Shown here piece by piece: positions 1-63,861 of a stretch of DNA of 63,861 bases (the stretch's first letter is position 1; each line of letters opens with the position of its first letter). A program made the position numbers and the translations under genes. The stretch is from Methanonatronarchaeales archaeon. GTDB taxonomy: Archaea; Halobacteriota; Methanonatronarchaeia; JAANXF01. Under the pieces are notes generated by a model. It had not been told where the DNA came from and did no database searches. It saw only the letters and a list, made by a program, of their open reading frames with translations. The stretch is taken from positions 1-63,861 of the forward strand of contig JAANXF010000006.1 in the NCBI GenBank assembly GCA_018263395.1, in the 5' to 3' direction.

Positions 1-670
1 GGGACACGTCGAACGCGAAAATGGCGAGGGCTGCCGCCAGCGGCAACCACCTGAGCGAGACCTCCTCCGTCGACCGGACGGCCGCCCCTGCCAGCAGCTC
101 CTCCCTCGTTACGTTTACGCCCGGAGCACCCCCCTCGTCGGCACCGGGCTCGCCGTCCCCGTCGCCACCGTTGCCCCCTCCGGGAACGGCGACGCCGACG
201 TCATCCCCACCGGTGACGCCGGGAACGGCGTCCCTCACGTCGTCCCTGAGCTCCTGAGGCGCCTGCGCGAAACCCGCGAATAGCGCGGCCAGCCTCCTGA
301 CCGGCAGGGGCGGGGCGAATGAGGAGAACGTCGTCGACCCGGAGACCTCGTCCGCCTCCCGCCTCAGCCGCCGGACCACCGGACCCGTGGAGCCGTAGAA
401 CTCCTCCGCGGTCCGGAGCTCGTCCGCCGCCTCCGGCGAGCTCCTTCGAAGCCACTCCAGCGGGTCGGGGGGAAACCTGCGCGCCGCGACGTACGCCGAC
501 GGAACGGAGAGGGGGACGGCGACGGCGACGGCCGTGAGTAACGGGAACCCGGTGAGGTAGAGCGCGCCGGTGGCGAGCGAGGCGGTCAGGAGCGCCGTGG
601 TCAGCACCTCGAGGACCTTCCTCATCATGGTCCTTCTGCCCCAGTCGCGCAGCGTTTCCTGCAGCCCCAT
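1..670 (-). CDS. Uncharacterised membrane protein, 3' end outside window
   Basis: An open minus-strand frame starts at ATG 670-668 and runs without a stop to base 1, so about 223 N-terminal residues are seen and the C-terminus is missing. Residues about 18-65 form two hydrophobic segments (VLEVLTTALLTASLATGALY, then a second around PLLTAVAVAVPLS). A charged helical stretch and a Gly/Asp-rich linker follow, and a third hydrophobic segment begins at the window edge (WLPLAAALAIFAF). An AT-rich TATA-like stretch near 699-707 lies about 30 bases upstream and is shared with the divergent gene at 729. I do not recognise the family. Confidence 0.6.
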   Translation of the reverse strand, partial: MGLQETLRDWGRRTMMRKVLEVLTTALLTASLATGALYLTGFPLLTAVAVAVPLSVPSAYVAARRFPPDPLEWLRRSSPEAADELRTAEEFYGSTGPVVRRLRREADEVSGSTTFSSFAPPLPVRRLAALFAGFAQAPQELRDDVRDAVPGVTGGDDVGVAVPGGGNGGDGDGEPGADEGGAPGVNVTREELLAGAAVRSTEEVSLRWLPLAAALAIFAFDVS

Positions 671-698
671 CACGTTGGGTTCGTCGCTCCCCTCCAAC

Positions 699-707
699 TA
701 ATTTACC
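699..707. promoter_or_regulatory. Shared bidirectional TATA-like element
   Basis: The AT-rich block CTAATTTAC, in otherwise GC-rich DNA, is about 27 bases before the GTG at 729 on the plus strand and about 30 bases before the ATG at 670 on the minus strand. That spacing fits archaeal leaderless transcripts in both directions. This is inferred from position only. Confidence 0.4.
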
Positions 708-728
708 CTCTCCCGACGATTTCTGGCC

Positions 729-2147
729 GTGAGGGTACTCCTACTGACCGGAAGGATGTCCGCGGAGCTGGCCGAGGCCGCAGGCGGGAGGATGGCAGAG
801 GCCCTGGGCGTGGAGGTCGACGTCGAGGTACTGCCCGTCGAGCTGGGGGCCTTCGTCACCACGGGGGACGTGGAGGGCAGGGACCTCTCGGAGTACGACT
901 TGGTGCTGGTTCCCGGGCTGGCGAGGGGGGACTACTCGCGCTTCGAGAACGTGTTCAAGGGAACCAGGAGCGTCGCGAGGCTTCCACTGCTCGGCAGAGA
1001 GGACCTCGAGAACCTCTCGACCCGGCTCCCCGCGGACAGGCTGATCGACGCGGGTTTCGAGGCCGCGGAGGAGGGGGAGCCCGAACTGTACGTGGGCGAC
1101 CTACCCGTCGGGGGCGAGTTGCCCATGAGGGTCGTGGCAGAGGTGGTGGACGCGACCGAGATGCCGCGGGAGGAGCTACTCTCGCGGGCGAACTACTTCC
1201 TGGAGCGGGGCGCGGACGTCATCGACCTCGGGGTCCCGCTGGACGCATCGCCCGGCGAGGTGGGGCGGACCGTCGCCTCCGCGAGGGAGTTCCTGGACGC
1301 CCCCCTGAGCGTGGACACCATGGACCCGGACCTGATAGCGGCAGGTCTTCCCCACGCGGACATGGTGCTGAGCGCCGACGGCGCGGTGCTTGACGGAGTG
1401 GGGGAGCAGATGGCGGAGGCCGGGGTGGTCGCCGTCGTCGTGCCGGGCGACGGGGGGCTGAGGGAGAACGTGCGAAGGGCGCGTGCCCTCGGCCTGGAGG
1501 CTGTCGCGGACCCCGTTCTGGACCTGCCACTCGCCGGGATGTGCGAGGCGCTCTGCAGGTACCTGGAGGTGGACGCGCCGCTCTTCTTCGGCGCGGGCAA
1601 CGTCACCGAACTGATCGACGCGGACTCTGTCGGAGTCAACGCGTTACTCGCAGCCGCGGCTCAGGAGGTCGGTGCCTGCATGCTTTTTACGACCGAGCAC
1701 TCCGTCAAGACGCGGGGCTCTGTGAGGGAGCTCTCGGTCGCCGCGAGAATGATGCACACGGCCTCCCGGATGGAGACCCCTCCGAAGGACCTCGGAATCG
1801 ACCTGCTGGTACTGAAGGACAAGGTCGACGGAGACGAGCCGGTGGAGCCGGACGGAGAGGTCGTGGAGGCCACCTGGGAGGGGTACGAGAGGGACCCGCG
1901 GGGTTACTTCAGGATAGGCCTGGACAGGGTAGAGGGCGAGATTCTCGCGGTCTTCCACCCCCCGGAGGGTGAGCCACTGACGGTGAGGGGGGAGGACGCC
2001 GCCTCTGTTTACTCAGAAATCGTCTCGAGGGAACTGGTCTCGACGATGGACCACGCCGCCTACCTCGGGGCGGAGTTGGCCAGGGCCGAGGCGGCCCTCG
2101 CGACCGAAAAGTCGTACAGGCAGGATTTCCCCCTGTTCGAGGGGTAG
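729..2147 (+). CDS. Dihydropteroate synthase-like protein (methanogen type)
   Basis: A 472-residue protein starting at GTG. The N-terminal 130 residues (MRVLLLTGRMSAE...) are a separate domain. They are followed by a TIM-barrel pterin-binding region with ERGADVIDLGVPLDASPGEV and SVDTMDPDLIAAG, the equivalents of the DHPS substrate-binding loops, and later FGAGNVTEL. This layout matches the archaeal 'dihydropteroate synthase-related' family of methanogens, suspected to act in tetrahydromethanopterin synthesis. The C-terminal 100 residues are an additional domain of unknown role. The gene stands alone and converges on metG. Family assignment is firm; the reaction is inferred. Confidence 0.8.
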   Translation: MRVLLLTGRMSAELAEAAGGRMAEALGVEVDVEVLPVELGAFVTTGDVEGRDLSEYDLVLVPGLARGDYSRFENVFKGTRSVARLPLLGREDLENLSTRLPADRLIDAGFEAAEEGEPELYVGDLPVGGELPMRVVAEVVDATEMPREELLSRANYFLERGADVIDLGVPLDASPGEVGRTVASAREFLDAPLSVDTMDPDLIAAGLPHADMVLSADGAVLDGVGEQMAEAGVVAVVVPGDGGLRENVRRARALGLEAVADPVLDLPLAGMCEALCRYLEVDAPLFFGAGNVTELIDADSVGVNALLAAAAQEVGACMLFTTEHSVKTRGSVRELSVAARMMHTASRMETPPKDLGIDLLVLKDKVDGDEPVEPDGEVVEATWEGYERDPRGYFRIGLDRVEGEILAVFHPPEGEPLTVRGEDAASVYSEIVSRELVSTMDHAAYLGAELARAEAALATEKSYRQDFPLFEG

Positions 2148-2246
2148 CCCAGGAACTTCAGCCGACAGACCCTTTCTCGGCATAAAACGTCAGCAGCCGC
2201 GTCTCGACAGCGGCCTGCCCCGTATCCCGTCCAGGTCCTCCCCGTT

Positions 2247-4256
2247 CTAACGCACCCTGCTTCCCACGGACACGTCTCCATCGGGCTCCAGCAGGCGCCC
2301 CTCGCCCGCGGCCAAGAGCATCCCGTCGGACCTCACGCCGAATATCTCCGCGGCCTCGATGTTTGCCAGGACCACCACCTGCCTGCCGACCAGGTCCTCC
2401 GGCCCGTACAGCTTCCGCAGACCCGCGACGACCTGTCTCTCCTCCTCGCCGATGTCCACGAGCAGTCGAAGCAGACCGTCGCTCCCTGCGACCTCCTCCG
2501 CCTCCAGCACCTCTCCAACACGGAGGTCCATACTCTGAAACTCGTCGAACGATATCCTCTCCACGCCCACTCCCCCATCCCCGTCGCCCCGATCCGGGTC
2601 CTCCTCCACGCCGCTCCAGGGCTCCAGGTCCTCGTCGTACACCGTGTCGAAAGGGGGCTCGGGTTCCGGCATACCGGTCCCGGGTTCCAGCGGCTCGACG
2701 GCCTCCTCCCACCTCTCCGGCTCTCCCTCAAGGCCGAGCTGTCGCCACACCTCGCGGGCGCTGTGGGGCAGGAACGGCTCCGAGAACACCGAGAGGGCTC
2801 TCACGATGCCTGCAGCCACGTAGAGGGTCGTCGCCTTGCGCTCACCCTCCTGCTTCCAGGGCTGCGTCTCGTTGAGGTACTGGTTGCCCCTTCGAGCCAG
2901 AACCATGACGGCATCGAGTGCCTCCCTGAACCTCTTCTCTTTGATCTCGTCGGACGCTCTGGTGCCGAGAGTTTCTATAAGGCCGGGGGAATCGCCGGCT
3001 GCGAGGAACTGCTCGTCCCCTTCGTCGAACTCTCCGGGCTCCGGTATCTCCCCGTACTCCCGGTGAATCATGGTGAGGACACGGTGGACGAAGTTTCCGT
3101 AGGTCGCGACGAGCTCGTCGTTGACGAGGCGCTTGAAGTCGTGGAGGGTGAAGTTGCTGTCCCTTCGCTCGGGCATCACGGAGGCGACGGCGTACCTGAG
3201 CTGGTCGGGGTGGAACTTCCTCAGGAAGTCGTCCACCCAGATGGCGTGCCCCCTGGACGTGGAGAACTGGGTGCCCTCCAGGTTGAGGTACTCGTTGGCC
3301 GGTACGTCCGTAGGAAGGTTGAGGTCCCCGTGCCCCATCAGCATCGCGGGCCACAGGACGGTGTGGAACGGGATGTTGTCCTTCGCGATGAAGTAGTACG
3401 TCTCGGCGTCCGGGTCCTGCCAGTGGTCCCCCCAGCCCTTCGGTTCTCCCCGCTCGGAGAAGTACATCTTCGTGGCGGATACGTAACCCATGACGGCCTC
3501 GAACCAGACGTACAGCACCCTCTCGTCCTCCGGTATGGGTACGCCGTACTCCATGTCGCGACTGATGGGGCGGTCCTCCAGCCCCTCTCTGAGCCACGTG
3601 GCGGTCTGGCCGTAGACGTTGGGGCGCCAGAGCCCCTTTTTCTCCTCCACCCAGCTCTCCAGGTCGTCCTGGAACGCGGAGAGCCTGAAGAAGAAGTGGT
3701 TCCGCTCCCTGAACACGGGCTCGGCGCCGTCCAGGGCGCACCTCGGCTCCTCCAGGTCCTCCGGGTCCAGGGTGAGGCCGCACTCGTCGCACTGGTCACC
3801 CCTAGCTGACTCGAAGCCACAGCGGGGACAGGTGCCCTCCACGTACCGGTCCGGGAGGAAGGAGCCGTGCTCCGGGCAATAGGCGAGCAGCATCTCGCCC
3901 TCGTAGACGTAACCGCCCTCCTTCAGCCGGTTGAAGAATTTCTGCGCGGTCTCTGCGTGCTCGTCCGTGGAGGTTTTCGTGTAGAGGTCGTAGCTGATCC
4001 CGACGTCCTCCATGGTTTTTTTAATGCGCCCGTGGAACCGCTCCGCCAGCCCCCCCGGCTCTACGCCCTCCCTCTCCGCGGCGAGCGTGATCGGGGTGCC
4101 GTGCATGTCGGTTCCACTCACCATCAAGACGTCGTCCCCGGCAAGGCGGCGGTACCTGGCGTAGATGTCTGCCGGGAGGTAGGAGCCTGCGAGGTGACCC
4201 AGGTGTATCGGGCCGTTTCCGTAGGGCCACGCCGTCGTGACGAGGACCCTGCTCAG
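2247..4256 (-). CDS. metG: Methionyl-tRNA synthetase with C-terminal tRNA-binding domain
   Basis: Charges tRNA-Met. The class-I signature PYGNGPIHLGH (HIGH equivalent HLGH at residues 18-21) lies near the N-terminus. Paired zinc knuckles (CPEH...CPRC, CDEC...C) follow, then the archaeal KMSKS equivalent STSRG, an anticodon-binding helical domain, and a C-terminal Trbp111/EMAP-type domain (FDEFQSMDLRVGEV onward) that is a separate subunit in some archaea. The first in-frame ATG is at 4127, but starting there would delete the HIGH motif. No ATG, GTG or TTG exists upstream in frame. The best start is CTG at 4256-4254, which overlaps the hisB stop as CTGA, giving 669 residues. Last gene of the hisG-hisA-hisB-metG operon. 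Confidence 0.9.
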   Translation of the reverse strand: MSRVLVTTAWPYGNGPIHLGHLAGSYLPADIYARYRRLAGDDVLMVSGTDMHGTPITLAAEREGVEPGGLAERFHGRIKKTMEDVGISYDLYTKTSTDEHAETAQKFFNRLKEGGYVYEGEMLLAYCPEHGSFLPDRYVEGTCPRCGFESARGDQCDECGLTLDPEDLEEPRCALDGAEPVFRERNHFFFRLSAFQDDLESWVEEKKGLWRPNVYGQTATWLREGLEDRPISRDMEYGVPIPEDERVLYVWFEAVMGYVSATKMYFSERGEPKGWGDHWQDPDAETYYFIAKDNIPFHTVLWPAMLMGHGDLNLPTDVPANEYLNLEGTQFSTSRGHAIWVDDFLRKFHPDQLRYAVASVMPERRDSNFTLHDFKRLVNDELVATYGNFVHRVLTMIHREYGEIPEPGEFDEGDEQFLAAGDSPGLIETLGTRASDEIKEKRFREALDAVMVLARRGNQYLNETQPWKQEGERKATTLYVAAGIVRALSVFSEPFLPHSAREVWRQLGLEGEPERWEEAVEPLEPGTGMPEPEPPFDTVYDEDLEPWSGVEEDPDRGDGDGGVGVERISFDEFQSMDLRVGEVLEAEEVAGSDGLLRLLVDIGEEERQVVAGLRKLYGPEDLVGRQVVVLANIEAAEIFGVRSDGMLLAAGEGRLLEPDGDVSVGSRVR

Positions 4257-4816
4257 TCCACTACCCCCTTTGTGCTTCTGACGGAGCCGCGCTTACTCAG
4301 AGCCCTCTCGAGGGCGACGCCGAGGCACTTGAAGGCCGCCTCGACCACGTGGTGCGTGTCCATGCCGCTCGCCTCGAGGTGAATGGTCGACCTAGACGAG
4401 GATGCGAGGGTCCTGACGAAGTGTTCGAACAGGCTGACCGGTAGGCCGTTCACCTCCCCACCGGGGAGCACGACGTCAGCGTAAGCCCTCCCCCCGAAGT
4501 CCAGGGCGACCGACGCCACGGCGTCATCCATCGGTACACGGGCGTCACCGAACCTCTCGATTTCGGGCCCGGCGGCCTCCCTGAGCACCTTTCCGAGGAC
4601 TATCGCGATATCCTCGGCCCTGTGGTGCGGGTCCTCGTCACCCGACACCTCGACCTCAAGCTCGAGGGAGCCGTGGTGGGACATGGCCTCAAGCGCGTGG
4701 TCCATGAAACCGATCCCCGACGACCCGGTGATTCCGCCCTCTGCGCCGGTGCCGATGTTCACCTCTATGCTCACTGCGGTCTCCTCCGTCTTCCTCTCGA
4801 CCCTTGCACTCCTCAT
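4253..4816 (-). CDS. hisB: Imidazoleglycerol-phosphate dehydratase
   Basis: The histidine-pathway dehydratase converting imidazoleglycerol phosphate to imidazoleacetol phosphate. The 187 residues match the single-domain archaeal/fungal size. The metal-binding histidine motifs are visible: FMDHALEAMSHHG, DPHHRAEDIAIVLG, LFEHFVRTLA and DTHHVVEAAFKCLG. The ATG at 4816 overlaps the hisA stop as ATGA, implying translational coupling; the open frame extends further upstream but only as antisense/out-of-frame hisA sequence. The downstream junction with metG is CTGA. Confidence 0.95.
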   Translation of the reverse strand: MRSARVERKTEETAVSIEVNIGTGAEGGITGSSGIGFMDHALEAMSHHGSLELEVEVSGDEDPHHRAEDIAIVLGKVLREAAGPEIERFGDARVPMDDAVASVALDFGGRAYADVVLPGGEVNGLPVSLFEHFVRTLASSSRSTIHLEASGMDTHHVVEAAFKCLGVALERALSKRGSVRSTKGVVD

Positions 4817-5514
4817 GACGCGGCCTCCATTGCCTCCCTCAGCGTGAAAGCGTTTTCGTACAGTGCGCTCCCGATTACGACGCCCCAGGCCCGGGTTCCA
4901 CTCAGGGCCTCGACGTCCTTCAGGCTGGAGACTCCCCCGGAAGCGATGACAGGTGCGTCGGCCACCTCTACGAACCTTTCGACACCCTCGGCGGAGGCCC
5001 CTACCATTCGTCCCTCCCTCTCCACGTCGGTGTACAGGAAGCCCCACACGAGCGGTCGAAGCCTCTCCACGGCCTCGTAGAAGTTGACCCCGGAGCCCTC
5101 GGTCCACCCCTCTACGACGACCTCGTCTCCCCTGCAGTCGAGCGCCGCGACGAGCCTGCGTCTCCCCAGCTCGTCTGATAACTCCTCCATGAACCCGGGC
5201 TCCAGGGCACGGGTGCCCACCATGACCCTGTCCGCCCCTATCTCCACGAGTCTCCGGGCGAAGGAGAGGTCCCTGACGCCGCCTCCGACCTGTGCCACCT
5301 CGGCCTGCTCCACGACCCGCTCCAGAAGCTCCAGGTCGCCCCCCCCGTCGAGGGCCCCATCGAGGTTAACGACGTGCAGCGTGTCCGCGCCCTCCGATAC
5401 CCAGCGCCTCGCAGCCTCGACGGGGTCGCCCGAGTACCTCTCTCTGCCCGGGTCGCCTCCAACCAGCTGCACGCATCGGCCTCCCCGGATGTCGATCGCG
5501 GGTAGAACCTTCAA
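4813..5514 (-). CDS. hisA: ProFAR isomerase (HisA)
   Basis: A (beta/alpha)8-barrel isomerase that opens the ribose of ProFAR in histidine synthesis. The 233 residues begin MKVLPAIDIRGGRCVQLVGG, with the catalytic Asp in PAIDIRGG and the paired phosphate-binding motifs VGGGVRD (first half) and ASGGVSS (second half). The second catalytic Asp lies in YTDVEREG. Start and stop overlap hisG upstream and hisB downstream by ATGA. Confidence 0.95.
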   Translation of the reverse strand: MKVLPAIDIRGGRCVQLVGGDPGRERYSGDPVEAARRWVSEGADTLHVVNLDGALDGGGDLELLERVVEQAEVAQVGGGVRDLSFARRLVEIGADRVMVGTRALEPGFMEELSDELGRRRLVAALDCRGDEVVVEGWTEGSGVNFYEAVERLRPLVWGFLYTDVEREGRMVGASAEGVERFVEVADAPVIASGGVSSLKDVEALSGTRAWGVVIGSALYENAFTLREAMEAAS

Positions 5515-6368
5515 GGTATCAGCCTCTCTATGGGCATGACGAGGACGTCTCGGGCCCCCGCCGCCTTTACCCTGCTAACGGTCCTGTACACCCTGTCCGC
5601 GTCGATTACCACCTGCACGGATAGCATCGGTTCCTCGGACTCCACCCGGGTAACCGTGGGGCCGGAGAGCCCGGGGGCCGCCGCTATAACCTCGTCGAGA
5701 TCCCCCTCTCTCACGTTCATCACGAGGAAACGCTTTTCCCTCGCGGCTATCACGCTCTCGATGGACCCGACCAGCTGGTCCGCCTCTTCCTGGCTATCAT
5801 CCATGAATTCCCTGTTGCCCAGCAGGTGCACAGAGGTGTCAAGCACCTTCTCGATGGGTCTCAGCCGGTTCATGCGCAGCGTGGTGCCGGTGCTGGTGAG
5901 GTCTATAACCGCGTCGGCGATGCCGACCTGGGGCGCCATCTCGGTCGCGCCGCTCACCTCGACCACGCGCGCCGAGACCCCTCTCTCATCAAGGAACCTC
6001 CTCGCGACCCGTGGAAACTCCGTCACGACCCTCGCACCGTTCGGGAGGTCGCTGACGGACCCGATGTCCGAGTCGTCCGGGACCGCCAGAACGACGCTCG
6101 CACGACCGTAACCGAGGTCTAGGAGGAGTTCCACGTCGGCGCCGGTCTCCTCTACGAAGTCCAGGCTCGAGATGCCCAACCCCGCTGCACCGTCCTGTAC
6201 GTACTCCGGAATGTCCGCCGCCCGTGCGAAGACGACGCTTATCCCTGGAGCAGTGGTATCTGCGAGGAGGCGGCGCTCGGAGCCGTTCTCTATCCCGAGG
6301 CCGGCCCGCTCGAGCAGGTCCACCGTAGGACTGTGAATCCTTCCCTTGTTTGGGACCGCTATCCTCAT
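5511..6368 (-). CDS. hisG: ATP phosphoribosyltransferase, long form
   Basis: The first, committed step of histidine synthesis (ATP + PRPP to PR-ATP). At 285 residues it is the HisG-long type, with catalytic bilobal domains (MRIAVPNKGRIHSPTVDLL; PRPP loop in DLTSTGTTLRMNRL) and a C-terminal ACT-like regulatory domain from about residue 215 (VVIDADRVYRTVSRVKAAG) that in characterised long forms mediates histidine feedback inhibition. First gene of the minus-strand his-metG operon. AT-rich stretches at about 6378-6404 are the likely promoter. Confidence 0.95.
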   Translation of the reverse strand: MRIAVPNKGRIHSPTVDLLERAGLGIENGSERRLLADTTAPGISVVFARAADIPEYVQDGAAGLGISSLDFVEETGADVELLLDLGYGRASVVLAVPDDSDIGSVSDLPNGARVVTEFPRVARRFLDERGVSARVVEVSGATEMAPQVGIADAVIDLTSTGTTLRMNRLRPIEKVLDTSVHLLGNREFMDDSQEEADQLVGSIESVIAAREKRFLVMNVREGDLDEVIAAAPGLSGPTVTRVESEEPMLSVQVVIDADRVYRTVSRVKAAGARDVLVMPIERLIP

Positions 6369-6619
6369 CTTACACCTATAAGAGGGGCGGGTCGCTTAAC
6401 TCTTTTACGCAGACCCCTGAAGCACCGGGTCCACGCAGGGAAGGGTTGTGGGCGGTAGAGGTGCCGGGCAGACCGGGGGCTGTCGGAGCGTTATGCGGCC
6501 ATGGAATTGGACGTTAGATAGGTGGGCCGCTTTTTTCCGGGGCTCCGCGAGGTGACGGGTTTAACGCGTGTGTGAACAGTTTGGAACAGTTTAATGGAGC
6601 GAGTCGACGATGAGCAGGT
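6369..6619. promoter_or_regulatory. Divergent promoter region hisG / htrA
   Basis: About 250 bases with no supportable gene. The end near hisG contains CTTATAGG and AGTTAAG (minus strand), candidate TATA elements. The end near htrA contains TTTAACG/TTTAATGG around 6557-6596 and a short purine run just before the htrA ATG. Confidence 0.35.
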
Positions 6620-7756
6620 ATGCGCTTACCGGGGTCACTTCTCCTCGTCGCTCTGCTACTCACTGCCGGCTGCGTCACCGACCTTACCGGTTCGGGGGAG
6701 GGCGTCGAGACGCCCGGCGTCACTACCGAGCCCACGCCGACCCCGGCTCCGACGCCGGCGCCGGGACGAACCGGCGATTCCGGTATCCAGTCCACGTACG
6801 TGGAGCTGTACCAGGATACGGTACCGTCCGTCGTATCGGTGACCGTTTTCTCCGCGGGAGATACGTCGATGGCGGAATCCTCGGGCACGGGATTCGTCTA
6901 CGACGAGGACGGGCACATCGTCACCAATCAGCACGTGGTGGACGCGGGGGATGACGTCGAGGTAACGTTTCAGGACGGGGAGACGGTCCCCGCCGAAACC
7001 ATCGGTACCAGCATCTACAACGACCTCGCGGTCCTCAGGGTTGACCCGGAGGGGCACGAACTGGAGCCACTGGAGCTCGGCGACTCCTCACGGCTCAGGG
7101 AGGGACACATAGTCCTCGCCCTGGGCAACCCCCTCGGGTTCGAGGGGAGCATGACCCACGGAATCGTCAGCGCACTGGGAAGGACCATGCCGGTGCAGGG
7201 CGGGTTCGGCATTCCCGGGGTAATACAGACCGACGCCCCCATCAACCCGGGCAACTCCGGCGGGCCACTGATAAACCTCGCGGGGGAGGTCGTGGGCGTC
7301 AACAGGGCGAAGGCACAGGCCGAGAACATAGGTTTCGCAATCTCGTCAAACCTGGTCGAGAGGGTCGTCCCGGCGCTGATCGAGGACGGGAATTACAGGG
7401 ACCCGTGGATAGGTATCAGGACGCAGGACGTCAGGCCCGCCATAGCGGAGGAGATGGGGCTGAGAGAAGCCAGGGGCGTCGAGGTGGTGGAGGTCGTGCC
7501 GAACTCGCCGGCGGACAGGGCCGGTCTCCGCGGGGCCACGGGAAGCATCGAGGTTCACGGAATCGAGTACGACATAGGCGGCGACGTCATCGTGGGCATC
7601 GACGGCAGGCCCATCAGAGTCATAGACGACGTCCTGTCGTACCTGTCCCTCCACGCCAGCGTCGGCGACACGGTGGACCTCCACGTAATCCGTGACGGCC
7701 GGGAGGTGACCGTCGACCTGACGCTCGGCGAGAGACCTCCGCCCCGGACTCAATAA
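6620..7756 (+). CDS. HtrA/DegP-type serine protease, lipoprotein
   Basis: A 378-residue S1C protease acting outside the membrane. Residues 1-19 are a lipoprotein signal ending in the lipobox LLTAGC, followed by a Thr/Pro-rich linker (PTPTPAPTPAP). The chymotrypsin-fold triad is visible: His in TNQHVVDAG, Asp in YNDLAVLRV, Ser in NPGNSGGPL. A single PDZ domain follows (residues about 265-370, with GVEVVEVVPNSPADRAGL and a carboxylate-loop-like GIRTQ). The start at 6620 places the signal peptide correctly. Role inferred: quality control of exported proteins. Confidence 0.9.
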   Translation: MRLPGSLLLVALLLTAGCVTDLTGSGEGVETPGVTTEPTPTPAPTPAPGRTGDSGIQSTYVELYQDTVPSVVSVTVFSAGDTSMAESSGTGFVYDEDGHIVTNQHVVDAGDDVEVTFQDGETVPAETIGTSIYNDLAVLRVDPEGHELEPLELGDSSRLREGHIVLALGNPLGFEGSMTHGIVSALGRTMPVQGGFGIPGVIQTDAPINPGNSGGPLINLAGEVVGVNRAKAQAENIGFAISSNLVERVVPALIEDGNYRDPWIGIRTQDVRPAIAEEMGLREARGVEVVEVVPNSPADRAGLRGATGSIEVHGIEYDIGGDVIVGIDGRPIRVIDDVLSYLSLHASVGDTVDLHVIRDGREVTVDLTLGERPPPRTQ

Positions 7757-7787
7757 TTTAAACCCACTCCCCCAGATATGGGTCAAC

Positions 7788-8465
7788 ATGCAGGAAGACC
7801 ACTTCAAGTGCAAACTCACGACGTGGGACTACATCTACGACCTGTGTCTGGACGTAGCGGACCAGGTGAAGGATTCGGGTTACGGGCCGGACGTAATCGT
7901 CGCCCTGGCGAGGGGTGGCTGGTTTCCGGGAAGGGTGCTCTGCGACCTGCTGGGGCTCGACGACCTGGAGTCCCTGAAAATCGAGCACTACGTAGGAACC
8001 GCAAGGACCGGAGAGGACCCCCACATCAGGTACCCGGTCGCCCCCGACGCCGTCGAGGGCAAGGACGTGCTGGTCGTCGACGACATCACGGACACCGGGA
8101 AGAGCCTGTCCTGGGCCGTTGACCACATCGAGGAGGAGCACTCCCCGGGTAGGGTGGATACCGCCGTGCTGCAGTTCCTCGAATCTAGCACCGCCTCGCC
8201 GGGGTACGTCGGGGAGGTGCTGGATGAGTGGGCGTGGATAATTTACCCCTGGAACTTCATTGAGGACATGGTCGACCTCGTGGGCAGGGTGCTGGGAGAC
8301 GAACCCCTGGACATGGGGGGGGTAAGGCGGGAGCTCAGGGAGCGGTTCGAGCTGGACGGGCTCTGGTTCGAGGTGGCGCAGCCCAACCGGATGGAAGAGG
8401 TCATGGAGGAGGCCGAGAGACGCGGCGTCGCGACGAGGGGAGGTGGAGGATGGCTGAGGGCGTGA
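7788..8465 (+). CDS. Purine-type phosphoribosyltransferase
   Basis: A 225-residue type-I phosphoribosyltransferase of the Gpt/hypoxanthine-guanine-like archaeal group. It has the PRPP-binding motif VLVVDDITDTGKS at residues 89-101 and an N-terminal flexible-loop region RGGWFPGRVLCDLLG. The ATG at 7788 is about 30 bases after a strong TATA (AATTTAAAC at 7756-7764) that overlaps the end of htrA, so this looks like the first gene of a salvage unit. It overlaps the next gene (phosphorylase) by 16 bases. Context suggests it recycles the base released by that phosphorylase (hypoxanthine or adenine) to the nucleotide; substrate not provable here. Confidence 0.85.
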   Translation: MQEDHFKCKLTTWDYIYDLCLDVADQVKDSGYGPDVIVALARGGWFPGRVLCDLLGLDDLESLKIEHYVGTARTGEDPHIRYPVAPDAVEGKDVLVVDDITDTGKSLSWAVDHIEEEHSPGRVDTAVLQFLESSTASPGYVGEVLDEWAWIIYPWNFIEDMVDLVGRVLGDEPLDMGGVRRELRERFELDGLWFEVAQPNRMEEVMEEAERRGVATRGGGGWLRA

Positions 8466-9316
8466 ACCCCCGGGTAGGCGTCGTCGGCGGAACCGGCGTC
8501 TACGACCCGGAGCTGTTTCAGGACCCGGTCCACGTCGACGTGGAGACCCCCTTCGGGTCCCCGAGCGATTCCGTGGTGGTGGGCAGCGTAGGGGGCGTTG
8601 ATACCGCGTTCATTCCGAGGCACGGCGCGGGTCACGTCCACTCGCCCACTGACCTGCCGTATCGAGCCAATATCTACGCCCTCAAGAAACTGGGGGTGGA
8701 GAGAGTCGTCGCGATAAACGCCGTCGGTTCACTTCGCAGGGAGGTGGAGCCCCTGCACTTCCTCGTTCCGGACCAGGTGTACGACCGCACGAAGCTGCGG
8801 GAGACCAGCTTCTTCGGCGGAGGCGTGGTAGCACACGTGGGGTTCGCCGAGCCCTTCTGTCCGCAGCTCAACGGCCTCGCGGTGGACGCCTCTGCCTCAG
8901 TCGGCGTCAAGACCCACGCCGGGGGAACCTACGTCTGCATAGAGGGACCGTCTTTCTCGACAGGGGCCGAGTCGGAGGTGCATCGTGGACAGGGTTTCGA
9001 CGTCATAGGAATGACGGCGATTCCGGAGGCCAAGCTTGCGAGGGAGGCGGAGATGTGCTACTCCGTGATCACGACCGTGACGGACTACGACGTCTGGCAC
9101 GGGGAGGAGGTATCCGTCAAGCTGGTCGTAGAGCGTGCGCAGCAGAACGAGGAGAACGTGAAGCGGGTCCTGGAGGAAATCGTTCCAGGAATCCCGGAGG
9201 AGAGGGGATGCGTCTGCGGCTCCGCTCTTGACGGCGCCGTCATGACGGACCTGTCGAGGGCCCCGGAGGAGGCGGTCTCCAGGGTAGAGCTACTGATAGA
9301 GAGATTCCTCCCATGA
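8450..9316 (+). CDS. mtnP: MTA/MTI phosphorylase (PNP family)
   Basis: A 288-residue trimeric PNP-family enzyme with VVGGTGVYDPELF, the phosphate-binding PRHGAGHVHSPTDLPYRANIYAL and the base-binding CIEGPSFSTGAESEVHRGQGFDVIGMT. It splits 5'-methylthioadenosine or the inosine analogue into base and methylthioribose-1-phosphate. The C-terminal GCVCGSAL contains a CXC motif, known to form stabilising disulfides in some archaeal MTA phosphorylases. The next gene encodes an MTA/SAH deaminase, so the real substrate may be methylthioinosine. Ends ATGA-overlapped with that gene. Confidence 0.88.
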   Translation: MAEGVNPRVGVVGGTGVYDPELFQDPVHVDVETPFGSPSDSVVVGSVGGVDTAFIPRHGAGHVHSPTDLPYRANIYALKKLGVERVVAINAVGSLRREVEPLHFLVPDQVYDRTKLRETSFFGGGVVAHVGFAEPFCPQLNGLAVDASASVGVKTHAGGTYVCIEGPSFSTGAESEVHRGQGFDVIGMTAIPEAKLAREAEMCYSVITTVTDYDVWHGEEVSVKLVVERAQQNEENVKRVLEEIVPGIPEERGCVCGSALDGAVMTDLSRAPEEAVSRVELLIERFLP

Positions 9317-10566
9317 TTCTCAGGGCGGACCACGTCCTGCCCGTCACGTCGCCGCCTGTGGAGGACGGTGGCGTCCTCGTCAGGGATGGACTGATCCAGG
9401 AGGTCGGTCCCTTCGAGGAGGTGAAGGGTTCCGGGGAGGAGGTTCACCGCTTTGAGGGCTCCGCCCTCATCCCCGGCCTGGTGAACGCGCACTGCCACTC
9501 CGGGATGACGCTCCTGAGGGGGTACGCCGACGACGTTTCCCTGAATAGCTGGCTGCGGGACTACGTCTGGCCCGTAGAGTCCCGCATGAACGAGGAGGAC
9601 GTCGGGGCGGGGGCGTCGCTGGCCTGTGCGGAGATGCTCCTCGGCGGCGTGACGGGTTTTGCGGACATGTACTTCCACATGGGTGCCATCGCAGCAGCCG
9701 TCGAGGAGAGCGGCATGAGGGCCCTGCTGAGCTACGGCATGATAGACGTGGGCAAGGACGAGAACGGCGCCGAGGCCGAGCTCGAGGAGGGGCGCCGCTT
9801 CGCCGAGGAGTACGGCGGGGCGGCGGAGGGCCGCATAGAGACCGCCCTCGGGCCCCACTCCCCCGAGACCTGCTCCGCCCGGATGTATCCCCGGGATTCA
9901 CGGATAATGACCCACGTCTCCGAGACCGAGAGCGGCGTCACCTCCGTAGTCGAGAGGGAGGGCCAGGGGCCCGTGGAGTTTCTGGACGGCATCGGCGTAC
10001 TGGATGGCGCACTGCTGGCCCACGGCGTACACCTCTCCGGCGAGGAGATGGAGATACTGGCGGAGAGGGGGGCCCACGTTGCGCACTGCCCCTCCAGCAA
10101 CCTGAAGCTCGGCAGCGGCGTCGCGCCGGTGCGGGAACTGCTGGAGGTCGGGGTAAACGTCTGCCTCGGCACCGACGGGGCCGCGTCCAACAACAACCTC
10201 GACATGTTCCACGAGACGCGGCTCGCCGCCCTTCTGCACAAGGGGGTTGCGGAGGACGCCACCACAGTGCCGGCGGAGACCGCGCTGGAGATGGCGACGC
10301 TGAACGGCGCGGAGGCCCTCGGCGTCGACGCCGGTGCGCTGGAGCCCGGGAAACACGCTGACATCGTGGCGGTGGACCTCTCGACGCCCCACGACACCCC
10401 GGTCGACGACCCTGTCTCCGCACTCGTCTACAGCGCCAAGTCCGGCGATGTCACCGACGTATTCGTCGCCGGGGAACACGTGGTGCGGGACGGGGACCTC
10501 CGCTCCCTGGACCTTGAACGCGTCGTCGAGACCGCGGAGCGAAGCGCGGAGCGCCTCCGGGGCTGA
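9313..10566 (+). CDS. mtaD: MTA/SAH (5'-deoxyadenosine) deaminase
   Basis: A 417-residue amidohydrolase of the MtaD/DadD family, deaminating 5'-methylthioadenosine, S-adenosylhomocysteine and, in methanogens, 5'-deoxyadenosine. Metal ligands are visible: HCHS at residues 57-60 in VNAHCHSGMTLLRG, ITHVSE, HGVHLSG and LGTDGAASNNNLDMF. The C-terminal beta-domain (KHADIVAVDL...) is normal for amidohydrolases. Translationally coupled (ATGA) to the phosphorylase. With the hydrolase at 12222 it supports the inosine-type SAH recycling route described for methanogens. Confidence 0.88.
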   Translation: MILRADHVLPVTSPPVEDGGVLVRDGLIQEVGPFEEVKGSGEEVHRFEGSALIPGLVNAHCHSGMTLLRGYADDVSLNSWLRDYVWPVESRMNEEDVGAGASLACAEMLLGGVTGFADMYFHMGAIAAAVEESGMRALLSYGMIDVGKDENGAEAELEEGRRFAEEYGGAAEGRIETALGPHSPETCSARMYPRDSRIMTHVSETESGVTSVVEREGQGPVEFLDGIGVLDGALLAHGVHLSGEEMEILAERGAHVAHCPSSNLKLGSGVAPVRELLEVGVNVCLGTDGAASNNNLDMFHETRLAALLHKGVAEDATTVPAETALEMATLNGAEALGVDAGALEPGKHADIVAVDLSTPHDTPVDDPVSALVYSAKSGDVTDVFVAGEHVVRDGDLRSLDLERVVETAERSAERLRG

Positions 10567-10832
10567 AAAGGGATGCGGCCGACCTCATCCTTGCCGGAGG
10601 GAGGCCGGAGACCGTTCTCAACGACGTCCACTACGAGGGACGGACCCGGGACGACGCACCCTCATCCGACGGGCCGGGTCCGTGACGATCCCCGGACCCT
10701 GGACATGGGCCATCCTCCCGGGACACTCGAAGGCCTTAAGTGGGGTTACGGATAAGGAAAACCGTTGCACATTTCTCCAGACACTGACTGTTGCACCCGG
10801 GGAGCCGGGACTGGCGGCCGCACTCCATCACC
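10567..10832. other. Intergenic stretch upstream of CNNM/CorC gene
   Basis: About 265 bases. A 40-codon open frame beginning with CTG at 10563 overlaps the mtaD stop but has no normal start codon and no family I recognise. A CTTAAG-type AT patch at about 10735 is the only promoter-like signal for the downstream membrane protein. Confidence 0.3.
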
Positions 10833-12131
10833 ATGGCGATGAGCGAAACCGTGACGGTCTGGGGCGGGGTGGTGGCCATCGCCGTACTGATGGTACTCAG
10901 CGCGCTCTTCTCGAGCAGCGAGATCGCCATGTTCTCCCTCGCGAGGCACAAGCTCGACGCCCTGGTCGAGGAGAGGAACCCGAGGGCGGAGCTGGTGACG
11001 AGGTTGCGGGAGGACCCGCACCGCCTCCTCGTAACGATACTCGTCGGGAACAACGTGGTGAACATCGCCATGACCAGCGTCGCCACCGCCCTCTTCGTAA
11101 TCTACCTCCCCCGGGAGCAGGCTGTCGTGGCGACCACGGTGGTCATCAGCTTCCTCGTCCTGGTGTTCGGCGAGTCCACCCCCAAGTCCTACGCGGTGGA
11201 GCACCCGGTCCCCTGGGCCCTCCGGGTCTCCGGGTTCCTGCACGCGACGCAGAGGCTCCTGTACCCGGCCGTCGTCTTCTTCGACCACCTGACCCGGGTA
11301 GTGAACCGCTTGACGGGCGGCAGGTCCGACATCGAGACCTCCTACATGACGAGGGGGGAGATCGAGCACATCATACGGACGGGGGAGGAGGAGGGCGTCA
11401 TCGAGCAGGACGAGCGCCGAATGATCGAGTCGGTCTTTAAGCTCAGCAACACCATCACGAAGGAGGTCATGACGCCGCGCCTCGACATCGTCGCGGTCCC
11501 GGACACGGCGGACCTCGAAGAGGTGCTTACGACGTGCATCGAGAACGACGTGACCACTGTCCCCGTTTACAGCGAGGTGCTGGACGAGATCCGGGGCCTC
11601 GCAGACATAAAAGGGGTCTCCCGAGCCATCAGGAAGGGGGGTGAACTGGAAGACGTCGTGAAGCCCACGCTGTTCGTGCCGGAGACCAAAGAGATAGACG
11701 AGCTGCTCAAGGAGATGCAGGAGCGCCGCATCCACATGGCGATCGTCATCGACGAGTTCGGCTCCACCGAGGGCATCGTGACGGTGGAGGACATCGTGGA
11801 GGAGATAGTGGGCGAAATCTTCGACATCGGTGAGGAGGTGCCCATCGAGCGGCTGGACGACTCCACGCTGCTCGTGAAAGGGGACGTAAACGTGGACGAG
11901 GTGAACGAGGTCCTGGGCGTAGAGATCCCGGAGGAGGCCGAGTTCGAGACCGTCGCCGGCTTCATCTACAACCATATCGGGCGCCTCGTCGAGGAGGGGG
12001 AGCAGTTGCGGCACGGGGGAGCCCTGCTCACCGTGGAGGAGGCCTACCGCACCCGGATACTGAAGGTCCGGGTCGAGAGGGTGCCGAGCGAGGAGGGAGA
12101 GGGGGACGAGGAGACGGACGGGGAGGGGTGA
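10833..12131 (+). CDS. CNNM/CorC-type membrane protein (DUF21-CBS-CorC)
   Basis: A 432-residue protein with three domains in order. An N-terminal DUF21 transmembrane domain (residues 1-190: VAIAVLMVLSALFSSSEIAMFS, ILVGNNVVNIA, VFGESTPKSYAVE) is followed by two CBS repeats (MTPRLDIVAVPDTADLEEV; MAIVIDEFGSTEGIVTVEDI) and a C-terminal CorC_HlyC domain (DSTLLVKGDVNVDEVNEVLG). The family includes Mg2+/Co2+ transporters or exporters. An upstream TTG at 10791 is in frame, but the ATG at 10833 puts the first membrane helix at the normal place. The end is strongly acidic. Confidence 0.88.
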   Translation: MAMSETVTVWGGVVAIAVLMVLSALFSSSEIAMFSLARHKLDALVEERNPRAELVTRLREDPHRLLVTILVGNNVVNIAMTSVATALFVIYLPREQAVVATTVVISFLVLVFGESTPKSYAVEHPVPWALRVSGFLHATQRLLYPAVVFFDHLTRVVNRLTGGRSDIETSYMTRGEIEHIIRTGEEEGVIEQDERRMIESVFKLSNTITKEVMTPRLDIVAVPDTADLEEVLTTCIENDVTTVPVYSEVLDEIRGLADIKGVSRAIRKGGELEDVVKPTLFVPETKEIDELLKEMQERRIHMAIVIDEFGSTEGIVTVEDIVEEIVGEIFDIGEEVPIERLDDSTLLVKGDVNVDEVNEVLGVEIPEEAEFETVAGFIYNHIGRLVEEGEQLRHGGALLTVEEAYRTRILKVRVERVPSEEGEGDEETDGEG

Positions 12132-12221
12132 GGGCGTCCCGGGGCGGCCGGCCGGGCCGTATTCGCCGCGTTTCACCAGAAAGGAAATTTAGGTCCGGCC
12201 CGATACAGGGGCGCGACCACG

Positions 12222-13475
12222 GTGCATCTACACATGACAGTCGAAGAGGTTCAGGAGGGAGAGGCGAAGGTCGGGTGGGCGCGGGAGCACATGCCCGTCC
12301 TCGCCCGGATACGGAAGCGCTTGGAGGAAGAGGAGCCGTTCGGAGGCGTCACGGTCGGCATGGCGCTGCACGTGGAGCCGAAGACTGCGGTCCTCGTGGA
12401 GACGCTGCGCGCAGGCGGCGCCGAGGTGGCGATAACGGGGTGCAACCCGCTGTCCACCCAGGACGACGTGGCGCGGTACCTGGACACCGTGGACGGGATA
12501 GCGTGCTTCGCCGAGCACGGCGTCGACGAGGAGGAGTACTACGAGGCCATCGACGCCGTGCTGGACCGGGAGCCCTCGGTCGTGATAGACGACGGCGGCG
12601 ATCTGGTGTTCCGGCTGCACGAGGAGCGCAGGGAGCTGCTGGACGGGGTGGAGGGTGGCTGCGAGGAGACCACGACCGGGGTCCACAGGCTCCGCGCGAT
12701 GGAGCGGGACGGGGCGCTGGAGCTGCCAGTCGTGGCGGTCAACGACACCCCGATGAAGCGGAATTTCGACAACAGGCACGGAACCGGGGAATCTACGCTG
12801 TCGGCGGTGATGTCCACAACCAACCTGCAGGTGGGTGGCAAGACTGTGGTCGTTGCGGGGTACGGGAACTGCGGCAGGGGCCTGGCGGAGAAGTTCGCCG
12901 CCCTCGGTGCTAGGGTGATCGTAACGGAGGTGGACCCGAGGAGGGCGCTGCAGGCCCACTTCGGGGGGTACGACGTGAAGACGATGGACGAGGCCGCTGC
13001 CGAGGGGGACCTGTTCGTGACGACCACGGGCAACGTGGACGTCGTGACCGGGGACCACTTCGACCGGATGAGGGACGGTGCGGTGGTGTGCAACGCCGGC
13101 CACTTCAACGTCGAGATAAACCTGGACGACGTGGAGGAGATGGCGGAGGAGCACAGGGAGCCGAGGCCAGGGCTGAGGGAGTACACCATGCCGGACGGCA
13201 GAAACGTCTCCGTGCTGGCCGAGGGAAGGCTCGTCAACCTCGCGGCGCCCCTCGGCTGGGGGCATCCTGTCGAGATAATGGACCTGAGCTTTGCGATACA
13301 GGCCCTCTCCGCGGAGTACGTCTTGAGGGAAGACCTGGAGCCCGGCGTAATCGAGGTGCCGGACGAAATCGACGTGATGGTCGCGGAGCTCAAGCTGAGG
13401 ACTTCCGGAATCGCCATCGACAGGATGACGGAGGAGCAGAGGGACTACTTCGAGTCCTGGCGGCACGGGACCTGA
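12222..13475 (+). CDS. ahcY: S-adenosyl/S-inosyl-homocysteine hydrolase
   Basis: A 417-residue NAD-dependent hydrolase releasing homocysteine. Seen are [11 protein letters not shown], the catalytic lysine segment [20 protein letters not shown], the Rossmann NAD loop [24 protein letters not shown], and the C-terminal tail [11 protein letters not shown]; the usual final KPDxYRY motif is absent, as in other archaeal enzymes. GTG at 12222 follows an AT-rich TATA (GGAAATTTAGG near 12183) by about 33 bases; ATG at 12234 is the alternative start. Co-occurrence with the deaminase at 9313 suggests S-inosylhomocysteine as the real substrate. Confidence 0.9.
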
Positions 13476-13477
13476 AT

Positions 13478-14314
13478 ATGGTCGAAACCCTGGTGGACGA
13501 CCACCTCCACCTGTCGCCGAAGGGAAAACCAGAGGACGCGGTGCGGGATTTCGAAGATGAGGGCGGTACGCACTTGTTTTCACCCAACCTCCTTCCCGCG
13601 ACCTACGGCGTCGAGATATCGGAGGGCGAGGACTACCGCGAGGTCTTCGAGAGACACGTGGAGCTCGTGGAATCCGTGAGCGGAAGCGTGGAGGTTTTTC
13701 CCCTGGTGGGGGTCCATCCCGTCGAGGTCCCGAGGCTCGCCGGGGAGATGGGCCTCGAGGCGGCAGGGGATGTGGTCTCCGCCGGTCTGGACGTCGCGGC
13801 CGGGTTTGTCAGGGATGGGAGGGCGGTGGCGATCGGGGAGGTGGGTCGCCCGCACTACGACGTGCCCGAAGCGGTGGTCGAGGCCTGCGACCGGTTGCTC
13901 AGGAAGGCCTTCCGTCTGGCAGCGGCTGCGGGGTGCGCGGTGCAGCTACACACTGAGCGCATGGACGGCCCGGGTGTGGAGGCCGTGGCGTCTGTGGCGA
14001 AGGAGGAGGGACTGGGGCCCGGAGGGGTGGTGCACCACTTCTCCCCCCCGCTCATCGACGAGTGTGGTGGGGCCGGGACCGTCCCCTCCGTCCTAGCGAG
14101 GAGCGATTTCGTGGAGGAGGCGGCCTCGAGGGGTGACCGGTTCTTGCTCGAGACCGACTACCTCGACGACCCTGGGCGGCCCGGCGCCGTGCTCGGCCCC
14201 GGGACGGTTCCGGCGAGGACCGCGGACCTGCTGGAGAGGGGCGTCCTCTCTGAGGCGGCGGCGGAGAGGGTCCACAGGAAACTTCCGGAAGAGGTGTACG
14301 GGGTACGGCTGTAG
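13478..14314 (+). CDS. TatD-family metal-dependent hydrolase
   Basis: A 278-residue TIM-barrel hydrolase. Metal-site residues are visible as DDHLHLSPKG (HxH), AIGEVGRPHYD (Glu), CAVQLHTERMDG (His) and LETDYLDDP (Asp). Members include DNases, but many archaeal paralogues are uncharacterised. It starts two bases after the ahcY stop and is probably co-transcribed with it. The frame is open further upstream but overlaps ahcY coding sequence. Confidence 0.82.
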   Translation: MVETLVDDHLHLSPKGKPEDAVRDFEDEGGTHLFSPNLLPATYGVEISEGEDYREVFERHVELVESVSGSVEVFPLVGVHPVEVPRLAGEMGLEAAGDVVSAGLDVAAGFVRDGRAVAIGEVGRPHYDVPEAVVEACDRLLRKAFRLAAAAGCAVQLHTERMDGPGVEAVASVAKEEGLGPGGVVHHFSPPLIDECGGAGTVPSVLARSDFVEEAASRGDRFLLETDYLDDPGRPGAVLGPGTVPARTADLLERGVLSEAAAERVHRKLPEEVYGVRL

Positions 14315-14498
14315 ACCGAGCTACCGGTCAGCGAGTGACCCCTATCCCGGGAGGTTCTCCGTCTGCTTTTTTGCAACCGAAGCAGAGGGGTGTTTAGGCA
14401 AGGGTTTTTAAGCACCTCGCAAATGGTTTCAGTAACCTCTCCCGGGGCAACGCCGGTAGTGTTCCGACGAGGAGTTCACCAGAGGAGTTAGGAGCGGA

Positions 14499-17400
14499 AT
14501 GGCACAGTCGATAAACCGCGGAATGGTCTCCGTGTGGGAGGAGTTTCTCGACCTCTACGCCAGAGAGGATCTGCTCGAGCTCACCGTAAAGTCCGGAAAT
14601 CTGGAGGTCGAGTACTCCGACGTCGAGCGATTCAGCGGCGAGCTGGCCGACGAATTGACGAGCAACCCGGACAGGGTTCTCGGAGCCGCGAGGAGCGGAC
14701 TGAAAGAGGTCGACCTACCGGTCGAGATAGACGACTCCGAAGTCGAGATTCGCATCGTCGGGTTGCCGGACGAGGACACCTTCCTGGCGAGGGAGCTGCG
14801 CTCCGAGCACATCGGCCACCTGATTGCGGTGGAGGGACTGACGCGCAAGGTAACCGAGGTGCGCCCAAAAATCATGGTGGCAGCGTTCGAGTGCCAGAGG
14901 TGCGGAGAGGTGCAGAGAGTCGAACAGGACGAAGCCGATTTCTCGGAGCCGTACATGTGCCGCGGCTGCGAGCGCAGGGGCCCCTTCGAGGTGCTACACG
15001 ACGAGTCGGGGTTCGTGGACTCACAGAAGATACAGATACAGGAATCGCCGGAGGAACTCTCCGGGGGAGAGCAGCCCCAGTCCATAGATATCTACGTAAG
15101 CGACGGTTTGGCCGGCGTGGTTACGCCGGGAAACAAGGTGAAGGTCACAGGCATCCTGCGCTCCTTCCAGCGGAAGTCCGGGGGCAGGAAGCGGACCGTC
15201 TTCGACCTGTTTCTCGATGGAAACTCGATCGAGATGGAGGACAGGGAGTTCGAGGAAATCGAGATAACGAAGGAGGAGCAGGAGGAAATCGAGAGGCTGA
15301 CCGAGGACCCCGCGATATACGGAAAAATCATCGACAGCATAGCACCCACGATATACGGATACACGGACATCAAGGAGGCGATCGCGCTGCAGCTGTTCAG
15401 CGGAGTGTCGAAGATGATGCCGGACGACTCCTACATCCGGGGGGACATCCACGTCCTGCTAATCGGCGATCCCGGCATGGGCAAGTCCCAGGTCCTTCGC
15501 TACGTCAGAAACCTCGCCCCCAGAGGGGTGTACGCCTCGGGGAAGTCGTCCACCGCTGCCGGCCTCACGGCCGCCGCCGTAAAGGACGAGTTCGGGGAGG
15601 GCAGGTGGAGCCTGGAGGCCGGTGCCCTGGTCCTCGCGGACAAGGGAGTCGCCTGCATAGACGAGGTCGACAAGATGAGGGACGATGACCGGAGCGCCCT
15701 CCACGAGGCCATGGAACAGCAGTGTTTCGCCCCCCGAACCCAGGTCCACCTCCCTGACGGACGGAGCCGACCCATTGGTGACATTGTGGAAGAGTTCCTC
15801 GATGAGGAGGGGGTGAAGGTGACCCCATCAGGCAAAGAGGTCGCGGAGCTGAACGGTGGGGAACTTGAGGTACTCTCCACCGACATGGAGACGTTCGAGA
15901 CCGATAAGAGAGATGTCAGTGTCGTTGGTCGCCGAGAGGCACCGAAGGAAATGCTGAGGATCGAGCTTGGCAACGGCCGGGTGATGGAGGTCACACCGGA
16001 GCACCCCTTCCATCAGATAGAGAACGGGGAGATCGTGGAGGTAGATGCCAGAAAACTCTCCGAAGGGGGGTTCGTCACCTCCCCCCGCAAGAGCTCAGTC
16101 GAGGGAGAAGGACAACCGCTCGGCGACATCGAGATAGACTCCGGACGCAAGAAGGTGAGGATCCCGGACCACAACTCACCTGAGCTCGCGACGTTCACTG
16201 GGTACCAGGTTTCGGATGATGGGTACGAGCTAAACCGGGGGGAGAAAAACGGATTCAACTTCACGAACACGGATGATATCCTCGTCGAGGACTACGTCAA
16301 GGTAGTCGAGAGCCTCTTCGACGTCGAGCCCTGGATTCAGGAGCGCGGCGACCGAAAGAACGTCCGGGTTGTGTCGAAGGAACTCTCAAGGTGGCTCCAG
16401 GAACTTGGACCCCTCCTCGAGAAAGGACCGAGGAAGAAGATTCCGGAGCGACTCATGAAGGGAACGACGGAGGACCTCTCTCTGCTCCTCCGGGCATTCT
16501 TCGACGGGGACGGAGGAGTCTATCGAACACAAAGAGGGTACCGGATTCGGGCGGTCGTGGAGAACCGGGAGCTCATAGAGCAGGTCCAGGAACTCCTATG
16601 GAGATTCGGTATCCACTCCACCATCCGGCGCGAGGGAGATGTCTGGCGGATAGACATCTCACGCTACGACGACCTGGAACAATTCCGACGAGAAGTCGGG
16701 TTCCTCTCACTGCAAAAGCGTAAGTGCCTCGATGAGGCAGTGGAGGAAACGAGAGACCCCGCCGAACCTGTGCCCGGCATCAGCGATTTCCTGATGCGGC
16801 TCATGAAACGTCTTGGCCTCAAACAGGAGACCCTCGCCACCAACCTCACGAGCGGCCAGAACATTTCCCGGAACCGGGCGGCTGACATCCTGAATCGATT
16901 GCAGGATAGGTTACGGGAGATACAGGAACTAGATCTGGATGGGGCGGATGTCTCCCGATGCCGGGATGTGCGGACCCGGTTCGGAATCCCGTGCCGGGAG
17001 ATCGCGGAGAGTGCCGGGGTCAGCTGCTCCCTCATCCAGTTCTGGGAGAAGAACGGCACCGACCGGACGGAAGAGTATCGAGAGGCCTTAAAAGAAGCCC
17101 TAAAGAAGCGCCAGAAGCTGTCCCGGGAGGTGCGTCGCCTCGAGTCCCTATTGAACAGCCTCCGGTGGCTTAAGATTCGGAGCGTGGAGCGATTCTGCCC
17201 CGACTTTGATCATGTCTATGATCTCACCGTCCCTTCGACCCACACGTTTTTGGCCGAAGGAGCAGTGGCGCACAATTCGCTCTCCATAGCCAAGGCCGGA
17301 ATAACGACCACCCTGAGGACGAGGTGCGCGCTCCTGGGGGCGGCAAACCCGAAGTACGGCCGTTTCGACAGGTACGAACCTATCGCAGAGCAGATCAACA

Positions 17401-18098
17401 TGGAGCCGGCTCTCCTGTCCAGGTTTGACCTCATCTTCACGCTCACCGACAAGCCGTCGGAGGACCTGGATTCCAAAATCGCCAGCCACATACTGACCTC
17501 CCACCGCGGGGGCGAGAGGCTGAGGAGGGGAGAAAACTTCTCGATGGAGGACGTGGATCCGCCGATTGAACCGGAGCTGATGCGGAAGTACGTCTCGCTG
17601 GCCAAGAACGTGGTTCCGGTGATGCGCGGAAAGGCCATGGACAGGCTGCGGGGTTTCTACGTCGAGCTTCGAAATGCAGGGGAGGGAGATTCACCGGTCC
17701 CGGTCACCGCCAGGCAGCTGGAGGCCCTCGTACGTCTGGCCGAGGCCTCCGCGAGGATTCGCCTCGCCGAGGAGGTCACGGAGGAGGACGCTTCCCGGGC
17801 GATCCGGATAGTGAAGAGGTGCCTACGGGAGGTGGGTGTGGACCCGGAGACCGAGGAGTACGACATAGACGTGCTCGCGACCGGCGTCAGCAAGAGTCAG
17901 AGGGACAAAATCCGGCTCCTGAGGGAGATCATACGTGAGCTGGAGTCCGAGCACGGCGGAAAGGCGCCGAAGGACGTCGTCTACAGGAAGGCCGAGGAGG
18001 CGGGTATACCGAGGAGCGCCGCCAAGGACAAGGTTCAGAAGCTTCGCAACGACGGCGACGTGTATTTCCCGGACCACGGCAGCGTCAAGCTGACGTAG
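14499..18098 (+). CDS. mcm: MCM replicative helicase precursor with intein
   Basis: A 1199-residue precursor; removing the intein at residues 409-926 leaves a 681-residue MCM of normal archaeal size. N-terminal domain with zinc site CQRCGEVQ...CRGCERRG; AAA+ core with Walker A GDPGMGKSQVLRYV, Walker B ACIDEVDKMRDDD, sensor GAANPKYGRFDRY and arginine finger LLSRFDLIFTL; C-terminal winged helix from about residue 1110. It unwinds DNA at the replication fork. The 5' region has a purine-rich ribosome-binding stretch (GAGGAGTTAGGAG) and an upstream TATA-like TTTTTAAGC near 14405. Confidence 0.97.
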   Translation: MAQSINRGMVSVWEEFLDLYAREDLLELTVKSGNLEVEYSDVERFSGELADELTSNPDRVLGAARSGLKEVDLPVEIDDSEVEIRIVGLPDEDTFLARELRSEHIGHLIAVEGLTRKVTEVRPKIMVAAFECQRCGEVQRVEQDEADFSEPYMCRGCERRGPFEVLHDESGFVDSQKIQIQESPEELSGGEQPQSIDIYVSDGLAGVVTPGNKVKVTGILRSFQRKSGGRKRTVFDLFLDGNSIEMEDREFEEIEITKEEQEEIERLTEDPAIYGKIIDSIAPTIYGYTDIKEAIALQLFSGVSKMMPDDSYIRGDIHVLLIGDPGMGKSQVLRYVRNLAPRGVYASGKSSTAAGLTAAAVKDEFGEGRWSLEAGALVLADKGVACIDEVDKMRDDDRSALHEAMEQQCFAPRTQVHLPDGRSRPIGDIVEEFLDEEGVKVTPSGKEVAELNGGELEVLSTDMETFETDKRDVSVVGRREAPKEMLRIELGNGRVMEVTPEHPFHQIENGEIVEVDARKLSEGGFVTSPRKSSVEGEGQPLGDIEIDSGRKKVRIPDHNSPELATFTGYQVSDDGYELNRGEKNGFNFTNTDDILVEDYVKVVESLFDVEPWIQERGDRKNVRVVSKELSRWLQELGPLLEKGPRKKIPERLMKGTTEDLSLLLRAFFDGDGGVYRTQRGYRIRAVVENRELIEQVQELLWRFGIHSTIRREGDVWRIDISRYDDLEQFRREVGFLSLQKRKCLDEAVEETRDPAEPVPGISDFLMRLMKRLGLKQETLATNLTSGQNISRNRAADILNRLQDRLREIQELDLDGADVSRCRDVRTRFGIPCREIAESAGVSCSLIQFWEKNGTDRTEEYREALKEALKKRQKLSREVRRLESLLNSLRWLKIRSVERFCPDFDHVYDLTVPSTHTFLAEGAVAHNSLSIAKAGITTTLRTRCALLGAANPKYGRFDRYEPIAEQINMEPALLSRFDLIFTLTDKPSEDLDSKIASHILTSHRGGERLRRGENFSMEDVDPPIEPELMRKYVSLAKNVVPVMRGKAMDRLRGFYVELRNAGEGDSPVPVTARQLEALVRLAEASARIRLAEEVTEEDASRAIRIVKRCLREVGVDPETEEYDIDVLATGVSKSQRDKIRLLREIIRELESEHGGKAPKDVVYRKAEEAGIPRSAAKDKVQKLRNDGDVYFPDHGSVKLT
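15723..17276 (+). mobile_element. Intein in MCM with LAGLIDADG endonuclease and HTH segment
   Basis: A 518-residue in-frame intein between the MCM residues EAMEQQ and SLSIAKAG, just after Walker B. Splice blocks: N-terminal Cys (CFAPRTQVHLPDG), block B-like VTPEHPFHQ, terminal TFLAEGAVAHN followed by Ser+1. Two degenerate dodecapeptides, TFTGYQVSDDGYE and LLRAFFDGDGGVY, mark a LAGLIDADG homing endonuclease. Between the endonuclease and the C-terminal splice block are about 150 extra residues with two helix-turn-helix-like segments (LGLKQETLATNLTSG; IPCREIAESAGVSCSLIQFW). All catalytic splice residues seem present, so splicing is expected. Confidence 0.95.
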
Positions 18099-18138
18099 AC
18101 GACGAAAGAGGTATCCGATTCCCGGTACATCTCTGCCC

Positions 18139-18432
18139 GTGAGGCTGAAGGTACACCGCCGCCAGAGCGAGATCTTGGTAGCGGTCTGCGACAGCGACCT
18201 GGTGGGAACCAGAATCGACGCGGACGGTGCCCCCTTCGAGGTGACCGAGGGTTTTTACGGCGACGAGAAGGCGGACGAGGAGGAGGTCGTAGACGCCCTC
18301 GAGGGAGCCACGATAGTTAACGTGCTCGGAGAGAGGGCGGTTTCGTGCGCCACGAGGGCGGGCGTGGTCGACGAGGACAAGGTGGCTATCGTGGGTGACG
18401 TGCCTCACGCCCAGATGGTCACGATTCTGTAG
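18139..18432 (+). CDS. DUF424 family protein
   Basis: A 97-residue protein from GTG at 18139. It matches the archaeal DUF424 family in length and in the motifs VAVCDSDLVGTRID, EGATIVNVLGERAV and GDVPHAQMV. The function is unknown; the gene frequently lies beside translation and ribosome-export genes in archaea, as here (NMD3 follows after three bases). Confidence 0.85.
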   Translation: MRLKVHRRQSEILVAVCDSDLVGTRIDADGAPFEVTEGFYGDEKADEEEVVDALEGATIVNVLGERAVSCATRAGVVDEDKVAIVGDVPHAQMVTIL

Positions 18433-18435
18433 AAA

Positions 18436-19482
18436 ATGCTGTGTCCGAGATGCGGTGAGGAGAGGGAGCACTTCGCCGAAAAGGTCTGCGTGGACTGTTT
18501 CCTGGAGAGAGAGACGCTCGTCGAGGTCGATGACGGTCTGAGGGTCGTCCAATGTGTCTCCTGCGGCGCCGTGAAGGCGAACGGCTGGACGGACCTGGAG
18601 CTGAAGGACGCAGTTTCGCTTCTCGTCGAGGGGTCGGCCTCATTACCCCGAGAGCTGGAGACCCCCGTGCTCGACGTGGAGCTGGAGAGAGTCCTCCCGA
18701 AAGCCATCGAGGCCAGGGTCACCGTTGAGGGAGACCTGGGGGGTCGATGGGTGGAGGAAAGCGTTCCCCTGAGCCTCGAGGTATCGAGGGGCGTATGTCG
18801 CAGTTGCAGCCGCTCGAACAGGGGGTACTACGAGGCGGTTTTGCAGGTGAGGGCCGAGGACCGTGACGTACGTGAGGACGAGTTCGACGAAGCACTGGAG
18901 GAGGTCTCCGGGCTCGCGGATTCGGTCGCCGAGGCAGGGGGAGAGAAGCCCTTCGTCTCGAGGGTCGAGAGGAGCGGAGGAGGCTTCGACCTGTACCTCG
19001 GGGAAAGCAGCGTCGCGAGGAAGATTTCCAGGCGGCTAAAGGAACGCTTCGGCGCGAAAGCTACGGAGTCGGCCTCCCTGGTAGGTGTCCGTGACGGCAG
19101 GGAGGTTTATCGGTCGACCCACCTCGTGAGACTCCCCCCTTTCGGAAGGGGCGACGTCGTTCGATACCGGGATGACTACTTCGTCGTCAGGGGGTCGGGA
19201 AACGTCGTCGAACTCGTCGACCTCGAGACCGGCAGGGTTAAAAGAGTTCCATCCTCCAGGCTGGCCGAGGAGGCCGGGGTGGTCGGAGACCTGCAGAGCG
19301 CGGAGGAGGCCCTGCTCACCATGGTCGGGGGGGACGAGGTGCAGGTTCTGGATCCCGGGAGCATGCGTGCCGTTACTCTCTCGAGGCCCCCGTTCGTCGA
19401 CGCGGGGAACCAGGGGAGCTCCGTGCAGGTTCTCAAGCTCGAGGGCGAATTGGTGCCGGTCAACCCGGAGGCCGCGAAGTGA
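18436..19482 (+). CDS. nmd3: NMD3-related ribosome biogenesis protein
   Basis: A 348-residue archaeal homologue of the eukaryotic 60S export adaptor NMD3. N-terminal Cys-rich zinc region: CPRCGEER...CVDCFLE...CVSCGAVKANGW, then GVCRSCSRSNRGYYEAVLQVR, which is the most conserved family segment. The remainder includes eIF5A/OB-like beta-rich regions (RGDVVRYRDDYFVV). Archaea have no nuclear export; a role in late large-subunit maturation is inferred. GTGA overlap couples it to taw2. Confidence 0.9.
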   Translation: MLCPRCGEEREHFAEKVCVDCFLERETLVEVDDGLRVVQCVSCGAVKANGWTDLELKDAVSLLVEGSASLPRELETPVLDVELERVLPKAIEARVTVEGDLGGRWVEESVPLSLEVSRGVCRSCSRSNRGYYEAVLQVRAEDRDVREDEFDEALEEVSGLADSVAEAGGEKPFVSRVERSGGGFDLYLGESSVARKISRRLKERFGAKATESASLVGVRDGREVYRSTHLVRLPPFGRGDVVRYRDDYFVVRGSGNVVELVDLETGRVKRVPSSRLAEEAGVVGDLQSAEEALLTMVGGDEVQVLDPGSMRAVTLSRPPFVDAGNQGSSVQVLKLEGELVPVNPEAAK

Positions 19483-20450
19483 GGGCTGTCAGGGTGGAGC
19501 GGGAGTCCGCGGAAGTGGCCATCAGTCGTCTGGGCCGGCGCGGCCTGCTCGACCCGTCGCGGAGAATAGTCGAGAGGGACGGGTTCGTGGAGATTCCCGT
19601 GACGGGGACGGTGGATGACCACGACTCGTTCCACCAGAAAGACCCCGTTCCGAGGAAACCGGAACTGACGCCGACGGACCGCATGTCGAAGAGCGGCATA
19701 TCCGAAGACCGCGTTCCCTCAGGGTGGACCAGGCTCGGCAGCGTTCTTCTCGCCGAGCTGGACGGCGACAAGGTGGCCGCGGAGGCGCTTCTGGAGGCCC
19801 ACCCGGGCGCTACGGCCGTGGTGGACCACCGTGGAATCGACGGGGCGCTCCGGAGGCCGGAGGCGGAGCTGCTCGCCGGCGACGGACCGACCGAGACCGT
19901 CCACAGGGAGCACGGCCTGGTGTACCGCCTAGACCCCCTGAGGGTCATGTTCAGCCCGGGAAACTCCGGAGAGCGGCTGCGCGTCAGGAGTACCGTTCAG
20001 GAGGACGATTGGGTTCTCGACATGTTCGCCTGCGTCGGACAGTTCTCGATTCCGGCGGCCACTGCCGGCGCACACGTCCTCGCGATCGACGCGAATCCGG
20101 AGGCAGCCCTGTTCCTGCGGGAAAACGCAGCGCTCAACGGCCTGAACGACAGGCTCGACGTCGTGGTGGCCGACTCCCGGCGAAGCAGCCCGGACGGCCC
20201 CTTCGACCGGGTGCTTATGGGCCACCTCGACTCGCCGGGACACCTCGGTAGGGCAGTAGCGTCGCTCGGCGAGGGCGGCCGGCTCCACTACCACGAGTCC
20301 TGTCCCTCCGCCATAGACGATAGACCCGTGAAGAGGGTTCGAAGGGCCGTGGAGGACGGGGGCAGGGACGCACTGAGGCTCGACCGGAGGCTCGTCAAAA
20401 CTTTCGCCCCGGGCGTGGGTCACTACGCTGTGGACTGCCTCGTCGAATAG
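19479..20450 (+). CDS. taw2: Taw2/Trm5-family tRNA-modifying transferase
   Basis: A 323-residue class-I SAM-dependent enzyme of the Trm5/Tyw2 group acting at G37 of tRNA-Phe. SAM-binding motifs: LDMFACVGQFSIPAA, LAIDANPEA. At the catalytic position it carries DRVLMGHLDSPGHL in place of the NPPxxA-type motif of Trm5 methylases. MG followed by H/L is typical of archaeal Tyw2 (aminocarboxypropyl transfer in wyosine synthesis), so Taw2 is preferred over Trm5. Start GTG overlaps the nmd3 stop. Confidence 0.82.
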   Translation: MRAVRVERESAEVAISRLGRRGLLDPSRRIVERDGFVEIPVTGTVDDHDSFHQKDPVPRKPELTPTDRMSKSGISEDRVPSGWTRLGSVLLAELDGDKVAAEALLEAHPGATAVVDHRGIDGALRRPEAELLAGDGPTETVHREHGLVYRLDPLRVMFSPGNSGERLRVRSTVQEDDWVLDMFACVGQFSIPAATAGAHVLAIDANPEAALFLRENAALNGLNDRLDVVVADSRRSSPDGPFDRVLMGHLDSPGHLGRAVASLGEGGRLHYHESCPSAIDDRPVKRVRRAVEDGGRDALRLDRRLVKTFAPGVGHYAVDCLVE

Positions 20451-20483
20451 ACTTTTTGTCACGCACTCCTAATTCTCAGGCAG

Positions 20484-22052
20484 ATGGACCTCATCAGGCG
20501 GCTGGCCGCCGAGGGAGAGGGCGGAAACGTAGAGTTCAAGGAGAGGCTCAAAAGCGAGGTCCACCTCTCCGAGGACAGGAGGCAGAGCCTCGCCGCACAG
20601 ATGAAGAACCGCGTGCTGCTCGGCGAAGGTAGGGGTCTCTACCTGGTGGGGGTCGACGACGACGGGGAGCTGCTCGGCATCTCCACTACCGAAATGGAGG
20701 AGTCACTGAGGGTTCTCTCGACGATCGCCGACGACCTCGACCTCGGTATCGACGTGGAGAGGTCCGTGGAGCTCGAAGGCGGCTTCGTGGCTCTTGCCGC
20801 CGTGGAGGAGCCCGCGGTGGAGGGCAGGAAGCACCTCATCGTGGGGACAGCAGGGCACGTGGACCACGGAAAGAGCAGCCTCGTGGGAAGCCTGATTACC
20901 GGCGAGCCGGACGACGGCCGTGGAAGGACCAGGATATTTCTGGACGTGAAGCCCCACGAGATAGAGAGGGGTCTGAGTGCCGACCTGAGCTACGGGGTCT
21001 ACGGTTTCTCCGGGTCGGAGACCCTGAACCTGGCAAACCCGCTGGACCGGTCCGAGAAGGCGTCCCTGATAGAGAGGAGCGACAAGGTGGTCTCATTCAT
21101 AGACACGGTGGGTCACGAGCCCTGGCTGAGGACGGCGATAAGGGGGCTGCTCGGTGGGCAGGTCGACTACGGCCTTCTGGCGGTAGACTCCACTGAGGGC
21201 GTGACGCGGGTGACGAGGGAGCACCTCGGGATAATGCTGGCCCAGGAGATACCCGTCGTGGTCGCTCTGACGAAGGTCGACAGGGTCGACGGGAACAGGG
21301 TCGAGGAGATGGAGCTGGAGGCGGTTCGGCTGGTGAAGAAGGTGGGCAAGGTGCCCTACCGCGTCAGCTGCGTGGAGGACGTGAGGACCGTGCTGCAGCA
21401 GAGTAACAGGGAGGCGCTGGTTCCGCTGTTCAGGACCTCTGCCGTCACAATGGAGGGCCTGAACCTGTTGAACGAGTTCCTGCTAAGGGCCGAAAGGCGT
21501 GACAGGCCGTCGGAAAAGCCGTTCAAGATGTACATCGACAGAGTGTACTCCGTCCGGGGCGTGGGCAGGGTCGTCAGCGGCACGGTTCAGGAGGGCTCAG
21601 TGGAGACCGGGGATACCGTGTTGCTGGGTCCGGACAGCCACGGAAACTACGACGAGGTTCGGGTGAAGTCGGTAGAGATGCACCACCGCCGGGTCGAGTG
21701 GGCGTCCGCGGGCCAGATAGTCGGAATCGCGACGAAGGGGGGGGATCCGGAGCGCGGCATGGTGCTCTGCGGAGAGGAGGCCGCCTCCGCGGTGCGTGAG
21801 TTCGAGGCGGAGGTGATGGTGCTGAACCACCCGACGAGAATAAGCGACGGATACGAGCCGGTTGTCCACCTGGAAACGATCTCGGAGGCCACGCGCTTCA
21901 TAATGGACGACTACCTCGTCGCTGGGGAGTCAGGCACCGTAAAAATGAGGTTCCGGTACCGGCCCTACTGCGTCACGGAGGGGCAGCGATTCGTCTTCAG
22001 GGAGGGCGCGTCGAAGGGCGTCGGCCGCGTCACCAGGCCGCTTCCCGAGTGA
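20484..22052 (+). CDS. GTPBP1-like translational GTPase
   Basis: A 522-residue GTPase of the archaeal GTPBP1/2 group, related to EF-1A. About 115 N-terminal residues of family-specific sequence precede the G domain: G1 GTAGHVDHGKSSLVGSL, G3 DTVGHEPW, G4 ALTKVD. EF-Tu-like beta-barrels follow (VYSVRGVGRVVSGTVQEG; the C-terminal barrel ends in GQRFVFREG). Eukaryotic GTPBP1 has been linked to mRNA surveillance and ribosome rescue; the archaeal function is unproven. Next gene starts at its stop (TGATG). Confidence 0.88.
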   Translation: MDLIRRLAAEGEGGNVEFKERLKSEVHLSEDRRQSLAAQMKNRVLLGEGRGLYLVGVDDDGELLGISTTEMEESLRVLSTIADDLDLGIDVERSVELEGGFVALAAVEEPAVEGRKHLIVGTAGHVDHGKSSLVGSLITGEPDDGRGRTRIFLDVKPHEIERGLSADLSYGVYGFSGSETLNLANPLDRSEKASLIERSDKVVSFIDTVGHEPWLRTAIRGLLGGQVDYGLLAVDSTEGVTRVTREHLGIMLAQEIPVVVALTKVDRVDGNRVEEMELEAVRLVKKVGKVPYRVSCVEDVRTVLQQSNREALVPLFRTSAVTMEGLNLLNEFLLRAERRDRPSEKPFKMYIDRVYSVRGVGRVVSGTVQEGSVETGDTVLLGPDSHGNYDEVRVKSVEMHHRRVEWASAGQIVGIATKGGDPERGMVLCGEEAASAVREFEAEVMVLNHPTRISDGYEPVVHLETISEATRFIMDDYLVAGESGTVKMRFRYRPYCVTEGQRFVFREGASKGVGRVTRPLPE

Positions 22053-22495
22053 TGCGCCTCCTCGTGGACGACATGCTGGGCAGCCTCGCACGCTGGCTGA
22101 GGATCGCGGGACACGACGTGCTGTACGGCGGTGACGTCGAGGGGGGAGACGACGCGCTCCTGAGGAGGAGCAGGGAGGAGGGCCGCGTCCTGGTCACGAG
22201 GGACGTGGAGCTCGCCTCGCGGTCAGGGGACTCAGTGCTCCTCGGTACGCGGGACCTGGACGAGCAGCTCTCCAAGGTCGCCGACGCACTGGGCCTCGAA
22301 CTGGAGCCCGTGATGGAGCGCTGCACCCTCTGCAACTCCGAGCTGGTTCCCGCGGAATCCGTCGACGAGGACTACGTGCCGGAGGACGCGGAGGACCTGA
22401 TGGTCTGCTCGTCCTGCGGCCGCTACTACTGGAGGGGCAGCCACTGGGAACGCATCCGGGAGAGACTCGGGAGAATACGGGAAGGCCACAGGTGA
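22052..22495 (+). CDS. Mut7-C RNase-fold protein
   Basis: A 147-residue protein of the Mut7-C (DUF82) family: a PIN-like domain with acidic residues in LLVDDMLGSLARWLRIAGHDV and LVTRDVELASRSG, then a C-terminal zinc ribbon CTLCNSEL...CSSCGRYYWRGSHWERI. Related domains are nucleases or toxin-like RNases. ATG at 22052 overlaps the upstream stop by one base; GTG at 22049 is the alternative. Confidence 0.85.
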   Translation: MRLLVDDMLGSLARWLRIAGHDVLYGGDVEGGDDALLRRSREEGRVLVTRDVELASRSGDSVLLGTRDLDEQLSKVADALGLELEPVMERCTLCNSELVPAESVDEDYVPEDAEDLMVCSSCGRYYWRGSHWERIRERLGRIREGHR

Positions 22496-22581
22496 ATCCA
22501 CACTAAAGGATACGTTGACTCTCTGATTTTTGAGCCCTCGACCGATACGCTTATTACCATTATAAATCATGTAAGACCCGG

Positions 22582-23052
22582 ATGAGTCCGGTGCCGGATA
22601 CCGTCGACGAGACGCCGCTCGTTGAGTTCGATTCCTGTCTGCAGTGCGGTGAGTGCTCCTTCGTCTGTCCGACCAACGCCGTAGAGATGGTCGGCGAGAG
22701 CATCGTGATAGTTCCGGAGCTCTGCACGAACTGCGGGCTATGCGTGGAGGCCTGCCCCGACGCCCTGATGGCCACGAGCGAGGGAGAGAGGCCGGATCGT
22801 GCCCTCGTCGTCAAGGAGGACTGCATCGGCTGCTCCATATGCGAACAGTCCTGCCCCATCGACGCAATAGTGATGGACCCGGAGGGACTGGACAAGGGCC
22901 GCGGGCTCGCCGTAATCGACTCCTCGGTGTGCGACATGTGCGACACATGTGCCGAGGTCTGCCCCACCGACTGCATAGCCATTCCCCAGCAGTACCGCAG
23001 GAGCTACGACGACGAATCCATACTCGGGGAGCCACTGATTCAGGCGCCGTAA
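22582..23052 (+). CDS. Polyferredoxin with four [4Fe-4S] clusters
   Basis: A 156-residue soluble ferredoxin-like protein with four complete CxxCxxCxxxCP motifs: CLQCGECSFVCP, CTNCGLCVEACP, CIGCSICEQSCP and CDMCDTCAEVCP. Hence two tandem bacterial-type ferredoxin domains carrying four clusters, an electron carrier. TATA-like TTATTACC/TTATAAATC at 22551-22568 precedes the ATG. No redox partner genes are adjacent, so the partner is unknown. Confidence 0.92.
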   Translation: MSPVPDTVDETPLVEFDSCLQCGECSFVCPTNAVEMVGESIVIVPELCTNCGLCVEACPDALMATSEGERPDRALVVKEDCIGCSICEQSCPIDAIVMDPEGLDKGRGLAVIDSSVCDMCDTCAEVCPTDCIAIPQQYRRSYDDESILGEPLIQAP

Positions 23053-23131
23053 ACGCTGCAACCCCGCCTCACGGTGACTGAACCACCCAGGGGAGTTCAG
23101 CGACAGTAATAGCTCATCATCCCCGATTTCG

Positions 23132-23163
23132 ACGGGCCCTCGACGAGCGGCGTCGGGGCCCGT
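23132..23163. terminator. GC-rich hairpin between convergent genes
   Basis: ACGGGCCC-T-CGACG pairs with CGTCGGGGCCCGT across a short AGCGG loop: a 13-bp stem with one bulged base. It lies 80 bases after the polyferredoxin stop and 120 bases before the end of the converging gene. No long T run follows, so it may be an RNA stabiliser or terminator-like structure. Confidence 0.45.
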
Positions 23164-23285
23164 GTGGGGTTAATCGGGTAACGCGGCGCACCGGCGTCGA
23201 TGCGGCCCGTCGCACATCTCGACCCGGCCCAAGGGGCGGACCTAACTCTGCGGGCCACCTCCGTACCGACACTGGTCCCGTACGG

Positions 23286-23540
23286 CTATCCCGTCCTCTT
23301 GACCTCGTCTCCCTCCCTGACCCTCCTGTCGACCTTTATACCGACCTCGTCTCCCGGTCCGGCCTCCTCCACGTCGACGTGGTCCAGTTGCATCGATTCC
23401 ACGGTCTGCTCGAAGTCCGTCGTTGCCCCCTCTATCGAGACGCTGTCCCCGACCTGGAGGTGGCTGTCGAGGACCACGCTAGCTACCCCTATGTCGGTGA
23501 AGTAGTGGGTCACCTCCCCGACTCTCTCTGCCTCACTCAT
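23286..23540 (-). CDS. EF-Tu domain-2-like small protein
   Basis: 84 residues from ATG 23540 (MSEAERVGEVTHYFTDIGVA). A single beta-barrel of the translation-factor domain-2 type: GEVTHYF..., LQVGDSVSIEGATTDFEQTVESMQ, AGPGDEVGIKVDRRVREGDEV. It matches the archaeal stand-alone 'translation elongation factor-like' family. A TATA-like CTTAATAG lies about 45 bases upstream at 23580-23588. The open frame extends upstream but without family similarity. Function unknown, possibly RNA or ribosome binding. Confidence 0.82.
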   Translation of the reverse strand: MSEAERVGEVTHYFTDIGVASVVLDSHLQVGDSVSIEGATTDFEQTVESMQLDHVDVEEAGPGDEVGIKVDRRVREGDEVKRTG

Positions 23541-23930
23541 CTCGAGCACCCGGCAGAGAACTGCAGGCTCTCCATCTATTAAGCTTCCCGAACGCGGTCT
23601 CCATCCGTGTGGATCAAATTGGCGTCGCTTCACCACCCGGTTTCTGGACGATGGGGCGTCCGGAACGTGATATGGTTTCGAAGAGCGGGGAGCCCTCTCT
23701 CCCCCTATTTCCCGACCGACTTCTGCGTGAATTCCTTGCATCAGTATGCCCCTTCGCCCTCGAACAGGGGAGGTCTTAAGAATTACATCTTCCCCACTGC
23801 GTCTTTCCCCTGAAGGTCGGGGGGTTTACCGGAGAGACGGGTGACGTGCGTACGCCTGCGTAATCGAGAGGACGGCGGGGAGGTACGAATGAAGCCCAAG
23901 ATCGTGGTCGCGCTAGACCGGTTACTCGCC
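23541..23930. other. Long non-coding stretch
   Basis: About 390 bases between the EF-Tu-like gene and the broken membrane gene. Open frames here lack family features and usable starts. I see no tRNA, repeat or clear hairpin; GGTCTTAAGAATTAC near 23772 is the only promoter-like AT patch. Confidence 0.3.
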
Positions 23931-24148
23931 TCATTCGTTTCCACAGCTGTAGCGGAAGTAGACGGCCATTCCCAGCAGTCCTATACCTGCCACCAGGATA
24001 GGGGTTCCCCAGTTCACGAGAAGGGCCGTGGAGATTCCGAGGAACCCCAGAGTGCCGCCACTGCCGGTATGCAGCAGATGCCCAGAGGCGCCATCGCTCC
24101 GAGGCCGATGAGTGCCGCCCCGAAGACGGCGTAGACTTTCCCCAACAC
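23931..24148 (-). pseudogene. Frameshifted small MerT-like membrane protein
   Basis: Reading from GTG 24148 gives VLGKVYAVFGAALIGLGAMA and PLGICCIPAV, a hydrophobic start with a Cys-Cys-Ile-Pro motif typical of MerT-like metal carriers. It then hits a stop after about 43 codons. A +1 shifted frame continues GTLGFLGISTALLVNWG, then PILVAGIGLLGMAVYFRYSC to a stop at 23931. Together they read as one 70-75-residue two- or three-helix protein with one indel near 24050. TTATATGG at 24176-24183 is a well-placed TATA box. Confidence 0.6.
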
Positions 24149-24251
24149 CCCGTGATGTTGAACAGGTCGATTGACCATATAACTTGCGTGAAGGCGTCAG
24201 TCGGTCTCCGGTCAACTCTCGTACCCCGGAGGGACAGACAGGGTTTATGCA

Positions 24252-24407
24252 TAGTCCCGGGCGGATTCGAACCGCCGTCCTCGGCTGTCTTCACGCCACC
24301 GGCCCTGACGACCCGGCGAACACACCTCCATCGGTGCCTGAACACCGGCCCTGACGACCCGGTGTGGTTCCAAAGGCCGAGATGGTTGACCGCTACACTA
24401 CGGGACT
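24252..24407 (-). tRNA. tRNA-Gln (UUG) with intron
   Basis: The acceptor stem AGTCCCG (24407-24401) pairs fully with CGGGACT; T arm GGCGG-TTCGAAT-CCGCC; anticodon stem TCGGC/GCCGA; loop CTTTGG(A) gives anticodon UUG. Discriminator A; CCA not encoded. The mature tRNA is 73 nt after removal of an 83-nt intron. Minus strand, about 110 bases upstream of pdxS and divergent from it. Confidence 0.96.
24287..24369 (-). other. Archaeal tRNA intron, canonical position 37/38, with internal duplication
   Basis: The 83-nt intron lies after G37. A bulge-helix-bulge can be drawn: the 4-bp helix CUUU (32-35) with GAAG near the intron 3' end, and bulges GG^A and AC^A, giving cuts after GG and after AC. Inside the intron the 20-mer CCGGGTCGTCAGGGCCGGTG occurs twice (24343-24362 and 24297-24316, 46-nt spacing). 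Each copy forms a CCGG...CCGG hairpin with the same 10-nt loop. No C/D box motifs are seen. Confidence 0.9.
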
Positions 24408-24516
24408 CACGGCATTTCTGTTCGTTATCGGCCTTATCTCTCCCGGTCGTAGAGAAGGGCACCCTTCCCGGGATACGGGACAAAATAGATAGGCGGTGAA
24501 GAGGAGTCCTAGACCG

Positions 24517-25569
24517 ATGTCGGTGGACTCGGAGACTCCAGAGGGGTCTTTTACGAAAAGAGGCGGGGAGGTTCCTGGACCCGGGGGGCTGGAGCGCGGA
24601 ACCAACCTCGTCAAGAAGGGCTTCGCCAGCATGCAGAAGGGCGGGGTCATAATGGACGTCACCAGCGTCGAGGAGGCCGGGGTGGCGGAGGACGTCGGCG
24701 CGGTCGCCGTGATGGCCCTGGAGAGGGTTCCCGCCGACATAAGGGCGGTGGGCGGCGTGGCCCGGATGGCGGACCCGTCGCTCGTCGAGGAGATTATAGA
24801 CGCGGTCACTATTCCCGTGATGGCGAAGTGCCGCATCGGGCACTTGGCGGAGGCACAGGTGCTCCAAGAGACCGGGGCCGACATGATCGACGAGTCCGAG
24901 GTACTGACGCCCGCCGACCCGTTCCTGCACATCGACAAGGGGCTTTTCGACACGCCCTTCGTCTGCGGAGCCACCTACCTGGGCGAGGCGGTTCGCCGTA
25001 TATGGGAGGGCGCCGCCATGATCCGCACCAAGGGAGAGGCCGGGACCGGCGACGTCGTGGAGGCGGTTCGACACCGCCGAATCGTCAGGGACGGCGTCCT
25101 GAGGGTAGCCGGGGCGGGGGATGACGAGCTTCGGGAAATCGCGGACGACTTCGTCCAGGAGTACGGAAGGATACACAGGGAGGTCCGCGGAGACGGAGAG
25201 GTCGGGGGCGTTACCCCGGTATTCGGTGGACACACCCTGGACGAGGCCAGGGAGGGTCTCCTCGGGGTCCTGCGCGACGTGAAGGGGATGGAGAGGCTGC
25301 CCGTGGTGGACTTTGCCGCCGGTGGCATAGCGACGCCCGCCGACGCGTCCCTCATGATGCAGCTCGGGAGCGACGGCGTCTTCGTCGGAAGCGGAGTGTT
25401 CAAATCCGGGAACCCGTCGGAGACCGGTCGGGCTATAGTGGAGGCCGTTGCGAATTACGACGACCCGGAGAGACTGAAGGAGATCTCCCGCGGCCTCGGG
25501 CTCCCCATGAAGGGCATGGACGCCGACACCGTGCCGGATGAGGAGAGACTTCAGGGCCGCGGCTGGTGA
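24517..25569 (+). CDS. pdxS: Pyridoxal 5'-phosphate synthase, PdxS subunit
   Basis: The synthase subunit that makes PLP from ribose-5-phosphate, glyceraldehyde-3-phosphate and ammonia. Seen are [23 protein letters not shown] (catalytic Asp), [14 protein letters not shown] (catalytic Lys), [22 protein letters not shown] and [27 protein letters not shown]. At 350 residues it exceeds the usual 290-300 through an N-terminal extension of about 30 residues and an insertion of about 35 ([20 protein letters not shown] region) before [10 protein letters not shown]; an insertion at this site is known from methanogen PdxS. TATA AAAATAGATAG at about 24482. ATG 24517 is preferred over GTG 24496. Confidence 0.95.
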
Positions 25570-26147
25570 TGCGGGTAGGCGTCGTCGCGCTGCAGGGCGA
25601 CGTGTCGGAGCACGTCTCGGCCCTGCGCGGCGTAGGCGCCGAGCCCGTGGAGGTCCGACGGAGAGACGACATCGAGGGCGTGGACGGTGCCGTGATTCCC
25701 GGCGGAGAGTCCACCACGATATCGTCCCTGCTGTTCGACAGGGGACTTGACGCAGAATTAGTGGAGATGGCAGAATCCGGGACCCCGATATGGGGCACCT
25801 GTGCGGGCATGATACTGCTGGCGTCGGAGGGGCGCGGGGACGTCGAGCGAACCGGTCAACACATGCTCGGCCTACTCGACGCCTCCGTGGAGCGCAACGC
25901 GTTTGGGCGGCAGAGGGAGTCATTCCAGGCTCCCGTCGAATTCGACGGGTTCGACGAACCATTCGAGGCAGTGTTCATCAGGGCGCCTGCCTACACGGAA
26001 GTCGGCGGAGGGGTGGAGGTGCTCTCCGAGTTTGGAGGTGGAGTCGTGGCTGCGAGGGATGGACCGATTCTCGCCACGGCGTTCCACCCCGAGCTGGTCG
26101 ATGACGAGAGGGTGCACGAGTACTTTGCGTCGATGGTGGACGGATGA
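25569..26147 (+). CDS. pdxT: PLP synthase glutaminase, PdxT subunit
   Basis: A 192-residue class-I glutamine amidotransferase supplying ammonia to PdxS. Features: VGVVALQGDVSEHVSAL, IPGGESTTIS, nucleophile Cys in GTCAGMILLA, and the His/Glu pair in TAFHPELVDD. ATG 25569 overlaps the pdxS stop by one base (TGATG), ensuring coupled subunit synthesis. Confidence 0.95.
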   Translation: MRVGVVALQGDVSEHVSALRGVGAEPVEVRRRDDIEGVDGAVIPGGESTTISSLLFDRGLDAELVEMAESGTPIWGTCAGMILLASEGRGDVERTGQHMLGLLDASVERNAFGRQRESFQAPVEFDGFDEPFEAVFIRAPAYTEVGGGVEVLSEFGGGVVAARDGPILATAFHPELVDDERVHEYFASMVDG

Positions 26148-26683
26148 TTTTCGGTCACGGCCTGAAGGAGACCGACCCGGTTATCGAGGCGCTCGTGCGC
26201 GGCGAGCAGGTGGTCCTGCCCAGGAAGGGCGGAACGGGCGAGGACCGCTTCGGCCTCGAGGGAGGTAGGTTTCTGCTTCTCCCCACGAGGAAGGAGAAGA
26301 AGCGGGGCAGGTACGACAGGTACGACTGGCTGCTGACGGGGGACAGGTTCGACGTTGAGGAGGTCCGTGCTGCGGCCGTGGCGAGGGGGAAGGTGGAGTT
26401 GCGGGTCTCGCCGGACGACTACCCTGCGGTCCTGCTGGACGAGACAGTCTACAGCGAGGAGGGCCTGGAGAGAAAGCTGGGTTACCGGCCCGAGGACCCG
26501 CTGACGGTCGTGTTCGTCCGTGCGTACCGGGTGAATCCCCCGCTCGAGCTGGAGATGGACCCGTCGTACCGCGGCTGCAAGTCCTGGGTCAAGCTCGTGG
26601 AGGATTTCGAGCTGGACGCGGAGCCCGTCCTGCCCGAGAAAGAGTTCAGCCGCATGGCCGGCAGGGTAAGGGCGGCTCTCTAG
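26144..26683 (+). CDS. DUF1802 family protein
   Basis: 179 residues starting at the ATGA overlap with pdxT. MIFGHGLKETDPVIEALVRG, VVLPRKGGTGEDRFGLEGGRF and LLPTRKEKK resemble the DUF1802 family (conserved Lys-Gly and Arg-Lys-Gly-Gly motifs). The C-terminal part has RAYRVNPPLELE and SYRGCKSWVKL. No known function; coupling to pdxT may be incidental. It ends 4 bases into the end of the converging radical-SAM gene. Confidence 0.65.
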   Translation: MIFGHGLKETDPVIEALVRGEQVVLPRKGGTGEDRFGLEGGRFLLLPTRKEKKRGRYDRYDWLLTGDRFDVEEVRAAAVARGKVELRVSPDDYPAVLLDETVYSEEGLERKLGYRPEDPLTVVFVRAYRVNPPLELEMDPSYRGCKSWVKLVEDFELDAEPVLPEKEFSRMAGRVRAAL

Positions 26684-27741
26684 ACCAGGCCTGTAAGGCC
26701 GGCGTCCTCCACGAGCTCCAGGGCCCTGCTTCTCTCACCGGCGGTCAGCCTCCGATTTATACCCTGGTGATCGTGGGCCCTGTGCTCGGGGCGGTACTGG
26801 AACATCACGTTCACCCGGGTATCCGGTCCGAGGTTCTCCGATACCCAGTTCAGCGCGGGGGCGGTGCAGCACTCCAGGTGGCCGGGCATCACGAGGTGCC
26901 TGACTATTAGCCCGGCCCCCTCCGATGCGAGAAGCAGGTTTCTGTGCACCGTTGAGGTGTACTCGACCACCCCGGATAGCTCGGATCCGCACTCGTCGTT
27001 TCCGTACTTCAGGTCGGCGAGGAAGAGGTCCTGGGTCCCGCTCAGCAGCTCCATCGAGGGCCGGGAGGCGTACATGTTTGAGTTCCAAACCGACGGGACG
27101 TTAACCTCCAGTGCGGAGAGCACTTCGAGGACGCTGGGCAGGTGCGGAGACGGGTCCCCACCGACCCAGTTGACGTTGCGGGAGCCGTTGAGCCTCTTGA
27201 GGCGGATGGCCTCCACCAGGTCCTCCGGAGAGGTACGAGTGTAGTGCCCCCTCAGCCGGGCCGTGGCCCAGTTCTGACAGAAGACACAGCTCAGGGTGCA
27301 TCCGCCAAAGAAGACCGCGTGGGACGGCACCAGCTCCGGTTCCTCGCCGAGGTGCAGGGTCTCCGAGTACACTATCGCTTCGTCGGGGACGCCGCAGATC
27401 CCGGTCCCCTCCTCGGTCCTGTCGACCCCGCAGGCGTGGTGGCAGAGGACGCAGCTCTCCTCCAGTCTGCGGGCGATTTCGGCCTTCAGGTCCAGCAGGG
27501 AAATCTCTGGAGGCCGGAGGGAGGCCCCCTCTTCCAGAGATGGCCCCTCCCTGATTAACCTCTCCAGCCTCACCGCGGCCTCGGCGTGGCTGCTCCAGAG
27601 GCCTTTAAGGTCGTCCGACGGGTCGAAGTCCGCCTCGACGCGTCGCGCCAGGAGGGAAGCCGCGGGGGCCCCGTCATCCGCGACCGAGAGGTACCTCGAG
27701 AGGGAGCGGGGTCCCTCGAAATCGCTCCACAGCTCGTCCAC
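26680..27741 (-). CDS. Radical SAM protein, PflA-like
   Basis: About 353 residues from GTG 27741. The radical-SAM cluster motif is CTLSCVFCQNW (CxxxCxxC). It is preceded by an accessory Cys region SCVLCHHACGVDRTEEGTGICG, a layout typical of the pyruvate-formate-lyase-activating-enzyme-like family found widely in archaea. Other conserved blocks: NVNWVGGDPSPHLP (GGE equivalent), PSVWNSNMY, DLFLADLKYGND and LIVRHLVMPGH. Target unknown. The frame is open to 27972 but the extra N-terminus is low-complexity; the start is uncertain. Confidence 0.85.
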   Translation of the reverse strand: MDELWSDFEGPRSLSRYLSVADDGAPAASLLARRVEADFDPSDDLKGLWSSHAEAAVRLERLIREGPSLEEGASLRPPEISLLDLKAEIARRLEESCVLCHHACGVDRTEEGTGICGVPDEAIVYSETLHLGEEPELVPSHAVFFGGCTLSCVFCQNWATARLRGHYTRTSPEDLVEAIRLKRLNGSRNVNWVGGDPSPHLPSVLEVLSALEVNVPSVWNSNMYASRPSMELLSGTQDLFLADLKYGNDECGSELSGVVEYTSTVHRNLLLASEGAGLIVRHLVMPGHLECCTAPALNWVSENLGPDTRVNVMFQYRPEHRAHDHQGINRRLTAGERSRALELVEDAGLTGLV

Positions 27742-27934
27742 GCAGTTTGATCCGTGTCGACGGGGAAAGGTCTTGCTTCCGGGGGAGAAAGGAAAAGGGC
27801 CCTTGAGCCTAACGGTTGAGGCCCGCCCCCACGTGGCCCGGCGAGGGTGGAGTCGGTACGTATCGGCGCCGGGGCAGGGATGCGGGGCGGATTCCGCGGC
27901 GTCGCGGGGAAGGATTAAATATGGTGAGTGACGA
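27742..27934. promoter_or_regulatory. Promoter region of the ribosomal super-operon
   Basis: The stretch between the divergent radical-SAM gene and the SPOUT methyltransferase. AGGATTAAATATGG at 27911-27924 is a strong TATA box about 15-20 bases before the ATG at 27935. If the transcript is leaderless, translation might begin slightly downstream of that ATG (for example at the ATG at 27971). Confidence 0.5.
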
Positions 27935-28786
27935 ATGAAGGGGAAACCTGCTGGGGACGGCCTGGCGGTCATGGTACCGTCGAGCCTGACGGCGGACTGT
28001 GGTGGCCTCAGGGAGAAAACCCTGAAGCTGGGCCAAGTGGCACGCGCCGCCGGCGTCTATCGCGTGGACGAAGTGTTCGTCTACAGGGACCCGGCGCACG
28101 ACGACACCGGCCTCATCGATAAGGTCCTCCGCTACGCGGAGTGTCCGCCGTACCTCAAGAGGAGGCTGTTCCCGAGGCAGGAGGAGCTGAAGTACGCGGG
28201 AGCGATTCCGCCCCTGCAGACTCCGAACCACGCCGTCTCGGAGGAACCGGTCGAGGGGGAGTACAGGGAGGGAATCGTTCTGGATCGAGGAGGTGTCGAA
28301 GGCGGTGGTACCCGGGTCGATGTCGGATTCGACAGCCCGGCCCTGCTTCTCGGGAGAGCCCCGGGGAGGGGGAGACGTATAACCGTCGAGACGATTTCGC
28401 AAGAACCGCTGGAGGTCGCCCGTGTCCACCCGGACGACGTGCCTCAGTACTGGGGGTACTCGGTGGAGACGGGTACGCCCCGGGAGGCCGAGGAGAGGTA
28501 CCGCGGCTTCGGGCTCGAAATAATCGGGACCTCCCGACGCGGGCGCGACGTCCGTCAGGTGGACCTGCCGCGTGGATCCGCGCTGGTCTTCGGCTCACCG
28601 CTGGGAGGGGTGGAGGGCCTCCCGCTGAGGTTCGACGAGACGGTAAACACGGTACCCGCACAGGGCACAGCCACGGTGCGAACGGAGGAGGCCTTGAACG
28701 CCTCGCTCGCCGTGATCAACCTTGTACGGGCCCAAGAGGAGGACGGGTATTGGCCAGAAAGAAAAGACCCAGAAAAGGGTCACTAG
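27935..28786 (+). CDS. SPOUT-type RNA methyltransferase (DUF171 group)
   Basis: 283 residues. N-terminal SPOUT half: AVMVPSSLTADCGGLREKTLK, LGQVARAAGVYRVDEVFVYRD, and ECPPYLKRRLFPRQEELKYAG. An inserted OB-like segment (REGIVLDRGGVEGGGTRVDV) follows, then the C-terminal knot with LVFGSPLGGVEGLP and NTVPAQGTATVRTEEALNASLAVINL. It matches the COG2106 family whose human relative is SPOUT1/C9orf114, and it commonly sits directly before rpl3 in archaea. rRNA is the probable substrate; unproven. Confidence 0.85.
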   Translation: MKGKPAGDGLAVMVPSSLTADCGGLREKTLKLGQVARAAGVYRVDEVFVYRDPAHDDTGLIDKVLRYAECPPYLKRRLFPRQEELKYAGAIPPLQTPNHAVSEEPVEGEYREGIVLDRGGVEGGGTRVDVGFDSPALLLGRAPGRGRRITVETISQEPLEVARVHPDDVPQYWGYSVETGTPREAEERYRGFGLEIIGTSRRGRDVRQVDLPRGSALVFGSPLGGVEGLPLRFDETVNTVPAQGTATVRTEEALNASLAVINLVRAQEEDGYWPERKDPEKGH

Positions 28787-29694
28787 GGTTCAGCCCCAGG
28801 AAGAGGGCCGCACGAGAGGCACCCAGGTTCGGAAGCTTCCCGGAGGACGACGATGTCGGCATCCAGGGATTCGCCGGCTACAAGGCGGGCATGACCCACG
28901 TAATCATGGTGGACGACAGGCCCAACTCGCCCACGGAGGGCCTGGAGGTCCAGAGGGCCGCCACTGTGGTGGAGACGCCGCCCGTCCGCGTGAACAGCGT
29001 GAGGACGCACGAGAAGAGACACGACGGCCTCGCCACCATTACGGAGGCATCCGACGACGAGGGGCTGGCAGAGGCGGAGAGCTTTCTCCCCAGGACCGAG
29101 AGGGTATCCGTCACGGTGTCCACGGACCCGTCGGTCCTGACGGGTGTCCCTGCGAAGGAGCCGGTTTCTATGGAGTTCCCCGTCTCGGGCGACGCAGCGG
29201 ACGCACTCGAGTACGCCTCCGGGCTCCTGGACGATACAGTCAGGTTCGACGACGTGTTCACCAGCGGGGAGCTCGTCGACGTGGCCGCAGTGACAAAGGG
29301 CAAGGGTACGGAGGGGCCGGTAAAGCGTTGGGGCGTAAAGATTCAGGGACGGAAGGCAAAGAGGAAGGGCAGGGGTAGACACATAGGCAACCTCGGACCG
29401 TGGCACCCCACCAGGGTCCGGTGGCAGGTTCCGCAGACGGGGCAGGAGGGTTACCACCACCGCACCGAGATGAACAAGAGGATACTGAAAATCGGGGACA
29501 CGCCGGACGAAGTCAATCCGGACGGGGGCTTCAAGAGGTACGGCCTGGTTCGGGGCGACCACGCACTGCTAAAGGGCAGCGTACCCGGACCCGTCAAGCG
29601 GCTAGTTGGAATCCGGAAGCCGCTGAGGCCGAAGGAGCTGCCGGAGGAACCGACGGTGAACATGGTCTCCACGCGAAGCAGGCAGGGTGTATAG
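28750..29694 (+). CDS. rpl3: Ribosomal protein L3 (uL3)
   Basis: 314 residues from TTG 28750, overlapping the SPOUT gene by 37 bases. The start ARKKRPRKGSLGFSPRKRA is the universal archaeal L3 N-terminus, so the TTG is well supported. Core motifs include GFAGYKAGMTHV, the central GRGRHIGNLGPWHPTRVRW loop that reaches the peptidyl transferase centre, GYHHRTEMNKRI and the C-terminal GVRKPLRP-like VGIRKPLRPKE. Confidence 0.96.
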   Translation: MARKKRPRKGSLGFSPRKRAAREAPRFGSFPEDDDVGIQGFAGYKAGMTHVIMVDDRPNSPTEGLEVQRAATVVETPPVRVNSVRTHEKRHDGLATITEASDDEGLAEAESFLPRTERVSVTVSTDPSVLTGVPAKEPVSMEFPVSGDAADALEYASGLLDDTVRFDDVFTSGELVDVAAVTKGKGTEGPVKRWGVKIQGRKAKRKGRGRHIGNLGPWHPTRVRWQVPQTGQEGYHHRTEMNKRILKIGDTPDEVNPDGGFKRYGLVRGDHALLKGSVPGPVKRLVGIRKPLRPKELPEEPTVNMVSTRSRQGV

Positions 29695-30435
29695 ATGAGG
29701 GCCAGGCTGATCGACGTGGAGGGAAACGACGCCGGGGAAATCGAGCTTCCCGAAATCTTCGAGACCGACGTGAGGAACGACCTGATCCGGAGAGCCGTGG
29801 AGAGTCACAGGGCCAACAGCCGGGAGCCCTACGGCTCCGACAGGCGAGCCGGTTTCAGGACCTCGGCGGAGTCCTGGGGAGCGGGGAGGGGCGCCGCTAT
29901 GGTCCCGAGAATAAAGAACGGTCGAAGGGGCGCCCTCGTGCCCCAGACGGTCGGCGGAAGGAGAGCGCACCCGCCGAAGGCCGACAAGGACTTCTCGAAA
30001 AAGATCAACCGCAAGGAGAGGCGGCTCGCTATCAGGTGCGCCGTCGCTGCGACCGCTCGCCCCGACCTCGTTCGGGCGAGGGGGCACGCCGCCGAGGGCC
30101 CCGTAGTGGCTCCAGACGAGCTGCAGTCCGTCGACAGGACCGCCGAAGTCCGGGAGTTCCTGAAGGGGGCCGACCTCTGGAGCGACGTAGAGCGGGCCAA
30201 GAGGGGCACCGGTGAGAGAAGTGGAAAGGGTAAACTGCGCGGGAGGCGGAGACGTGTGCCGAAGAGCATTCTCCTCGTTGTCGGCGAGGACGAGGGAATC
30301 GGGCGCGGGGCGTGCAACCTGCCTGGAGTCGAGGTTTGCGAGGCCCGGAGCGTCGGCGTCGACCGCCTGGCCCCCGGAGGAGAGCCCGGAAGACTGACGG
30401 TCTACACCGAGAGCGCGCTGGAGGAGTTCAGATGA
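29695..30435 (+). CDS. rpl4: Ribosomal protein L4 (uL4)
   Basis: 246 residues with the extended loop lining the exit tunnel (AESWGAGRGAAMVPRIK...GGRRAHPPKADKDFSKKINRKERRLA) followed by LLVVGEDEGIGRGACNLPGV and a C-terminal VYTESALEEF. ATG directly abuts the rpl3 stop; ATGA overlap with rpl23. Confidence 0.96.
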   Translation: MRARLIDVEGNDAGEIELPEIFETDVRNDLIRRAVESHRANSREPYGSDRRAGFRTSAESWGAGRGAAMVPRIKNGRRGALVPQTVGGRRAHPPKADKDFSKKINRKERRLAIRCAVAATARPDLVRARGHAAEGPVVAPDELQSVDRTAEVREFLKGADLWSDVERAKRGTGERSGKGKLRGRRRRVPKSILLVVGEDEGIGRGACNLPGVEVCEARSVGVDRLAPGGEPGRLTVYTESALEEFR

Positions 30436-30677
30436 TTATTCGGAGACCCGTACTGACGGAGAAATCGACGGACCTGCTGGACGATAACACGATGACGTTC
30501 ATCGTAAACGTGGACGCCACCAAGGGTGACGTGGCGAGAACCGTGGAGGACGTATACGGCCTCGAAGTGGACAGTGTAAACACCATGATCACCTCGCGCG
30601 GCGAGAAGAAGGCGATGGTCAGGTTCGAGGTAGAGGGCGAGGCGGAGAACCTCGCTACGAGGCTGGGCATTTTTTAG
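30432..30677 (+). CDS. rpl23: Ribosomal protein L23 (uL23)
   Basis: 81 residues: MIIRRPVLTEKSTDLLDDNTM, then MTFIVNVDATKGDVARTVED and VNTMITSRGEKKAMVRFE. It binds at the tunnel exit, the docking site for SRP. The start is fixed by the ATGA overlap with rpl4; the longer open frame upstream is rpl4 read out of frame. Confidence 0.95.
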   Translation: MIIRRPVLTEKSTDLLDDNTMTFIVNVDATKGDVARTVEDVYGLEVDSVNTMITSRGEKKAMVRFEVEGEAENLATRLGIF

Positions 30678-30686
30678 GGGTGGAGT

Positions 30687-31391
30687 ATGGGGAAAAGGAC
30701 TCGTTCACAGAAGCTCGGAACCGGAAGCGGCGTATACGGCGCAGACTCCCACAGGTACAGGGCAGAGGTTCATCACCCGCCCGAGGACTCTATAAGAGGC
30801 GTCGTAGTCGACATAGAGCACGACCCCGCGAGGACCGCCCCTGTCGCGAGGGTGAGATACGAAAACGACGAGGAGAGATACATCCTGGTCCCCGAGGGCG
30901 TGTCGGTGGGCCAGGAGATCGAGTGCGGCGTCGAGGCACCTGTGGTATCGGGTAACACGCTGCCCCTCGCGGAGATACCGGAGGGAACCCCGATTTACAA
31001 CATCGAGATTCAGCCGGGAGACGGGGGAAAAGTCGCCAGGGCGAGTGGGACGTACGGCCTCCTGATAGCGCACGACGTCGGGGAGACAGTCGTACAGCTC
31101 CCGAGCGGCGAGCTCAAGAGGTTGAACCCCAGGTGCCGGGTCACGATAGGCGTGGTCGCCGGCGGGGGACGTACCGAAAAACCCCTTCTCAAAGCGGGTA
31201 AGAAGCACCACAAGGTGAGGAGGCGGGGGGGAAAGTACCCCAAGGTGCGTGGGGTAGCCATGAACGCCGTCGACCACCCCTTCGGTGGGGGCGGAAAGCA
31301 GAGGCCGGGGAAACCCAAGACCGTTGGACGAAACACCCCTCCCGGCCGAAAGGTAGGTAGCGTCAGGGCACGAAGAACGGGACGAAGGTGA
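30687..31391 (+). CDS. rpl2: Ribosomal protein L2 (uL2)
   Basis: 234 residues with [40 protein letters not shown] and the highly conserved C-terminal [19 protein letters not shown], which holds the histidine near the catalytic centre. The C-terminus is Lys/Arg-rich ([15 protein letters not shown]). Slightly short, with the SH3-like domain compact. Confidence 0.96.
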
Positions 31392-31789
31392 AGATGGAGG
31401 AGCCTACCTACAGGGGACACAGCATCGACGAAATGCTCGATATGAGCCTGGATGAGGTGGCGGATGTGCTGCCGGCCAGGGCGAGGAGAAAGCTGAGGAG
31501 GGGCCTCAGCGAGGAGGAGCGAAAGCTCATGGAGAGGGCGAGGGAGCTCCGCGAGGAGGGCGGGGGAGATGTGGTGTTGAGGACCCACCTGCGAAACATG
31601 GTCATCCTTCCCGAGTTCGTCGGACTGAAGTTCGGAGTACACGACGGCTCCGATTTCGAGGTCGTGGAGGTAATGCCGGAGATGGTGGGGCACTACCTCG
31701 GCGAATTCGCACTAACGAGGAAGAGGGTAACGCACAGCGGGCCGGGAATCGGCGCGACGAGGAGCAGCAAGTACGTACCCCTGAAGTAG
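31388..31789 (+). CDS. rps19: Ribosomal protein S19 (uS19)
   Basis: 133 residues (GTG at 31388 overlapping the rpl2 stop; ATG at 31394 alternative). N-terminal archaeal extension ([36 protein letters not shown] type) followed by [22 protein letters not shown]-like core with [18 protein letters not shown] at the end. Confidence 0.96.
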
Positions 31790-31790
31790 A

Positions 31791-32228
31791 ATGGACTACT
31801 CGATACCAAAGACGGAAAACACGGCGAGGGCGTACGGTCAAGAGCTGAGGTGCTCCCCGAAACACTGCGTCGAGATCTCTCGAGAGATACGTGGTATGGA
31901 CTTGGGGGCGGCTAAGGCGTACCTCAGAAGGGTCCAGAACCAGAAGCAGGCAGTTCCATTCAAAAGGCACAACCGCGGAGTCGGCCATAGGAGGGGAGGG
32001 GGACCCGGAAGGTACCCGGAGAAGGCAGCGGGCAAAGTCCTGGAGGTTCTGGAGAGCGCGGAGGGCAACGCGGTCGAACAGGGCCTCGACGGAGGGAGTC
32101 TAAAGGTAGAACACATCGCCGCACACCGGGGCAGGACCTTCGAGGGATGGACCCCCCGGGCGTTCGGAAGGTCCTCCCCGAAGAACAGGAGGACCACCAA
32201 CCTGGAAGTAGTCCTGAAGGAGCGATAG
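31791..32228 (+). CDS. rpl22: Ribosomal protein L22 (uL22)
   Basis: 145 residues. Core MDLGAAKAYLRRVQNQKQAV, basic loop VGHRRGGGPGRYPEKAA, and the tunnel-lining hairpin with HIAAHRGRTFEGWTPRAFGR. ATG one base after the rps19 stop; abuts rps3. Confidence 0.96.
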   Translation: MDYSIPKTENTARAYGQELRCSPKHCVEISREIRGMDLGAAKAYLRRVQNQKQAVPFKRHNRGVGHRRGGGPGRYPEKAAGKVLEVLESAEGNAVEQGLDGGSLKVEHIAAHRGRTFEGWTPRAFGRSSPKNRRTTNLEVVLKER

Positions 32229-33035
32229 ATGACGGTCAAACAGTTCATAGAGGAGGGGCTTACGAGGGCCCGAATAGACGAGTTCCTGAACGAGGAGCTG
32301 GCGAGGGCAGGATACGGAGGCGCCGAGGTAAACAGGACCCCGAGCGGCACCCAGGTAACCCTCTACTCCGAGAAGCCGGGCATGGTGATCGGCAAGGGGG
32401 GCAGAAACATCAACGAGCTGGAGGAGAAGTTCTCCGAGGAGTTCGAGCTGGACGAGCTCTCCATCGAGGTCATGGAGGTCGAGGAGGCGAATCTTAACGC
32501 CCAGATAGTGGCTCAGCGCCTGTCCAACGCCCTCGAGAGGGGATGGTACTTCAGGAAGGCCGGCTACTCCACCCTCAGAGACATAATGAACGCGGGGGCG
32601 CTCGGTGCCGAAATCGTCCTGAAGGGCAAGGTGACCGGATCCCGGAGCAGGGAGGAGAAGTTCAGGGACGGCTACATGAAGCACTGCGGGGAGCCGGCCG
32701 AGGACCTCGTGGACACTGGGTACTCCCTCGCCAAGAAGAAGCTCGGCACCATAGGTGTAACTGTGAAAATCGTTCCGCCCGACGTGACGATTCCCGACCT
32801 GGTTGAGATACGTGACATCGAGGAGGAGGAGGAAGAGGAGATAAGGCTCATCGCCGATGGCGAGGCGACCGGCGAGGGGGAGGGCGGCGAAGACGAGGGG
32901 GAAACTGAGTACGTCGAGTGTCTGGAGTGCGGCGGGCAGTACAGACAGATAACCGGCTCCCACCTATCCACCCACGACATGACCATGGAGGAGTACAGGG
33001 AGAAGCACGGGGAAGACGTGAGGACGAGGGTGTGA
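32229..33035 (+). CDS. rps3: Ribosomal protein S3 (uS3) with C-terminal ROS/MucR-like zinc finger
   Basis: 268 residues. KH type-2 domain with [17 protein letters not shown] and the S3 C-terminal domain ([40 protein letters not shown]). An acidic linker ([11 protein letters not shown], then Gly/Glu-rich) leads to an unexpected tail around [19 protein letters not shown] plus [11 protein letters not shown]. The tail has C-x2-C...H-x3-H spacing and a Tyr-Arg-x-Lys-x-Gly ending much like the ROS/MucR zinc finger. No such finger is part of the standard S3 fold. No frameshift is needed: it is continuous with the S3 frame. Confidence 0.95.
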
Positions 33036-33036
33036 G

Positions 33037-33237
33037 ATGGCGATAATACGGATTTCGGAGATACGTGAAATGACGCCGAACGAGAGGGCGGAGTCCCTTC
33101 AGGACCTCAGCAACGAGTTGCTCAGGGAGAGGGCCTCGGCAGCGGCGGGCGGGATGCCGGAGAACCCAGGCAGGATAAGAGAGCTCAGGCGCACAATCGC
33201 AAGGATAGAGACCGTGGAGAGGGAGGGGTCGCGGTGA
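33037..33237 (+). CDS. rpl29: Ribosomal protein L29 (uL29)
   Basis: 66 residues forming a helical hairpin: [28 protein letters not shown] and the family motif [18 protein letters not shown]. Lies beside L23 at the tunnel exit. GTGA overlap with rnp1. Confidence 0.95.
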
Positions 33238-33446
33238 GGCCGGGAACGCTCATAGGAAGGAGGGGGGCCGTCGTCGACCACTCCAACCCGGACGGTCTCG
33301 GTATCGAGGGAAGAATACGCGACGAGACCAGAGACACCCTGAGGATTGGGGGGTCCACCGTGCCAAAGAGCGAGGTATCGCTGGAGCTCGGGGGGGACGT
33401 AGTCGACGGAGAGCTGCTGGTAGGCAGGCAGGAGGAGCGGCTATGA
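33234..33446 (+). CDS. rnp1: RNase P protein component 1 (Rpp29/Pop4)
   Basis: 70 residues with an Sm-like barrel: [37 protein letters not shown] and [11 protein letters not shown]. It is the protein cofactor of the RNase P ribozyme. Shorter than many archaeal homologues, lacking N-terminal helices, but the barrel is complete. The position between L29 and S17 is the standard archaeal site; overlaps both neighbours by four bases. Confidence 0.9.
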
Positions 33447-33757
33447 CGGGCCTCGACGTGGAGGGACCGGAGCAAACCTGCGAAGACGCGAACTGCCCCT
33501 TCCACGGAACACTTCCGGTCAGGGGACAGGTCCTGGAGGGAGAGGTCGTCAGCAAACCCACGCCGGAGACCGTGATCGTTGGGAGGGAGAGGACCGAGAG
33601 GATTCCCAAGTACGAGCGCTACGAGAAGAGGCGTTCTCGAACGCCGGCGCACCTCAGCCCCTGCCTGGACGCTGAGGTGGGCGACCGCGTCAGGGTTGGG
33701 GAGTGCCGCAGGCTGAGCAAGACGAAATCCTTCGTCACCGTGGAGGTGCTGGATTGA
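33443..33757 (+). CDS. rps17: Ribosomal protein S17 (uS17)
   Basis: 104 residues, OB fold with CEDANCPFHGTLPVRGQVLE, TVIVGRERTERIPKYERYEK and HLSPCLDAEVGDRVRVGECR plus LSKTKSFVTVEVL. Start ATGA-overlaps rnp1; its end overlaps rpl14 as TTGA. Confidence 0.95.
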   Translation: MTGLDVEGPEQTCEDANCPFHGTLPVRGQVLEGEVVSKPTPETVIVGRERTERIPKYERYEKRRSRTPAHLSPCLDAEVGDRVRVGECRRLSKTKSFVTVEVLD

Positions 33758-34152
33758 GGGGGCTGAAGTCCACCGTGCCCAGGGCACTCAACAGGGGGTC
33801 GCAGCTGACCTGCGCCGACAACACCGGCGCACAGCTGCTGGAGATCACGTCGGTCCAGAACTACCACGGCACCAGGAGGCGGCAGCCCCGCGCTGGAGTG
33901 GGGGACCGCATAACGGTGTCCGTGAAGAAGGGAACACCCGAGACGAGGAAGCAGCTCTTCCCCGCAGTGATAGTCAGGCAGAAGAAGCCCCTGCGACGAC
34001 CGGACGGCACGAGAATAGAGTTCGAGGACAACGCGGCGGTCCTCGTCGAGGAGAACGACGAGACGAAGGGTACAGAGATCAAGGGGCCGGTGGCGAGGGA
34101 GGCCGGGGAGCGGTTCCCAAAGGTGGCCAGCGCCGCGTCCATAATTCTGTGA
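33754..34152 (+). CDS. rpl14: Ribosomal protein L14 (uL14)
   Basis: 132 residues from TTG 33754: GSQLTCADNTGAQLLEITSV, GVGDRITVSVKKGTPE and GTRIEFEDNAAVLVEENDE, ending FPKVASAASIIL. The TTG start, overlapping the rps17 stop, gives the family N-terminus MRGLKSTVPRALNRG; no ATG is available. Forms an intersubunit bridge. Confidence 0.95.
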   Translation: MRGLKSTVPRALNRGSQLTCADNTGAQLLEITSVQNYHGTRRRQPRAGVGDRITVSVKKGTPETRKQLFPAVIVRQKKPLRRPDGTRIEFEDNAAVLVEENDETKGTEIKGPVAREAGERFPKVASAASIIL

Positions 34153-34156
34153 TACT

Positions 34157-34507
34157 ATGAGCAGGCAGCCGAGAAAGCAGAGGAAGAATCTTTACGAAGC
34201 ACCCCTCCACGAGAGGCAGGACCTCGTCTCCGCCACCCTCTCCGGGAAGCTCAGGGACCGCTACGGCATGAGGCGCGTGAACGTGAGGAGCGGAGACGAG
34301 GTGGAGGTCATGAGGGGAGACCACGAGGGGGAGAGCGGCCGGGTCGAGGAGGTCGACCTGGAGAGCGGCCTCATCGTGGTACGGGGGGTTACCACAGAGA
34401 AGGGGGACGGAAGCACCGTCGAGCACCCTCTGCACCCCTCGAACGTGAGGGTCACGCGTCTTGACACCTCAGACCCGCGAAGAGAGGCGAAGCTGGAGGA
34501 AGATTAG
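34157..34507 (+). CDS. rpl24: Ribosomal protein L24 (uL24)
   Basis: 116 residues with RKQRKNLYEAPLHERQDLVS, the KOW motif SGDEVEVMRGDHEGESGRVE and HPSNVRVTRLD. An early assembly protein at the tunnel exit. Abuts rps4e. Confidence 0.95.
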   Translation: MSRQPRKQRKNLYEAPLHERQDLVSATLSGKLRDRYGMRRVNVRSGDEVEVMRGDHEGESGRVEEVDLESGLIVVRGVTTEKGDGSTVEHPLHPSNVRVTRLDTSDPRREAKLEED

Positions 34508-35182
34508 ATGCACAGAAAGAGACACGCAGCACCGAAGAGGTGGAGACTTCCGGGGAAGGCCGTAACCTGGGCCCCTGCCCCTGCACCTGGGCCACACAGC
34601 ACCCAGAACTCCGTGCCCCTGAGAATCGTCCTGAGGGACATGATAGAGGTAGCGGACAGCACGCGGGAGGTGAAGAGAATCGCTGCCGAGGGCCTGGTCA
34701 TGGTCGACGGCATCGTCAGGAGGGACGAAAAGTTCGCAGTCGGCATGTTCGACGTGGTGACGGTGGGCGACGAGGCCTACCGCCTACTCGTCGACAGGAA
34801 AAACAGGTTCGTCCTCAGAGAGGCAGAGGACCCGGACCTGAAGCCCGTGAAGGTGGTTGACGCGACCACCGTGAATGCGGGGAGGAGACAGATGCATCTC
34901 TCGAGCGGGCACAACATCGAGGGGGACGCCCCAACGGGGGCCACCCTCGTGATGCGGGTCCCGGAGAACGAACCGGAGGCCATCGTCGAGAGGGAGCCCG
35001 GTAAACTGGCGTTCATCACGGGCGGAAAGCACGCCGGACAGATTGCGACCGTCGAGGCCTACGACGTGGTGAGGAGCAGCAACCCCAACAGGGTCACTCT
35101 TAAGGAGGACGGCGAGGTCTTCAGCACTGTGGAGGACTACGTATTCATGATCGGAGACTCCGAGCCGGAGGTGTCACTGTGA
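34508..35182 (+). CDS. rps4e: Ribosomal protein S4e (eS4)
   Basis: 224 residues, an archaeal/eukaryotic-only protein: MHRKRHAAPKRWRLPGKAVT, S4-like domain, then the KOW region PGKLAFITGGKHAGQIATVE. Ends at TGA in the context ACTGTGAAC, identical to the sequence at which each downstream repeat unit and rpl5 begin, so the ancestral rps4e/rpl5 junction was probably a GTGA overlap. Confidence 0.96.
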   Translation: MHRKRHAAPKRWRLPGKAVTWAPAPAPGPHSTQNSVPLRIVLRDMIEVADSTREVKRIAAEGLVMVDGIVRRDEKFAVGMFDVVTVGDEAYRLLVDRKNRFVLREAEDPDLKPVKVVDATTVNAGRRQMHLSSGHNIEGDAPTGATLVMRVPENEPEAIVEREPGKLAFITGGKHAGQIATVEAYDVVRSSNPNRVTLKEDGEVFSTVEDYVFMIGDSEPEVSL

Positions 35183-35184
35183 AC

Positions 35185-35373
35185 GCACCCCTTCAACCAA
35201 GGGTTGCTCGAACAGGTCCCTCCGGGAGAGGGAAACCTGTGAACCGCACCGCTTCCTTCAGAAGCGAGTGCTCGAACAGGTCTCTCCGGGAGAGGGAAAC
35301 CTGTGAACCGCACCGCTTCCTTCAGAAGCGAGTGCTCGAACAGGTCTCTCCGGGAGAGGGAAACCTGTGAACC
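35185..35373 (+). repeat. Three-unit tandem hairpin repeat array between rps4e and rpl5
   Basis: Core copies at 35206-35245, 35270-35309 and 35334-35373, spaced exactly 64 nt. Units 2 (35246-35309) and 3 (35310-35373) are identical; unit 1 (35185-35245) has one core substitution and a different leading hairpin. Each unit has hairpin A (CCCTT...AAGGG or CGCTTC...GAAGCG) and hairpin B, in which ACAGGT...ACCTGT encloses CTCTCC/GGGAGAG. The final GTGAACC of copy 3 supplies the rpl5 start codon. A related hairpin pair is at 59918-59975. Confidence 0.95.
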
Positions 35374-35876
35374 CCATGCTGAAACCGAGGATAGGCAAGG
35401 TGGTCGTGAACGTTTCCGTGGGCGAGGGCGGCGAGGAGCTCAGGGCCGCCGAGATGGTGGTCGAGGAGCTGACCGGGAGGACGCCGGTGAGGACCAGGGC
35501 CAAGAAATCAATCCGTCCTTTCAACATCAAGAAGGGCGAACCTATAGGCTGTATGGTCACGCTGCGCGGTGAGGAGGCCACGAGCTTCCTGGAATCTGCG
35601 CTGAAGGCGGCCGAGAAGAACATCGAACTTCGCTCGATAGACAGGGAGGGTAATTTCTCCCTGGGGGTGAAGGAGCATACCAACTTTGAGGGGGTGGAGT
35701 ACGACCCCGAGATCGGCATACACGGGCTGGATGTATCGGTTCAGATGGAGCGACCCGGGTACCGGGTGAAGCGCCGCCGCATCAGGCCCTCCAAGGTCGG
35801 GAGTCACCACAGGCTGACCCCTGACGACACCGCGAAGTTCCTGGACGACGAGTTCGGCGTGGAGGTAGAGCGATGA
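35367..35876 (+). CDS. rpl5: Ribosomal protein L5 (uL5)
   Basis: 169 residues from GTG 35367, inside the third repeat copy: [40 protein letters not shown] and [20 protein letters not shown]. Binds 5S rRNA. ATG at 35376 is an alternative start that would avoid the repeat. ATGA overlap with rps14. Confidence 0.95.
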
Positions 35877-36028
35877 GCGAGGAAGATAGCAGGGGGTACG
35901 GAAGGGGAGCCAACAAGTGTACGCGGTGCGGAAGGAGACAGGGACTCGTCAGGAAGTACGACATATACCTGTGCAGGCAGTGCTTCAGGGAGATGGCCCC
36001 CAAGATGGGGTTCGAGAAGTACAGGTGA
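35873..36028 (+). CDS. rps14: Ribosomal protein S14 (uS14), zinc type
   Basis: 51 residues, too short for most gene callers: [20 protein letters not shown] followed by [20 protein letters not shown], with the four-Cys zinc ribbon intact (CxxC...CxxC). Translationally coupled to rpl5 by ATGA. Confidence 0.95.
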
Positions 36029-36034
36029 TTTAAT

Positions 36035-36424
36035 ATGCAGATGGATCCACTCGCGGACACTCTGTCGGCCATGAAGAACGCCGAGTTCTCAGGAAGCATG
36101 GAGGTCACCGTACGTCCGACCTCCAAGCTGATAGGGGACGTCCTCCGGGTCATGCGTGAGGACGGCTACATCGGGTCATTCGAGTACGTGGAGAACGGTC
36201 GTGGCGGCGAGTACACCGTGGAACTCATCGGTCGGATAAACGACTGCAGCGCGGTAAAGCCGAGGTTCGAGTCCCGGCGGGACGAGTTCGAGAAGTGGGA
36301 GAAGAGATTCCTGCCCGCCAGGAACTTCGGCATACTCATCGTAACCACGTCCAGCGGCGTGATGGACCACGAGGACGCGAAGGAACAGGGAGTGGGGGGC
36401 CAGCTGCTGGCCTACGTGTACTGA
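36035..36424 (+). CDS. rps8: Ribosomal protein S8 (uS8)
   Basis: 129 residues: DPLADTLSAMKNAEFSGSME, VLRVMREDGYIGSFEYVENG and the C-terminal ILIVTTSSGVMDHEDAKEQG with GGQLLAYVY. Binds the 16S central domain. Confidence 0.96.
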   Translation: MQMDPLADTLSAMKNAEFSGSMEVTVRPTSKLIGDVLRVMREDGYIGSFEYVENGRGGEYTVELIGRINDCSAVKPRFESRRDEFEKWEKRFLPARNFGILIVTTSSGVMDHEDAKEQGVGGQLLAYVY

Positions 36425-36425
36425 C

Positions 36426-36941
36426 ATGAGGGAGATAGACGTACCCGGGGAGGTGACTGTCGAAATCGACGGCCCCGACCTGGAGGTATCGGGTCCCGCG
36501 GGAACCGTGAGTCGCAGGCTGACCTATCCCGGCGTGACGATTGAAGAAGGGAACGGATACGTACGCGTAAGTGCCGAGAAGCGGAAGAAGACGCTTCTGG
36601 CAATGGAGGGAACTCTGGCGTCCCACGTAAGAAACATGGTTCGAGGCGTCACCGACGGCTTCGAGTACCGGCTCAGGGTGCTCTACTCCCACTTCCCGAT
36701 ACAGGTGAAGGTACAAGGGGACAGGGTCTTTATAGAGAACTTTATGGGGGAGAACCATCCACGGAAGGCCAAAATTGTCGAGGGCGCCGGCGTCGAGGTA
36801 AAGGGCGAGGACGTGCTCGTGACCGGGGCGGACAATGAGAGCGCCGGACAGACCGCCGCAAACATAGAGCAGGCGACCAGGATAAAGGGGAAGGATCCCC
36901 GGGTGTTTCAGGACGGAGTTTACATAGTGGAAAAGCCATGA
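36426..36941 (+). CDS. rpl6: Ribosomal protein L6 (uL6)
   Basis: 171 residues with two related beta-alpha domains: VTVEIDGPDLEVSGPAGTVS, and the C-terminal VFIENFMGENHPRKAKIVEG plus ATRIKGKDPRVFQDGVYIVE. Near the sarcin-ricin loop. ATGA overlap with rpl32e. Confidence 0.96.
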   Translation: MREIDVPGEVTVEIDGPDLEVSGPAGTVSRRLTYPGVTIEEGNGYVRVSAEKRKKTLLAMEGTLASHVRNMVRGVTDGFEYRLRVLYSHFPIQVKVQGDRVFIENFMGENHPRKAKIVEGAGVEVKGEDVLVTGADNESAGQTAANIEQATRIKGKDPRVFQDGVYIVEKP

Positions 36942-37273
36942 ATCGACATAAGAGACAGCATCACAGGAGGTTCAAGAGGCTGAAGGACAAGTGGAGGCGA
37001 CCCAAGGGCCGCCAGAGCAAGCAGAGGCTCCACAGGAAGGGCAAGCCCGCGGTCCCCTGCGACGGCAAAAGGACACCCGCCGAGGAGAGGGGCGTCCATC
37101 CGAGCGGTTACAGGGAGCGCCTCGTGCACAGACCTGACGAGGTGAAGCGACTGAACCCGGATACCTGGGCGGTAAGGATCGGTTCGGGCGTCGGCGGTAG
37201 GAAGCGCGAGGCGATAGAGGAGGAGTGCGACAGGCGCGGATTAAAGGTCCTCAACCCGGAGGAGGCGGAATGA
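36938..37273 (+). CDS. rpl32e: Ribosomal protein L32e (eL32)
   Basis: 111 residues: HHRRFKRLKDKWRRPKGRQS, EERGVHPSGYRERLVHRPDE and VRIGSGVGGRKREAIEEECD. Lacks the long N-terminal extension of some halophilic homologues. ATGA overlap with rpl19e. Confidence 0.95.
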   Translation: MNRHKRQHHRRFKRLKDKWRRPKGRQSKQRLHRKGKPAVPCDGKRTPAEERGVHPSGYRERLVHRPDEVKRLNPDTWAVRIGSGVGGRKREAIEEECDRRGLKVLNPEEAE

Positions 37274-37722
37274 ATCTGTCCTCCCAGAGGAAGATGGCGG
37301 CCAGCGTCCTGGGCGTCGGTAGCAGCAGGGTATGGATAGACCCGGAGGAAGCAGACGAGGTGGCCCAGGCGGTCACGCGGGAGGACATCCGGGGACTGAT
37401 CGAGGAGGGACACATACGTAAGAAGAGGGGCCAGGGTCAGAGCCGCGGCAGGGCCCGGCGGAGCAGCGAGAGGAGACGGAAACGCATGGGAACCGGCCAC
37501 GGCAGGCGCAGCGGTGCGAAGGGAGCCAGGGACCCGTCGAAGAGACGGTGGGTAAACAGGGTACGCGCGCAGCGAAAGTTCCTCCGCGAGCGAAGGGACG
37601 CGGAGGATATAGACCGCTCCACGTACAGGAGGTTCTACAGGCTATCGAAAGGCGGCGCCTACCCGGACGTTCACCACCTGAGAAACGCACTGGTGGCAGA
37701 GGGCCACCTGGAGGAGGAGTGA
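37270..37722 (+). CDS. rpl19e: Ribosomal protein L19e (eL19)
   Basis: 150 residues: MNLSSQRKMAASVLGVGSSR, VWIDPEEADEVAQAVTREDI, RKKRGQGQSRGRARRSSERR and YRRFYRLSKGGAYPDVHHLR. The ATGA overlap fixes the start; the extra upstream frame is rpl32e sequence. Confidence 0.95.
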   Translation: MNLSSQRKMAASVLGVGSSRVWIDPEEADEVAQAVTREDIRGLIEEGHIRKKRGQGQSRGRARRSSERRRKRMGTGHGRRSGAKGARDPSKRRWVNRVRAQRKFLRERRDAEDIDRSTYRRFYRLSKGGAYPDVHHLRNALVAEGHLEEE

Positions 37723-38270
37723 TGGGACTGGAAAAGGTAGCGATGAGGAGACGCAGGGAAGGCACGACGGACTACAGGCAGCGACTCTCTCTCCTGAGGT
37801 CGGCCAGGCCCAGGCTCGTAGTCAGGAAGAGCGACAGGCACTTCACCGCACAGCTAGTCGAGTACCGGGACCAGGGCGACGACGTAATCGAATCCACCCA
37901 CTCCTCCGAGCTCGAGGGGTACGGATGGCTCGGCGGTTCCGGAAACACCCCGGCGGCGTACCTTACCGGCTACCTGCTGGCGACGAGGACCGGCGTTGAT
38001 GAGGCGGTTCTCGACGTGGGGCTCCAGAAGGTCGACCGGGGAGCCAGTCTGTTCGCGGTTGCGGTTGGAGCGAGGGAGGCCGGAATCTCCCTGCCCCTCG
38101 GCGGGGAGGTCACCCCGTCCGAGGAAAGGATGCGGGGAGAGCACATCGCGGCCTACGCTGAGGAGGGGGACTTCGCAAAATACAGGGAGAGGGGGCTAGA
38201 CCCCTCGGACCTCCCGGACCACTTCGAGAGCGTCAGGGAGCGAGTGTGCGAAGAGACCGCAGGTGGTTAA
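37722..38270 (+). CDS. rpl18: Ribosomal protein L18 (uL18)
   Basis: 182 residues, archaeal L5e-like: TDYRQRLSLLRSARPRLVVR, GSGNTPAAYLTGYLLATRTG and LPLGGEVTPSEERMRGEHIA. Binds 5S rRNA with L5. ATG overlaps the rpl19e stop by one base. Confidence 0.95.
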   Translation: MGLEKVAMRRRREGTTDYRQRLSLLRSARPRLVVRKSDRHFTAQLVEYRDQGDDVIESTHSSELEGYGWLGGSGNTPAAYLTGYLLATRTGVDEAVLDVGLQKVDRGASLFAVAVGAREAGISLPLGGEVTPSEERMRGEHIAAYAEEGDFAKYRERGLDPSDLPDHFESVRERVCEETAGG

Positions 38271-38282
38271 AGGGAGGAGTCA

Positions 38283-38879
38283 GTGATGAAGACCAAGCTT
38301 GGAAGGAAGGTGGCGGCCGAGGAGATTACCAGTCTCAAGGCCGCCCTGGAGAGTGGACTGCCGCTCAGGGAGCACGAAATCGTAGACCGCCTCCTCGACC
38401 TCGAGGACGAGGTCCTGGACGTCAATATGGTTCAGAGGATGACGGACAGCGGCCGCAGGGTAAAGTTCCGGTGCCAGTCCGCGGTTGGAAACGGGGACGG
38501 CTACGTAGGGCTTGCGGAGGCGAAGGATTCCGAGGTCGGTCCCGCAATCAGGCGCTCCATAGACCGCGCCAAGCTCAACGTAATACACGTCAACCGGGGC
38601 TGCGGCTCCTGGCAGTGCAGGTGCGGGGGGAACCACACGGTCCCCATGAAGGTCACGGGACAGGCCGGGTCGATAAGGATGACGCTGATTCCTGCACCGA
38701 GAGGACTCGGCCTTAACGCGGGAGAGACGGCTTACCACGTGCTGGACCTGGCGGGTATACAGGACGTCTGGACCTTCACCGAGGGAGAGACACGCACGAC
38801 CGTGAACTTCGCGAGGGCGGCGTTCAACGCGCTTAAGAGGCTCGGGACTATGAGGGGCATAGGGAGAGGAGAGAGCTAG
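38283..38879 (+). CDS. rps5: Ribosomal protein S5 (uS5)
   Basis: 198 residues: dsRBD-like [20 protein letters not shown] followed by [40 protein letters not shown] and [19 protein letters not shown] 38283 with in-frame ATG at 38286. Contributes to decoding fidelity. Confidence 0.96.
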
Positions 38880-39331
38880 TGATAGCCACGGTACGCGTCA
38901 GGGGGAAGCCCGGCGTGAAGCCCGACCTCAGGAGGACGCTGGACCGGCTCGGTCTCTCGAGGACCAACAGTTGCGTGCTGCTCCCGGAGGACGATTCGGT
39001 CGTTGGGAAGATACGGAGGGTCAACGACTACGTGACCTGGGGCGAGCTCGACGGCGAGGGCGCAGAGGCCGTGCTCGGAAGGGCCGACGTATCCAGCAGA
39101 AAAAAGCTGACGGGGGACCGTGTCGAGGCCGTCACCGGCTACTCCTCCATCGAGGAACTGACCAACGACCTCGTGGAAGGAGAGGTCACCCTCACCGACG
39201 TGGGCCTTAAGAGAACCGTGAGGCTACATCCACCCAGGAAGGGGTACAGAGACACGAAGGCGCCGTACCCGGAGGGCTCCCTTGGGCACCGCGGCGAGGA
39301 AATAAACGAGTTGTTGAGGAGGATGCGTTAG
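38879..39331 (+). CDS. rpl30: Ribosomal protein L30 (uL30)
   Basis: 150 residues, the long archaeal/eukaryotic L7-type form: MIATVRVRGKPGVKPDLRRT, LGLSRTNSCVLLPEDDSVVG and RLHPPRKGYRDTKAPYPEGS plus LGHRGEEINELLRRM. GTG start overlaps the rps5 TAG by one base. Confidence 0.95.
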   Translation: MIATVRVRGKPGVKPDLRRTLDRLGLSRTNSCVLLPEDDSVVGKIRRVNDYVTWGELDGEGAEAVLGRADVSSRKKLTGDRVEAVTGYSSIEELTNDLVEGEVTLTDVGLKRTVRLHPPRKGYRDTKAPYPEGSLGHRGEEINELLRRMR

Positions 39332-39739
39332 GTGGGACGAAGGAGGCGCGGGAGCAGGACCCACGGAAAGGGCTCCCAGAAGAAGGGAAGGGGCGCAGGA
39401 AACCGTGGCGGACGGGGAAAGGCGGGTTCCTGGAAGCACGAGAAGTTTCCACTGAAGAGGCAGGGCAAGTACGGATTCAAGAGGCCGCAGACCAGGCGGG
39501 AAGAGACCTCGGTGATAAACGTCGGTCAGATAGACGAGTCAGTCGAGGAACTTGTGACCGAGGGCATCGCGGAGAGGAAAGGCGACGCCTACCACCTCGA
39601 CGCGTCGGAACTCGGGGTAGACAAGCTGCTCGGGGCCGGCAGGGTTAACGCGGAGCTTCACATAACGGTGGAGGCTGCCTCGGAATCCGCGGTACGAAAG
39701 GTCGAGGAGGTCGGCGGAGCCGTGGAGATAGAGAGGTGA
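39332..39739 (+). CDS. rpl15: Ribosomal protein L15 (uL15)
   Basis: 135 residues: RRRRGSRTHGKGSQKKGRGA, GNRGGRGKAGSWKHEKFPLK and INVGQIDESVEELV. GTG start abuts the rpl30 stop. In most archaea secY follows; here the stop overlaps adkA directly (GTGA), so secY is missing from this position. Confidence 0.95.
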   Translation: MGRRRRGSRTHGKGSQKKGRGAGNRGGRGKAGSWKHEKFPLKRQGKYGFKRPQTRREETSVINVGQIDESVEELVTEGIAERKGDAYHLDASELGVDKLLGAGRVNAELHITVEAASESAVRKVEEVGGAVEIER

Positions 39740-40296
39740 TAGTGGTTTCAACCGGCGTGCCGGGAGTCGGCGCAACGACAGTGACCGGGGAGGCCGTGGA
39801 GCAGGTCGGTGGCTGGACCCACCGAAACTACGGGAACGTGATGCTCGAAATAGCCAAGGAGGAGGGGCTCGTCGAGAGGAGGGACCAGATCAGGAGACTG
39901 GACCCGGAGCAGCAGAAAAGGATCCAGAGGGTCGCAGGGAGGACCCTCGCCGAGGAGGGAAGGAGCGCAAATGTCGTCGTCGACACGCACTGCACTATAA
40001 ACACGCCGAAGGGGTACCTGTGCGGCCTCCCTGAATGGATACTGAAGGAGCTGGAGCCCGACGTGATCCTGCTGGTCGAGGCCGATCCCGAAGAGGTACT
40101 TGCCAGGAGAACCGGCGACGCCTCGAGGGCGAGGGACGAGCAGAGCGCCGCGGAGATCTCGGAGCACCAGGAGGTCAACAGGATGGCGGCTCTCTCCTAC
40201 GCAGCCCTTACCGGTGCAACGGTAAAGATAATTCAGAACCACGACGGAGGTCTGGAAGAAGCGGTGGGTGACACCGTGGCGCTCCTGAGCGAGTGA
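39736..40296 (+). CDS. adkA: Archaeal adenylate kinase
   Basis: 186 residues, of the archaea-specific AdkA family: P-loop VSTGVPGVGATTVTGEAV, MLEIAKEEGLVERRDQIRRL and VVDTHCTINTPKGYLCGLP. Interconverts AMP, ADP and ATP. Normally preceded by secY. Confidence 0.94.
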   Translation: MIVVSTGVPGVGATTVTGEAVEQVGGWTHRNYGNVMLEIAKEEGLVERRDQIRRLDPEQQKRIQRVAGRTLAEEGRSANVVVDTHCTINTPKGYLCGLPEWILKELEPDVILLVEADPEEVLARRTGDASRARDEQSAAEISEHQEVNRMAALSYAALTGATVKIIQNHDGGLEEAVGDTVALLSE

Positions 40297-40297
40297 C

Positions 40298-40930
40298 ATG
40301 GACCGGGTCAAGAGGTTCGTAGACAGGCTGGCCATGGTGACCGGTATCGGGATGATGCTCGGCATAACGCTCGAGCCGAACTTCCGGTTTAAGGTGGCGA
40401 GCGCGGTGGGATTTATCTTTGAGCCACTCACGGCCCTTCCCATCGATATCGCGATACTGTTACTGGCCCTGGTTACCGCGGTCATAACCAGCGTTATCCA
40501 GAAGTACACGATGGACAACGAGGAGGTCCAGGAGACACAGAAAAAGATGAAGGACCTCCAGTCAAAACTCAAGGAGGCCCGCCTGGAGAACGACAAGGAA
40601 AGGGTGGACGAGCTTCAGGAGGAGCAGAAGCAGATGATGTCGGAGTTCCTCGGGGTACAGAAGCAGATGATGAAGCCCATGTTCTACATAATGGCAATCA
40701 CGATACCGATATTCGCCTGGATATACCTCATCACGACCGAGCCGCAGTACACACACCTCTTCGCCCAGGACGGAACCAACCCGATCGGGCTCCTGATACC
40801 CTTTTTCGGCGAGGTGAAGTTCAGGGACACCCTGCTGGTTATTCCGGGCGGAATCTTCTGGTACGTGCTCTGCTCCATCCCGCTTAGCCAGTTCGTGAGG
40901 AAGGTCCTCAACGTGAGGATGGGGGCATGA
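40298..40930 (+). CDS. DUF106 (Ylp1/EMC3-like) membrane insertase homologue
   Basis: 210 residues. Three or four membrane segments: VTGIGMMLGITL, IDIAILLLALVTAVITSVIQ, MFYIMAITIPIFAWIYLITT and FWYVLCSIPLSQFV. A long charged coiled coil after the second one (TQKKMKDLQSKLKEARLEND...) is the hallmark of archaeal DUF106, distant kin of YidC/Oxa1 and EMC3. Probable role in membrane protein insertion beside SecY. Overlaps cmk (ATGA). Confidence 0.92.
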   Translation: MDRVKRFVDRLAMVTGIGMMLGITLEPNFRFKVASAVGFIFEPLTALPIDIAILLLALVTAVITSVIQKYTMDNEEVQETQKKMKDLQSKLKEARLENDKERVDELQEEQKQMMSEFLGVQKQMMKPMFYIMAITIPIFAWIYLITTEPQYTHLFAQDGTNPIGLLIPFFGEVKFRDTLLVIPGGIFWYVLCSIPLSQFVRKVLNVRMGA

Positions 40931-41490
40931 AGAGCAGGGATGACGGAGAGGCACCGACGGACCGGCCCCGCCTCATAGTCACGGTGTCCGGACTGGCCGG
41001 AAGCGGCACCTCCACCACCGCAGAGGTAATCTCCAGCAACCTGGAAATCGACGTGCTATCGGTAGGCGAGACCTTTCGCAGGGAGGCGGAGAGGAGGGGC
41101 ATGTCCCTCGAGGAGTTCGGGGAGTACGCCTCGAAGGACCCCGAGGTCGACAGGAGAATCGACGAGAGGCAGGCCGAGATCGCATCCGATGCCGATAACC
41201 TCGTGGTCGAGGGGCGCCTCGCCGGCTGGATGGTGGATGCGGACCTGAAGGTCTGGCTAAAGGCGCCGTTGGAGGTCAGGGCGAAGAGGGTCGCGGCTAG
41301 GGAGAACCAGACGGTACGGGAGGCCGAGGGCGACATCAGGAGAAGGGAGGAGTGCGAAAGGGAGAGGTACGGCGAGTTCTACGGCATCGATATCTCGGAC
41401 CTCTCAGCGTACCACCTTGTGATCGACACCTCGAGATGGGAGCCCGGCGGCGTCGCCTCCCTCGTAGAGACGGGTATAAACCTGATATAG
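40927..41490 (+). CDS. cmk: Cytidylate kinase, archaeal type
   Basis: 187 residues: P-loop VSGLAGSGTSTTAEVISSNL, SVGETFRREAERRGMSLEEF, VVEGRLAGWMVDADLKVWLK and YGIDISDLSAYHLVIDTSRW. Phosphorylates CMP/dCMP. In many archaea rpl34e precedes and rpl14e follows this gene; neither is present here. Confidence 0.93.
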   Translation: MKSRDDGEAPTDRPRLIVTVSGLAGSGTSTTAEVISSNLEIDVLSVGETFRREAERRGMSLEEFGEYASKDPEVDRRIDERQAEIASDADNLVVEGRLAGWMVDADLKVWLKAPLEVRAKRVAARENQTVREAEGDIRRREECERERYGEFYGIDISDLSAYHLVIDTSRWEPGGVASLVETGINLI

Positions 41491-42441
41491 ATGGACCTCA
41501 TCGTTAAATCCGAGGCCTCCACGGACCCCTCACACGGTACCCCTCCCGATGAGAGGACGGTCGAGGAGCTGCTGAAGAGAGGTGTGGTGAACCTGGACAA
41601 GCTCGAGGGGCCCACCTCCCACCAGGTCTCTGCGTGGGTGAGGGACATGCTGAAACTTGCCAGGGCGGGTCACGCCGGGACCCTGGACCCCAACGTTTCG
41701 GGCGTGCTTCCGATAGCCCTGGAGCGAGCCACCGCAGCAGCGGGCGCTCTGAGCGAGGCGGACAAGGAGTACGTCTGCCTCATGCAGGTTCACGGATACC
41801 TCGACGGTGATAGGCTGGGCCGTGTGCTGGAGAGGTTCAGGGGAGAAATATTTCAGACCCCTCCCCTGAAATCGGCAGTGAAGAGGCGGCGGAGAATCAG
41901 GAGAATATATGAGCTAGACGTCCTCGAGACGAGGGGAAGGTACGTCCTGTTCAGGGTGGGGTGCGAGGCCGGAACGTACATCCGGAAGCTGTGCTCCGAC
42001 GTCGGCAGGGCCCTGGGAACCGGAGCTCACATGCAGGACCTCCGCAGGACCAGGGCCGGTCCCTTCTCTGAGGAGGACGCCGTGACGCTCCACGACCTGA
42101 GGGACGCCCACGTGTTCCACGAGGAGGACGGAAGGGAAACGGAGCTGAGAAGCGCCGTTCTGCCCTTTGAGCGCATGCTGGACCACCTTCCTAGCGTGCT
42201 GATACGCGACTCAGCAGTAGACGCAATCTGTCACGGCGCCGACCTCGCAGCCCCCGGGGTCTCCATGCTGCAGGGCTTCGAAAAGGGGGACAGGGTCGCC
42301 ATCCTCTCGCTGAAGGGGGAGGGCGTGGCGGTGGCGAGGGCCCTCGTTTCGTCGAGGGACGCCCTCGAGATGGAGCACGGCCTGGTTGCCGATACCGAGA
42401 GGGTCCTGATGGAGCCCGGGACCTACCCGAAAGGGTGGTGA
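41491..42441 (+). CDS. cbf5: tRNA/rRNA pseudouridine synthase Cbf5/TruB
   Basis: 316 residues. Catalytic Asp in AGHAGTLDPNVSGVLPIAL; RNA-binding RFRGEIFQTPPLKSAVKRR; GCEAGTYIRKLCSDVGRALG; C-terminal PUA domain from about residue 235 (VSMLQGFEKGDRVAILSLKG). It is the catalytic subunit of H/ACA RNPs and can also make Psi55 in tRNA. Last gene of the super-operon. Confidence 0.95.
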   Translation: MDLIVKSEASTDPSHGTPPDERTVEELLKRGVVNLDKLEGPTSHQVSAWVRDMLKLARAGHAGTLDPNVSGVLPIALERATAAAGALSEADKEYVCLMQVHGYLDGDRLGRVLERFRGEIFQTPPLKSAVKRRRRIRRIYELDVLETRGRYVLFRVGCEAGTYIRKLCSDVGRALGTGAHMQDLRRTRAGPFSEEDAVTLHDLRDAHVFHEEDGRETELRSAVLPFERMLDHLPSVLIRDSAVDAICHGADLAAPGVSMLQGFEKGDRVAILSLKGEGVAVARALVSSRDALEMEHGLVADTERVLMEPGTYPKGW

Positions 42442-42450
42442 CTCTCTCCG

Positions 42451-42915
42451 CTACGCCTTCCCGAGGACGACCTTCAGCACGCCGTTGACGTACTCTGGGT
42501 TAACCGTGGCCGGTTCGACCTCGACGGATAGGGGTACCGTCTCGTCGTAGCTGCGCCACTCGCCACTGGCCCTTATCCGCAGCGCCCTGGGCGACGTTTC
42601 TATCTCCACGTCCTCCAGCGTGATTCCCGGCATCTCCGCAACCACGTGGACCTCGTCCCCAGCGTCGAACACGTCGACCAGTGTGTCGACGAAACCGTCG
42701 GCGTACAGGGTGTCCTCACCCACGTTTCCGAAGCTCCTGACCTCCGGGTCCTCCCCGGGCCTCTGGGTCATGGAGAACCCGAAGAATGCCGGACCGCCCT
42801 CGTCTCCTTCCTCGAGGTGCCCGAACAGGTCCTCGAACATCTCCTCGAAGCTCCTGAACATCTCGTCGGGCGACATCCCGAAGATGTCGCTCCACCGGTC
42901 CTCTCTTCCATCCAT
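42451..42915 (-). CDS. hsp20: Small heat shock protein (Hsp20)
   Basis: 154 residues from ATG 42915. An acidic N-terminal arm rich in Phe and Met ([20 protein letters not shown]) precedes the alpha-crystallin domain with [20 protein letters not shown] and [16 protein letters not shown]. The ATG overlaps the cdc48 stop (TGATG). A holdase chaperone co-transcribed with cdc48 and the regulator at 45114. Confidence 0.92.
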
Positions 42916-45107
42916 CAAACCACCTCCTGCCCGTTTTCCCCTCTCCTCAGTTTCTCCGTGGCCTCCATGTGGCTGCGTAGCTCGCCTCTGCTGCGGGCCG
43001 ACTCCGCCTCCTCGATCGCCTCATCGAAGTGCTCCTTCTCCACTTTTATCCCCTTCGACTTCTCGCGCACCTCTTCCCGGGTTTCGTCGGGCCCGATGTT
43101 CTGCCGCAGTGCAAGCATCGCGGCGCGCTTGGCGACGCCCGCAATATCGGAGCCGACGTACCCCTCCGTCCTCTCGGCGAGGTCCTCCAGTTCGACTCCG
43201 TCACCCAGAGGCATTCCGGTCGTGTGTATCAGGAAGATCTCCTTCCTGGCCTCCTCGTCGGGTGCGCCTACCTCCAGGTGCCTCTCTAGGCGTCCCTGCC
43301 TGAGAAGTGCCGGGTCCACGAGGTCGGGCCTGTTCGTCGCGGCGATGACGACGACGTCCCCCCTGGTCTCCATGCCGTCCAGCTCTGTCAGGAGCTGGGA
43401 GATTACGCGCTCCGTTACCTGGGAGTCCCCCGCTCCTCCCCTCGTCGGGGCGAGGGCGTCTATTTCGTCGAAGAAAACGACCGTCGGAGCGGATTGCTTG
43501 GCCTTCCGGAACGTCTCACGAACCGCCTTCTCGGACTCGCCGACCCACTTGCTGAGGAGCTCCGGGCCCTTCACAGAGATGAAGTTGGCCTCCGACTCGT
43601 TCGCCACGGCCTTGGCGAGGAGCGTCTTTCCAGTACCGGGAGGACCGTGCAGAAGGACGCCCCTGGGGGGCTCGGTCGCGACGGCCTCGAACGCCTCCGG
43701 ATAGAGCGTGGGCCACTCCACCGACTCGCGGAGCTCTCGTTTAAGTTCGTCGAGGCCGCCTATGTCCTCCCACGAAACGTCCGGTATCTCGACGAAGACC
43801 TCCCTCATCGCGGAGGGCTCGATGCCCCTCAGAGCCTCGTAGAAGTCCTCGCCCGATATCTCCAGCTTCTCAATCACGTCGGCCGGTATCTCCTTCTCCA
43901 GGTCGATTTCTTCCATCAGGTCCCTCAGGGAGTTCATCGCGGCCTCCTTCGCGAGGGACTCCAGGTCGGCACCGACGAAGCCGTGGGTCTTCTTCGCGAA
44001 TTCCACGAGCGAGACTTCCTCAGAGAGCGGCATTCCGCGGGTGTGGATCTCCAGGATTTCGCGCCTGCCGCCCTGGTCGGGGACGCCTATCTCGATTTCA
44101 CGGTCGAACCTGCCCGGCCTCCTGAGCGCGGGGTCTATCTGGTTTATCTGGTTCGTGGCGGCGATGACGACGACCTCTCCCCTGGCTTCCAGTCCATCCA
44201 GAAGGGTGAGGAGCTGCGAAACGACCCGTCGCTCCACCTCTCCCCCGACCTCCGCTCTTTTCGGGGCAATGGAGTCTATTTCGTCGACGAATATTATCGC
44301 CGGAGCGTTTTCCTCTGCCTCATCGAAGATTTCCCTGAGCTTCTTCTCCGACTCCCCGTAGTACTTCGACATGATTTCGGGGCCGCGTATGGACTGGAAG
44401 TACGCGTCCGCCTCGTTGGCCACCGCCTTCGCTATGAGTGTCTTTCCGGTGCCCGGCGGTCCGTGGAGTATGACTCCCTTCGGGGGCTCTATGCCGAGCT
44501 TCTGGAACAGCTCCGGTTTTTTAAGCGGGAGCTCTATCATCTCCCTGACGCGGTGGAGCTCGTCCTCCAGGCCGCCTATGTCCTCGTAGGTGACGTTCGG
44601 CGCGATGGGGGCCTCCTCCATCGGCTCCTCTCTGAGGTCGATTTCGGTGTTCCTACCGGGGATTACCGTGCCCTGTGGCTTTGTACTGACGACCTTCAGG
44701 TCGACGCGGCGACCCATGAAGGCGACCCTGAACACCTGACCCGAGCTCACGGGTCGACCCTCCAGCAGCCTCCTCAGGTACTCCGTGCCGCCCACTATCC
44801 TGACCGGCTGCGTCGGCGCCACCACGACCTTCTCGGCCCTCTGCGTCTCGATTCGCCTGATCTTTACCCTGTCCCCTATACGGGCACCGGCAGAGTTCCT
44901 TATCGAGCCGTCCACCCGAACGATGTCCTCCGGGTCGGCGGAGTACCCCGGCCAGGCGATGGCGCTGGCCCTGGACTCGCCCTCCAGTTCAACCACGTCG
45001 CCGCTCGTCAACCCCATCTCCTTCATGCGCCCGGCTCCGATTCTCGCTATTCGCCTACCGACGTCCCTTGAGCGCGCCTCGGCCACCTTCAGCTCTATTT
45101 CCTCCAT
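42915..45107 (-). CDS. cdc48: AAA+ ATPase Cdc48/VCP/VAT
   Basis: 730 residues. N-terminal double-psi beta-barrel substrate-binding domain (residues 1-180: [20 protein letters not shown]), then D1 with Walker [21 protein letters not shown] and Walker [15 protein letters not shown], and D2 with [19 protein letters not shown] and [15 protein letters not shown]. Arg fingers [14 protein letters not shown] and [14 protein letters not shown]. An unfoldase feeding the proteasome. Antisense long open frames across it are GC artefacts. Confidence 0.96.
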
Positions 45108-45113
45108 ATCCTT

Positions 45114-45551
45114 CTACCTCCTCTCGCCGTTTTCCTGCGGAACGGAGCCGGCCAGCGACTCTATCGCCTCGAGCACCTCCCTGTTCAGCCTACGCAACTC
45201 CTCACCCAGCCTCTCGAAAGACCTTAGCTCGTCCCCGGCTGCTCCCGAACGACCAGTTCCTTCACCGTGTCTCGGTATCTCTGTGACCACGGTTCTCGAC
45301 TCTCGCGGAGATATCAGTACCTCCGCGTGAAGCGTCCTGGTCAGGTTGATATACTTCCTGTTGTGCTTTCCGCGCCGGTCGTCGATCAGGTCCATCTCGT
45401 CGAGGACCCTGAGGTGGTCTATGACCGCCTTCTGCCCGATGCCCAGCTCCTCCGCGAGCTCGGACACGTACCGCGGCCTCTCCGACAGCATCTCCAGCAT
45501 CCTGCGGCGATTCCTGTTACCGATCACCTCGAATAGACCGACGCGCCCCAT
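45114..45551 (-). CDS. ArsR-type winged-helix heat-shock-operon regulator
   Basis: 145 residues from ATG 45551 (MGRVGLFEVIGNRNRRRMLE). Winged helix: LSERPRYVSELAEELGIGQK plus AVIDHLRVLDEMDLIDDRRG, then a C-terminal coiled coil. Placed six bases before cdc48 and in one unit with hsp20. Pyrococcus Phr, of the same fold, represses hsp20, an AAA+ gene and itself, so this gene is a good functional counterpart. A longer frame starts at GTG 45596, but TTTATCAG (45582-45590) is probably the TATA box, so the ATG is preferred. Confidence 0.82.
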   Translation of the reverse strand: MGRVGLFEVIGNRNRRRMLEMLSERPRYVSELAEELGIGQKAVIDHLRVLDEMDLIDDRRGKHNRKYINLTRTLHAEVLISPRESRTVVTEIPRHGEGTGRSGAAGDELRSFERLGEELRRLNREVLEAIESLAGSVPQENGERR

Positions 45552-45590
45552 TACTCTAACAATAGGTAAGAGCGTGCTCTCTGATAAATC
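45549..45590 (-). promoter_or_regulatory. Promoter and possible operator of the heat-shock operon
   Basis: TATA-like TTTATCAG at 45582-45590 is 31-38 bases before the ATG. Between it and the start, TTACCTATTGTTAGAGTAA (45550-45568) has TTAC/GTAA arms around an AT-rich centre. The site would cover the transcription start, as expected for autorepression by the downstream regulator. The symmetry is weak beyond the outer four bases. Confidence 0.4.
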
Positions 45591-45596
45591 TTTCAC

Positions 45597-45907
45597 CTCG
45601 CGGGCCGGGGTCGCAGCTCCAGAGCGCCATCGACGACTCCTCGAGGTTCCTCCGACGGGTCAAGCACGTCGTCTAAACGGAGGTAGCTATCAGTGCCGGT
45701 GCACACTCCGCCGTGCCGATGCCGCTCTACGCACCCCGGGTGCGTGTCCCACGCGTGACCGACCGGTGCTGCAACTGGTGCTGCACCGATCACTGTCGAG
45801 GCCGGAATGACTGGACACCTGCACCACTGTAACTGGTCGTGAATCGAGGAGGATAAGGGGTCCCTCAAGGGCAATCTTAAGGCCGGGCGGTACGACTAAG
45901 ACCGCCG
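45597..45907. other. Intergenic region before tRNA-Lys
   Basis: About 310 bases without a supportable gene. Contains several CTGCAACTGGTG-like partial repeats (45770-45840) and, nearest the tRNA, AATCTTAAGG at 45870, a likely TATA box about 35 bases upstream of the tRNA 5' end. Confidence 0.4.
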
Positions 45908-45981
45908 GGGCTCGTAGCTCAGTCCGGCAGAGCAACTGGCTCTTAACCAGTAGGTCGAGGGTTCAAATCCCTCCGAGCCCG
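45908..45981 (+). tRNA. tRNA-Lys (CUU)
   Basis: 74 nt, no intron. Acceptor GGGCTCG/CGAGCCC, D arm AGCTC...GAGC, anticodon stem ACTGG/CCAGT with loop CTCTTAA (anticodon CUU), T arm GAGGG-TTCAAAT-CCCTC, discriminator G. No encoded CCA. The stop codon of the convergent gene starts on the next base. Confidence 0.97.
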
Positions 45982-46248
45982 CTATAACTCCTCGAGACTC
46001 TCCCTGACGGCCTTCAGTTCCTCCTCGAGCTCCTCTCTGTACGCCTCCAGCCGCTCCCGCCTCTCGTCACTCGACGTGAAGCGCCTCCATCCGCCCCGGA
46101 AACCGGGGCCGTAGTGTCCAGGTGTGCAGCAGCAACAGCGGCCCCGCGACGCCCGGACCTGACCCTGGTGGTGACCGCCGTGTCCACCGTGGCCCGTCAG
46201 GCGACGCTTTCCGTGTGCCCCCCAGCGCGGTGAACAGCATCCCGTCAT
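45982..46248 (-). CDS. Small Gly/His/Cys-rich protein with C-terminal coiled coil (DUF5320-like)
   Basis: 88 residues: MTGCCSPRWGAHGKRRLTGH, a Gly-His-rich region, CCCC, then GFRGGWRRFTSS and a charged coiled coil ending AYREELEEELKAVRESLEEL. The layout (Gly-rich head, WRRF-like motif, coiled-coil tail) resembles the DUF5320 family of small archaeal/bacterial proteins, some linked to metal or redox clusters. CTTTAAGTT (46274-46282) is a well-placed TATA box. Its stop touches the tRNA-Lys end. Confidence 0.65.
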   Translation of the reverse strand: MTGCCSPRWGAHGKRRLTGHGGHGGHHQGQVRASRGRCCCCTPGHYGPGFRGGWRRFTSSDERRERLEAYREELEEELKAVRESLEEL

Positions 46249-46286
46249 GGTGCTAATATGGTTGACCGGCCGAACTTAAAGTTAAC

Positions 46287-46664
46287 CTAGAGTAACAGGT
46301 ACAGAGACGCCGTCACCACTACGGCGGCCGCGGCTGAGTAAACGTGTATCTGAATCGCCCTCCTGACGTCCCGTCGGTGGTCCTCCCCCTCTGTTACCCG
46401 TCCCCTCGTCCCGCCGGAGCCCCTGAGGTCAAAAACCCCCATCGCGCCAAAGGCCGCGCAGAAACGCAGCCGGGCCTGCAGCACCCCCTCTAAACCTACC
46501 CAGAGGGGAAAGGAGGCCGCCGCAAGGTACAGCCGGGGCAGCCCGCTCCCGACGAACCAGTACACGTACAGCGCGGCGGCGGAGAACCCTATCGCCCCAA
46601 TCAGGTACCGCCAGAGTGCCTGGTCACGGCCTATGTTGCAGACCCCCGGACGATACTCCGACAT
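46287..46664 (-). CDS. Small multi-pass membrane protein
   Basis: 125 residues. CNIGRDQALWRYLIGAIGFS resembles the start of the DUF2892 membrane family. Four hydrophobic segments: IGAIGFSAAALYVYWFV, LYLAAASFPLWVGLEGVL, LRFCAAFGAMGVFDL and IHVYSAAAAVVVTASLYLLL. Lies 7 bases downstream of the stomatin gene, so probably in its operon. Function unknown. Confidence 0.6.
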   Translation of the reverse strand: MSEYRPGVCNIGRDQALWRYLIGAIGFSAAALYVYWFVGSGLPRLYLAAASFPLWVGLEGVLQARLRFCAAFGAMGVFDLRGSGGTRGRVTEGEDHRRDVRRAIQIHVYSAAAAVVVTASLYLLL

Positions 46665-46671
46665 CCCGGGG

Positions 46672-47439
46672 TCACTCCGTGTCGGCGTATCTCTTGAACG
46701 CCTCCAGGATCTCCATCGGCAGAGGGATAATCGTCGTGGAGGCCTTCTCCTCCGTGGACTTCTCTATCGTCTGAAGGGTCCTCATCTGCATGCCCCCAGG
46801 CGCCTCCGATACCGCGCGTGCGGCCTCCGCCAGCTTCTTGGACGCCTGAAGCTCTCCCTCGGCGGAGATGACGCGGGCGCGGCGCTCCCTCTCCGACTCC
46901 GCCTGCTTCGCGATGGCGCGCTGCATCTCCTTCGGCAGCTCCACGTCCTTGATTTCGACCGCGGTTACCTTGATGCCCCACGGGTCAGTGGCCTCGTCGA
47001 TAACCCCCTGAATCTCGCTGTTGAGGCGGTCCCTCTCGCTGAGAACCTCGTCGAGCTCCGACCTGCCGACGACGCTTCGTAGAGTCGTCTGGGCAATCTG
47101 CGAGGTGGCCTGGTGGTAACGCTCCACCTCGACCACGGCCCTGACCGGGTCGAGGATTCGGTAGTAAATGACGGCGTTCACCTTAACCGTCACGTTGTCC
47201 CTCGTTATTACCTCCTGCGCCGGCACGTCCAGCGTAACGACACGGAGGTCGACGCGCTGCATCGTGTCGATGCCGGGTATGACTAGGAACAGTCCCGGGC
47301 CCTTCGCACCTATCAGGCGCCCGAGCCGAAAGATCACGCCCCTCTCGTACTCCTTGACTATCTTTATCGAGCTGTAAAGCACGGCGACCACGACGGCTAG
47401 AAGCCCTACGAATGCGATGGGGTCTTCGAAAAAGACCAT
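46672..47439 (-). CDS. Stomatin/SPFH (slipin) family protein
   Basis: 255 residues: N-terminal membrane helix (FVGLLAVVVAVLYSSIKIV), then SPFH domain EYERGVIFRLGRLIGAKGPG, LFLVIPGIDTMQRVDLR and VTVKVNAVIYYRILDPVRAV, and a long helical tail (AESERERRARVISAEGELQA). Stomatins pair with NfeD proteins in archaea; the NfeD protease gene lies just upstream on the same strand. Confidence 0.92.
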   Translation of the reverse strand: MVFFEDPIAFVGLLAVVVAVLYSSIKIVKEYERGVIFRLGRLIGAKGPGLFLVIPGIDTMQRVDLRVVTLDVPAQEVITRDNVTVKVNAVIYYRILDPVRAVVEVERYHQATSQIAQTTLRSVVGRSELDEVLSERDRLNSEIQGVIDEATDPWGIKVTAVEIKDVELPKEMQRAIAKQAESERERRARVISAEGELQASKKLAEAARAVSEAPGGMQMRTLQTIEKSTEEKASTTIIPLPMEILEAFKRYADTE

Positions 47440-47484
47440 GTCCCCTCATTGAAACTAGAGGGCTTAAAACTGGGGGCCGGATGG

Positions 47485-48801
47485 CTAGGCGCTCTCCACG
47501 ACGAGCGTGAGGCCCTCCATGTCGCTTATTACGACCTCTGCTCCCTCGGCCACGTCCTCGTTAGAGGTGGCTGACCAGACGGTCCCCCTCGCCCTCACCC
47601 TCCCCGTTCCGCCGGCCGGTATCCCCTCCACGGCGACGCCCCGTCCCCCGACGAGCAACTTCTCCTTGAGGAACGGGGTCCTCTTCCTCGCCCCGAGTAT
47701 CTTGTAGGCCGCGACGACCGCGAACCCACCGATGCCCACGGATACGCCCAGGACAGTGTACAGGAACTGTCCGTACCAGCTCCTCGGCATCAGGGGCTCC
47801 GACGGCAGCAGCAGGCCACCGATAATCAGCGTGATTATTCCGGCCGCGGCGAGCACCCCGAAGGCCGGGGTAAGGAGTTCCGATACGAAGAACACCCCGG
47901 CCAGCCCTATCAGCAGCACCGCCACGACGCTGGACGAGAACGTCCCCATTCCGTAAAGCGCGAGGACCAGGGCCACGGCCCCGACGACCTCCGCGCCCAG
48001 GCCCGGATTCTGGAGACCGAACCAGAGTCCGAGCAGGCCTACTGTGAACAGTATGAAGACAACCTGCGGGTCGCTGATTACGGACTTAAAGCGGCCCGAG
48101 AGGGAGGGCTCGTGCCGCGTAACGGTCGCTCCCCCGGTCTCCACGACGACCTCCCGGCCCTTCACCTCGACGGTGCGGCCCTCGATTTCGTCGAGGAGCT
48201 CAGGTTCGCTTGCCGCCACGAGGTCTATCATTCCCCTGTCGAGAGCCGAGGGGGCGCTGTCCGTCTCGCCGTCCAGGACGTACTGCTCCGCCCTGGTCGA
48301 GTTTCTGCCGCGGGCAGCCGCTATGTCTCCAAGGTAGACAGCCATCGCCTTCATCACCTTTCGCTCCGCCGGATCGGGCTCTCCCCTGATACCGAGCTGT
48401 ACAGGTGTGGCGGCCCCTATCTGGGTCTCCGGTGCCATCGCGGCCACGTGGCCGTTGAGCAGGACGTAGGTTCCGGCGGAGAAGGCCCTCCCCCCTCGTG
48501 GCGTAACGTACGTGACCACCGGCACCTCCGAGTTGCTGATGGCCTGGTTGATATCCCGCGTGGCGTCCACGAGCCCCCCGTCCGTATCAAGCTCGATGAG
48601 GACGGCTTCAAAACCCTCCGTCTCCGCCCTCGACAGAGCCGCCCTGACCGTGTCGACAGTTCCGGTGGAGACGACTCCATCCATCCGGACGACGTAAACC
48701 CGGTGGGCCGCGGTCGGGTCGTCCGTGGCGACAGCGGCCTGAAGCGAGGGCGAGAGCAACAGTAGAGCCAAGATCAGCAGCAGGGGTAAACGGCTCCGCA
48801 T
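47485..48801 (-). CDS. nfeD: NfeD membrane-bound ClpP-class serine protease
   Basis: 438 residues. Signal peptide (LPLLLILALLLLSPSLQAA), then a ClpP-like protease domain with catalytic Ser in PRGGRAFSAGTYVLLNGHVA and the candidate Lys of the Ser-Lys dyad in AERKVMKAMAVYLGDIA. Four or more membrane helices (VVFILFTVGLLGLWFGL; AVALVLALYGMGTF; FFVSELLTPAFGVLAAAGII) precede a C-terminal OB-fold NfeD domain (GVAVEGIPAGGTGRVRARG). Cleaves the C-terminus of its stomatin partner in Pyrococcus; same pairing here. Confidence 0.92.
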   Translation of the reverse strand: MRSRLPLLLILALLLLSPSLQAAVATDDPTAAHRVYVVRMDGVVSTGTVDTVRAALSRAETEGFEAVLIELDTDGGLVDATRDINQAISNSEVPVVTYVTPRGGRAFSAGTYVLLNGHVAAMAPETQIGAATPVQLGIRGEPDPAERKVMKAMAVYLGDIAAARGRNSTRAEQYVLDGETDSAPSALDRGMIDLVAASEPELLDEIEGRTVEVKGREVVVETGGATVTRHEPSLSGRFKSVISDPQVVFILFTVGLLGLWFGLQNPGLGAEVVGAVALVLALYGMGTFSSSVVAVLLIGLAGVFFVSELLTPAFGVLAAAGIITLIIGGLLLPSEPLMPRSWYGQFLYTVLGVSVGIGGFAVVAAYKILGARKRTPFLKEKLLVGGRGVAVEGIPAGGTGRVRARGTVWSATSNEDVAEGAEVVISDMEGLTLVVESA

Positions 48802-48888
48802 ACGGAGAAAAGGCGAAGAGGAGACTTAACGCTTGGGTCAGCAGGGGCTCCGGTTTTACGGGCGACGAAAACGAACGTACTGACGAGG

Positions 48889-49629
48889 ATGCACGTCGCG
48901 CTGTACCGCGGAGAAACCGACGTCCTCGACGCCGAGGAGTTGGCAGTGTACCTGGATGAGGTCGGATTCCGCACAGAGGTGATGCCCACAATTATGCGGA
49001 AGCTCTCCCCCGAGGAGATCGCCGGCTGCAAGGTGAGGCACCCGTTCTCAAAATGGAGCGACTTTGAGCCCCTGCCGGGCGAGGTTCGTTACGAGGAGCG
49101 GATGCGGGAGAGTCCGGAAAAGAGAGGGGGCATACTTTACGACGCAGACAGGCTGGCGGCCAGGATGAGGCCGTTCGTAGCTTGCGGTCCCGGTCGGCTA
49201 AACGTCGCACTCACCGACCGGCTGGTGGGCACCTTCGGGGGCGACAGGTACCACGCCAGAACCGTCTACGCGGCTTCCCCCAGCATCGTGTCGTCCGCAG
49301 GGCTGGTGGAGGGCCCGGCTCGCCCGAGGGAGTTCTACGAGCGGAGGGCCACGCCGTTTGGAGAGAGCGTGCCCTCCGAGATCGCAACGGAGGGGATCGA
49401 GTCGGATTTTCTGGAGCACGGTGATCCCCGGCTGACCGAGGTAGCGCGGGGAATGGTCCTGCAGGCGGCTTTCTACAGGGCCACCGGGGATGCCTTCTGC
49501 GACGACCCTGACTGCATGCTATTCAACGCCCACACGCAGGGAGAGCTCCTGACGGCGCAGCTCGACGGAGAACTGTGCGGAAGGCACGGGGAGGCCCTCC
49601 CCCGGGTTGTAGAAACGGGTAAGGGATAG
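48889..49629 (+). CDS. Conserved hypothetical with C-terminal Cys/His cluster
   Basis: 246 residues: MHVALYRGETDVLDAEELAV starts an alpha/beta fold. A central FVACGPGRLNVALTDRLVGT region precedes the C-terminal FCDDPDCMLFNAHTQGELLT and LCGRHGEAL. The order of Asp, Cys and His near the end (DDPDC...NAH...C..H) recalls the zinc end of metzincin-like archaeal hypothetical proteins (DUF6775-like), but no HExxH is present. I cannot assign a function. Five bases before larE, same strand. Confidence 0.6.
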   Translation: MHVALYRGETDVLDAEELAVYLDEVGFRTEVMPTIMRKLSPEEIAGCKVRHPFSKWSDFEPLPGEVRYEERMRESPEKRGGILYDADRLAARMRPFVACGPGRLNVALTDRLVGTFGGDRYHARTVYAASPSIVSSAGLVEGPARPREFYERRATPFGESVPSEIATEGIESDFLEHGDPRLTEVARGMVLQAAFYRATGDAFCDDPDCMLFNAHTQGELLTAQLDGELCGRHGEALPRVVETGKG

Positions 49630-49633
49630 CGAT

Positions 49634-50473
49634 GTGAACGTGGTGTCGATGGAGACGACCTCCGGGACCCTGCCCGAAGCCGCACGCAGAATAGTCGAGG
49701 CCTTCCGGGACCGCGGCGGAGCCGTGGTGGCGCTGAGCGGCGGCGTCGACTCCTCCGTCGTCGCGGCACTCTCCAACATGGCCCTGGGGCCGCGAGCGCT
49801 GGCCGTCACGGCGGACTCCGAGACCCTTCCCCCCGGCGAGACCGAGGAGGCCGAGCGCGTGGCGTCCGAGATAGGTGTCCGGCACCGCGTGGTGGAGTTC
49901 TCTGAGCTCGAGGAGCCCGGCTTCGCCGACAACCCGGAGGACAGGTGCTACCACTGCCGGAGGGGCCTCATCCGTAACCTCAGGAGGATCGCCGAAGAGG
50001 AGGGAATCGGCACCGTCGCGGACGGCACCAACGCCGACGACCTCGGCGGCCACCGCCCCGGTTTCGAGGCGGTGAAGGAGGAGGGCGTCTTCTCGCCGCT
50101 CGTGGAGTACGGAGTGACAAAGGACGAGGTGAGGAGAATTGCCCGCGCACTCGGCCTGTCGGTGGCAGAGAAGCCGTCCCTCGCCTGCCTCTCATCCCGG
50201 ATTCCCTACGGCGAGGAGATAACGGAGGAGAAGCTTGAGAAAATTGCGCGGGCCGAGGAGTTCCTGAACCGCGAGTACGGCTTCGAGCAGCTCCGGGTCC
50301 GGATGCACGGCGACGACCTCGCCCGGATAGAGGTCTCCCCCGCGGAGCGCGGCGTCGTGGCGGAGAACGTGGACGAAATCGCCGTGAAGCTGAAGCACGC
50401 CGGTTTCCTCTACGTCACCATGGACCTCCAGGGGTACCGCGAGGGCGCCATGGACGAGGTCCTGGCGGACTGA
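49634..50473 (+). CDS. larE: LarE-type sulfur transferase (PP-loop)
   Basis: 279 residues of the ATP-dependent sacrificial sulfur transferase family that makes the nickel-pincer cofactor precursor. PP-loop VALSGGVDSSVVAALS; RCYHCRRGLIRNL; DGTNADDLGGHRPG; and SLACLSSRIPYGEEI, whose Cys is at the position of the sacrificial Cys of bacterial LarE. LarB/LarC are not in the window. GTG 49634; ATG 49649 is an alternative. Confidence 0.88.
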   Translation: MNVVSMETTSGTLPEAARRIVEAFRDRGGAVVALSGGVDSSVVAALSNMALGPRALAVTADSETLPPGETEEAERVASEIGVRHRVVEFSELEEPGFADNPEDRCYHCRRGLIRNLRRIAEEEGIGTVADGTNADDLGGHRPGFEAVKEEGVFSPLVEYGVTKDEVRRIARALGLSVAEKPSLACLSSRIPYGEEITEEKLEKIARAEEFLNREYGFEQLRVRMHGDDLARIEVSPAERGVVAENVDEIAVKLKHAGFLYVTMDLQGYREGAMDEVLAD

Positions 50474-50539
50474 GAGGATAGTGAAAAAGTACACCTCGTT
50501 TTTCCGGGGTCCGGCCATGGAAGCACCTATCCACCAGAC

Positions 50540-50855
50540 CCTGCAGCGCCTCTTGATTCCTCCAGTTCCTCCAGTTATCCCTGGCGGCCTCGCTGAGAAA
50601 GTCGCGGGCCTCGTCGCCTCGTCGATTGCGCAGTTCAGCTCCGCGAACCTCGACGCCTGGACGAGGTTTCTACGACGGCACGTTCTCCAGCGCGTTCGCG
50701 TCCTCCGGGTACTGCTGCCGCTGTGCCTGACGCGCCGACGCCATCGCCCTGGCCGCCATCTCGCTGGCCCTCCTCTGCGCCCTCGTGCTCCACTCCTCCA
50801 GCGACGTGCCCCTGCAGCATCCAATCTCGCTCCTCGACTCCTGAGTGCTCTCCAT
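50540..50855 (-). pseudogene. Frameshifted helical (phasin-like) small protein
   Basis: Starts ATG 50855 (MESTQESRSEIGCCRGTSLE) and continues EWSTRAQRRASEMAARAMAS, ALENVPS to a TAG. A second frame then reads RNLVQASRFAELNCAIDEAT, and the first frame resumes with DFLSEAARDNWRNWRNQEAL plus QGLVDRC. All three pieces are amphipathic helix of the same style, so one gene with two compensating indels is likely. The helical, Gln/Ala-rich layout resembles phasin-like granule proteins, but that is a guess. The intervening plus-strand frame looks like noise. Confidence 0.4.
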
Positions 50856-50939
50856 CCTCTACACCGAACCGGCTTGGTAAGCGTAACCACCTGACATCGA
50901 CCATCGGCCACCGGGAGAGGGTGGGACCACTCCGCGACC

Positions 50940-51671
50940 TCACGGCAGTATCCGTCTCCGGAACACCAGCATCACGCCCAGAGTAACGATGGCGGCGTAG
51001 TCCAGAGAGAGCACGAGGTGGGTCAGGGTGTCGGGGAGCCCCGTTAGCGCGGCGTCGAGCAGCACCTGATTGGGGTGGTAGCCGGGTAAGTAGGTGGCCC
51101 AGTCCGGGACTTCGCCGAGCGTGATGCGGGGGTCGAGGGCGGTGATGTCGATGGTTATTGCGAGGAACACCAGGTAGGTGCCGCCCGTCTTGCCGAAGTA
51201 TGTGCCGATGAGCATGCCGATGCATCCGAACATGTAGGCCCTGAGGAGGAGGGAGACGCCGTACAGCAGGGGCTGCCCGACGGGGTAGTGGAGCAGGACG
51301 GCCCCGGTGGAGACGAGGGAGACGTAGGCCGAGGCGATGGCGAGTGTGGAGAGCCGGGCGAGAACGACCTCGCCGGGCCTGAACCCGGAGAGCACGAGGC
51401 GGCGGTCCGCCTCGACGGAGGCGAGCATGAGGAAGAGGCCAATGACGCCGGCGAGGAACGTCGCGGTGAAGGGGGCGACCAGGAGGCCGTCGATGTCCTT
51501 CACGTCCGCCGTTACGACGGTCTCCCCGATGTCGAGGGTCATGAGGCCGCTCGGGGTTACGGCGAAGGAGAGGGCCACGAAGGCAATGGGGAGGAAGAGG
51601 AGGAGGGCGAGGAGGAACGGGCTGCGGTAGTAGGACCTGAGGCTGTACCTAAGGGCCGTCCCGTACCTCAC
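50940..51671 (-). CDS. ABC-2 type permease, subunit B
   Basis: 243 residues from GTG 51671, GTGA-overlapping the upstream permease. Six hydrophobic segments, e.g. FLLALLLFLPIAFVALSFAV, PFTATFLAGVIGLFLMLASV, YLVFLAITIDITALDP and YAAIVTLGVMLVFRRRI. The block YLPGYHPNQVLLDAALTGLP is shared with subunit A (FPGYHPNQVMVKGVTEGTF), so the two are paralogues forming a heterodimeric exporter. Confidence 0.85.
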   Translation of the reverse strand: MRYGTALRYSLRSYYRSPFLLALLLFLPIAFVALSFAVTPSGLMTLDIGETVVTADVKDIDGLLVAPFTATFLAGVIGLFLMLASVEADRRLVLSGFRPGEVVLARLSTLAIASAYVSLVSTGAVLLHYPVGQPLLYGVSLLLRAYMFGCIGMLIGTYFGKTGGTYLVFLAITIDITALDPRITLGEVPDWATYLPGYHPNQVLLDAALTGLPDTLTHLVLSLDYAAIVTLGVMLVFRRRILP

Positions 51672-52402
51672 GTCGATGCCTCCCGGTGGAACACGGCGAC
51701 CGCGACGGCGAGCGCGCAAAGGGCGTAGACGAGTGAGAGCAGGAAGCTCTCCGCCGCGAACGTTCCCTCGGTGACGCCCTTCACCATGACCTGGTTCGGG
51801 TGGTACCCCGGGAACAGGTTCCCGGCCGCGCTTCCCGTCTCCCCGAGCTGGAAGGAGATGCCGACGTCGAGTGTGATGATCCAGAACAGCGTTATGGAGC
51901 CCTCGAACTCCTCCATGAAGGAGCCGACCACGACGCCGATGAAGCCGTAAATCGTGGAGCCGACGAGGGTGGCGGCGAGGACGGCGAGAGGGAACCTGGG
52001 CTGCTCGAAAAAGGAGAGTATCAGCATGGTGATACCGTTCAGGGCGAGGGCGACCACCAGTATCGTCAATATGCGGCCGGCCACAACCTGCAGCGGCCTG
52101 TACCCCGCGACGACGAGGCGGCGGTCGGCGGCCCTAGCACCCGTCACCATGTAGAACCCGACCAGACCCGTGAGCACGGCTGCTCCGAAGAAGGCCCCCA
52201 TGGCGTACGCTTCCGGGACGCTGATGAACTCGGCGTACTCCTCGGGCAGGTTCTGGACGACGTGCTCGACGATTGCGCCGTAGAAGTAGACGAAGAGGTA
52301 GGGAATCGTTACCAGCAGGGCGACGTTGACCGGGTTCCTGAAGTACTCCCTGGCGTCCATGAGGGACGCCAGCGCCACCCGTCCCCTATCGCTCTCACTC
52401 AA
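51668..52402 (-). CDS. ABC-2 type permease, subunit A
   Basis: 244 residues: cytosolic start (MSESDRGRVALASLMDAREY) and six membrane segments including VALLVTIPYLFVYFYGAIV, FGAAVLTGLVGFYMVTGA and FIGVVVGSFMEEFEGSITLF. Paralogous to subunit B. Overlaps the ATPase gene by 8 bases. Confidence 0.85.
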   Translation of the reverse strand: MSESDRGRVALASLMDAREYFRNPVNVALLVTIPYLFVYFYGAIVEHVVQNLPEEYAEFISVPEAYAMGAFFGAAVLTGLVGFYMVTGARAADRRLVVAGYRPLQVVAGRILTILVVALALNGITMLILSFFEQPRFPLAVLAATLVGSTIYGFIGVVVGSFMEEFEGSITLFWIITLDVGISFQLGETGSAAGNLFPGYHPNQVMVKGVTEGTFAAESFLLSLVYALCALAVAVAVFHREAST

Positions 52403-53012
52403 AGCACTTCCCCTCCCTCAGCTGGTATATCCTGTCCAGGCGGCCCTCCTCGCCCACCATGTGGCTGATGATGAGGACGCTGTTGCCTGCGGCCGTGATG
52501 TCATTCGCCATGTCCCAGAACGCCATGTAGGTGTCGTAGTCGAACCCCTGGTAGGGCTCGTCCAGCAGCAGCAGGTCGGGCTCGTGCATCAGGGCGATGG
52601 AGAGGTTCAGCTTCTGCTTGGTGCCCTCGCTCAGGTTCTTCACGAGGAAGTCGCTGTACTTGGCGAAGCGGAGGTCCTCGTACAGCTCGTCGCTCCGCCT
52701 CAGGATATCCTCCCGCTCCATGTCGTAGGCACGGCCGAAGAGCTCGAAGTGCTCGTCGCACGTGAGGCGGCTGTAGAGCTCCAGCTCCTGGGGACAGTAC
52801 CCCCCGGTGCCGTCGACCTCGATTTCGCCGGCGTCCCTCTTCATGAGGCCGACGATGACCTTCATGAAGACCGACTTCCCGGCGCCGTTCTCCCCCACGA
52901 GGGCTACGAACTCCCCCTCGTCGACGCGTATCGAAGCCCCCTTCAGCACCTCCACCCTCCGCTTCCAGAGGCCGCCGAAGGACTTCTCCACGCCCTCTGC
53001 CCTGAGAACCAT
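52395..53012 (-). CDS. ABC transporter ATPase
   Basis: 205 residues: Walker A ALVGENGAGKSVFMKVIVGL, Q-loop GYCPQELELYSRL, signature LSEGTKQKLNLSIALMHEPD (LSEGT variant of LSGGQ), Walker B LLLLDEPYQGFDYDTYMAFW and H-loop IISHMVGEEG. Powers the two permeases. Substrate unknown. Confidence 0.92.
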   Translation of the reverse strand: MVLRAEGVEKSFGGLWKRRVEVLKGASIRVDEGEFVALVGENGAGKSVFMKVIVGLMKRDAGEIEVDGTGGYCPQELELYSRLTCDEHFELFGRAYDMEREDILRRSDELYEDLRFAKYSDFLVKNLSEGTKQKLNLSIALMHEPDLLLLDEPYQGFDYDTYMAFWDMANDITAAGNSVLIISHMVGEEGRLDRIYQLREGKCFE

Positions 53013-53014
53013 GG

Positions 53015-54376
53015 CTACCTCCTGAAGTACAGGAACGCGGCGACGCCCCCGGCCACGAACAGCGCCACGACGCCGAGGAGCCAGGTGCTCAGGCCCTCCA
53101 GTCCTCCCCCGGCCTCCACCGCCACGGGTACGCTGAGCTCCCTCGACGAGTGCTCCCGTCCCGAGGAGTCGAGGTACTCCACGCTCAGCCGCAGGGGGTA
53201 CCTCTTCGCCAGGGTCTCGTCCTCCAGCTTCAGCCTGAACCGTGCGTCCCCCGTCTCGCCGGGCTCGAGGTCGCCGAAGTAGGCACGGGGTTCCTCGCTG
53301 GAGAACGGGTCCCGCGGGTCCAGGGTCACGACGGCCCCCCGCGCGGTCTCCTCCATCAGGTTCTCCACAGTCACCGTCACAGTGCCGTCGCCACCCACGG
53401 GCAGCGTCCCCTCGGAGGATGCGGAGAACCTCGGGCGGTACCCCGCGAGCTCCACGGGAACGGTTACCTGCGGCGCTGCCCTCGTGTTGCCCTCGTCGTC
53501 CTCGTACGTCACGCCGGTCCTGAGCTGGAGCCGGCCCGCCGTGGCGTCGTCGGAGAACTTGACGCGGTACGTGGCGGACGCCGTCCCGCCCGGTTCCACG
53601 GTGCCGAGCGAGCCTCCCCGTGAGCCGTTCACCAGGGCGGAGGAGTGCCTCAGGGTCGCCTCGGCGTCGTTGGCCGTCTCGGTGCCGGCGTTCTCGTACG
53701 TGACTCTGAGAACGGCCTCGCGTCCGGCCCTCGCGGAGCCATCATCCAGCGACACGTCCACCACTCTGAGGACGGCGCGATCCTCCACCTCCACCTCGAG
53801 GTCGAATTTCTCCACCCTCTCGACGTAGTGGAAGTAGGGCTCGTACTGTCCGTTCTCGTACTCGACCGCGGCGTCCTTCAGGTACCTGTACCTGACCTCG
53901 AGTGAGAGGTCGTGTACTCCGGGCTTGGCGAACGTGTCGACCCGGACGGTGAAGGGCAGCGTAACAGACCGGCCCTTTCCCACAATGCTCGACGCGCCGG
54001 CGGCCCCTCCTGTAACTGTCAGGCCCTCGTCCCCCTCCAGTGTCGAAGTCAGGGACCTCGCAGAGGTGGCCTCAGACTCGTACGCGAACTCCTTCTCCGA
54101 CTCGTTAGTCTCGACCGCCGTCGTCGGCTCGTCCAGGGATTCGAAGGCAGTCACCTCGCCCCTGTTCGTCAAAACGACACTCACACTGGTCTCCTCTCCG
54201 GGCAAAATCGTTTTCTGAACGATGTCGGCCCGGAACTCCGGTGAGGCCTCCACGTCCCACCAGTCGCTCACGAACTTGGAGGTGTACGTGTCCGGGAACT
54301 CGGCAGCCTGTGCCGCCGGGGCGAGTGCGAGGACGGAGAGGAGCACAACCGAGAGCAGAATCCGCCTGCGGGTCAT
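53015..54376 (-). CDS. Secreted, C-terminally anchored CARDB-type protein of ABC exporter operon
   Basis: 453 residues. Signal peptide RRILLSVVLLSVLALAPAAQ; three or four repeated immunoglobulin-like CARDB/NEW3-type domains with TILPGEETSVSVVLTNRGEV, RAGREAVLRVTYENAGTETA and LPVGGDGTVTVTVENLMEET; and a C-terminal membrane helix WLLGVVALFVAGGVAAFLYF. Similar proteins (COG1361 type) commonly head archaeal ABC-2 exporter operons. It may act outside as an adaptor or envelope component. Confidence 0.82.
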   Translation of the reverse strand: MTRRRILLSVVLLSVLALAPAAQAAEFPDTYTSKFVSDWWDVEASPEFRADIVQKTILPGEETSVSVVLTNRGEVTAFESLDEPTTAVETNESEKEFAYESEATSARSLTSTLEGDEGLTVTGGAAGASSIVGKGRSVTLPFTVRVDTFAKPGVHDLSLEVRYRYLKDAAVEYENGQYEPYFHYVERVEKFDLEVEVEDRAVLRVVDVSLDDGSARAGREAVLRVTYENAGTETANDAEATLRHSSALVNGSRGGSLGTVEPGGTASATYRVKFSDDATAGRLQLRTGVTYEDDEGNTRAAPQVTVPVELAGYRPRFSASSEGTLPVGGDGTVTVTVENLMEETARGAVVTLDPRDPFSSEEPRAYFGDLEPGETGDARFRLKLEDETLAKRYPLRLSVEYLDSSGREHSSRELSVPVAVEAGGGLEGLSTWLLGVVALFVAGGVAAFLYFRR

Positions 54377-54476
54377 CCACTACCATCTGGGGCCGCTCCT
54401 TAAAAACACCCTCTCCCATAAGGGACGCGAAAAGACCTGTTATCGGATGCGTGGGTTCAATTAACTGGCACGAGGG
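54377..54476. promoter_or_regulatory. Divergent promoter, CARDB operon / broken wHTH gene
   Basis: CTTAAAAAC-type AT patch at about 54398-54407 (TTTTTAAGG on the minus strand) lies about 25 bases upstream of the CARDB start. TTCAATTAACT at 54456-54466 is a TATA-like site before 54477 on the plus strand. Confidence 0.4.
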
Positions 54477-54952
54477 ATGTTCTCCGAGAGGAAGGTCTCC
54501 ATCCTGAGGGGCCTGAGGGAGGAGCACCTCCTGGCGGTCCTGATGACCGCGATACTGGCCGTAGGGGGCTGCGGCTGATGGAGGGAGCGGCAGAGGGTCG
54601 AGATAGCAGACCGGATGTTCCAGGATATGGGGGGCACGGCACCGACCCTTCGCGTACCTTCTCTACACGTTCCTCGCCGCCCCGGCGAGGGGTCGAGGTG
54701 TTACCTGATCCCCCAGAGGTACCGGGGGGACGGAGCACGTCCACGAGCCGGTCTCGGGTCGCCGGGGCCGAGGAAGTGAAGGGGCGTTCAGACTTCTCGA
54801 AGTCGAAGGTCAACCAGGTGGCCGACAGGCTGGGGGACCGGGGCATCGTTTACCGGGAGCCGCAGGGAAGGACCTGCAGGGTCTACCCCGGCGAGATGGT
54901 CAGGGCAGCTCGACGGCTCGGCCTGAACCCGTACACGCGGGCGGTGGGATGA
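54477..54952 (+). pseudogene. Degenerate winged-helix regulator next to copA
   Basis: ATG 54477 opens a frame (MFSERKVSILRGLREEHLLA, then a hydrophobic LMTAILAVGGCG) that stops after 33 codons. Another frame covers 54578-54952 and ends with a convincing winged-helix end: GRSDFSKSKVNQVADRLGDR followed by GIVYREPQGRTCRVYPGEMV. The middle contains fragments in different frames (VEIADRMFQDMG; AYLLYTFLAAP). I interpret it as a membrane-associated or wHTH regulator broken by several indels. Its end abuts the copA stop. Confidence 0.45.
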
Positions 54953-57499
54953 TTACCTCCAGAGCCTGTAGACGGGTCTATAATCCGTGTCGGGATCGTA
55001 CCCCCCGAACAGCAAACTGTTAATAAGGACCGAGACACTGGAGAACGCCATCGCCCCTGCTGCCAAAACGGGCTGGAGGAGGCCGAGGGAGGCCAGCGGG
55101 ATCATGGCCATGTTGTAGCCGAGTGCCCAGAACAGGTTCTGCCTGATTTTGCTCAGCGTTCCACCCGAGATCCTGATGGCCTTCACGACGTCCAGAGGGT
55201 CGCTCCGCATCAAAGTGACGTCGCCTGCCTCGATTGCGACGTCCGTGCCGGCCCCTATCGCTATTCCGACGTAGGCCTCCGCGAGGGCCGGGGCGTCGTT
55301 CACGCCATCCCCCACCATGGCGACCCTGCGACCGCTGGACTGCATCTCTTTAACGACGTCGACCTTCTCGTCCGGCAGGACCTCGGCGAGGACGTTCTTC
55401 TCCGGGATCCCGACCTCCGACGCCACGGCCCGGGCCGTCCGCTCGTTGTCTCCCGTCACCATGAAGACCTCTAGCCCCCTCCGCTCCATGGATTCTACGG
55501 CATCCCGCGAGGTGGGTTTCACGGCGTCTGCGTCCGCCACGACGCCTACGACCTCCGCGTCCACGGCGACGAGCATGGCGGTCTTTCCCTCGTGCTCCAG
55601 CCTCCTGAGCGTACCCTCGTGGGACGCGGCCTCGACGCCCTCGTCCCGCATCAGCTTCCTGTTCCCGACCAGTACCTTTCTCCCGTCGAACGAGGCCCGC
55701 ACCCCGTGGCCGGGCACGCTCTCGAAATCCGAAGCCTCCCAGAGGTCCAGCTCACGCTCCATTCCACCCTGAACGATTGCGCGGGCGAGCGGGTGCTCGG
55801 AACCCCTCTCCGCCGATGCGGCCAATCGAAGGACCTCCTCCTCATCGGACGAGTTCAGGGGAACCACGTCGGTCAGGACCATTCTGCCATCCGTGAGGGT
55901 GCCGGTCTTGTCCAGCACGACGGCGTCCACGTCCCGGACGCGCTCCAGCACGTCCCCTCCCCTGAACAGCACACCGTTCACCGCGCCCAAGGACGTCCCC
56001 ACCATCGTGGCGGCCGGGGTGGCGAGGCCGAGGGCGCACGGACACGCGATTAGGACTGCGGACGCGAACACGACGACGGAGAACTCGAGAACGGAGAGAC
56101 CTCCCGCCGCGACCGGTCCGCCTCCGACGAGCCCCCACAGGGGGAGGGCGTCCACGACGCCGCCCAGCTCCGCCGGGAAGACGTACCACAGCAGGCCCCA
56201 GATGAAGGCGTTAGCGATGACGGCCGGGACGAAGTAGGCGGAGACGCGGTCCGCGAGGCGCTGTATCTCGGGCTGGCGGGCCTGAGCCTCCTTCACGAGC
56301 CTCACCATCTGCTTCAGCGCCGTCTCCTCCCCGACCCTGGTCGCCTCCACCTTCAGGACGCCTTCCTCGTTCACGGTGCCCCCTATCACCTCGTCGCCAA
56401 CCCCCTTCCCGACCGGGACGCTCTCGCCGGTCATCATGGACTCGTCGACGGACGACCTTCCCTCGACTATAGCGCCGTCGGTCGGCACCTTCCCCCCGGG
56501 CCGCACGAGCATCACGTCCCCGACCTTCACCTCGTCGAGCGGTACCTCCCTCTCCTCTCCATCCACCAGTGTGGCTGAGGGTGCCTCCATCTCGAGGAGG
56601 CTCCGGAGGGCGGCCCCCGCCCGCCCCTTGGCCCTCGCCTCCAGCCAGTTGCCCGCGGTTATGAAGACCAGGATGAGTGCGGCGGTGTCGAAGTAGAGCC
56701 CTCCGGCGAGTAGCCCGAAGAGCACCATCACCGAGTAAAGGTAGGCCGTGGAGGAGCCGAGCGCGATGAGGACATCCATGTTGGCGCGACGGTTGTTGAC
56801 GAGGGACTTCCAGGAGTTCCTGTAGAACTCGTACCCGAGGACGGCCTGAACCGGCGTCGCGAGCAGGAGCTGTAACCAGGCGGATTCGACGCCGAAGAGC
56901 TCCCTCGGCACCAGGAGCCTGTACTCTGCTGGCATGAAGAACCATTCCCCGGAGGCGAGGAAGAGGGTGGGGAGAGCGAGGGCGGCTCCGAAAAGGACGA
57001 GCCTCAGCCGTCTCTGCACCTCCGCACGTCTCGCGTCCTCCAGTCCCTCCTCCTCTGGAGCTCCCTCTCCTCCTCGGACCGGCGTGTATCCCGCCTCCTC
57101 TACGGCCGCGTAAAGCTCTTTGAGCCCCACGGCGGCGGGGTCGTACTCGACGGCCGCCTCATCCGTCGCGAAGTTTACGTCGGCGTCGATGACCCCGGGT
57201 ACACTTCTCAGCGCGGCCTCGATCGTCTCGGCGCAGGAGGCGCAGGACATATCTGTGATGCCAACTGTCGCCCTGGCGCGCTCCGGGGAGTATCCGGCCT
57301 GTTCCACGGCGCCGTATATCTCGGCGAGGGAGACCTCTGCGGAGTCGAACTCCACGGTGCCCTCATCGGTTGCGAAGTTCACCTCGGCCTCCACCACTCC
57401 TTCGAGGCGGTCGACGGCGTCCTCTATCGAGGAGGCGCAGGAGGCGCAGCTCATCCCGCCTATCGGTATCCTCACCCTGTTTCTCTCCGTCACTGGCAA
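54953..57499 (-). CDS. copA: Copper-translocating P1B-type ATPase
   Basis: Up to 848 residues. Two N-terminal heavy-metal domains with [20 protein letters not shown] and [20 protein letters not shown]. Eight membrane helices with the metal-site CPC in [15 protein letters not shown], actuator [12 protein letters not shown], phosphorylation [16 protein letters not shown] motif SEHPLARAI and hinge [19 protein letters not shown]; the C-terminal YN and MxxSS motifs ([25 protein letters not shown]) indicate Cu+ export. TTG 57499 or, with better ribosome-site spacing, GTG 57493. A palindromic site lies 130 bases upstream. Confidence 0.95.
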
Positions 57500-57628
57500 T
57501 CATCTCCGTGGCGCCACGAATCAGGAATTCCGACTTCGGGCGGGGGAGTGGAGGAGTGGTTGGACCCCTGGGCCCGCCTTCAGGGAGCTCCCCGCAGTGT
57601 ACCCGTCGAGAAGTCGCCGACGTGACCC

Positions 57629-57655
57629 GCTATATATCGAAATAAGATATATAGC
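57629..57655. promoter_or_regulatory. Operator copy A: perfect 10-bp palindrome
   Basis: GCTATATATC and GATATATAGC are perfect inverted repeats separated by GAAATAA. It lies between copA (minus) and the broken ferredoxin gene (plus). The same half-sites with the same 7-base gap occur at 59611, 61982 and 63197. Confidence 0.75.
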
Positions 57656-57730
57656 CAGAGTAATAAACCCATCGGGAATCGGGGTAGGGTCCACCACCTC
57701 GTTTTAAGACGGAGAGGGGCGACAGCAAGC

Positions 57731-58003
57731 AAGAACATTCTGATAGAATTCGACCGAGAGCCGTGTATCGGGGACTGCCTCTGCGTGGACCAGGACCCTG
57801 ACCATTGAGAGCCGGGGGGCGACGGCAAGGCAGGTCCTCGTGGGAGGAGAAGAGGAGGAGCCCGGCGTCTACGTCTTTACGGACGAGGTTGACGAAGAGG
57901 GCGTCGAGGACGCGGTCGCCGCGGAGACGTTTGCCCGGTGCAGATAATCAACGTGAAGGACCGGGAAACCGGGGAGTACCTCCACTGGGGATTCGAGCGG
58001 TAG
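57731..58003 (+). pseudogene. Frameshifted ferredoxin
   Basis: Three frames give consecutive pieces of one ferredoxin: NILIEFDREPCIGDCLCVDQ followed by DPDH and a stop; then VLVGGEEEEPGVYVFTDEVD and EGVEDAVAAETF; then CPVQIINVKDRETGEYLHWG and FER with a stop at 58003. Cys spacing C-x3-C-x-C...CP is that of a single-cluster archaeal ferredoxin. A TATA-like TTTTAAGA at about 57702 precedes it, but no ordinary start codon does. At least two indels. Confidence 0.65.
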
Positions 58004-58048
58004 AAAGTGGCGGAGGACCCAATACCTGAGGTACGGACAGATGTGGCT

Positions 58049-59422
58049 TCAGCCGGTCTCCGGCTCTGCACGGCCGTCCTCCATCGCTCGGGGAAGGAAC
58101 CTCTCGGGATCCCTCTCGAACGCGTCTCGGCATGGTTTCGAGCAGAAGCTGTACTCCCCGCCCCCGTATTTCGCGGAGGGGCCGTCGCCGATCTTCATCC
58201 CGCAGACCGGGTCCCGTTCCCCTTTGGAGTGCAGCCCTCGACGGTACGCGAGGAGCAGAAGGCCCGAGAGGGCGGCGGCGAGGGCGTTCAGGTAGAAGGT
58301 GTAGTTCAGCTCGAAGTAGGTCCGCTCCGTCGCGGTCGTTCCACCGGCCAGGTCCGGCACGATTCCGAGGGCGTCGAAGAGCAGCTCCATGAGGAACCCG
58401 GTGAACGCCATTGTGACGAAGAACACGCCCAGGATGTACAGCATGACCCTCCAGCCGTAGTACTTCCGGTACACGTTCAGGACTGGGATCGTGATGAGAT
58501 CGGAGTAGACGAAGGCGATGACGCCGGCGAACCCTATGCCGCCGCTCCAGAGTGCCACGGCGAAGGGGACGTTGCCGATGCTGCCGACGAAGCTCAGGAC
58601 GGCTATCGCCGTCCCCACGAGTGCGTTCTCCGCCGTCACCAGGAGTTCGTCTCCTTCGAGGAAGAGGGCCTCCCACACACTCTGAGGGACGTACACGATG
58701 ACGAAACCAGAGACGAGGAACCCGGCGACAACGTCCCTGTAGATCATGGACCACTCCCTCCGGTACCTGTTTCCCAGCCGGAACCACCCTCCCCTTGACA
58801 GGATCTCCTCGCGCAGCCCTCCGCGGCCGGCCCGTCTCTGCTCGTACGCCTCCATGCAGCCCTTCGAGCAAAACCTCAGGGTCTCACCCTCGGCCTCCAG
58901 GGAGAACTCGTCCCTCCCCTCCATGCCGCAGGTCGGGTCCTCGGAGGTTCCCTCGGCCTTCTCCCGCCCGTTCAGCTCCTCCCTCGCCCGTGCGAAGAGG
59001 GGCTCCGGGAGGGTGAAGTGGACGATGACGGCCATGACCGCTATGAGGACGAGTCCGCCGAGGAGCTCGGCGGCGAGGAACTCCCAGCCCAAGAGGAGCA
59101 GTATCATCAAGCCGAGCTCTACGATGAGGTTCGTGGAGGCGAACATGAAGGTCAGGACGTTGACAGGATGGGCACCCTTCTTGAACAGGCCCTTCCCTAT
59201 GGCGGTGGCTCCGAAGCTGCATCCGCTACTCGCAGCACCGAAGGCCGTCGCCCTCAGCACGTCCGGCAACCGCTCCTCGCCCAGCACGGCTGCCATCCGC
59301 TCCTTCGACACGAACTCCTGGACGAAGCTCGTGACGAAGAGGCCGAGGACTATGGCCCACGTGGCGGTCCAGAGGAAGCCGAGACCGATCCGCAGGGCCT
59401 CGAAGACTCCGGCGAGAGGCAT
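58049..59422 (-). CDS. DUF318 (ArsP/SO_0444-type) permease with two YHS/TRASH domains
   Basis: 457 residues from ATG 59422. First permease half: FLWTATWAIVLGLFVTSFVQ, FGAASSGCSFGATAIGKGLF, VNVLTFMFASTNLIVELG. Then a YHS domain (DPTCGMEGRDEFSLEAEGET, FCSKGCMEAYE), the second permease half (RDVVAGFLVSGFVIVYVP; LSFVGSIGNVPFAVALWSGG) and a C-terminal YHS domain (DPVCGMKIGDGPSAKYGGGE, YSFCSKPCRDAFERDPERF). DUF318 permeases export Cu/Zn or organoarsenicals; the metal here is unknown. A longer upstream frame is the YHS mini-gene out of frame. Confidence 0.85.
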   Translation of the reverse strand: MPLAGVFEALRIGLGFLWTATWAIVLGLFVTSFVQEFVSKERMAAVLGEERLPDVLRATAFGAASSGCSFGATAIGKGLFKKGAHPVNVLTFMFASTNLIVELGLMILLLLGWEFLAAELLGGLVLIAVMAVIVHFTLPEPLFARAREELNGREKAEGTSEDPTCGMEGRDEFSLEAEGETLRFCSKGCMEAYEQRRAGRGGLREEILSRGGWFRLGNRYRREWSMIYRDVVAGFLVSGFVIVYVPQSVWEALFLEGDELLVTAENALVGTAIAVLSFVGSIGNVPFAVALWSGGIGFAGVIAFVYSDLITIPVLNVYRKYYGWRVMLYILGVFFVTMAFTGFLMELLFDALGIVPDLAGGTTATERTYFELNYTFYLNALAAALSGLLLLAYRRGLHSKGERDPVCGMKIGDGPSAKYGGGEYSFCSKPCRDAFERDPERFLPRAMEDGRAEPETG

Positions 59423-59444
59423 GCTTTCAGGTGGGCCAAGCCCC

Positions 59445-59600
59445 CTAAGAAAGCTTCCAAGTGAATACGCGCTCCGGGTCCTTCTCGAATTTCTCCTTGC
59501 ACGCAGTGACGCAAAAATAGTATGTCTCTCCACCGTACTCAAACTGGTCCGCCGCTGTCTCCGGGTCCACATCCATTCCACAAATCGGGTCGGTAGCCAC
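59445..59600 (-). CDS. YHS/TRASH mini-protein 1
   Basis: 51 residues from GTG 59600: [20 protein letters not shown], then [20 protein letters not shown] and [12 protein letters not shown] single YHS metal-binding unit (CGM...FC...C). It starts 11 bases after operator copy B and precedes the permease gene in the same direction. A close paralogue is at 63044. Possibly a metal chaperone or sensor-like donor. Confidence 0.88.
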
Positions 59601-59610
59601 GCACAATCAC

Positions 59611-59632
59611 CTATCGAAATCAGATATATCAG
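59611..59632. promoter_or_regulatory. Operator copy B
   Basis: CTATC-GAAATCA-GATATATCAG: TATC and GATA half-sites with a 7-base gap whose first five bases (GAAAT) equal those of copy A. Lies 11 bases before YHS mini-gene 1 on one side and 35 bases before the decayed PadR gene on the other. Confidence 0.7.
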
Positions 59633-59666
59633 CAGGAAGAATAAAGTTTGTCGAGATTCATATACA

Positions 59667-59830
59667 ACCGACGAGCGGCGATACCGGGTCCGAGGTCAGG
59701 GACATCGTGTTAACCTATGGGTGGTCCTCTCCCCCTGAAAGGGAAGGACCCCGGCTACGAGCTCATAGACGGGATCGAGGGGACCACGGGGAAGAGGCCC
59801 AGCACCTTACAGGTCCACTTATTCCTGTAG
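59667..59830 (+). pseudogene. Decayed PadR regulator (paralogue of 63254)
   Basis: Frame 1 reads TDERRYRVRGQGHRVNLWVV and LSP then a stop at 59738. A second frame reads DPGYELIDGIEGTTGKRPST and LQVHLFL then a stop at 59830. The intact protein at 63254 has EELRVRNVVNLWILLSLW and GYELIKEIEDATGRRPSASQ at the same places. No start codon is left and the C-terminal TRASH part is absent. The upstream 37 bases also align with those upstream of 63254. Confidence 0.75.
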
Positions 59831-59917
59831 GATTCGGAGTACGGAGGCCCGTGAGGTAGAGGAGACCGGGGCCCGGGGAAAAGATCTACTCTAACGCGCC
59901 AAAAGCCCCTTCCAAAC

Positions 59918-59975
59918 GCATCTCTCGAAGAGAGATGCTTGAACAGGTCTCTCCAGAGGAGAAGACCTGTGAACC
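59918..59975 (+). repeat. Hairpin pair upstream of tnpB remnant, related to the rps4e-rpl5 array
   Basis: Hairpin A: GCATCTCTC-gaa-GAGAGATGC (59918-59938). Hairpin B (59937-59975): GAACAGGTCTCTCC, then GGAGAAGACCTGTGAACC, the same outer ACAGGT/ACCTGT stem, inner CTCTCC/GGAG stem and GTGAACC end as the units at 35185-35373. Likely an end structure of an IS200/IS605-type element. Confidence 0.75.
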
Positions 59976-60093
59976 AGAGGCCGTTAGGCCGACGGTTTGG
60001 TGGGGGATGAATGGCGCGAACCGTATCTGGCATGACACGGCAAAGATGTATTCGGGAACTGGAATAGATGATAGCTATCGGTACACCACGGAG

Positions 60094-60213
60094 ATGACGC
60101 AGCTTTCCTACAACCTGAAGTACCTGAAGTACCGACTCTACCCCTCCAAGCAGCAGAAAGCAGAGTTGGAGAAGCATTTGGAGCTTCACAGACAGGTCTA
60201 CAATCACTCCTTA
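60094..60213 (+). pseudogene. Truncated IS605-type TnpB N-terminus
   Basis: About 40 codons from ATG 60094: MTQLSYNLKYLKYRLYPSKQ followed by AELEKHLELHRQVYNHSL, the N-terminal helix-turn-helix region of TnpB/OrfB (the family starts with a similar YRLYPxxxQ...L..H....YN motif). Similarity ends abruptly at 60213, 18 bases before the ccdA stop; the RuvC nuclease domain is missing. No TnpA nearby. Confidence 0.8.
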
Positions 60214-60230
60214 GGGGGGCCGGGAGGATG

Positions 60231-60884
60231 TCACAGCGTCGTGAAGTAGAGGTACATGAGGTAAATTCCAACCCCCATCATGACGACAGCCGACAATTGC
60301 TCTATTCTTCCCGTGTACCTCCTCAGGTAATCGAAGTAAACATCCTTTCCTCCCGCCATCGCCAGCGTAATCGCCATCATCAATAAACCCATCGAAGAGG
60401 CGTACACGAGGAAGACCGTGGCCACGGACCCAAGGTCCCCGAGAGTGGTCGCGTAGGTGACGAGGCCGACGAAGACCGGCAGTACACACGAGACAGCCGC
60501 GACAGCGTATAGAACCCCGAAAGCAAAGAAACCCGGAACCCCTTTACTCCCGGGGACGGGGATGTCGACGGTCAGAGATGGTTTCCTGCCCAGGAGCATA
60601 GTCGTTCCGAGGAGAACGAGGATCACGCCCACGACGACCTCCAGCTTGGGGATGTGTGGCGTCAGGGCGCCGCCGAGGAAGTAGACCAGTATCCCCATTA
60701 AGAGGAACACGCCAATGTACCCCAAACTCGTCGAGGCACCGGCCACCAGTCCCCTGCCGTAACCTATCCCATCCTCCGCTTCGAGGTAGTAAGAGACGTA
60801 GGCGGGTAGCATCGGGAAGCCGCAAGGGGAGAAAAAGGTGGCCAGCCCCGCACCGCCGGCAAAGATCAGGGTCTCCAGACCCAC
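60231..60884 (-). CDS. ccdA: CcdA/DsbD-type thiol-redox membrane protein
   Basis: 217 residues with six membrane helices. Redox Cys pair in ATFFSPCGFPMLPAYVSYYL and AVAAVSCVLPVFVGLVTYAT (each Cys followed by a Pro nearby, as in CcdA). Moves reducing equivalents across the membrane, plausibly to the TlpA-like protein encoded just upstream on the same strand. Its 3' 127 bases (60247-60373) recur exactly at the end of the window. Confidence 0.9.
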   Translation of the reverse strand: MGLETLIFAGGAGLATFFSPCGFPMLPAYVSYYLEAEDGIGYGRGLVAGASTSLGYIGVFLLMGILVYFLGGALTPHIPKLEVVVGVILVLLGTTMLLGRKPSLTVDIPVPGSKGVPGFFAFGVLYAVAAVSCVLPVFVGLVTYATTLGDLGSVATVFLVYASSMGLLMMAITLAMAGGKDVYFDYLRRYTGRIEQLSAVVMMGVGIYLMYLYFTTL

Positions 60885-60915
60885 CAGGCGTCCTCACCCC
60901 TCATTCTCATCGAAG

Positions 60916-61575
60916 TTAGAGCCCGAGGGGAAATATGGATCCCTCAGACTTCGCCTCGGACTTCGCGTCCTCCACGAACCTCTCGACCGCGCTGGAACTC
61001 ATGTACCCCACGGCCCTTGCGCGAATCTTTCCTTCCGGATCCACGAGGACGAAGGTCGGGAGGCCCTGGACCCCATACTCCACGTAGATTGACGAGTCCG
61101 GGTCTATCAGGTGGGGCCAGCCAGCGTCGTTTTCCCTCGCGAACTCCTGGAAGGATTCGACGTCGTCGCCCTCGTTCGAGATTGTCAGGAACTCCACGTC
61201 GTCCGGCTTCGACTCCTGATAATACCTATCCAGGATGGGCGCCATCCGCTGACAGGTCGTGCACCAGGAGGTGGAGAAATCTATGAGAACCCATTCTCCA
61301 CGGTGACCCGACAGCGAGTGCTCCTCCCCGGTGAGGACCTCTCCGGCGGCGAAGTCCGGGGCCACGGGAGCGTCTCCGCCTACCTGGGAGAGGGAGCCGC
61401 TGAAAAACAGGGCGAGTATAAGCACGCCGAGAGCGACTCCGATGAGGAGCGCCTTTTTGGTGCGGACGCGTCCCACGGAAACCTCCGCCCCGCACTCCGA
61501 GCAGAACTTTGCTTCTTTGGACACGTGGGCTCCGCACTCCGCACAGGCCGATTCTCGCGTGCCCTTCAGCGCCAT
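60916..61575 (-). CDS. Membrane-anchored TlpA/ResA-like thioredoxin with zinc ribbon
   Basis: 219 residues from ATG 61575. N-terminal cytosolic zinc ribbon CAECGAHVSKEAKFCSECGA, one membrane helix (LLIGVALGVLILALFFSGS), then a TlpA-type thioredoxin domain with the active site DFSTSWCTTCQRMAPILDRY and the cis-Pro in YGVQGLPTFVLVDPEG. Reductant or disulfide handling outside the cell together with CcdA. A CATATT TATA-like site lies just upstream of the ATG. An upstream in-frame ATG at 61608 exists. Confidence 0.88.
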   Translation of the reverse strand: MALKGTRESACAECGAHVSKEAKFCSECGAEVSVGRVRTKKALLIGVALGVLILALFFSGSLSQVGGDAPVAPDFAAGEVLTGEEHSLSGHRGEWVLIDFSTSWCTTCQRMAPILDRYYQESKPDDVEFLTISNEGDDVESFQEFARENDAGWPHLIDPDSSIYVEYGVQGLPTFVLVDPEGKIRARAVGYMSSSAVERFVEDAKSEAKSEGSIFPLGL

Positions 61576-62112
61576 CTCGACAACCCCCGGTCCGAATATG
61601 GGGGCCAACCCGGAGAAGCCCCGTTCCTGAGGTGAAGGCCGTTTCCGCGCTCCCGCTCCAACTCCTCTGATCGAGCCCCTCCCGACCGAGCGGGAGAATT
61701 CACCACCTCCGAAGCCTCACGAACCCTTCCCCTGCCTCCGACGCATATGGGGGGGCTATCTATTACGTACGAGTGCGCCGGCCTGAATATGGAAAAGGGA
61801 CCTGAACGGCGATCCGGCCTACGGGCCGGATAACGGAGACACTCCCACCCCGACTCGGAAAACCTCGGGATGTCCCCATTCATGCTCTCACGTGGCCTCA
61901 GGCACCTCCCTTGTTCGGCATCCCAGAGGGCAGCCGTCGACACCGTTCCAGCCGTGTTCATGCTACTAATCGCCTCCCCATCTATCTGAAATAGACATAT
62001 CTCATATAGCATATATTTTGGCTTTCTACAATCCGAATACCCATATATCGACCGCCTTATTGTTCCCCGGGTTCGTCCCTCTCCCGTCTTCCTTGCTCCA
62101 CATATCGCGTCA
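61576..62112. other. Non-coding stretch with hairpin and orphan operator
   Basis: About 540 bases. Open frames on both strands lack family features. Contains a perfect 8-bp hairpin ATCCGGCC/GGCCGGAT at 61812-61831 and operator copy C at 61982-62001, followed by strong AT-rich promoter-like sequence (CATATATTTTGG) that points to no intact gene. A gene may have been lost here. Confidence 0.45.
61982..62001. promoter_or_regulatory. Operator copy C (no intact gene beside it)
   Basis: CTATC-TGAAATA-GACATATC: same half-sites and 7-base gap as copies A, B and D with one mismatch (GAC for GAT). The nearest genes are 400 bases (TlpA-like) and 110 bases (3' end of the rhodanese gene) away. Confidence 0.6.
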
Positions 62113-62511
62113 CTACCTCGTCGTCGGAAGCCCCTCCGAGGTCCATCTCTCGTAGCCCCCGATCACGTTGTAGACCTCGGTGAAGCCCCTCTCAGCCAGC
62201 AACTCGCTCGCCTTCACGCTCCTCCGCCCGGTCTGGCAGTAAACCACGATTGCACGGTTCCTCGGCAGCTCGTCCCACCTCTCGGCGAGGGTGTTCGGTC
62301 GCTCTACTGGGATGTTAACCGCGTTTGGAACGTGGCCGCCCCTAAACTCTCCTACGGTCCTGACGTCGAGAAGCAGTGCACCCTCATCGACCAGTTCCAG
62401 TACCCTCTGAGGAGGGACGTTGCTGTACCTTGCTACTCCGGCGTTCTGGTAGAAGGAGACTCCCATACCAGCCAGCATGAGGAACGCTAGGACCACGTAT
62501 CCCTTCCTCAC
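62113..62511 (-). CDS. Membrane-anchored rhodanese
   Basis: 132 residues from GTG 62511: N-terminal membrane helix (GYVVLAFLMLAGMGVSFY), then one rhodanese domain with GALLLDVRTVGEFRGGHVPN, AVNIPV and the active-site loop VVYCQTGRRSVKASELLAER. Sulfur or thiol transfer, probably outside the cell. GTG overlaps the stop of the upstream zinc-ribbon gene (GTGA). The open frame to 62709 is spurious. Confidence 0.88.
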   Translation of the reverse strand: MRKGYVVLAFLMLAGMGVSFYQNAGVARYSNVPPQRVLELVDEGALLLDVRTVGEFRGGHVPNAVNIPVERPNTLAERWDELPRNRAIVVYCQTGRRSVKASELLAERGFTEVYNVIGGYERWTSEGLPTTR

Positions 62512-63018
62512 GTCGCCACCCCCGATCCGTCTCCGGCAACGGGCTCCCCGCACGTGCCGCAGAAGCTCGCCCCTGGGTGAAGGTCTGCGCCGCATCGCGG
62601 GCAGGTTGCCGTCATCTTGGCGCCGCAGGAGGGGCAGAAATCTCCGACGGAGCCCGCACCGCATTTCTGACAGAACCGTCCCCCTCACGACCCATCGAGG
62701 GACCTTCACCGCGCATCGAAGGGAACATAGCTCCCAGGATTCCGAGCTCTCCCTTAATGGAGTGCACGAGCACGGCCACCATCGCCAGGGCTACTCCTAC
62801 GGCAAGGTAGACGTCGGAAAGAGAGTCGTCGCCTCGTCCTTCTCTGACCGGCTCTGGCAAGGGTTCGTACCCGACTCCGAGTTCCACGCCCCTCTCGAGC
62901 TCTTCGGCGGTGACCAGGAACTCCGAGTGCCCCTGCTGGTTGCCCATCAGGCCCCGTATCTGCAACGGTCCCTGGAGGTCGAACTGGTTATCGCTAGCTG
63001 TGGTGGGTGGGTTGGCAT
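62508..63018 (-). pseudogene. Frameshifted zinc-ribbon membrane protein
   Basis: Good ribosome site GGAGGTGA and ATG 63018 (MPTHPP) lead into a frame that must shift to give FDLQGPLQIRGLMGNQQGHS, then EFLVTAEELERGVELGVGYE, a membrane helix DVYLAVGVALAMVAVLVHSI and MGREG. After a second shift in a run of five G near 62685 it reads RFCQKCGAGSVGDFCPSCGA and CPRCGADLHPGASFCGTCGE, a double zinc ribbon ending at 62508. Adding one G to that run restores the second junction. Function unknown. Confidence 0.6.
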
Positions 63019-63043
63019 ATCTTCACCTCCCCCGGCTCCAGAA

Positions 63044-63184
63044 TTACAGAAACCTCTCCGGGTTCTCCACGAATCTCTCCCTGCACGCCGTCGCGCAGAA
63101 GTGATACGTTTCCCCCTCATACTCGTACTCGCCCGCCGCCGTACCGGGCTCAACCTCCATCCCACAAACCGGATCTGTGGCCAT
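63044..63184 (-). CDS. YHS/TRASH mini-protein 2
   Basis: 46 residues from ATG 63184: MATDPVCGMEVEPGTAAGEY, EYEGETYHFCATACRERFVE and NPERFL. Close paralogue of the 51-residue protein at 59445. Starts 13 bases after operator copy D; divergent from the PadR-TRASH regulator. Too short for most gene callers. Confidence 0.88.
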   Translation of the reverse strand: MATDPVCGMEVEPGTAAGEYEYEGETYHFCATACRERFVENPERFL

Positions 63185-63196
63185 ATATAGAGTCAC

Positions 63197-63216
63197 CTAT
63201 CCCTATATGATATATC
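63197..63216. promoter_or_regulatory. Operator copy D
   Basis: CTATC-CCTATAT-GATATATC, same half-sites and gap as the other copies, between divergent YHS mini-gene 2 and the regulator gene. GGTAATAAATC at 63221-63231 is the TATA box for the regulator and lies directly beside the site, consistent with autoregulation. Confidence 0.7.
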
Positions 63217-63253
63217 GATACGGTAATAAATCTTGCCGACGAAGTAACTGCAG

Positions 63254-63685
63254 ATGGAGGACGAGGAGCTCCGGGTCAGGAACGTCGTCAACCTCTGGAT
63301 CCTGCTATCTCTCTGGAGGAACGGGTCCCACGGATACGAGCTGATAAAGGAGATAGAGGATGCGACGGGCAGGAGGCCCAGCGCGTCCCAGGTGTACCCC
63401 TTTCTCCAGAAGCTGGAGGCGAACGGTCTCGTAAGTGCCGAGGAGACCGGTGGCCGGGGAAAGAAGGTGTACGCCCTCACGGAGGAGGGGAGGACCTTCG
63501 TCGAGTCAAAGATGGAGATGTTCTCCTCCGTGATCTCCTCCACTGTCGAGAAGGACCTGACCGTGTGCGCTCACTGCGGATGCAAGGTGTATCAGGGAGG
63601 CCACCGGGAGACGGTCGGAGGGGAGGAGCTCCGATTCTGCTGCAGCCACTGCGCGGAGTCGTACAGACGGGCGATGCGAGACTGA
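63254..63685 (+). CDS. PadR-type regulator with C-terminal TRASH metal-sensing domain
   Basis: 143 residues. N-terminal PadR winged helix: VVNLWILLSLWRNGSHGYEL, IEDATGRRPSASQVYPFLQK and LEANGLVSAEETGGRGKKVY plus ALTEEGRTF. C-terminal TRASH/YHS-like zinc/copper site: VCAHCGCKVYQGGHRETVGG and ELRFCCSHCAESYRR. Such fusions sense Cu, Zn, Hg or similar ions through the cysteines and control DNA binding with the wHTH. Probable regulator of operators A-D. Confidence 0.9.
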   Translation: MEDEELRVRNVVNLWILLSLWRNGSHGYELIKEIEDATGRRPSASQVYPFLQKLEANGLVSAEETGGRGKKVYALTEEGRTFVESKMEMFSSVISSTVEKDLTVCAHCGCKVYQGGHRETVGGEELRFCCSHCAESYRRAMRD

Positions 63686-63718
63686 GCTCCAGGTGGCTCG
63701 GGCTTTCGCCGTTCCCCT

Positions 63719-63861
63719 TCAAAGAGTCGTGTAATAGAGGTACATGAGGTAAATTCCAACCCCCATCATGACGACAGCCGACAATTGCTCTATTCTTCCC
63801 GTGTACCTCCTCAGGTAATCGAAGTAAACATCCTTTCCTCCCGCCATCGCCAGCGTAATCG
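63719..63861 (-). CDS. Second ccdA copy, 5' part outside window
   Basis: The 3' end of a CcdA gene; only the last 47 codons are seen. From 63735 to the window end it is identical, base for base, to 60247-60373 (127 bases). The last codons differ (MYLYYTTL against MYLYFTTL) and use different synonymous codons, so it is a separate, older paralogue partly homogenised with the first, or a repeat at which the assembly ended. Confidence 0.85.
   Translation of the reverse strand, partial: ITLAMAGGKDVYFDYLRRYTGRIEQLSAVVMMGVGIYLMYLYYTTL

Follow-up and report, generated by a model that had tools for sequence, protein, structure and literature searches.

Zinc fingers of the ROS/MucR type bind DNA, and regulators of the MucR type require an N-terminal oligomerisation region in addition to the finger (PMC7283297). 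The bridges described between transcription and translation, NusG/Spt5 and the NusA of Mycoplasma, are each a flexible part that joins the polymerase to the small ribosomal subunit (PMC8116511). In the archaeal machinery, uS3 has been placed at the ribosomal helicase, where it faces the emerging mRNA, and Rpo4/7 binds the nascent RNA at the polymerase; it has also been proposed that the S1 domain of Rpo7 together with archaeal NusA corresponds to bacterial NusA, the protein that couples polymerase and ribosome in Mycoplasma (PMC8116511). Moreover, polymerase and ribosomal proteins of haloarchaea co-purify (PMC8576121). We describe here a small ROS/MucR-like finger that is found on both of these archaeal proteins, S3 and Rpo7, in a class of halophilic archaea related to methanogens.

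The window that we analysed is the whole 63,861-nucleotide stretch of contig JAANXF010000006.1 from a Methanonatronarchaeales archaeon, and it carries the archaeal ribosomal superoperon with the gene order L22-S3-L29. The S3 (uS3) gene lies at 32229-33035 on the plus strand, as do all of its parts given below, and encodes 268 amino acids in a frame that begins directly past the L22 stop codon and finishes 1 base ahead of the L29 ATG. Its identity as S3 is borne out by the archaeal S3 equivalog NF003219, which matches residues 3-213 with 303.5 bits (cut-off 147), by TIGR01008 (255.5 bits), and by matches to both the KH domain (KH_2, PF07650) and the S3 C-terminal domain (Ribosomal_S3_C, PF00189). 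The S3 core (residues 1-195; 32229-32813) is 65-69% identical to the S3 of two other genomes of the class, and is followed by an acidic linker (residues 196-227; 32814-32909) with low pLDDT, in which 17 of the 32 residues are D or E and only one is K or R. The ROS/MucR-like C2H2 finger itself comprises residues 229-262 (32913-33014). Its motif, C231-x2-C234-x10-H245-x3-H249, spans 32919-32975, with the four putative zinc ligands Cys231 (32919-32921), Cys234 (32928-32930), His245 (32961-32963) and His249 (32973-32975) each invariant in 14 of 14 aligned fingers. A second helix-like stretch comes next, and the gene closes with the last six residues of S3, DVRTRV, and the stop codon (33015-33035). 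The frame bears out the preliminary description of this DNA, which had reported an acidic linker leading into C-x2-C-x10-H-x3-H on S3 and had singled out the interval 32880-33035, in which the linker ends and which contains the finger as well as the stop codon. Elsewhere in the window, between the S4e and L5 genes, a 64-base unit occurs in 2.6 copies that are 99% alike (35205-35373), the last of which extends up to and into the start of L5.

The Pfam family ROS_MUCR (PF05443) matches residues 226-261 of S3 with an E value of 5e-8 and 33.4 bits, compared to a curated cut-off of 25.4, and matches the tail alone with an E value of 4e-9. The proposed likeness to ROS/MucR proteins therefore stands for the finger, but not for a whole ROS/MucR regulator, since only positions 62-97 of the 123 in the profile align to the S3 tail; the N-terminus of the protein is S3, and the oligomerisation region of MucR is unmatched. 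An AlphaFold2 model of the tail (42 residues, pLDDT 79) has short strands and two helices (17-22 and 27-34). A Foldseek search of the PDB with this model gave no match at E < 1, and the best geometric overlaps were with the C2H2 fingers of Kaiso, at 1.8 Å. The model of full-length S3 is poor (overall pLDDT 55) because the alignment is shallow; the finger is among its most confident parts, and residues 188-226 have pLDDT values below 50, as is typical of disordered stretches. Chance or an assembly artefact as the source of the finger is ruled out by the Pfam score and by the three independent assemblies in which the finger is found.

The finger resembles that of Ros (Ros87, PDB 2jsp; profile match E 2.8e-8) in its C2H2 ligands, its CxxCG start, the HL at the first helix and the MT(p)EEYREK of the second helix. 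However, in the fingers of this class the second Cys and the first His are one residue further apart, a spacing that is not that of Ros CLECGGSFKSLKRHLTTHH, and the alignment to 2jsp has one gap ahead of HL and one insertion past the second His. They also differ from Ros/MucR proteins in that they come without the MucR N-terminal region, are mostly acidic and are fused to S3 and Rpo7. The net charges of the six class fingers are -4, -5, -4, -2, -4 and 0, where the Ros finger carries +1 and an actinobacterial relative +2, and in place of the basic stretch SLKR of Ros they have (A/Q)IT(G/A/S)S. The same x10/x3 spacing as in the S3 finger is found in a Gordonia plasmid protein annotated as a member of the MucR family.

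The class Methanonatronarchaeia comprises two orders, Methanonatronarchaeales and JAANXF01 (PMC13082222), and we compared three of its genomes: that of the window (G000, 78% complete) and two others (G001 and G002) that belong to a different family from it. These two, one a single-cell and one a metagenome-assembled genome, are Archaeon SCG-AAA382B04 and Candidatus Methanohalarchaeum thermophilum HMET1. In all three genomes S3 terminates in a ROS_MUCR finger with all four ligands, which rules out a fusion limited to one sequence and shows that a lineage shares the finger, as the preliminary description had proposed to check; neither confinement to a single sequence nor a broken Cys or His in relatives was found. 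The linker ahead of the S3 finger is 32, 37 or 52 amino acids long. Among 58 S3 loci, cysteines in the tail occur in five, all from the class, whose three genomes include two that are counted twice through public records, and in none of the 53 other archaeal loci, some of which are near relatives of one another. The fusion searches covered Halobacteriota. Neither the 394 Halobacteriota genomes nor the 394 genomes from the class of G077 that we searched with profiles gave a further S3 or Rpo7 with a finger among the matches examined; those examined were the strong other matches, which were to GvpC, and part of the weaker matches to short frames. In haloarchaea, S3 has an acidic tail that exceeds 100 residues but carries no finger. 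A different ending was seen on S3 in family f4 and in Methanosarcinales records, where an acidic tail is followed by a conserved His-rich motif like HKHEGhdYWHPmarvH (L024, L026, L027, L030, L033, L034 and L035); in five f4 genomes this motif occurs once per genome, on S3.

Each of the three class genomes has exactly two such fingers, whether sought with Pfam, with a custom profile or at a lax E value of 5. The second is C-terminal, after a charged linker, on a protein of 250-257 amino acids, which in the window genome is encoded outside the window (contig C16, 19830-20600, plus strand, with the finger at 20469-20597). This protein matches SHS2_Rpb7-N (2e-17) and then S1 (3e-9), with similar matches in G001 and G002, and these domains identify it as Rpo7, the stalk subunit of RNA polymerase; in the window genome an Spt4-like ORF lies directly after it. 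In 38 other genomes we found no finger on Rpo7, the Rpo7 match stopping short of the finger and a ROS_MUCR search also being empty. All six class fingers, on S3 and Rpo7 alike, score above the ROS_MUCR cut-off and have their putative zinc ligands intact, whereas the linkers ahead of them, which are charged and of low complexity, vary freely in length and sequence.

The fingers of S3 and Rpo7 are more alike within a genome than each is between genomes. Over 34 residues, the S3 and Rpo7 fingers are identical at 30 (G000), 27 (G001) and 25 (G002) positions, compared to 17, 21 and 24 between S3 fingers of different genomes and 20, 20 and 23 between Rpo7 fingers. Ten sites are specific to the pair in one genome (seven in G000, two in G001 and one, a Y to F change in both proteins, in G002), while no site among the six aligned fingers sets S3 apart from Rpo7. 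Both fingers of G000 share an HGEDV ending; in its place YPDA or YPEA stands on S3 and Rpo7 alike in G001 and G002. A tree in which the S3 fingers are monophyletic is rejected, being 28 log-likelihood units worse (AU P value 9e-5 with the six rows), and it is still rejected once GvpC and other rows are added (AU P values 0.009 and 0.013); the S3 and Rpo7 groups for this test were fixed in advance as protein families. The pattern, as read from these alignments and trees, is not what would be expected if two separate fusions had simply been inherited vertically. Its weight is uneven, however, with seven of the ten pair-specific sites coming from G000 and a weak genome grouping between G001 and G002, where the S3 finger of G002 and the Rpo7 finger of G001 (27/34) are as close as any true pair in those two genomes.

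If one finger had recently been copied onto the other, the two should resemble each other in codons as well as in residues. Identical codons at shared residues number 21 of 30, 13 of 27 and 11 of 25 in G000, G001 and G002, where codon usage would lead one to expect 18.1, 15.7 and 14.3, the usage for G001 and G002 being taken from the small sample of S3 and Rpo7 alone. Since codons are no more alike than usage predicts, recent gene conversion is not supported as the explanation, and the likeness of the fingers is kept at the protein level. Either an old conversion or selection holding both proteins alike would account for the co-divergence, and under either origin the alignments indicate that residues were conserved and silent sites left to drift. 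The trees do not reject a grouping that holds all six S3 and Rpo7 fingers together (P value 0.33), nor one that places the G000 pair with GvpC (P value 0.39), and would thus fit either one or two acquisitions of the finger by the two families of the class. Two acquisitions would mean that the finger came to the same pair of proteins each time.

Beyond S3 and Rpo7, the strong matches that we examined were to the haloarchaeal gas-vesicle protein GvpC (Halo_GVPC, PF05465), with some small nuclease-like proteins also close. The GvpC finger is 45-55% identical to the window finger and shares with it C-x2-C-x10-H-x3-H, AIT..HL.THDMT, the acidic linker ahead and the position at the extreme C-terminus (AITEPHLQTHDMTIQEYRDEYGEDVPLRP), but its host is a gas-vesicle coat protein and the GvpC fingers form a separate group in the tree (97/96). 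GvpC loci that end in such a ROS/MucR-like finger are L069, L070, L071, L072, L073, L074, L075 and L086; the GvpC paper that we consulted does not mention zinc. The custom finger profile gave no match to GvpC in the class genomes, and a search for gas-vesicle genes gave no match in the class or in the control genomes. Two small haloarchaeal proteins (L088 and L151) have the same finger spacing and a QIT..HLR.H core, but are free-standing, about 113 amino acids long, with a tail that by eye resembles a nuclease-associated motif (SHPDETKRKIAES). A viral source of the finger was also considered, without support: no relative turned up when viral contigs were scanned with the alignment of the six fingers, and phage records gave only weak matches.

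The co-change of the two fingers in these sequences suggests that the S3 and Rpo7 tags work together. We tentatively favour, with rather less than even confidence, a reading in which the fingers are matched tags that would either tether the polymerase to the ribosome or bring a common factor to the two ends of the mRNA path. The tags would sit on the long flexible charged arms of S3, at the mRNA entry of the ribosome, and of Rpo7, by the RNA exit of the polymerase, and both would bind one ligand, which may be each other, a common partner or adaptor protein, or RNA. The trailing ribosome would then be tethered to the polymerase, or a shared factor loaded at either end, as a lineage-specific aid to transcription-translation coupling on top of Spt5. 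The more specific form, a tether made from two copies of one domain that selection keeps matched, letting polymerase and ribosome recognise one another or an adaptor common to both, is possible but on the unlikely side. Weighing against the tether, most of the signal comes from G000 and the sample comprises three genomes. In addition, Spt5, the candidate usually considered for coupling, is encoded in each of the three, and its loss as the reason for a substitute device is ruled out. The co-divergence could also come from old gene conversion instead of shared binding. Finally, GvpC carries a close relative of the finger, and we know of no role for it in gene expression or nucleic-acid binding; the ligand may therefore be something general.

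It is also conceivable, although we consider it unlikely, that the two fingers act as hands for nucleic acid, the Rpo7 finger gripping the exiting nascent RNA and the S3 finger the entering mRNA, and that they are alike from handling the same kind of RNA, with the machines unlinked. The DNA binding of ROS/MucR fingers (PMC7283297) and the positions of Rpo4/7 on nascent RNA and of uS3 before incoming mRNA (PMC8116511) are in keeping with this, and the haloarchaeal proteins that combine the finger with a nuclease-like motif (L088 and L151) suggest a DNA-binding origin. The acidity of the class fingers, set against the positive charge of Ros and its actinobacterial relative, weakens this reading, as do the replacement of SLKR and the presence of the finger on GvpC. 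Charge alone is weak evidence because halophile proteins are generally acidic, and for the same reason the low positive charge, together with the GvpC carrier, leans only weakly to a protein ligand. The suggestion in the preliminary description that the S3 finger touches incoming mRNA does not find support, given that the same finger is on Rpo7 and varies with it, that GvpC is the nearest other carrier and that five of the six fingers are net negative.

The finger might serve salt-in archaea as a general cap that seals the C-terminal end of a long acidic tail against proteolysis or aggregation, and recur on S3, Rpo7 and GvpC because their acidic tails are exposed. Such a role would suit the position of the finger at the extreme C-terminus behind an acidic or charged linker in all three proteins. 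This seems quite unlikely to us, as the still longer acidic tails of haloarchaeal S3 end without a finger, as the class has just two finger proteins, and as a cap leaves the co-divergence of the S3 and Rpo7 fingers unexplained.

We judge it improbable that the finger spread by domain shuffling or gene conversion and has little function of its own, its likeness on the two proteins being the product of copying between the two genes. Grouping by genome is the expected outcome of conversion, and each of the two tail variants (HGEDV and YPDA) has relatives on other proteins, but the codon counts make any copying old, with residues kept and silent sites saturated, and the zinc ligands are whole in all six fingers, in contrast to the freely varying linkers.

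Autoregulation of the operon is common among ribosomal proteins and the finger scores as ROS_MUCR, but the proposal in the preliminary description that free S3 acts through the finger as a transcriptional or translational regulator is very improbable, as it leaves the matched Rpo7 finger unexplained and as the oligomerisation region needed by MucR-type regulators has no counterpart in S3. Its interpretation as a whole is partly supported.

The finger domain is already known, but its joint presence on S3 and Rpo7 and the co-divergence of the two copies are apparently new, and the mechanism is putative. In the literature that we searched, from which most subscription papers were absent, no paper names the S3 or Rpo7 finger, and we found no description of a function for the finger on S3, Rpo7 or GvpC. 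What emerges is a small finger common to S3, Rpo7 and GvpC in salt-loving archaea. The pair on S3 and Rpo7 bears on the question of whether and how the archaeal RNA polymerase and ribosome are physically coupled: one domain on a ribosomal protein at the mRNA entry and on the polymerase stalk, changing together, provides a specific and testable handle on coupling. If true, the S3-Rpo7 tether would couple the two machines in a way unlike that of NusG/Spt5 or NusA, to which it has no sequence relation, in that the putative bridge would consist of near-identical domains, one on a subunit of the polymerase and one on a protein of the ribosome.

Follow-up and report, generated by a model that had tools for sequence, protein, structure and literature searches.

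A probable PadR-TRASH operator at copper and YHS genes of a Methanonatronarchaeales archaeon and of other archaeal phyla

Introduction

The regulons of uncultured archaea are, to our knowledge, almost never known. The stretch of DNA analyzed here (hereafter the window; 63,861 nucleotides of contig JAANXF010000006.1 from a Methanonatronarchaeales archaeon, assembly GCA_018263395.1) carries an island of copper-export and YHS-domain genes in which the spaced palindrome TATC-N7-GAYATAT recurs between genes. Which protein would bind these copies, and which genes would it control? A preliminary description, made from the letters of the window, had proposed a PadR-TRASH regulon covering copper export, YHS proteins and thiol-redox genes.

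Results and Discussion

Genes of the Island

The recognizable genes are as follows.

54953-57499, minus strand: copA, a heavy-metal P-type ATPase with a CPC motif and two HMA domains
58049-59422, minus strand: ArsP_1-family permease with a C-terminal YHS domain, closest to SO_0444 Cu/Zn efflux, though under the cut-off; start inferred by eye
59445-59600, minus strand: small YHS-domain protein (YHS PF04945, 3.2e-16); GTG start inferred by eye
59690-59890, plus strand: decayed padR-TRASH copy (tblastn matches with internal stops), divergent from the YHS-permease unit
60231-60884, minus strand: CcdA/DsbD-type membrane protein, syntenic in locus L041; probable, weakly supported regulon member
60916-61608, minus strand: zinc ribbon plus TlpA/ResA-like thioredoxin; probable, weakly supported regulon member
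63044-63184, minus strand: YHS-domain protein of 46 aa (PF04945, 4e-16); start inferred by eye
63254-63685, plus strand: PadR-TRASH regulator of 143 aa, with a winged helix-turn-helix (wHTH), a long helix at 77-101 and a Cys-rich TRASH domain at 105-142

Several remnants lie among these genes. A truncated TrmB/MarR-like winged-helix ORF (54578-54952, below curated cut-offs) is convergent to copA, and the copA-permease interval holds pieces (57730-58000; CIGDCLCVDQ) resembling the remains of an iron-sulphur protein. The N-terminal fragment of an IS605-type TnpB (OrfB; 59935-60249, PF12323) sits between the decayed padR and ccdA. The end of ccdA (60231-60373) is repeated at the right end of the window (63719-63861; 143 bp, 97% identical), where it is probably a second ccdA copy at the contig break.

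The Palindromic Element

All four copies claimed in the preliminary description are present, 1-6 bases from where it had placed them, and all four keep the 7-base gap and lie outside recognizable genes. Exact matches to TATC-N7-GAYATAT begin at 57632 (minus strand)/57635 (plus strand), 59612, 61983 and 63198. The four copies thus give five matches, because the 57.6 kb copy reads on both strands; 100 dinucleotide shuffles of the window gave none. The N7 core of the motif stands as first written, and the true palindrome is wider, TATATC-N7-GATATA. Scored over its 12 positions, it marks out four candidate operators, listed here without strand.

57633-57651: operator 1, 12/12, copA promoter; rank 1 with the external matrix
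59610-59628: operator 2, 10/12, promoter of the unit of YHS and ArsP-like permease-YHS genes
61981-61999: operator 3, 10/12, in a region of the minus strand that resembles a promoter and faces Trx/ccdA; rank 2 with the external matrix
63196-63214: operator 4, 10/12, between the divergent YHS (minus) and padR-TRASH (plus) genes

The external matrix was built from 28 sites in the class of genome G105 (Bathyarchaeia-type), none of them from the window, and it placed the four sites at ranks 1, 2, 3 and 4 among all window positions. A scan of the 1.17 Mb assembly (78% complete) found little scatter of TATC-N7-GAYATAT, which is essentially confined to the island: there are just two further exact sites, C8:22125 and C8:40529, and the reversed pattern has no match anywhere in the assembly. 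The C8:40529 site is a one-strand match inside an apparent coding sequence. The other corresponds to a strong TATGTC-N7-GATATA (G000:C8:22126-22144; L001, L274) in the A/T-rich spacer upstream of the 16S rRNA, and is perhaps chance, perhaps a real target.

Two of the copies share a history. The segments at 59.49-59.88 kb (59490-59880) and 63.07-63.46 kb (63070-63460) form a duplication of ~400 bp, 67% identical, which reads in sequence as a unit of YHS, operator and padR whose first padR has decayed. Copies 2 and 4 (59.61 and 63.20 kb) are therefore paralogous and the four copies are not independent; one ancestral operator accounts for both, which leaves about three independent instances. The leader at 61.6-62.06 kb gives no sign within the window of having come from a mobile repeat, as it is single copy there.

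Placement at Promoters

Inspected by eye on the minus strand, TTTATTA/C precedes the sites of copA, of the small YHS gene and of the YHS-permease unit, each of which begins 16-17 nt after it; at operator 1 the minus-strand TTTATTA begins 16 nt upstream. The 61.98 kb copy, which had been described as lying in an empty stretch, likewise has an A/T-rich, TATA-like element on the minus strand, from which it starts at a distance of 16-18 nt (by eye). We revise this copy to a minus-strand promoter-operator-like region with Trx/ccdA ~370 bp off. The 63196-63214 site precedes the start of the divergent padR-TRASH gene by ~40 bp, and a shared A/T element (TTTATTA/TAATAAA) lies between. A site between TATA and the gene start, or abutting TATA, normally blocks initiation. 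The position of the sites after TATA places them over the expected transcription start, such that a bound protein would block initiation, and it is from this position that we infer repression.

The PadR-TRASH Protein

TRASH-domain metalloregulators combine a helix-turn-helix (HTH) with a C-terminal TRASH domain of the pattern C-x19-22-C-x3-C. The product of the gene at 63254 has a PadR domain (PF03551, 1.5e-17) at 63.8 bits against a curated cut-off of 27, and a TRASH match (PF24273, 4.3e-5) that at 24.0 bits falls short of its cut-off of 27. Its tail, C108-x20-C129-x3-C133, fits the TRASH pattern. In the alignment of PadR-TRASH proteins Cys105, Cys129, Cys130, Cys133 and His132 are invariant, and Cys108 is nearly so (at least 90%). 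The AlphaFold model (pLDDT 90) consists of a wHTH, the long helix 77-101 and the tail; as a predicted monomer it has the PadR fold, with helix 77-101 as the C-terminal helix through which PadR-family proteins dimerize. The best Foldseek matches in the PDB are the PadR proteins Rv3488, TA0346 and LmrR, together with RosR.

The preliminary description held this to be the only intact DNA-binding protein of the island. The claim stands in a narrower form: it is the sole protein found in the assembly, 78% complete, that is both DNA-binding and TRASH-like, and the truncated TrmB-like winged-helix ORF at 54578-54952 has to be set beside it. The assembly has four intact TRASH/YHS-like matches, all of them within the island, and CopA and/or YHS proteins adjoin most orthologous PadR-TRASH loci.

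Orthologous Loci

The window served to define the motif, before any orthologue was read. The 100 relatives searched included only two other genomes of the window's class, and full-length PadR-TRASH relatives came from Bathyarchaeota, Thorarchaeota, Hermodarchaeota, a DPANN MAG and the same-class genome G001. Upstream of most of them is TATATC-N7-GATATA or, in Thor- and Hermodarchaeota, TATATC-N6-GATATA. Among held-out padR-TRASH loci from the class of G105, 22/22 carry at least 10/12 positions at N7 (shuffles, 0.23); of the held-out loci from the Asgard phylum, 12/24 have a site at N6 against 1.4 in shuffles. At many Bathyarchaeia-type loci the site abuts the TATA box. When gaps of 0-14 bases were scanned in the held-out set, perfect sites appeared at N6 and N7 only. 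Some Asgard-phylum and DPANN orthologues have no recognizable site right upstream of padR, and the DPANN genome G101 has zero perfect sites genome-wide. The Bathyarchaeia-type loci L182 and L202 likewise have none right upstream of padR; the genome's site is at YHS/copA instead. Several loci of the Bathyarchaeia type (L204, L207; G452:C9:6560-6593; G543:C104:6520-6553) have a pair of overlapping head-to-tail operators with one GATATATC at the center common to both, at a period of 15 bases.

The genes beside the sites are of the same kinds as in the window. The 15 regulator-carrying genomes hold 24 perfect elements, spread over 12 genomes, against 3 reversed controls, and 20 of the 24 are at padR-TRASH, copA/copB, YHS, YHS-CopA, an ABC operon with YHS, or an ArsP-YHS permease. 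In the Asgard genomes all N6 sites (11/11) are at such copper/YHS/padR genes and none of the N7 sites (0/3). The same-class genome G001 has a site at padR-TRASH and a perfect site at its ArsP-YHS permease (L144); the latter promoter is the orthologue of that at 59.61 kb, so the site is kept where the preliminary description had proposed to look for it. One Asgard N6 site (G110:C118:18275, L142) precedes an operon for an FtsX-like ABC permease, in which there are a match to the YHS domain and a fragment of HMA; this operon is possibly a new regulon member.

The palindrome could instead be a generic AT-rich, TATA-like promoter element, conspicuous in a GC-rich genome through chance and duplication. 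It is indeed AT-rich, it overlaps promoters, and two of its copies are paralogous. Against this, 250 genomes drawn from the phylum of G105 show no enrichment (~130 perfect sites against ~145 reversed controls, summed by hand), in contrast to the 24 against 3 of the PadR-TRASH genomes. The conserved N6/N7 gap also argues against it, as do the held-out tests, unless the orthologues share promoters through very recent descent. We rejected this explanation on the difference in enrichment, and regard it as most improbable.

With and without the Regulator

The class of G105 allowed a comparison by presence of the regulator in 251 genomes, 170 of which have copA-like ATPases. The 73 genomes with PadR-TRASH hold 47 perfect N7 sites against 3 controls, and the 178 genomes without it hold 34 against 14. 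Sites were at copper genes in 5/17 of the loci fetched from PadR-TRASH genomes (by coordinates, ~23/47), and near copA or YHS in 0/17 of the sites examined in genomes without PadR-TRASH.

These counts bear on whether the operator belongs to a different copper regulator encoded elsewhere, with padR-TRASH merely another of its targets. The assembly, at 78% complete, leaves room for such a gene, and there is the truncated TrmB-like wHTH ORF at 54578-54952. However, no examined site is at copper genes in the related genomes without PadR-TRASH, no second TRASH-like regulator was found in the assembly, and the spacing of the operator tracks the PadR-TRASH tree across phyla. We therefore think another regulator decidedly unlikely.

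The last of these points comes from a maximum-likelihood tree of PadR-TRASH proteins, in which a single supported branch divides the N6 from the N7 operators (98/94; 0/500 shuffles as low). The window and G001 rows are on long branches and their exact place in the tree is unsure. At L213, L215 and L220, which are loci of the Asgard phylum, the regulator groups with the Bathyarchaeia type and the operators are N7. In these sequences, then, operator spacing tracks the tree of the regulator and not the host, a pattern that binding by some other protein would not readily account for. Comparison of sequences supports three parts of the proposal: the motif, the set of genes beside it, and the coupling of spacing to the regulator.

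Proposed Mechanism

The same signal occurs at the same kinds of genes in distant PadR-TRASH archaea and its spacing follows the regulator tree; the palindrome is thus very probably the docking site of the neighboring PadR-TRASH regulator. We consider it highly likely that the four copies are operators of the 63254 protein, acting as a metal-released repressor of copA, YHS, permease and padR genes, and probably of Trx/CcdA. Of the regulon first proposed, copper export, the YHS genes and padR itself are borne out by the held-out comparisons; the thiol-redox part is weaker, with one site in the window and the syntenic Bathyarchaeota locus L041. Trx-CcdA genes come after padR-TRASH in L041 and L190.

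The mode of action that we infer includes dimeric binding, repression, Cu(I) and derepression. A PadR-TRASH dimer would set its two PadR winged helices on the half-sites of TATATC-N7-GATATA, downstream of TATA in the window or abutting it at many Bathyarchaeia-type loci, and would there keep TBP, TFB and RNA polymerase from assembling. Binding of a metal, which is most likely Cu(I), by the cysteines of the TRASH domain would then cause the protein to release DNA, and release would allow expression of padR itself, of copA, of the YHS protein(s) and the YHS/ArsP permease, and probably of Trx/CcdA. Cu(I) is probably the sensed metal, judging from the copA/YHS genes and the TRASH cysteines.

Comparison with Known Systems

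CopT/CopR of Sulfolobus and VNG1179C of Halobacterium are archaeal TRASH-domain copper regulators with Lrp-type or other HTH domains, unlike the PadR domain here. CopR of P. furiosus is alike in its HTH and C-terminal TRASH domain, its place beside copA, its semi-palindromic site in a divergent promoter and its copper regulon (PMC7830388). The CopR paper nowhere mentions PadR and likens the octamer to LrpA (PMC7830388). The protein studied here has a PadR domain instead, and TATATC-N6/7-GATATA is downstream of or abutting TATA, in contrast to the CopR site TTNNCAWWWTGNNAA, which is upstream of the BRE and from which CopR acts as an activator (PMC7830388).

CopR raises the question of whether PadR-TRASH may be an activator or dual regulator as well. 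CopR, also an HTH-TRASH protein, activates copA transcription in P. furiosus (PMC7830388), and the padR gene's own site is upstream of its presumed TATA element. The other sites, between TATA and the gene start or abutting TATA, differ in this from that of CopR, upstream of the BRE (PMC7830388), and we consider activation unlikely.

Among PadR proteins, LmrR binds drugs, not metal. LmrR and bcPadR1/2 resemble the 63254 protein in the PadR fold, in a pair of inverted half-sites whose spacing suits successive major grooves, and in autoregulation beside an export gene (PMC3506622), but they are without a TRASH domain. The canonical PadR operator is ATGT-N8-10-ACAT (PMC3506622) and not TATATC-N6/7-GATATA; it is a usual trait of the family and no strict criterion. 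RosR of Halobacterium is an archaeal wHTH protein with the same PadR-like fold (PDB 6qfd/6qh0). It is an oxidative-stress regulator of different genes (PMC3443676), and its solved chains, of ~110-116 residues, lack the TRASH tail of the 63254 protein.

Implications

As read from sequence, the system pairs a distinct operator with a regulator whose DNA-binding domain is of the PadR type and whose sensor is a TRASH domain. Among the open-access papers searched, none combines "PadR" and "TRASH domain." The findings suggest that in these archaea a PadR protein, and not one of the CopR type, controls copper. In several archaeal phyla, Asgard archaea among them, the sequences allow regulator, operator and targets to be read as one set, with a gap that changes with the protein, and concrete probes and proteins for gel shift are thereby in hand. 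We think it likely that PadR-TRASH is a widespread, horizontally transferred family of archaeal copper repressors with its own operator code, TATATC-N7-GATATA, of which one Asgard-phylum clade has shifted to N6 together with its operators. If true, this would be a natural series of regulator/operator co-evolution across Bathyarchaeia, Asgard archaea and the lineage of the window.
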